DNA of 20,220 nucleotides, taken from positions 1 through 20,220 of the IMG/VR virus record IMGVR_UViG_3300008117_000732; one strand, 5' to 3'. Below are positions 1 to 20,220 of the stretch, piece after piece. The position numbers were made by a program, and so were the translations under genes. The notes under the pieces were generated by a model, which worked only from the letters and a program-made list of their open reading frames with translations, did not search any database and was not told the DNA's origin. Source of the stretch: a virus. Within the stretch, counting starts at the first letter, position 1, and each line of letters starts with the position of its first letter.

Positions 1-24
1 TAATAATAATAATAATATATATTA
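1..24. repeat. TAA trinucleotide run upstream of terS
   Basis: Five tandem TAA units run straight into an ATATATATTA stretch, ending about 28 bases before the terS start. It places stop codons in one forward frame and makes the leader extremely A/T-rich, which suits initiation without a Shine-Dalgarno sequence. It may be a simple-sequence tract with no further role. The window begins inside it, so its full length is unknown. Confidence 0.6.
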
Positions 25-52
25 AAAGTGGAACAGAATTACATAATACTGA

Positions 53-454
53 ATGGCCTATTCTGAAGAGTTCATATTGCACCTTGAGGAATTAGCTCAC
101 ATCTACATTGATGAGTGCTTAAACCATAAACGTGAAATGATATCCAACAAGGGAGATATTGTCATGATATTAGATAGGCATATTCCTACTATTGATTATT
201 TCTTGAGAATATGGATCCCAATAGTGAGGAAAGAAAAGAGCATTCATAGGGATACATACTATACTTGGCTTAATTCTGATGATAAACTCAAATCCGACAC
301 TATCAAAAAGATAGATGAGCTGTTTAAGTCACTGGCAGTGGACATTGTAGGCAATGAAGGCAAGGGAATTTTCTATGCTAAGAATAGACTCGGCATGCAT
401 GATCGCCAGCACCTGGAACAAAAAAATGTAGATAAGTTTGATTTTGAAGAATAA
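53..454 (+). CDS. terS: Terminase small subunit (TerS-like)
   Basis: Probable small terminase subunit, which recognises phage DNA and hands it to the large subunit at the start of packaging. The 133-residue product has an N-terminal helical region and an HTH-like block around residues 44-75 (IPTIDYFLRIWIP followed by the YYTWL segment). It ends with a conserved-looking block at about residues 103-121 (KGIFYAKNRLGMHDRQH), similar to the GxxFxLKNxxGWxDK ending of DNA-packaging gp3/TerS-type proteins. Position immediately before terL supports the call. The start is the first ATG after an A/T-rich leader with no Shine-Dalgarno. Small terminases diverge strongly, so assignment rests on the C-terminal motif and gene order. 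Confidence 0.75.
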   Translation: MAYSEEFILHLEELAHIYIDECLNHKREMISNKGDIVMILDRHIPTIDYFLRIWIPIVRKEKSIHRDTYYTWLNSDDKLKSDTIKKIDELFKSLAVDIVGNEGKGIFYAKNRLGMHDRQHLEQKNVDKFDFEE

Positions 455-466
455 ATATTATATTTG
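437..466 (+). promoter_or_regulatory. Candidate Bacteroidota-type promoter P1
   Basis: TTTG at 437-440 is followed after 18 bases by TATATTTG at 459-466, matching the Bacteroidota sigma factor pattern TTTG-N(18-20)-TAnnTTTG. Transcription would start near 472 and meet the terminator at 514-547 after roughly 75 bases, so it would give either a short RNA or an attenuated leader for terL. It overlaps the 3' end of terS. The match is by eye only, and such A/T-rich motifs also arise by chance. Confidence 0.4.
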
Positions 467-513
467 ATACTGAATTGATCATCATTGATTTGGTTATAGT
501 AGATTAGGTTAGG

Positions 514-547
514 ACCTGGGGACATTTGTTTCCAGGTTTCTTTTTTA
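514..547 (+). terminator. Intrinsic terminator between terS and terL
   Basis: A 9-bp stem (acctgggga at 514-522 with tttccaggt at 529-537, including two G-T wobbles) encloses the loop catttg and is followed by a T-rich tail (tttctttttt). This is the standard shape of a rho-independent terminator and would separate terS from terL transcription. Confidence 0.75.
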
Positions 548-555
548 TATCTTTG
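525..555 (+). promoter_or_regulatory. Candidate Bacteroidota-type promoter P2 for terL
   Basis: TTTG at 525-528, inside the terminator loop, is followed after 19 bases by TATCTTTG at 548-555, a full match to TTTG-N19-TAnnTTTG. The expected start point near 562 would give a leader of about 62 bases before the terL ATG at 625. Overlap with the terminator fits a layout that ends one transcript and starts the next. Confidence 0.5.
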
Positions 556-596
556 ATCAGTTTAAATTCTTAACACGAGTGGATAGGTATCCGGTG

Positions 597-613
597 GCGC
601 AGCGCACTGCGCT
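597..613 (+). promoter_or_regulatory. GC-rich inverted repeat in terL leader
   Basis: In an otherwise A/T-rich leader, gcgca (597-601) pairs with tgcgc (608-612) around a 6-base loop. An overlapping palindrome, agcgca-c-tgcgct, spans 601-613. It lies 11 bases before the terL start codon. It could be an RNA hairpin affecting terL translation, or a protein-binding site such as a packaging (pac/cos-region) element; the sequence does not decide between them. Confidence 0.35.
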
Positions 614-624
614 AACTTTTAAAC

Positions 625-1827
625 ATGGCAACAATTAAAGGATATAAACCACATGATAATCAGAGAGCGATTCACAATGCTATAAACCAGGGCGAGCATA
701 AGTACTATGCGCTCAATATTGGTAGGCAGTTTGGCAAGACCTTGCTAGGGATCAATCAGCTGCTGTATTGGGCCATCAATGATCCAGGATGTAAGATAGC
801 ATGGGTGACTCCGGTGTATAAGCAGGGCAAGAAGGTATTCGCAGACATGGAGCGAGCTGTTCAGAACTCTGGTCTCTTCAACTTTAACAAGTCTGATCTG
901 ATCATCAGTGGCTTTGGATCTACCATTGAATTCTTCTCTGGTGAACGGCCTGATAATATCAGAGGTAATACCTTCCACTACATGATAGTAGATGAGATGG
1001 CCTTCACTAGACCTGAGCTTTGGGATGAGGTCCTATCTGCTACTGTCCTAGTCAAAGGTAAGAAGGTGATATTCATCTCAACTCCAAAAGGTCGCAATCA
1101 CTTCCATAGGATCTGCATGCAACAGAACTATGATGACAGATACAAGTACTTTCACTTTAGCTCCTATGACAATCCCATGATAGATCCCAAGGAGCTTGAT
1201 GAGCGCAAGCGTTCACTGCCTGATCATATCTTCAGACAGGAGTACATGGCTGAGTTCATTGATAACGCATCAGGACTATTCAAGGATATCAGATCCTGCG
1301 TGGGTACCTGGTCTGCTCAAGGCAAGACCTATGCAGGAGTTGACATAGGCCGAGCTGATGACTACACTGTGTTGACCATACTTAACGAAGCAGGGCAGAT
1401 GATCTATGTAGGCCGATGGAGACATGATGAGTGGACCAAGATCATAGACAAGGTAGAGGCACAGATCCGCAAGTACCAGGCAGTGACTCTGATAGAGGTC
1501 AATAACCAGGGAGATATATTCCATGAGATGCTATCATCAAGGTTGCGTAACCTAATCAATCCATTCACTACCACATCCAAGACTAAGCCTGTGATCATTG
1601 AGGACCTTGCTCTGGCATTTGAACAGAAGGAGATCAAGATCCTAGATGAGCAGTGGCTGATAGATGAGCTTGAGAATTTTACTTATATTTACAATCCGAA
1701 TACCAGATCAGTTCAGTACTCAGCTCCTATAGGACTGCATGATGATGGAGTGATCTCACTAGCTTTAGCATGGCACTGCCGTAAGCACTATGCGAAGAGA
1801 GGACAATACAAGATACTAAGAGCATGA
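625..1827 (+). CDS. terL: Terminase large subunit (TerL)
   Basis: ATP-driven DNA packaging motor and headful/cos nuclease. The N-terminal ATPase domain shows a Walker A variant GRQFGKT (residues 33-39), a Walker B MIVDE (120-124, with D123 and E124) and the coupling motif STP (152-154). The C-terminal RNase H-like nuclease has acidic residues D240 in AGVDIG, E291 in LIEVNN and D373/D374 in LHDDG. At 400 residues it is complete but compact for the family. The ATG at 625 follows a taaac leader without Shine-Dalgarno. The stop overlaps the next gene by 4 bases (ATGA), which implies translational coupling. All catalytic motifs are intact. Confidence 0.96.
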   Translation: MATIKGYKPHDNQRAIHNAINQGEHKYYALNIGRQFGKTLLGINQLLYWAINDPGCKIAWVTPVYKQGKKVFADMERAVQNSGLFNFNKSDLIISGFGSTIEFFSGERPDNIRGNTFHYMIVDEMAFTRPELWDEVLSATVLVKGKKVIFISTPKGRNHFHRICMQQNYDDRYKYFHFSSYDNPMIDPKELDERKRSLPDHIFRQEYMAEFIDNASGLFKDIRSCVGTWSAQGKTYAGVDIGRADDYTVLTILNEAGQMIYVGRWRHDEWTKIIDKVEAQIRKYQAVTLIEVNNQGDIFHEMLSSRLRNLINPFTTTSKTKPVIIEDLALAFEQKEIKILDEQWLIDELENFTYIYNPNTRSVQYSAPIGLHDDGVISLALAWHCRKHYAKRGQYKILRA

Positions 1828-2537
1828 AGAAGATTGAAGCATCCTATCCCAAGAGCATCAAGGACTGTACTCCTGAGCAGCTAACCAAGTGGCTTATCTT
1901 GGCTCCACTAGTCAAGGGCAATAATGACAGATTGAGCAATATGCTTGACTTCCATTGTCAGATGATCAGTATATTCACAGGGCTATCTATGAATCAGGTG
2001 CGCAAGGTACATGTGGATGATATCCTTGAGCTTAGCATGAAGCTGCTCAATATGCTTGCAGAGTTCAGACCAACAGATCCCGCAGCATCCATTGAGATAG
2101 AAGGCAAGCGGTATGTCTTTGAGAAGAACTTCGAATATATCACTACCGGACAGATCATAGACTTGAAGCTCATTGAGGATATCACTATGAGTCCATGCGA
2201 GGCATTAGCCATCTGCTACATAGAGGAAGGGATGGAGTACTGCCAGGAAGACAACAGAGGCAAGGTGTTAAACCCTAATAAAGTTAGGGAGGAGATCTTC
2301 AAGAGGTCCTTTCCAGGTGATGAGTTTTTGAACTACTTCGCTTTTTTTTTGCAAGAATCAGAGAAGCGGAGGCTCGCTATATTGGGGATACAGACTCTGA
2401 GGATGATGAATCAGAACATGAATCTACAGAAGGAGCTCTCAGAGATTCTGAATGGTTTACCTGGACAAAAGTCCTCCTCAGGTTGGCTCAAGAGCTTGGT
2501 AAGGATGTTGATACCATCACGCGTCAGCCGTACGTGA
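1824..2537 (+). CDS. Tail assembly chaperone-like protein, zero-frame product (G-like)
   Basis: A 237-residue protein whose start overlaps the terL stop (ATGA). It is helical in character, with a YITTGQIIDLKLIED segment near residues 109-123 and an acidic middle, resembling chaperone-like tail proteins of Bacteroidota siphophages. At codons 173-176 the gene reads gct ttt ttt ttg through nine consecutive T. Without slippage translation continues for another 61 residues, ending in a basic tail. With a -1 slip it enters a longer, better-conserved-looking frame ending at 2608 (separate entry). By analogy to lambda gpG this would be the shorter, more abundant form that coats the tape measure protein. 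Function is inferred from architecture, not from a recognised domain. Confidence 0.7.
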   Translation: MKKIEASYPKSIKDCTPEQLTKWLILAPLVKGNNDRLSNMLDFHCQMISIFTGLSMNQVRKVHVDDILELSMKLLNMLAEFRPTDPAASIEIEGKRYVFEKNFEYITTGQIIDLKLIEDITMSPCEALAICYIEEGMEYCQEDNRGKVLNPNKVREEIFKRSFPGDEFLNYFAFFLQESEKRRLAILGIQTLRMMNQNMNLQKELSEILNGLPGQKSSSGWLKSLVRMLIPSRVSRT

Positions 2538-2608
2538 AGACTCTATTCTGGATGAACTTCTTCAAGCTAAAGACGGAACAAGATTACATATTACAGAAGA
2601 ATGGCTGA
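1824..2608 (+). CDS. Predicted -1 frameshift fusion of the tail chaperone (GT-like)
   Basis: Slippage by -1 on T TTT TTG (2345-2351) joins the first 176 residues to 85 further codons in the -1 frame, read from gca at 2351 to the stop at 2606-2608, giving about 261 residues. The extension begins ARIREAEARYIGDT, passes through an acidic linker rich in D, E and S, and ends with a Trp- and Leu-rich helical part including WFTWTKVLLRLAQEL and VKTLFWMNFFKLKTEQ. Its stop overlaps the next gene's ATG (2601) by 8 bases, filling what would otherwise be a 63-base gap. A G plus GT pair produced by -1 frameshift is widespread in siphophages. A homopolymer length error is the main alternative; it would make this the only product. 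Confidence 0.65.
2342..2351 (+). promoter_or_regulatory. Putative -1 ribosomal frameshift slippery site (T9)
   Basis: Nine T followed by G. Relative to the zero frame (gct ttt ttt ttg) it contains the canonical X XXY YYZ heptamer T TTT TTG at 2345-2351. After a one-base slip both tRNAs can re-pair with TTT codons, and the next codon (gca, 2351) opens 85 codons without a stop. I see no strong stem-loop just downstream; only a weak agcg/cgct pairing lies nearby. Confidence 0.6.
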
Positions 2609-3128
2609 CTTTGATTTCCTTGAGGGATTGGGATTCTCTGAATCTGAACTACAACAGCCTGAGAACGCATACAGCAAGCTGATACAAGGCATTGCTCAGC
2701 AAGTCACAGATGACTTCAAGGACTATATAAACAAGAACGTACACAACACTGGAGCTCTTGCTCAGTCAGTGGTGTTCTTCCCTACAGGGCAATTCAACTT
2801 TGAGATACAAGCGGATGATTACTATAAGTTCCAGGATCAAGGAGTCAATCCAATAGGTCAGAAAAGATTCCCTACAAACTACAAGTTCAAGCTGCCATTC
2901 GTTACCAAGAGTCATGCTCTAGCTATCAAGCAATGGAAGGGATATGACATGAGTCATGCATATGCATCAGCTACCTTGACCAAGAACAAGTATGGTATCA
3001 AGCCAAGGAATATCACAGCTAATGTGATGACTGATGCTGTACTTGAGCGTATAAGCAATGATATAGCTGAGGTGACTGGTCTGATATTCGAGGTTAAATT
3101 CACACAAAACACTAAGACATGGCAATAA
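2601..3128 (+). CDS. HK97 gp10-like tail completion / head-tail joining protein
   Basis: A 175-residue protein probably acting at the neck or upper tail. The HK97 gp10-type signature is visible: a helical N-terminus, NTGALAQSVVF at about residues 48-58 (family pattern TGxLxxS), and DDYYKFQDQGVNPIG around 70-84 (family pattern YxxxxExGT). Near the C-terminus GIKPRNITANVMTDAV resembles the RPFxxPAxxxA helix. Its ATG lies inside the end of the predicted frameshift product, and its stop overlaps the next gene by 10 bases, so it is translated as part of the same operon. Similarity is by motif only. A minor tail or tail terminator role is also possible. Confidence 0.55.
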   Translation: MADFDFLEGLGFSESELQQPENAYSKLIQGIAQQVTDDFKDYINKNVHNTGALAQSVVFFPTGQFNFEIQADDYYKFQDQGVNPIGQKRFPTNYKFKLPFVTKSHALAIKQWKGYDMSHAYASATLTKNKYGIKPRNITANVMTDAVLERISNDIAEVTGLIFEVKFTQNTKTWQ

Positions 3129-4330
3129 CCATCGTTAATGAGCCATCACCATTCTGGCCTATATGTAATGATGTAGAGTGGGTTTTCAAGTCTGATGAGA
3201 CTGCGCAGCCAAACTTCTCATTCACTATTGAGCTGTATATTGAAGGCGCACTGCATTCAACTCATGAGGTATATCCAGAGGTAGGTGATTCAGCTAAGTT
3301 TAATATATCAACTATAGGTAGAGCTGTATCCACTAGCAATTATCCTGAAGCTGCAACTCTTTCACAAGAGCTCAATCCAGACTATACATGGAGCTTGATC
3401 ATATATGAAAAGTATGGTACTCCTCCAGTAACTGATCTAGGATCTGCAACTAACACAAGCGGAATAAACTTTTTGAATGGATCCTTCAGATATGGAGAGT
3501 TATATCCTAGTCAATATGACTACCAAGACTATGACCTTGATACTGGAGGAAAGGGTGACTTATTCCTAACTGACTTCCCTAGAGACAAACGTGATTTAGT
3601 TAGCTATAATGAAGCTAAATTCTTAGCTATAATTAACAGCGGAGGAGATAACTTGACAGGATACGTAAAGCTTTATGATATATCCAATACTCAGATAGCA
3701 TCAGCTACATGGATAGGTTTTCTTGGTACTGGGCTATCAACTCCTATGATATCTGTTGGTCCTCTATCATTGGTATCAGGTACATCACTGTTACAGGCTG
3801 ACTTTAATGACTGCTACTACTATACCATTCAGCTGAAGCAAACAGCAGATGCAAGTAAGGACTCTGAGCTGTATAAGATTTACTATGATACTTCATGCAG
3901 CGCATACTCAAGGCGCAGGCTTCACTGGTTAAATAGATTTGGAGCATGGGACTCATTTACCTTCACTCTACTCTCTGAGGATTCTACATCTATCCAGAGC
4001 AACAGATATACCAGGGCAACAGGCCGATGGAATGGAGATGACTATCAGCGTAACTTATCAGATGGCAATCAAATGACCATGAGTAAATTTATGCAGGATA
4101 GACTGATACTCAATTCAGATTGGATACATGAAGACATTCAGAACTGGCTAGTGAGATCACTATATGAATCACCAAGAGTATATTTGCAGAATGACTTTGG
4201 TACATCAGTCTTTGAGCCAGTTAATATCACCAATGCTGAGACTATAGTAAAGCAGCGCAGGAAATTTGGACTCATGCAGGAGCAAGTGACCATTGATAGA
4301 ACATATACTAAAGTCAGCCAGCTAGGATAA
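3119..4330 (+). CDS. Phage tail structural protein of unknown function
   Basis: A 403-residue, beta-rich, Tyr/Ser/Thr-rich protein without signal peptide or membrane segment, as expected for a virion component. A distinctive block at residues 263-281 (SRRRLHWLNRFGAWDSF) resembles a conserved region I associate with tail proteins of Bacteroidota phages. A C-terminal segment at 349-400 (YESPRVYLQ, then FGLMQEQVTIDRTYTK) looks like a domain mediating contact with a partner. It is linked to the gp10-like gene upstream by a 10-base overlap and to the 802-residue gene downstream by TAATG. It may be a distal tail or baseplate element; no enzymatic motif is seen. Confidence 0.6.
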   Translation: MAITIVNEPSPFWPICNDVEWVFKSDETAQPNFSFTIELYIEGALHSTHEVYPEVGDSAKFNISTIGRAVSTSNYPEAATLSQELNPDYTWSLIIYEKYGTPPVTDLGSATNTSGINFLNGSFRYGELYPSQYDYQDYDLDTGGKGDLFLTDFPRDKRDLVSYNEAKFLAIINSGGDNLTGYVKLYDISNTQIASATWIGFLGTGLSTPMISVGPLSLVSGTSLLQADFNDCYYYTIQLKQTADASKDSELYKIYYDTSCSAYSRRRLHWLNRFGAWDSFTFTLLSEDSTSIQSNRYTRATGRWNGDDYQRNLSDGNQMTMSKFMQDRLILNSDWIHEDIQNWLVRSLYESPRVYLQNDFGTSVFEPVNITNAETIVKQRRKFGLMQEQVTIDRTYTKVSQLG

Positions 4331-6738
4331 TGGAACTATACATCAATGACTTCCGGGTTGATCTAAATGAGCGTTTACCTTTTCCGCTGACATACAATAT
4401 CAGTGACATCAAGGATCTGAGTGCTCGTAAGGGTAACAACTCCAAAACCATCACTATACCTGGCACCAAGGGTAATCTCTTTCTGATGTACAACGCATTC
4501 AGCTTGAGCGTGACTGAGTCAATAACTGGTGACATCAGCTCCTTTGACTTTGATCCAACAGTGAAGGTGACAGCTCGCTACTATGAGCAAGGGATACTGC
4601 AGTTCAATGGATACTGTCAGCTCACTGACTGCGAGTACATGAATGGGGACTGGAGATTCAATATAGTTCTATTCAGTGATCAGATAGACTACATGATCAA
4701 GATGGGCCAAGTTAAGATCAATGAGCTTGACTGGTCCGAGTATGACCATGACTGCACCAGGGATAATCAGATGGACACATGGTCCGGCACTATCAAGGTA
4801 AATAGCATACCTACAAGCAACAAGACTGGAGCCAATTGGGATGGTGTAGGATACTATTATGGCCTCATTGACTATGGCTATGACAGATCTACTCCTAGCA
4901 CCTTCAACGTAGAGCATATACATCCGCAAGTATTCTGCTATGACATACTCAGCAGGCTATTCACTCATGCAGGCATCACATGGAACTCAGCTTTCCTTGA
5001 ATCACAGACATTCAAGAGATTGCTACTAGCTCATGATGGAGGGGATCTTCCTAGCATAGATGCAACTGAAGCTGCTGCACTATCATGTAAGAATGATGAG
5101 GTCAATAAAGCTACAGGATACATATATCAGACAGGTCTGCAAATAGATGATCCTGGATTCACCATATACTTTGGTGGAGGTGGTAACTATAAGGCTGACT
5201 ATATCAATCTGCATTCCAATGCTCCTGTATGGGTAAATAATGTTACTGATCCATCAAGTCAAATGACTGGAGAGACTCCATTCAAGTTCCAAGCTGCTAC
5301 AGCTGGCCTTTATCAGCTTGAGTATGTAGGTACTCATGATGTGACCTTTGACTTCACTATAGCAGGAGCTAGTATACTTGATGCTAGGCTGCGCTTTGAC
5401 TTTGCTCTATTGATATATCGCAATGGAGCACTCATATCATTTGAGAACGTATACCAGGGAGATCTAGATGGAGCCACTGGTGATGTCACTGGTACTATAG
5501 CATTCACATATAACAAGCTTATTGATCTCAATATCAATGATACTTTCACTATGAGATACCGTGTGTTCATCTATAACAGTGATATCATAGTGGATGACTA
5601 TCCAAGCTCTTTCTCAACTGACTTCTATATTGAGACTATAGATGCGGAGGTGAACGTGAATAAGTTTGAGCAGGTATTCTCTCCAGGATCTACAGTCAAG
5701 CTCAATGAGTTCCTGCCGGATATGGATGGAGCCACATACTTCAAGGGACTTGTGCAGGCATTCAATCTATACTGTAAGCCTTCAACAGATGATCCAACTA
5801 TCTTGGACATAGAGCCATTGAATGACTTCTATGGCAGCACAGCTGATGCGCTCAACTGGAGTGATAAGGTAGACTATAGCAAGTCACTAAAGGTCATACC
5901 TACGGTGAACTTTGCGAGCAAGGAGTATATGTTTAAGTTTGCTGATGATACGGACTATTTTAACCAGGCATATCTGCAGGACCAAGGAGAGCAGTATGGA
6001 TCCTATCTGGTAGACAGTCAGAATCAATTCAACAAGGATACCACTGAGTTCGTGCTCCCATTCTCTCAGAAGCTATTAGTGAATATACCGGTAGATGAGA
6101 CAACATACACAGGGCTGATCATGCCAAGGTCCTTCCAGGTGCGCTTTAATGATGATGGCACATCTGATATAAACTTGATGAAGGGTAAGCCATTTATAGT
6201 ACAGCTTGGTCCAATGACATCAGCTAACTGGACTCACATAGATGAGAATGGTACTGGTCATGCAGAGACTGACTATCCCTATGTAGGCCATCTCAACAGC
6301 TTGTCATCACCTACCTTTGACTTCAACTGGGGAGTGCCTGATTATATCTACTATGAGGGCGCATCCTATACTACTGAGAACTTATACTTCTATCATGATC
6401 AGTTCATGAAGGAGATCGTCAGTAAGTTTGGCAAGCAGCTAAACTGCTATATCAAGATCACTCCTGATATGATCAATCAGCTTGACTTTAGGAATCTAAT
6501 CAATATAGATGGGGTAGTATATAGGCTTCAGAAGGTAGAGAACTGGGATAGTGGAAAGGATGAGACTACAGCAGTGGAACTGATTCGCATAATAAAGAGT
6601 GAGGGCTTGTTTGCTTTCTTTGATATTCCTCCGTTCAATCCACTACTCAACAAGTACTGGAGAATCACAGAGTCAGAGAAGGCAGCACCAAGTGACACAA
6701 GGGAAACAGAAGATAATCAAATAAGAAGAGTACAGTAA
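4330..6738 (+). CDS. Large tail protein, possible tail-tip hub
   Basis: An 802-residue beta-rich structural protein. The N-terminus (about residues 10-50) carries LNERLPFPLTYNISDIKD and a SKTITIPGTKGN motif at 38-49, typical of a Bacteroidota phage tail family. The middle is rich in aromatic, Asp and Gly residues, and the last 15 residues form a charged tail (DTRETEDNQIRRVQ). No peptidase or lysozyme motif is evident. Size, position after the 403-residue tail gene and position before the fibre cluster suggest a distal-tail/hub (Dit/Tal-like) role; this is inference. The start overlaps the upstream stop by one base (TAATG), and the next gene begins one base after its stop. Confidence 0.6.
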   Translation: MELYINDFRVDLNERLPFPLTYNISDIKDLSARKGNNSKTITIPGTKGNLFLMYNAFSLSVTESITGDISSFDFDPTVKVTARYYEQGILQFNGYCQLTDCEYMNGDWRFNIVLFSDQIDYMIKMGQVKINELDWSEYDHDCTRDNQMDTWSGTIKVNSIPTSNKTGANWDGVGYYYGLIDYGYDRSTPSTFNVEHIHPQVFCYDILSRLFTHAGITWNSAFLESQTFKRLLLAHDGGDLPSIDATEAAALSCKNDEVNKATGYIYQTGLQIDDPGFTIYFGGGGNYKADYINLHSNAPVWVNNVTDPSSQMTGETPFKFQAATAGLYQLEYVGTHDVTFDFTIAGASILDARLRFDFALLIYRNGALISFENVYQGDLDGATGDVTGTIAFTYNKLIDLNINDTFTMRYRVFIYNSDIIVDDYPSSFSTDFYIETIDAEVNVNKFEQVFSPGSTVKLNEFLPDMDGATYFKGLVQAFNLYCKPSTDDPTILDIEPLNDFYGSTADALNWSDKVDYSKSLKVIPTVNFASKEYMFKFADDTDYFNQAYLQDQGEQYGSYLVDSQNQFNKDTTEFVLPFSQKLLVNIPVDETTYTGLIMPRSFQVRFNDDGTSDINLMKGKPFIVQLGPMTSANWTHIDENGTGHAETDYPYVGHLNSLSSPTFDFNWGVPDYIYYEGASYTTENLYFYHDQFMKEIVSKFGKQLNCYIKITPDMINQLDFRNLINIDGVVYRLQKVENWDSGKDETTAVELIRIIKSEGLFAFFDIPPFNPLLNKYWRITESEKAAPSDTRETEDNQIRRVQ

Positions 6739-6739
6739 T

Positions 6740-7006
6740 ATGGCACAATGGGAAGAGGTACTGGTAGCAAGCCAGGGAACAATCGTGGTAAACGACACAA
6801 ACGAGAAGACAGTCACGCATGATGCTATCTTTGTCTTGGAGGACACAGTGTTCAACAGCATCAAGGTGGCAGGAGTGGATATTAAAGCGGATCTGATCAG
6901 CACTCCAGGTACAGCAGTAAAGGCAGGAGCTATGCTCAGAGCTAGCGGAGCTCGCAAGTTCAGCGGTGTTGACTTGGTATCTGGTTCAGTAGTTTTAATA
7001 CTCTGA
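6740..7006 (+). CDS. Small structural protein of unknown function
   Basis: An 88-residue beta-rich protein with a VLEDTVFNSIKVAG core, a TPGTAVKAGAMLRA segment at about residues 55-68 and a hydrophobic C-terminus ending VVLIL. No transmembrane segment or Cys is seen. Similar small proteins occur next to tail-fibre genes in Bacteroidota phages and are thought to be virion parts, but I cannot name a function. It starts one base after the 802-residue tail gene and lies two bases before the next small ORF, so it is part of the same transcript. Confidence 0.65.
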   Translation: MAQWEEVLVASQGTIVVNDTNEKTVTHDAIFVLEDTVFNSIKVAGVDIKADLISTPGTAVKAGAMLRASGARKFSGVDLVSGSVVLIL

Positions 7007-7008
7007 TC

Positions 7009-7149
7009 ATGTACGGCATATTCATGAGTATGGTTAACTATTCTGTCAGTACTGCGGTGAACGTGGCTAAGAGCATGTTCAACAGAGTATCAGAGGATGG
7101 GATCAACAGGATAACAGAAGATAGTAGACAACGAATAACAGAAGACTAA
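7009..7149 (+). CDS. Small protein with repeated RITED motif
   Basis: A 46-residue ORF starting two bases after the preceding stop. It has a mildly hydrophobic N-terminus (MYGIFMSMVNYSV) and a C-terminus with two copies of RITED (NRITEDSRQRITED), encoded by two nearby ataacagaaga repeats. The upstream 802-residue protein ends in a related RETED stretch, and ITED-type tails recur in Bacteroidota phage tail genes in my recollection. The stop overlaps the next ATG (TAATG). Tight packing on both sides is the main argument that it is real; function is unknown. Confidence 0.5.
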   Translation: MYGIFMSMVNYSVSTAVNVAKSMFNRVSEDGINRITEDSRQRITED

Positions 7150-7226
7150 TGGCATTAAAGATTTCGCAGCTGACTGCAATGTCAGCAAACAGAATGGCAA
7201 CTACGGACCTATTACTACTGCACTGA
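7149..7226 (+). pseudogene. N-terminal fibre fragment, frame interrupted
   Basis: A 25-codon ORF beginning MALKISQLTAMSANRM and reaching ATTDLL before a TGA. This start resembles the common N-terminus of phage fibre proteins (MxxKISxLTxxT....ADLL), which normally runs on for many residues. The expected continuation is found in the -1 frame just downstream (next entry), so the two are probably pieces of one gene separated by a frameshift. A real short peptide or a programmed shift cannot be excluded. Confidence 0.4.
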
Positions 7227-7243
7227 CTACAGGCACAGCGAAG

Positions 7244-7537
7244 GTGACATTCAGAGCACCACATGCTATGCTGTTGACTGGTGTACGTGCATCACTAAGC
7301 ACAGCTCAGGCGAGTGGTAGTATATTCACAGTAGATATCAATGAGGGTGGTACATCAGTATTGAGCACTAAGCTTACCATAGATAACACTGAAAAGACAT
7401 CTACAACTGCTGCAACTCCTGCGGTTATATCGGATACTTCCATAGCTGATGATGCAGAGATAACTATCGACATTGATCAGATAGGTGATGGCACAGCTAA
7501 AGGTTTAAAGGTTACATTGATAGGTTACAGAAACTGA
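7244..7537 (+). CDS. Tail-fibre beta domain, probably missing its native start
   Basis: From GTG 7244 this gives 97 residues, but the frame is open back to 7139 and the recognisable domain begins earlier, at about 7211 (ITTALTTGTAKVTFRAP). The domain (FRAPHAMLL, VRASLSTAQ, GSIFTVDINEGG, STKLTIDNTEKTS, DDAEITIDIDQIG, KGLKVTLIG) is a beta-sandwich module commonly found at the ends of phage fibre or appendage proteins. There is no ATG in this frame upstream, while an ATG-started fibre N-terminus sits in the zero frame at 7149. The gene therefore looks frameshifted, or started from a rare codon. It is a likely receptor-contact or decoration protein. Confidence 0.6.
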   Translation: MTFRAPHAMLLTGVRASLSTAQASGSIFTVDINEGGTSVLSTKLTIDNTEKTSTTAATPAVISDTSIADDAEITIDIDQIGDGTAKGLKVTLIGYRN

Positions 7538-7543
7538 TAAGCT

Positions 7544-8239
7544 ATGGGTATGATAATCAATCCATACTTAGTACAGCCATCTGGAGACGCAGATGCACAA
7601 GCATTCATAACAGCTGCTGGTATTACTGACAACACACAGAAGAGTGCTATTGAAACGTTAGTAAATCTTAAGAATCCGCTTGATACAGATGCTGCATTTA
7701 GATTGGTGTTTAATGGTGGGGTTACACACAGTTCTAATGGTATATTACCTAACGGAACGAATGGCTATGCAAATACGTATTACAATCCATTTAACAATTT
7801 ATCTGACATAAATAGCAATCATATTTCTATCTACTCAAGAACAAATGTTAGTGGCGGTATTGATATGGGTGGGGGTGCTGGTGCGGTGTTGGTTGATTTA
7901 GAAACAAAATATAGTGGCACTTCGTATAATTGGAATATGGCTTCATTCCATACTCATACAAATACAGATTCTACTGGTCACTATATCAATACAAGAACAG
8001 CATCAAATGCTTTTAAACTAATTAAAAACGGAAGTACTACATTAGGGAGTTCAACGGGTTCAGCAGGCGCAACAAAACCTAATAACAATTATTACATAGG
8101 TGTGCGTAATTATGACGCTACTTATGCAAATAGAGAATATGCTTTCGCTTCAATAGGAGACGGACTTAACGATACTGAAGCAGCTAACTTCTACACAGCA
8201 GTACAAACATTCCAAACAACTTTAGGGCGTAACGTATGA
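7544..8239 (+). CDS. LamG/concanavalin-like tail fibre protein
   Basis: A 231-residue putative receptor-binding fibre. Residues 15-45 carry DADAQAFITAAGITDNTQKS, a small helical cap frequent in Bacteroidota phage fibres. The remainder (about 50-230) is a beta-rich lectin-like jelly-roll domain ending FASIGDGLNDTEAANFYTAV and QTFQTTLGR, the usual end of this family. The nucleotide composition from about 7680 to 8150 is visibly more A/T-rich than in the neighbouring genes, as expected for an exchangeable adhesin domain. It overlaps the 72-residue companion gene by 4 bases (ATGA). Carbohydrate binding at the host surface is inferred from the fold. Confidence 0.7.
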   Translation: MGMIINPYLVQPSGDADAQAFITAAGITDNTQKSAIETLVNLKNPLDTDAAFRLVFNGGVTHSSNGILPNGTNGYANTYYNPFNNLSDINSNHISIYSRTNVSGGIDMGGGAGAVLVDLETKYSGTSYNWNMASFHTHTNTDSTGHYINTRTASNAFKLIKNGSTTLGSSTGSAGATKPNNNYYIGVRNYDATYANREYAFASIGDGLNDTEAANFYTAVQTFQTTLGRNV

Positions 8240-8454
8240 TACAAGTAGGACTATTAACAGAAGTACAGAAAGATGAATTGGTAGGTCAGCTATATGATGA
8301 TGATTCATATTTCAATCCTATACAGGACATAGATGATAACTGGATAATCTCAGTAGAAGAGATGGAGTATAATGTTAACCCAACCTTTGCGTGGGTTAAG
8401 GACTTGCCGATTATTGAGTACAAGCCTAAGCCGACTCCGTTTCCTCCAATTTAA
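8236..8454 (+). CDS. Fibre-associated small protein
   Basis: A 72-residue protein coupled by ATGA to the LamG-type fibre. The pattern GLLTEVQKDELVGQLY, FNPIQDIDDNWIIS and WVKDLPIIEYKP matches a small family that I repeatedly associate with the gene after a fibre in Bacteroidota phages. Function is not established; a fibre chaperone or tip component is an inference from constant linkage. It ends with a Pro-rich tail and is followed by the terminator at 8476-8500, closing this operon segment. Confidence 0.7.
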   Translation: MIQVGLLTEVQKDELVGQLYDDDSYFNPIQDIDDNWIISVEEMEYNVNPTFAWVKDLPIIEYKPKPTPFPPI

Positions 8455-8475
8455 TCTAAAATAAACTAACTTAGC

Positions 8476-8500
8476 AAGGCCGGGCAACTGGCCTTTTTTT
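8476..8500 (+). terminator. Intrinsic terminator before the tape measure gene
   Basis: A 6-bp perfect stem (aaggcc 8476-8481 with ggcctt 8490-8495) encloses an 8-base loop, and seven T run through 8494-8500. It closes the fibre cluster. Since I see no good promoter between it and the tape measure start at 8511, partial readthrough is likely. Confidence 0.75.
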
Positions 8501-8510
8501 GAATAAAGAC

Positions 8511-11324
8511 ATGGCAAATAAAGAGGCAATATTTACACTGAGGGTTGATACTGGTAACAGTGTAGCTGAGATCAATGCTTTTGAGAAGGGACTCATAGAT
8601 GCAACTCAGGAGATCAAGGATCTTGATAAGAGTATTGATGATCTGTCAAGCGCATCCACTAACCTGGACCATAGGATGACAGATGTGACTGCTACCTTTG
8701 CTGAGGTATATGGTGAGCTGCAGCCGTTGACTGCTAGAATGGGTGAGGCTGAAGATAGACTCTATGAGCTTGCCCTTGCAGGAGATACAGCATCCAAGGA
8801 GTACAAGCAATTGCTTGACCAGGTTGCCAAGTATAAGAAGGCGCAGATAGAGACTGACATGGTCGTGGATAGAGCATCCAAGACTATTGGTGAGAGGCTA
8901 GTGGGTAGTGTAGGCGGTGCAGTCAGTGTGTTCAGTGGGTTTCAGTCAGCACTTGCCCTGGTAGGTGTAGAGAATGAGAAACTCATGCAGACCATGGTCA
9001 AGCTACAGGCTGCTATGGGACTAGCATCTGCACTGCAGGAGATACAGCTCAAGCTCAAGGAGAAGGATGCGCTATTCTCAGGTATCCAGAATACTATCAA
9101 CAAGCTAGGGAACTTTATCAGATACGGGACCATCCAGGGGATACAGACTCAGATAGTAGCTACTGAAAACTTGATAAGGACTGAGGCTGCTGCAGCTGTT
9201 GTATCTGAGCGAGAGGCTGCTGCAATCAAGGACATCGGTGAAGCTAGTATCATAGCATCCTCAGAGACAAGGGCTTTTGATATTGCAACTAATCAGCTCA
9301 GCGAATCAAACACAGCAGCTGCTATCACTGCAGAGCGTGAGGCAGGAGCTATCAAGGATGTCGGTGAGGCTACTATCATAGCATCCGCTGAGACAAAAGC
9401 ATTCAGTACTAGTCAGAAGGCAGCAGCTGTAGCTACAGGACTAGCATCCAATGCCATGAAGATCCTAAGAGCTGCATTGGTAACAACTGGTATTGGTGCT
9501 ATTGTGGTAGCTGTTGGATATTTGATTGAAAACTTTGATAAGGTATGGAAGGTCATTGAGAGGACTGTCATGTCCATGAAAGGATTGACTGCAGTACTTG
9601 AGTTCTTTGGAATCATTGATGATGCTAATACCAGGAATGCAGTTAAGAATGCTCAGACTACTACTGAAATCATTGAGATACAGACCAAGAAGAAGATAGC
9701 AGCTGAGAGACAGAAGATGAAGGCTACAGAGGACAACTATACTCTTGAGATTAGAATGTCACAAGCTGCAGGCAAGAATACTGAACAGATGGAAGAGCGT
9801 AAGCTCGCTGCTGCATTAAAGTCAGGTAGAGCTATACTGGAGCTTCAGAATCAGAAGATAAAAGGATATAGGTTAGAGCTTCAGACTCTCTTTGATTTAG
9901 GTAAAGGAGATAGTGATAGAGCTATCCAGTTAGTGAAGAATATAAAAGAGAATAAGAAACTAGCTGGTGAGCAGTATGCTGAGAACAAGAAGAATCTAGA
10001 TGATCTGACTGTATTGCGTATTGCAAATGATAAGGCAGAGGCTGACAGACAGAAGGAGGCAGCAGATAAAGCCAAGGAGAGAAGGAAGGCTGCAGCTGAA
10101 GCAGAGAAGGCGAGACTCAAGGAGCTCTATGATCTACAAGTTAAAGCGAATGAGGACAGGATATCTCAGATGGATGCGCAGTTTGCTCTTGAGGTATCAC
10201 TGATGAAGGATGCTAGGGAGAAGGAGATCCAGGAGCTTGTCATGAGCTATGATGAAAAGTTTCAGGTAGCTAATGGGAATGCTGAACTAGAAAAGGCAGT
10301 GGCTGCACAACTCAATGCTGATATAGCTGCTATCAATAAGCGTTTTTTTGATGAGGAGCTAGCTAAGAGAGCAGAGCAAGAGCAAAAGAAACTAGAGTTA
10401 TATAAGAACTTCCGTAGCTTCATGGCTGATGAGTTCCAGCGTGAGCTATATGACTTTGAGGATGCGCAAGCAGAGCAGAGCCAAGCACTTGGTGAAGCAC
10501 TGCAGCTCAATGTGATCACAGCTGATGAATACATGCAAGCACAGCTCAAGCTTGAGGATGAATACAACAAGAAAGTGGTTGAGCTGAATAAGGCCAAGAA
10601 TGATGCTATCAAGGAGCAAGAGATTAAGTCTAGAGAGGAGCAGCTTGCTGGTGTAACTCAAATGCTTGAAACAGCACAGATGGTCTTTGATCAGATCAGC
10701 GCATTTAACACAGCAGTGAATGACTTGCAGAATGCCAGGATGGAGAATGCTCAGGCAGCTGCAGATGATCAGATAGCTACACTAGAGAAACAGCATGAGG
10801 CAGAGCTTAGCAGTAGCAGCTTGACAGCAGAGCAGCGTGAGATGATTGACAAGAAATATGCATCTGCTAAGTATGCCATAGAGCTCAAGAACTTTAATGA
10901 GGTAGAGAAGATCAAGAAACAGCAGTTTGAAAGAGACAAGGCTTTGCGCATTGCTCAGGTAGCTATTGACACAGCTACTGCCATAGTCAAGGGTATTGCT
11001 CAGTTTGGTCCTCCTCCATCTCCTGCCGGTATTGCTGCTATTGCATCAGCCTCCATCATTGGAGCTACGCAGATAGCAGCTATTGCAGCGCAAAAGTATC
11101 AGTCTGGCACTGCGCCATCTCTTGATACTGGAGGAGGTGTGACAGCAGGAGCTACAGCAGGGGAATTAGGCGGTGCCGGTACGAATGCTAACTTGAATAC
11201 ACAGCAGCAGAACACAGCTGAGCTCATAGCACAGACCAATCAAGGAGTAGTATACGTACTGGAGTCTGATATTACTGGCACTCAGAACAAGGTGGCTATG
11301 CAGAATAAGCTAAGCGTTTGGTAA
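8511..11324 (+). CDS. Tail tape measure protein
   Basis: A 937-residue tail length ruler and DNA-ejection protein. Long stretches of Ala/Glu/Lys/Gln-rich coiled coil dominate (about residues 490-780). A hydrophobic, membrane-like segment lies near 319-338 (ALVTTGIGAIVVAVGYLI). A second Ala/Ile-rich region at about 817-861, around FGPPPSPAGIAAIASAS, is typical near the C-terminus of Bacteroidota tape measures. At roughly 0.15 nm per residue the tail would be near 140 nm, a siphovirus length; this is inference. I chose ATG 8511 over an in-frame TTG at 8499 that lies inside the terminator T run. The 3' end overlaps the reverse-strand gene by 29 bases. Confidence 0.9.
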   Translation: MANKEAIFTLRVDTGNSVAEINAFEKGLIDATQEIKDLDKSIDDLSSASTNLDHRMTDVTATFAEVYGELQPLTARMGEAEDRLYELALAGDTASKEYKQLLDQVAKYKKAQIETDMVVDRASKTIGERLVGSVGGAVSVFSGFQSALALVGVENEKLMQTMVKLQAAMGLASALQEIQLKLKEKDALFSGIQNTINKLGNFIRYGTIQGIQTQIVATENLIRTEAAAAVVSEREAAAIKDIGEASIIASSETRAFDIATNQLSESNTAAAITAEREAGAIKDVGEATIIASAETKAFSTSQKAAAVATGLASNAMKILRAALVTTGIGAIVVAVGYLIENFDKVWKVIERTVMSMKGLTAVLEFFGIIDDANTRNAVKNAQTTTEIIEIQTKKKIAAERQKMKATEDNYTLEIRMSQAAGKNTEQMEERKLAAALKSGRAILELQNQKIKGYRLELQTLFDLGKGDSDRAIQLVKNIKENKKLAGEQYAENKKNLDDLTVLRIANDKAEADRQKEAADKAKERRKAAAEAEKARLKELYDLQVKANEDRISQMDAQFALEVSLMKDAREKEIQELVMSYDEKFQVANGNAELEKAVAAQLNADIAAINKRFFDEELAKRAEQEQKKLELYKNFRSFMADEFQRELYDFEDAQAEQSQALGEALQLNVITADEYMQAQLKLEDEYNKKVVELNKAKNDAIKEQEIKSREEQLAGVTQMLETAQMVFDQISAFNTAVNDLQNARMENAQAAADDQIATLEKQHEAELSSSSLTAEQREMIDKKYASAKYAIELKNFNEVEKIKKQQFERDKALRIAQVAIDTATAIVKGIAQFGPPPSPAGIAAIASASIIGATQIAAIAAQKYQSGTAPSLDTGGGVTAGATAGELGGAGTNANLNTQQQNTAELIAQTNQGVVYVLESDITGTQNKVAMQNKLSVW
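9186..9405 (+). repeat. Internal 126-base duplication in the tape measure gene
   Basis: Two diverged copies about 126 bases (42 codons) apart, the first at about 9186-9279 and the second at about 9312-9405. The protein versions share SEREAAAIKDIGEASIIAS versus AEREAGAIKDVGEATIIAS, ending SETRAF and AETKAF. Tandem in-frame duplications like this can change tail length by a fixed step. Confidence 0.7.
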
Positions 11325-11952
11325 TGTACTCACGCTGCGCTTTCTGATTAAACCAGGTATCAGATGTGCTAAAGGATCCATATAGGCTCAGGAACTCCTG
11401 GGCCTTTATTATTTCATTGGCTACTTTGAGATTCTCACCTAGCGTATGCTCGCATCCGTAGTAATTCAAATACATTGACTTGATAAAGTGGTTATGCTGT
11501 TTCCATGTGATGCGGTCAAAGAGTCCTATCAGCTTATCTGAGTCCATCAGTATGGGCTGATGACATTCAAAGTTCACCATGGGTTTGCCTACTGACTTGA
11601 GAAAGTCAATGGTGTTTTGCATGGCCTCTTGATACGTAGGAGCATGCCGGTCATTGATCACTAGATCTCCATTGCTTAGTATTCTATCAAAGCGGTAGTT
11701 CGGACCAATGAAGAAATCATCATTCATATAGCAGAAGGTGCCTGCGTAATGCCAGGCAAAGTGCATCATCTTATTAGTCACATCGCAGCCTCTGATTGGC
11801 AGCGTTGAGATAGGTATATGTATACCATCCGGATGAGGATCTCCAACTATGTAGACTTCAGCCTGCGGATCAAACAGCTTAAGCCAGGTTATTGAATGAT
11901 GCAGAGTATCAAACTTACTACATGATCTCCTATAAGGGTATACGTACTTCAT
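11296..11952 (-). CDS. Stealth/glycosyltransferase-like protein
   Basis: This is the only convincing reverse-strand gene, 218 residues from the ATG at 11952. An earlier in-frame ATG at 11967 would add five residues and overlap the protease reading frame. N-terminal VYPYRRSCSKFDTLHHSI and VYIVGDPHPDG resemble the nucleotide-sugar binding start of GT-A-like enzymes. FCYMNDDFFIG (residues 73-83) looks like the DxD/NDD block of Stealth-type sugar-phosphate transferases, and NFECHQPILMD (127-137) resembles their conserved His-Pro motif. It may modify virion or host glycans, or nucleic acid. It converges on the tape measure gene (29-base overlap) and diverges from the protease. It looks like a moron cargo gene. 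The specific reaction is unknown. Confidence 0.6.
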   Translation of the reverse strand: MKYVYPYRRSCSKFDTLHHSITWLKLFDPQAEVYIVGDPHPDGIHIPISTLPIRGCDVTNKMMHFAWHYAGTFCYMNDDFFIGPNYRFDRILSNGDLVINDRHAPTYQEAMQNTIDFLKSVGKPMVNFECHQPILMDSDKLIGLFDRITWKQHNHFIKSMYLNYYGCEHTLGENLKVANEIIKAQEFLSLYGSFSTSDTWFNQKAQREYITKRLAYSA

Positions 11953-11956
11953 GGAA

Positions 11957-11964
11957 CAAAAATA
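11957..11964 (-). promoter_or_regulatory. Possible -7 element for the reverse-strand gene
   Basis: On the minus strand TATTTTTG matches TAnnTTTG and ends five bases before the ATG at 11952, so the transcript would be essentially leaderless. No clear TTTG is present at the expected upstream distance. The call rests on half a motif plus the need for a separate promoter in this orientation. Confidence 0.2.
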
Positions 11965-11977
11965 CATATTTCTTTAT

Positions 11978-12598
11978 ATGAAAAGAGAACTACCAGTCTA
12001 TGAGATCTATATAGATCTTGATGAGGCAGAAACAACTGTAGAGTTCAATTCACTTGTAGCAGATCCTGCTCATGAGATAAGCTATCAGACCTTCAGCAAG
12101 GCCAAGCGTTACCAGTTCAATGAAGAGGAGCGAGTTATCACTGGTGTGGCTATCTCTGCTGATACTCCTATCTACCGGTATGATGAGAACAGCAATGAGG
12201 AATACTATGTAGTATTCACTAAAGAGGCAATCAAGAATATCATCGTTGACTATGCTCGCAGGCAAAACTTTAATAACGTGAACTTGGAGCACAATGCAGG
12301 AAAGGTAGTGGATGGCATTTATATGATTCACAGCTACCAGGTAGATGAGGAGAAAGGATTCACTAAGCCAGAGCGTTTCCATGATGTGAATGACGGATCC
12401 TGGATAGTTAGCTATAAGGTCCTCAATGATGATATATGGCAGAAGGCTAAGGCAGGGGAGTGGACAGGATTCAGTATTGAGGGATCCTTCTATCTAAGTG
12501 AGACAAGTAGAACTGTAGAGACTGAGATGATGAAGCAGATATTCACTGCGCTTGAAGATCTACGTAAGGTAATTGGAACAAGTAAACATAATAAATAA
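11978..12598 (+). CDS. Head maturation protease (XkdF-like)
   Basis: Predicted prohead serine protease of 206 residues that would process scaffold and capsid. The N-terminus ELPVYEIYID leads into FNSLVADPAHEIS, and a beta core follows (VITGVAISADTPIYRYD at about 53-69). The putative catalytic His is H105 in VNLEHN and the nucleophile is S166 in GFSIEGSF, an arrangement matching phage XkdF-type proteases. I prefer ATG 11978 to the in-frame ATG at 11951, because the latter adds a non-family hydrophobic leader and overlaps the start of the reverse-strand gene. It is followed after 11 bases by the scaffold gene. The third catalytic residue is not obvious by eye. Confidence 0.75.
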   Translation: MKRELPVYEIYIDLDEAETTVEFNSLVADPAHEISYQTFSKAKRYQFNEEERVITGVAISADTPIYRYDENSNEEYYVVFTKEAIKNIIVDYARRQNFNNVNLEHNAGKVVDGIYMIHSYQVDEEKGFTKPERFHDVNDGSWIVSYKVLNDDIWQKAKAGEWTGFSIEGSFYLSETSRTVETEMMKQIFTALEDLRKVIGTSKHNK

Positions 12599-12609
12599 AC
12601 ACAGTAAAG

Positions 12610-13341
12610 ATGAACGAAAACTTCAAGAAAGTAATGGATGCTATTGCAGAGATGAAATCTATGTTCTCCTCTTCTCCTCAAGCTTTTGGAGAGGGAGTTC
12701 TTATGGATGGTACTGCAATCGCATATGAGGGAGATCTTGCTGTTGGCACACAGGTATATGTTGTTGCTGATGGTGAGCAGATCCCTGCTCCCGAAGGTAC
12801 TCATGCACTTGGTGGTGAGATGGAAGGAGTTAGCATCATCACAGATGCAAGTGGTGTAGTAGTAGAGATTATTGATGAGCGTGCAGCAGCTAGTCCTGAG
12901 GCAGCATCAGCATTCGAAGCTATTGACGCTGAGGAGATGCCTGCAGCTTTGGAGAAAGCTTCTGAGGTATTAGCTGCACAACTTGGACTAGAGATGGACC
13001 AGGCTTATGATCTCGCTACAGCAGTGATCGCAGCTATTAATGCAGAAGAAGCAGCTGCTGAAGAGGTAGCTCCAGAAGCTTTAAGTGCTGCGCAAGTGGA
13101 ATCAATCGTATCCACAAAGATGGAGGCATTCTCTAAGGTAGTCGAAAGCCTAGGAGAAATGATCCAAACTATTGTGAGCGACAATGAGACACTACGCACA
13201 GAGATGAGCGCAATGAAATCAGAATTCGATGCATTCAAGTCAGCTCCATCTAATGGCACTACAGAAGGTGAAAAATTCTCACGGGTAACTAGCTCCCTGA
13301 CTGCTAGACAAGTATTTTTAAAATCGCAAATAAAAGGATAA
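12610..13341 (+). CDS. Probable capsid scaffold protein
   Basis: A 243-residue acidic, Ala/Glu-rich protein between protease and capsid genes, the usual scaffold position. Residues 1-22 are helical. Residues 30-90 form a small beta module (MDGTAIAYEGDLAVGTQVYV, then PAPEGTHALGG and GVVVEII) seen in Bacteroidota phage head proteins. Residues 95-160 are low-complexity Ala/Glu. Residues 160-212 are likely coiled coil, and a basic C-terminus (SLTARQVFLKSQIKG) could bind the capsid shell. It ends one base before the capsid start codon. The role is inferred from composition and neighbours; a structural decoration protein carrying the beta module is an alternative. Confidence 0.65.
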   Translation: MNENFKKVMDAIAEMKSMFSSSPQAFGEGVLMDGTAIAYEGDLAVGTQVYVVADGEQIPAPEGTHALGGEMEGVSIITDASGVVVEIIDERAAASPEAASAFEAIDAEEMPAALEKASEVLAAQLGLEMDQAYDLATAVIAAINAEEAAAEEVAPEALSAAQVESIVSTKMEAFSKVVESLGEMIQTIVSDNETLRTEMSAMKSEFDAFKSAPSNGTTEGEKFSRVTSSLTARQVFLKSQIKG

Positions 13342-13342
13342 G

Positions 13343-14314
13343 ATGTCACTAAAAAAATTCATCAAATCGAAATTTGACTATGATGTATCTGGCCTTGCTG
13401 CTTATGTAGATGAGCAAAGAGAGGACCTGATCACACGTTCAGTCACTGAAGCTAAAACGCTTCGCTACATTACAATTCAAGAAGGTGTTAAAGGATCTCA
13501 AGAGATCAAACTTCTTGATGATTCAATCGTTTACCAAGCTGGAGACTGTGAAATGTCCCCTGATGGTGACACAGTATTCACAGATCGCGCTATCGCGGTT
13601 GAGACTCTTGGATACATGAAGAGATTCTGCCAGAAAGACCTTGATGGTCTTTGGACACAGTTAGCTCTTGCTCCAGGTGCATCAGCTGAAGATAAGTCCT
13701 TGCCGTTTGAAGCACAGATCACTAACTACCTTTTGCAACTTCACGCTCTTGAGCTTGACAAGTTAATCTGGAAAGGTAACAAAGCAACTGGTACTGGTAA
13801 CCTTCAGTGGATGAACGGATACCGTCAGTTCTTGACTACTGGTAACGGATGTGTTAACTTGAATACTTCAGCTACTGCTAGCATTGATGCATCTAATGCA
13901 TATGATGTATTCTATGAGTGTTTCTCTAATACTCCTGAGGCTGTAGCTGAGTCAACTGACTTTGTATGCTTCGCTGGTCGTGAGAACTTCAACTTCTTGA
14001 TGAAGAACTTGGTAGACTTAAACTTCTTCCATTACAGCCCTGCACAGATCGCTACAATGGAGGAGATCATCGTGCCAGGAACTGACATGCGAGTGGTTAA
14101 AGTACCAGGATTGAATGGTCTTGATAACATCTACACTGGTCGTGCTACTCATTTCGTATTCGGAACTGACTTGACTTCAGACTTCGATAACTATGACTTG
14201 TGGTACTCTCAGGATGATGATGTGATCTATGTACGTTCTAAATTCCGCGCAGGAGTTCAGGTTCCATTCTTGGATCAGATCGGTGTGTGGAACGGAACTG
14301 GTTCACCTAACTAA
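13343..14314 (+). CDS. Major capsid protein
   Basis: A 323-residue shell protein, probably HK97-fold. An N-terminal arm leads to DYDVSGLAAYVDEQREDLITRSV and a strand region (GSQEIKLLDDSIVYQAGDC) typical of Bacteroidota phage capsids. The central part has the FEAQITNYLLQLHALELDKLIW helix. The end, VRSKFRAGVQVPFLDQIGVW, is the usual family terminus. Context agrees: protease and scaffold lie upstream and a strong terminator directly downstream. An AAGGA stands 4 bases before the ATG, a rare Shine-Dalgarno-like sequence here. Arg is mostly CGN, unlike the AGA/AGG-rich tail genes, as expected for a very highly expressed protein. Confidence 0.88.
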   Translation: MSLKKFIKSKFDYDVSGLAAYVDEQREDLITRSVTEAKTLRYITIQEGVKGSQEIKLLDDSIVYQAGDCEMSPDGDTVFTDRAIAVETLGYMKRFCQKDLDGLWTQLALAPGASAEDKSLPFEAQITNYLLQLHALELDKLIWKGNKATGTGNLQWMNGYRQFLTTGNGCVNLNTSATASIDASNAYDVFYECFSNTPEAVAESTDFVCFAGRENFNFLMKNLVDLNFFHYSPAQIATMEEIIVPGTDMRVVKVPGLNGLDNIYTGRATHFVFGTDLTSDFDNYDLWYSQDDDVIYVRSKFRAGVQVPFLDQIGVWNGTGSPN

Positions 14315-14322
14315 AATTAACC

Positions 14323-14344
14323 GGGAGACTTCGGTCTCCCTTTT
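14323..14344 (+). terminator. Strong terminator after the major capsid gene
   Basis: A perfect 7-bp stem, gggagac (14323-14329) with gtctccc (14334-14340), is capped by the extra-stable ttcg tetraloop and followed by tttt. It lies 9 bases after the capsid stop. It would stabilise the 3' end of capsid mRNA and reduce transcription of the genes beyond. Confidence 0.9.
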
Positions 14345-14368
14345 CATAAACTTTTAAAGCAAAGAATC

Positions 14369-14902
14369 GTGAGCTGTAATATGACAACGGGATACAATGA
14401 CAGAACATGTACCAACGGAAAAGGTGGTATCAAGTCTGTGATCTTATTCCCACTTAGCGCAATTGCAACTGGACCAACTTTGACAAACAATGAGATCACA
14501 ACATTGACTGTCACTGGTGAGGTATTCCAGTACAAGCTGAAAAGCAATCTGTCATCCTACACTGCACCTATTCGAGTGAATAAAGAGAACGGTACTCTTT
14601 GGTATGAGCAAACTTTGAATATGATCCTAGCATCAGACACAAAGGAGCTCCGCGCAGAGATTCACCTTCTTGCACAGAATGAGGTTGTGTGTTTGGTTGA
14701 GAAAGCTGATGGCACTTATGTTGCCCTTGGTCTTGATGAAGGTCTCCAAGTTAATGATGCATCTGAGTATTCATCTGGAGTATTGAAATCAGACAGAATG
14801 GGGCATGTAATTGTCTTGGCAGGACTAGAGAATAATGAGGTGCCTGATGTAGATCCTACTATCATCACTAACTTATTGACTCAGCAATCTCCAGCTGTTT
14901 AA
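14369..14902 (+). CDS. Probable major tail tube protein
   Basis: A 177-residue beta-rich protein starting at GTG 14369; an ATG at 14381 would cost four residues, including Cys3. The start MSCNMTTGYNDRTC has Cys3 and Cys14, then GKGGIKSVILFPLSAI. The middle shows EQTLNMILAS and LLAQNEVVCLVEKADGTYVALG. The end, SGVLKSDRMGHVIVLAGLEN, is followed by DVDPTIITNLL. This layout resembles tube-like virion proteins of Bacteroidota phages that I associate with a GGIK motif. It sits alone between two strong terminators, like the capsid gene, which fits a second very abundant virion protein. The tube assignment is inference. Confidence 0.55.
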   Translation: MSCNMTTGYNDRTCTNGKGGIKSVILFPLSAIATGPTLTNNEITTLTVTGEVFQYKLKSNLSSYTAPIRVNKENGTLWYEQTLNMILASDTKELRAEIHLLAQNEVVCLVEKADGTYVALGLDEGLQVNDASEYSSGVLKSDRMGHVIVLAGLENNEVPDVDPTIITNLLTQQSPAV

Positions 14903-14922
14903 TAGCTGTTTTCCATCATAAG

Positions 14923-14954
14923 AAGGGAGAGGGGTGTTCCCTTTCCCTTTTTTT
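14923..14954 (+). terminator. Strong terminator after the probable tail tube gene
   Basis: An 11-bp stem, aagggagaggg (14923-14933) with ccctttccctt (14939-14949), contains one G-T wobble, a gtgtt loop and a run of seven T (14948-14954). It lies about 20 bases after the stop codon. Confidence 0.9.
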
Positions 14955-14967
14955 GTAAATTAGCACT

Positions 14968-15198
14968 ATGAAATTAAAAAAGCATTTAATAGGATCCAAA
15001 GTAAAGAGCCAGGTGCTCAATAGATACTTTGTGATTGAAGAAGGCAAAGAGGACCTATACATCAAGTTAGGTCTTTTACATATCTTTGATGCAACAGAGC
15101 CAAAGATTAAAGTAATAAAGAAGGAAGATGCTAAGATTAGAAAGGAATCAGACAAGCACACTGATAGTGACAGTGACAGAGCTGAAGACTCTGAATAG
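14968..15198 (+). CDS. Small protein with charged C-terminal tail
   Basis: A 76-residue protein starting 13 bases after a terminator T run. The first ~50 residues form a compact beta-type segment (SKVKSQVLNRYFVIEEG, DLYIKLGLLHIFDAT). The last ~25 are very hydrophilic, with Lys/Glu then alternating Asp/Ser (HTDSDSDRAEDSE). This tail is encoded in DNA that also encodes the start of the next gene in another frame. No function is recognised; position between tail tube and portal suggests a minor virion protein. Confidence 0.6.
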   Translation: MKLKKHLIGSKVKSQVLNRYFVIEEGKEDLYIKLGLLHIFDATEPKIKVIKKEDAKIRKESDKHTDSDSDRAEDSE

Positions 15199-15496
15199 TC
15201 CATACTGGCTATTTGAGTTTATGCATGAGCAGTCCTTTGAAAAGGTATACTGCATCCTTACTAATATAAGTACCGGCACTGCAAGGTATGATGAATTTGA
15301 ATTAACTGATGGTGTAGACCTTACATTCCCATATGCTGGATACTATACCTATAAGATATATGAGCAGAACAGTTCTAGCAACTTGGATCCTGCGCTTGCC
15401 ACATCTCTATGTGAGGAAGGTAGAGCGCATATTTATGAGACTAGTAGCCCTGCGAATGAGTATACCACAACAATAGTAAATAACATCTATGAATAA
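15128..15496 (+). CDS. Small virion protein of unknown function
   Basis: A 122-residue beta-rich protein. The start MLRLERNQTSTLIVTVTELKTL leads into a conserved-looking WLFEFMHEQSFEKVYCIL and YDEFELTDGVDLTFPYAGYYTYKIYEQNSS. It matches my memory of a small Bacteroidota phage family with a VTLTE...YxLFxF start and a YxYxIYEQ centre, and this supports the upstream ATG even though it overlaps the previous gene by 71 bases. The stop overlaps the portal start by 8 bases. A head-tail interface role is possible from position only. Confidence 0.65.
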   Translation: MLRLERNQTSTLIVTVTELKTLNSPYWLFEFMHEQSFEKVYCILTNISTGTARYDEFELTDGVDLTFPYAGYYTYKIYEQNSSSNLDPALATSLCEEGRAHIYETSSPANEYTTTIVNNIYE

Positions 15497-17420
15497 GCTG
15501 ACAAGTATATCACTGAGCAAAGAGTATCAAAAGCCAGTAGAAGAGAAGGACAGGCAGCGAGGCTTCATGAAATGGGGCAAGAAAAATGACTATCCTTTCT
15601 TTTTGATAGAGCTGCTACAGGGTAGTGCTTGGCACCAGGGTATATTGAAGAACAAGACCTACTACATAGCAGGAGGAGGATTGCAGACTGTATCTGGTGA
15701 TGCTACTCAGTTCTTAGCTAATAGTTTCGCTGACTTCGACATGAATGAGATAGCTCAGCGAATGACCTTTGACTTTGAGCTGTTTGGTGGTATGGCAGTG
15801 ATTGGTACCTGGAATAGAGAAGGATCTCGCGTGGTAAGATGGGAGTATATCGCAATAGATGCTATTAGAATGAGTGAGGATGAGCGTTTATACTATGTAT
15901 CAGATGATTGGTCGTCATTGCAGCAAACTCCAGAGACAACGAACTTCAGACATTATCCTGCTCTTGATGAGAAGAACAGAACAGGATCATTTATCCTTTA
16001 CTATAAGGATGCTGCTAAGCAAGCTAAGGGTGAGAAAGGGATCTATCCAAAGCCTCCGTACTATGGTGGTATCACAGCTATTCAGACTGATGTGGACATC
16101 TCTAAATTTAACATGTATGAGATACAGAACGGATTCAAGGCGGGTACTCTTATCAACTTGGCTAATGGTTACCCAGAGACAGCTGAAGAAGAGCGTAAAA
16201 TAAGAGATCAGATCAAAGGCCGTACTCAATCTGTTGAGGATGCAGGAGAGATAATCATCACATTCAGCAATGGAGCAGAAGAGGCTCCAACAGTATTGCC
16301 TCTCAGTGGTAACAACTTGCATGAGAGATATCAGATGTCTGAGAAATCAGTGCAACAGAATATACTTGTAGCTCACTCAGTGGTAGCTCCTTCTCTTTTT
16401 GGTATTGCACCACAGGGATCATTCAACGCAGCTGAGTCAGATTCACTATTTGAGATATACAAGAAGACCTATGTAGAAAGCCGTCAGAAACAGATTGAGT
16501 GGATGATTAACTACATGGCTAAACTATCAGGATCATTAGGAGTGCTGAAGCTTGTAGATGTGAAGCCAATCGGGGTAAGTGAGGCAACTCCGTCTGCAGC
16601 TCCAGTAGCTCCCGTAGATACTGCCATGAGTGCAGGACAGATATCATCACTGTTAGACATAGCTGCAAGCATTAAAGAAGGCAAGATCTTACCTGATGCT
16701 GCCATGCATTTGATCCTGGCATCGTTCCCTGCTATCAATGAAGAGCAAGCTCGCAGAATAGTGGGCCTTCCAGTATCTTTAGTACAGAGCTGTGATGGCA
16801 AGCATACATTCAGCAAGGATGAGATAGGTATCTTCGGTGAGTATGGTTTCAATGCTGATGAATACTTTGTTCTGAAGAGCGAGGTCATCGAATGGGATAC
16901 TCCATCTGATGAGGTCTTCAAGCGTGAGGACATGATGTTTGCAACTATTGGTGAGATACAGCTACAGATGACTGATCTTGATAGAAACATACTCTCAATG
17001 CTTGCCAATGGAGAGGACAGCACTTCTATCTCCAAGGCTACTGGCGCAACTATAGAGCAGATTGCAAAGACTATATCAAAGTTCGTGGACCTTGGCATCT
17101 ATGAGGATGGAGAGGTGAGTGAAATGGGAAAGCAAGTGAGTGAACAAAAGCCTGCTCCGGTTGATCGGTTTATGGTAGTGTATAGTTACCAGGAGAGACC
17201 AGGTGTTCCTCCGGTAATTACCAAGAGCAGAGACTTTTGTTTGAGATTACTTGATTTAAAGCGTTTATATACCAGGGATGATATCAATACTATCAGCTCA
17301 AGGGTTGGAAGAGATGCGTGGAAATATAGAGGAGGATGGTATACAAACCCTGATACAGGCGCATCTACTCCATACTGCCGTCATATTTGGGTACAACAAT
17401 TAGTAGTAAAAAGATCATGA
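15489..17420 (+). CDS. Portal protein with C-terminal HTH-like and MuF-like extension
   Basis: A 643-residue protein. Residues 1-360 form the portal body: KWGKKNDYPFFLIELLQGS, FDFELFGGMAVI (94-105), a long central beta-rich region, and the clip/stem stretch with SVVAPSLFGIAPQG (297-310) and helix KKTYVESRQKQIEWMINYM. Residues 381-430 (AGQISSLLDIAASIKEGK to EEQARRIVGLP) match the C-terminal helical hairpin of gp29/DUF935-type portals. Residues 495-540 look like an HTH (LDRNILSMLANGEDS then ATIEQIAKTISKFVDLGIY). Residues 560-640 resemble a MuF/minor-capsid end with SRDFC, GGWYT and CRHIW. Portal assignment is firm; the fusion interpretation is inference. It is coupled to the adaptor by ATGA. 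Confidence 0.82.
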   Translation: MNKLTSISLSKEYQKPVEEKDRQRGFMKWGKKNDYPFFLIELLQGSAWHQGILKNKTYYIAGGGLQTVSGDATQFLANSFADFDMNEIAQRMTFDFELFGGMAVIGTWNREGSRVVRWEYIAIDAIRMSEDERLYYVSDDWSSLQQTPETTNFRHYPALDEKNRTGSFILYYKDAAKQAKGEKGIYPKPPYYGGITAIQTDVDISKFNMYEIQNGFKAGTLINLANGYPETAEEERKIRDQIKGRTQSVEDAGEIIITFSNGAEEAPTVLPLSGNNLHERYQMSEKSVQQNILVAHSVVAPSLFGIAPQGSFNAAESDSLFEIYKKTYVESRQKQIEWMINYMAKLSGSLGVLKLVDVKPIGVSEATPSAAPVAPVDTAMSAGQISSLLDIAASIKEGKILPDAAMHLILASFPAINEEQARRIVGLPVSLVQSCDGKHTFSKDEIGIFGEYGFNADEYFVLKSEVIEWDTPSDEVFKREDMMFATIGEIQLQMTDLDRNILSMLANGEDSTSISKATGATIEQIAKTISKFVDLGIYEDGEVSEMGKQVSEQKPAPVDRFMVVYSYQERPGVPPVITKSRDFCLRLLDLKRLYTRDDINTISSRVGRDAWKYRGGWYTNPDTGASTPYCRHIWVQQLVVKRS

Positions 17421-17932
17421 ATTACCTTCTATCAGTAGAGAATCTAAAGAAACTAGGTCTCATCCATAGCAATACGGATACTAAGATCCTCGCAGTATGT
17501 ATCAAGAGATCACAAGACATGCATATACAGCCTGCTCTTGGTACTCCTTTATACAAGGCATTGCTCACTCGCGTTGAGACAAATACCTGGACACAGGACT
17601 ATCTTGATCTAATGAATAACTATGTGGTGCCTTGTCTGGTTGCATTCGTTGATTATAGAGCTGCATCATTACTTAATGAGAAGCTTACCAATAAAGCTGT
17701 AGGCCGTCAAGATGATGAGACTATGACTCCTAACACAGATGAGAATACAGCCAATCTGCGTAACATGCTGAGAAAAGATGCGTACTTTTACAAAGAGCGT
17801 TTAATAGGTTATCTCAAGGATGATAACGGAGTAAAGTATCCGGAGTACATCATCTGCTGTGATGACAATGAATGTAATGAGAGCGTAAGTAAAGACCATA
17901 CTGGTTATAAGCCAATCAATTGGATAGTATGA
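17417..17932 (+). CDS. Head-tail connector (gp6-like adaptor)
   Basis: A 171-residue helical protein that likely docks under the portal. The first block, MNYLLSVENLKKLGLIHSNTDTKI, is followed by RSQDMHIQPALGTPLYKALL (IQPxLGTxLYxxL), the hallmark of a Bacteroidota phage adaptor family. A middle helix pair contains YVVPCLVAFVDYRAASL, and the C-terminus is Cys/Asp-rich. I chose ATG 17417, which overlaps the portal stop as ATGA, over an ATG at 17387 that lies 34 bases inside the portal gene. The stop overlaps the next small ORF by ATGA too. Confidence 0.75.
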   Translation: MNYLLSVENLKKLGLIHSNTDTKILAVCIKRSQDMHIQPALGTPLYKALLTRVETNTWTQDYLDLMNNYVVPCLVAFVDYRAASLLNEKLTNKAVGRQDDETMTPNTDENTANLRNMLRKDAYFYKERLIGYLKDDNGVKYPEYIICCDDNECNESVSKDHTGYKPINWIV

Positions 17933-18057
17933 AGCAGTTCAAAGCGACAAAGAAACAGATAGACAAACTCAAGCAATATCTAAATGGAAAGGACTCTAAA
18001 TCAAATAATGGCCGAGCTGAAGCTGATCGCGGATCAACACAGGCAGTTAAACGGTAG
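17929..18057 (+). CDS. Possible 42-residue basic peptide gene
   Basis: The ATG overlaps the adaptor stop as ATGA, and the frame runs 42 codons (MKQFKATKKQIDKLKQYLNG, then a polar tail ending STQAVKR) to a TAG at 18055. Its last 74 bases overlap the start of the next gene in another frame. The amphipathic Lys-rich helix and the coupling pattern shared with neighbours support it, but no family is recognised. It may only serve to carry ribosomes to the 17984 start. Confidence 0.4.
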   Translation: MKQFKATKKQIDKLKQYLNGKDSKSNNGRAEADRGSTQAVKR

Positions 18058-18574
18058 TTTTTTTCAAGGAGAGTTCTTAGATGCCATCTCAAGAGATGCT
18101 GCTACATATCCGCTTTGTGTGGCAACTGTGCAGCCTGGAGGGATGGGTGCCGGGTTTGTTCGCGTTAATATAGGATTGACTATCTGTGACAAGTACAATC
18201 ATTCTGAGTATAGGCAGATCAATGAGGTCCATTCAGATTGCTTGCTTATCTGTAATGATATCAAGACTACCATGCAGCAATATCATTGGACTGAGTTTGC
18301 TGATGTCACAGCTGAGATCTCAACAGATCCATTTATCAACAGAGGTCAGGACATGGTCGCAGGATGGACTATGGTCATCAGCTTGAATGTATTTGATGAT
18401 GAGAACTGGTGTGACATACCTTATGACAACTATGACTTTGAGAATGGAGCTCCAGGTCCATCAGATGAATGTGATTGCTTTACGCATTACATTATCAACG
18501 TGGATGGAGTACAAGAGGATGAATTCACTCTCAGTACTGGAGAGGCACAAACAATAAATATCAATTTAATCTGA
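17984..18574 (+). CDS. Neck or tail completion protein (putative)
   Basis: A 196-residue protein with an N-terminal helix (TLNQIMAELKLIADQHRQLN) and an alpha/beta core (VCVATVQPGGMGAGFVRVNIGL is approximate; the visible stretch is ATYPLCVATVQPGG, FVRVNIGLTICD, then SDCLLICNDIKTTMQQYHW). A strand-rich end contains WTMVISLNVFDDENWCDIP. The core resembles tail terminator/completion proteins of the gpU kind in fold pattern. About 45 C-terminal residues (from CDCFTHYIINVDG) look like a separate small beta appendage. The position after the adaptor fits a neck component. The stop overlaps the following ATG (TGATG). Motif support is weak. Confidence 0.5.
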   Translation: MERTLNQIMAELKLIADQHRQLNGSFFQGEFLDAISRDAATYPLCVATVQPGGMGAGFVRVNIGLTICDKYNHSEYRQINEVHSDCLLICNDIKTTMQQYHWTEFADVTAEISTDPFINRGQDMVAGWTMVISLNVFDDENWCDIPYDNYDFENGAPGPSDECDCFTHYIINVDGVQEDEFTLSTGEAQTININLI

Positions 18575-19254
18575 TGGCAACTACAACTATCAACGTAACT
18601 AGTACAGGGTACAAGACAGTAAAGGATGAAAGCACAGCTCTGACTCAAAGATCAGTATTAAAATTTGCAGGCAGCGGAGTGACAGCAGCTGATACTGGAG
18701 GTGAGACTGTGGTAACTATACCAGGTGTTCCATCCACAAACTCCTATGGCTTGTTTGCTCAAAGTGCAAACAGCACTATAATTACTAATACGACTGTAGA
18801 AAGTAGTCTCATCAATGGTGGTGTAGGTACATTAACTATACCGGCAAATACATTTCAAGTAGGAGATAGCTTTAGGGCTGTGTTTGGTGGTGTAATGAAT
18901 GCTACTAATAATCAAAATATTACCATTAGAGTTAAAGCAGGATCTATTGTTCTTTTAGATAGTGGTTTACAGAATTTAGGAAGTAGTGTTATTAATGATG
19001 TGTGGTCTTTAAATATTGATTTTACAATTAGAACTATTGGTGCATCTGGTGTAGCATCCATTGTAACTTTAGGAGCATTTCATTATACAAAAACAAATAA
19101 CGCATCTGTTCAAGGATTTGGATTCAATTCAGTGAACAGCACAACTTTTGATACAACAATTTCCAATATATTAAATGTAACAGCTCAATGGGGAGCTGCT
19201 GCTACAGGAAACAACATCTATAGTGACATATTTATTCTGAATAAAATTTATTAA
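18574..19254 (+). CDS. Short fibre/adhesin-like virion protein
   Basis: A 226-residue beta-rich protein. Residues 1-52 (GYKTVKDESTALTQRSVLKF, then DTGGETVVTIPGVP) match the attachment module found at the start of many phage fibre proteins. Residues 57-226 form an adhesin-like domain (NTTVESSLINGGVGTLTIPA, FQVGDSFRAVFGG, IDFTIRTIG, ending DIFILNKIY). I recall this domain from a range of phages. From about 18,770 the DNA becomes markedly more A/T-rich than its N-terminal part, suggesting domain exchange. It may be a head fibre or second receptor-binding protein, because it follows neck genes and precedes lysis genes. Confidence 0.65.
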   Translation: MATTTINVTSTGYKTVKDESTALTQRSVLKFAGSGVTAADTGGETVVTIPGVPSTNSYGLFAQSANSTIITNTTVESSLINGGVGTLTIPANTFQVGDSFRAVFGGVMNATNNQNITIRVKAGSIVLLDSGLQNLGSSVINDVWSLNIDFTIRTIGASGVASIVTLGAFHYTKTNNASVQGFGFNSVNSTTFDTTISNILNVTAQWGAAATGNNIYSDIFILNKIY

Positions 19255-19294
19255 TACTACGTATTTCTACTGAAACAAGATTCCATATTATAGT

Positions 19295-19567
19295 ATGGAT
19301 CCAGTAAGTATGGCAACACTGTTGAAAAAGCATGGCATCACAGCCTTGCTTTGTTTGTGCGTTTTTTGGTTGAATAACCGAATGCTGAAACAAGATGAAA
19401 AAATCGAAAGAGTAGAACAGAGACTATATGAGTGCCTTCAAGAATCTTCGTACAAGAATCAAGCTTCGGAAAGAGAAAAGAAAGGAAAAGAAACTTTTCA
19501 AGCATCTACTGAAGCAATCATCCCCAAAGAAACAAGATATGAATTTAAAAGAAAGATGGCAGTCTAA
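19295..19567 (+). CDS. Single-pass membrane protein of the lysis cassette
   Basis: A 90-residue protein with one transmembrane segment at about residues 12-26 (KHGITALLCLCVFWLNN), then a coiled-coil-like helix (LKQDEKIERVEQRLYECLQ) and a long polar tail. This topology, N-terminal anchor plus coiled coil, is common in the small proteins beside phage holins and may be a holin, antiholin or spanin-type component. No lipobox is seen. An ATG at 19310 is an alternative start. The 3' end overlaps the holin-like gene by 29 bases. Confidence 0.55.
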   Translation: MDPVSMATLLKKHGITALLCLCVFWLNNRMLKQDEKIERVEQRLYECLQESSYKNQASEREKKGKETFQASTEAIIPKETRYEFKRKMAV

Positions 19568-19751
19568 GACTCCAGACTTTTGGAAGAAGGTCCAGAAGAT
19601 AGGTATCGCATTCGGTGTGATCGGTGGTGCTATTATAGCAGCTCCAGTGGCATTGCCTGCTGCATTGATAACAGCCGGAGGCTATATGATAGCTGTAGGA
19701 TCTGTCACTGCTACATTAAGCCAATTGACTAAAGAGGATGCAGCTAAGTAA
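19539..19751 (+). CDS. Holin-like protein
   Basis: A 70-residue protein from ATG 19539: a polar start (MNLKERWQSKTPDFWKKVQ) then two hydrophobic segments (IGIAFGVIGGAIIAAPVAL and LITAGGYMIAVGSVTATL) around a Pro turn, ending with LSQLTKEDAAK. A hairpin of two membrane segments beside an endolysin gene is the usual holin signature. The frame is open further up to an ATG at 19428, which would add 37 strongly basic residues. I prefer the shorter form because it matches the TPxFWKK start I know from similar proteins. The endolysin ATG overlaps its 3' end by 14 bases. Confidence 0.65.
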   Translation: MNLKERWQSKTPDFWKKVQKIGIAFGVIGGAIIAAPVALPAALITAGGYMIAVGSVTATLSQLTKEDAAK

Positions 19752-20202
19752 GAATGTATCTCTTGAAGAGTTCTGTCATTCTGATACAGCTAAGCGTAAC
19801 GGAATAGATAATACTATCAAGGATGCAGTTCACCTGGCATCTGCAAAGTTACTATGCGAGAAAGTCTTCCAGAAGGTACGTGAGCACTTCACTGTGCCTA
19901 TTCATATCTCATCAGGCTATAGATCCCTAGCACTTAACCGAGCAATTAAGGGCGCAAGCTCAAGTCAGCATTGCAGAGGAGAGGCAATGGACCTAGATTC
20001 TGATCGATATGGTAAGATCACCAACAAACAGATCTTTGATTATATCAAGGATAATCTTGAGTTTGATCAGCTTATCTGGGAGTTTGGAACAGATAGCAAT
20101 CCTGACTGGGTACATGTAAGCTATAGCTATAGCTCCAAGAATAGAAAGCAAGTATTAAAAGCCATCAAAGGCAAGAAAGGTACAATCTATCAGAATGTAT
20201 GA
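19738..20202 (+). CDS. Endolysin, M15 family zinc peptidase
   Basis: A 154-residue peptidase predicted to cleave the peptide part of peptidoglycan at lysis. The M15 (DD-carboxypeptidase-like) pattern is clear: ISSGYRSLALNRAIKG (57-72), SQHCRGEAMDLD (76-87) with zinc ligands H78 and D85, E115 in LIWEFG as a probable general base, and DWVHVSY (123-129) with the third ligand H126. There is no signal peptide, so it depends on a holin for access to the wall, in line with the preceding gene. Length is normal for single-domain versions. All key residues are present. Confidence 0.88.
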   Translation: MQLSKNVSLEEFCHSDTAKRNGIDNTIKDAVHLASAKLLCEKVFQKVREHFTVPIHISSGYRSLALNRAIKGASSSQHCRGEAMDLDSDRYGKITNKQIFDYIKDNLEFDQLIWEFGTDSNPDWVHVSYSYSSKNRKQVLKAIKGKKGTIYQNV

Positions 20203-20220
20203 ATATGACAGAGGGCAGTA
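20199..20220 (+). CDS. Start of a further gene, cut by the window edge
   Basis: The endolysin stop is overlapped by ATGA, and the new frame reads MNMTEGS up to the last base. The same coupling is used at 1824, 8236, 17417 and 17929. A second ATG lies at 20205. Too little is present to identify it. Confidence 0.35.

Follow-up and report, generated by a model that had tools for sequence, protein, structure and literature searches.

G and GT proteins bind the tape measure protein and the tail-tube protein, are absent from virions and occur at a ratio of about 30:1. Work by Xu et al. in 2004 reportedly describes a conserved tail-chaperone frameshift of long-tailed phages. In lambda, gpG and gpGT share one start, and a low-level −1 change at a slippery run joins the N domain to a T-like extension with no obvious stimulator (PMC5009743). 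The phage G/GT cases that have been studied well are all ribosomal, and phage chaperone frameshifts can work without stimulators (PMC5009743). Programmed transcriptional realignment on runs of nine A or nine T is described for Thermus dnaX, Shigella mxiE and IS elements (PMC1088944, PMC5009743).

We analysed a 20,220-nucleotide stretch of viral DNA (the window; IMG/VR virus record IMGVR_UViG_3300008117_000732) that holds a gene with a predicted layout like that of lambda gpG/gpGT: one start, a −1 change at a slippery run, an N domain with a T-like extension, and likewise no obvious stimulator. Unlike its lambda counterpart, the gene is a neighbour of terL, with several kb between it and the tape-measure gene, and it would slip at a T9/T10 that is nearly invariant instead of at a varied heptamer. 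The lambda G shift occurs near the 3′ end of the gene, whereas here the zero frame goes on past the slip for 55–60 codons under selection; neither sequence nor fold similarity to gpG/gpGT was found. With the realignment genes it shares nine identical A/T bases inside the gene and a second frame open beyond them. Those cases, however, are bacterial genes and IS elements, while this is a phage gene in which slippage is predicted from the sequence, and one relative differs from them in carrying a ribosomal-type heptamer (L363, below).

A two-frame gene and its relatives

The features of the locus are as follows.

625–1827, plus strand: large terminase gene (terL), directly upstream; 4 bases overlap with the two-frame gene
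1824–2537, plus strand: zero-frame ORF, N domain and zero-frame tail; 237 aa, G-like, expected major product
1824–2342, plus strand: N domain common to both predicted products; 173 aa, confident alpha/beta model with pLDDT 89, homologous to P12024S gp38
2342–2350, plus strand: T9 slip site, zero phase GCT TTT TTT TTG; T9 or T10 in all window-family relatives
2343–2534, plus strand: basic tail of the zero frame (64 codons); together with the −1 frame the stretch is dual-coding, it avoids stops and its first ~25 codons keep their sequence
2351–2608, plus strand: −1 frame extension; 85 codons and stop, short helix, acidic linker and W/L-rich helical domain; T-like
2601–3128, plus strand: next gene, a candidate neck or tail-completion (HK97 gp10-like) gene, linked weakly via P12024S gp42
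8499–11324, plus strand: tape-measure candidate of 941 aa; in relatives it invariably lies several kb downstream from the two-frame gene

The zero-frame codons across the run are GCT TTT TTT TTG CAA. A preliminary description had recognized the nine T and the heptamer T TTT TTG (2345–2351); the run holds a second, overlapping zero-phase heptamer, T TTT TTT (2342–2348), and the X XXY YYZ slippery pattern is kept in relatives. From the run, the −1 frame is open up to a stop at 2606–2608, with 85 codons past the run (2351–2605), and shares 8 bases with the gene that starts at 2601, in agreement with the extent, acidic linker and W/L-rich end first described. The third frame is shut within 21 codons. 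The statement that 8 or 11 T would give a single continuous frame was wrong, as 10 or 7 T are needed to join the −1 domain.

Taken together, the locus quite probably encodes a one-start, two-tail G/GT-like pair made by a slip at T9. Two proteins would be produced from 1824–2608: the majority would read through T9 in the zero frame and give the 237-aa protein, while a minority would shift by −1 within the run and give a 261-aa protein (...FLNYFAFF[L/F]ARIREAEARY...) composed of the 173-aa N domain, the acidic linker and the W/L-rich helical domain. The frame would change either through RNA polymerase slipping on T9 and adding an extra U, which is somewhat preferred, or through tandem −1 tRNA slippage. 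By analogy with lambda gpG/gpGT, the short form may coat the tape-measure protein and the long form, which would be rarer, may recruit tail-tube subunits. The predicted models show a compact alpha/beta fold for the N domain and, for the −1 tail, a poorly ordered acidic linker followed by W/L-rich helices.

Window-family relatives were taken from IMG/VR, which holds hundreds of them; direct matches to the window proteins were not found among phage isolates, and a scan of bacterial genomes gave one MAG contig only, apparently viral. The two domains stand in the −1 relation in 277 of the 280 loci that have both; the exceptions are three loci on two contigs (L024 and L050/L188) whose indels lie elsewhere than at the run. 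Loci are often repeats of one contig; we therefore counted unique sequences, of which there are 124, forming 9 clusters below 60% identity. All 124 carry T9 or T10, the single T10 (L251) having arisen by substitution of TTG to TTT with the −1 relation retained. The run opens at the third position of a GCT, GGT, AGT or ACT codon, so that the residue varies and the T is constant. The −1 domain is 43–82% identical to that of the window across 50 diverse relatives. Some search patterns covered residues at the run, but most covered other parts of both domains, and the invariance of the run is therefore not a search artefact.

The N-domain model also matches gp38 of phage P12024S in BFVD (Foldseek E 2.4e–6), which belongs to a second family that includes the cultured Nonlabens (Persicivirga) phages P12024S and P12024L. 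Profile comparison shows the N domains of the two families to be homologous (hhalign probability 97%, E 3.6e–11), and their C-terminal (−1) domains agree weakly (probability 6.7%, E 0.0055). In P12024S, gp38 directly follows terL, as in the window, a T9 lies at 23578–23586, and the −1 ORF continues to 23830 with a W-rich helical end. It differs in that, relative to the codons, the run is shifted by one base to the left (CTT TTT TTT TAT) and the zero-frame tail has 27 codons only. Three further scans for this family yielded 223 loci with both domains (182 unique, ~49 clusters below 60% identity). The −1 relation holds in 223/223, and T9 or T10 in 181 of the 182 unique sequences. The exception, L363, has ATA AAT TTT ATG within one codon of the homologous site (L363:3500–3560), that is, the canonical −1 heptamer A AAT TTT, and its C domain is still in −1. 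Flavobacterium phage 6H gp10 was considered as a family member and not counted (Foldseek E 5e–5 but TM 0.31, no T run); an unannotated open −1 frame follows this gene too (L285:10044–10939), and the structural match is weak.

In both families together, T9/T10 is present in 305 of 306 unique sequences, in about 58 clusters below 60% identity. Conservation of the −1 domain and retention of the run are far beyond chance, and the −1 frame and the T run are under selection. The preliminary description had named relatives with a fused frame or an unconserved −1 frame as what would speak against it; the relatives keep the run, the −1 relation and the −1 domain. Judged from these comparisons, the two-frame device is real, selected and widespread. 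It would extend the G/GT principle to a phage group that is widespread and unannotated, and P12024S is an isolate in which it is testable: the trans-frame product is expected to give the tryptic peptide MLEAPLIAYSSCILFFLSFR.

Gene finders split or miss such pairs. The −1 tail of P12024S is annotated as a separate gene, gp39, with the recoding device unannotated. The two (L284:23136–23830; likewise in P12024L) are listed as unrelated hypothetical genes and look like one frameshifted gene, of which phrog_32199 and phrog_38404, both of unknown function in PHROGs, are the two halves.

Selection on both frames past the slip

Alignment of homologues in both frames, proposed at the outset, revealed constraint on the −1 domain and also on the zero-frame tail, a point absent from the preliminary description. 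Expected numbers of zero-frame stops were obtained by synonymous resampling of the −1 codons with each sequence's own codon usage. In the window family, 2 stops were seen versus about 70 expected over −1 codons 0–55, and 32 versus 21 over codons 55–65; in the second family, 13 versus about 165 were found through −1 codon 55, and 71 versus 80 thereafter, counts that are not fully independent owing to common ancestry, although synonymous sites are near saturation (fourfold divergence 0.57) and the depletion stops abruptly at the end of the zero frame. The same frame offset inside the N domain, used as a control, lacks it (observed/expected 0.96 and 1.10), and the third frame in the overlap shows nothing comparable (0.86 and 1.15).

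Fourfold-site divergence of the −1 frame drops from 0.57 to 0.06–0.13 over the ~25 codons next to the slip, and zero-frame amino acid identity over these codons is 0.485 versus 0.211 expected. Beyond codon 25, the conservation excess of the zero-frame tail only equals that of a non-overlapping control region. About 25 codons thus carry conserved zero-frame sequence, and another 30 are kept open. Since zero-frame stops are almost absent for ~55 codons in both families, the zero frame is itself selected over that length, and the region is dual-coding with two alternative tails. An open zero frame could, in addition, be favoured by translational coupling to the next gene. On the dual-coding reading, the 55-codon stretch implies that the short form needs a tail of its own, whereas the lambda model has no such tail. 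The two tails of the window are oppositely charged (pI 11.4 and 4.7), as is typical of its family; opposite charge was rejected as a general feature, being not typical of the P12024S family.

Polymerase or ribosome

The run is composed as 1+6+2 in the window family, and as 2+6+1, 0+9+1, 2+6+2 or 1+9+0 in the other one, and its total is never below nine despite the changing codons (305 unique sequences with runs, both families). In many bacterial genomes, selection against A/T runs, attributed to polymerase slippage, starts to show at nine bases (PMC1088944). An A/T run of about nine or more conserved beyond coding need, which is the mark of transcriptional realignment, is found in 305/306 unique sequences. 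As for stimulators, RNAalifold on 29 relatives gave 3 pairs and no covariation, an SD-like site upstream of the run occurs in 3/124 sequences only, and a stimulatory RNA structure in the window was discarded because the fold is no better than shuffles (z –0.07). With a constant run and no stimulator found, slippage by RNA polymerase would fit at least as well as slippage by the ribosome.

The ribosomal explanation, tandem tRNA slippage on U UUU UUU / U UUU UUG as in lambda-type chaperones, is a strong contender that falls somewhat short of an even chance. A zero-phase T TTT TTT is present in every run, the well-studied phage G/GT precedents are all ribosomal, some of them stimulator-free (PMC5009743), and the A AAT TTT of L363 at the same site favours the ribosome at least in that lineage. 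Seven T would suffice for such a shift, yet no T7 or T8 occurs among the 305 sequences with runs, and the heptamers are not varied among lineages. The two extra T's would then have to be explained by amino acid constraint in both frames; however, a third TTT codon is present even where the next codon lacks T (CAT, CGT), and the residues at the site are replaceable, as L363 shows. Because at least nine T are kept while the make-up varies, seven would suffice and the L363 residues are replaceable, we lean slightly towards transcriptional slippage, at about even standing with the ribosomal route; both may act. Of the programmed −1 frameshift first proposed, the frame change is strongly supported by conservation, stop avoidance and the distant family; the ribosome is one candidate for making it, as the constancy of T9–10 fits transcription at least as well.

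Because T9 is nearly invariant over about 58 diverged lineages, transcriptional and translational frameshifting in virion assembly can be tested against each other directly. More tentatively, and with something less than an even chance, a large and mostly uncultured phage group may make a terL-adjacent tail-chaperone pair by polymerase slippage on T9, with the overlap encoding two selected tails.

Neighbourhood, probable role and weaker alternatives

The gene had been placed right after terL and ~6 kb from the tape-measure gene, which is correct, and the placement is constant in the window family. The tape-measure-like ORF of the window starts near 8499, about 5.9 kb downstream. In window-family contigs that are long enough, the order is a small gene, terL, the two-frame gene, a neck-like gene, two large tail genes, the tape-measure candidate, a protease and the capsid gene. 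The usual, though not universal, adjacency of G/GT to the tape-measure gene is thus absent; the tape-measure gene lies about 5–9 kb downstream by best-matching segment. In P12024S, too, a tape-measure-like gene (phrog_58, E 2e–4) follows after about 7 kb, and a neighbouring gene is HK97 gp10-like by a weak match.

Known tail chaperones gave no significant match in Pfam, PHROGs, PDB or BFVD; such proteins diverge fast, and the result is compatible with a chaperone. A PDB fold search with the model found nothing. A weak PHROG 'tail protein' match (0.003) appears in 5/17 second-family members, with otherwise no chaperone link. Sequence matches to clostridial cell-wall-binding repeats in PDB (E about 1e–5) come down to one short Gly/Tyr hairpin-like motif, with no stretch passing on its own, and were judged chance. 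Of the earlier equation with lambda G/GT, the two-frame layout is therefore borne out, and chaperone identity found no match in Pfam, PHROG or PDB.

Architecture and neighbours nevertheless make a tail-assembly chaperone pair the most likely reading, in which we place reasonable confidence. That the two products instead serve DNA packaging or head-neck assembly is unlikely, though worth weighing: the gene has terL and a neck-like gene as its immediate neighbours, in no case the tape-measure gene, and it resembles no known chaperone. Against this, a small soluble N domain with a −1 T-like domain is the G/GT architecture, the neighbourhood consists of tail and neck genes, and next to its tape-measure gene the window shows no evident rival pair.

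Two separate genes with a self-started downstream frame, as the gp39 annotation of P12024S has it, are very improbable: gp39 does have an ATG in the −1 frame, but 71/124 window-family sequences lack one among their first 60 −1 codons, conservation of the −1 frame begins at the run, ahead of any start codon, and the T run would be unnecessary. Sequencing error or gene decay, conceivable in that homopolymers are error-prone, has a negligible chance and is refuted by the relatives, as an identical run length and frame relation recur in hundreds of contigs, two isolates and the bacterial MAG contig, with selection on both frames.

Three further observations concern the module downstream. Immediately ahead of the tape-measure ORF (within 8494–8511 of the window) there is a T7 that overlaps the listed TTG start at 8499; the ATG at 8511 is likelier. 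A minus-strand ORF of 223 aa (11296–11967) between the tape-measure and protease genes opposes the whole module. Finally, the ORFs at 14968–15198 and 15128–15496 overlap by 71 bases (15128–15198) in different frames.
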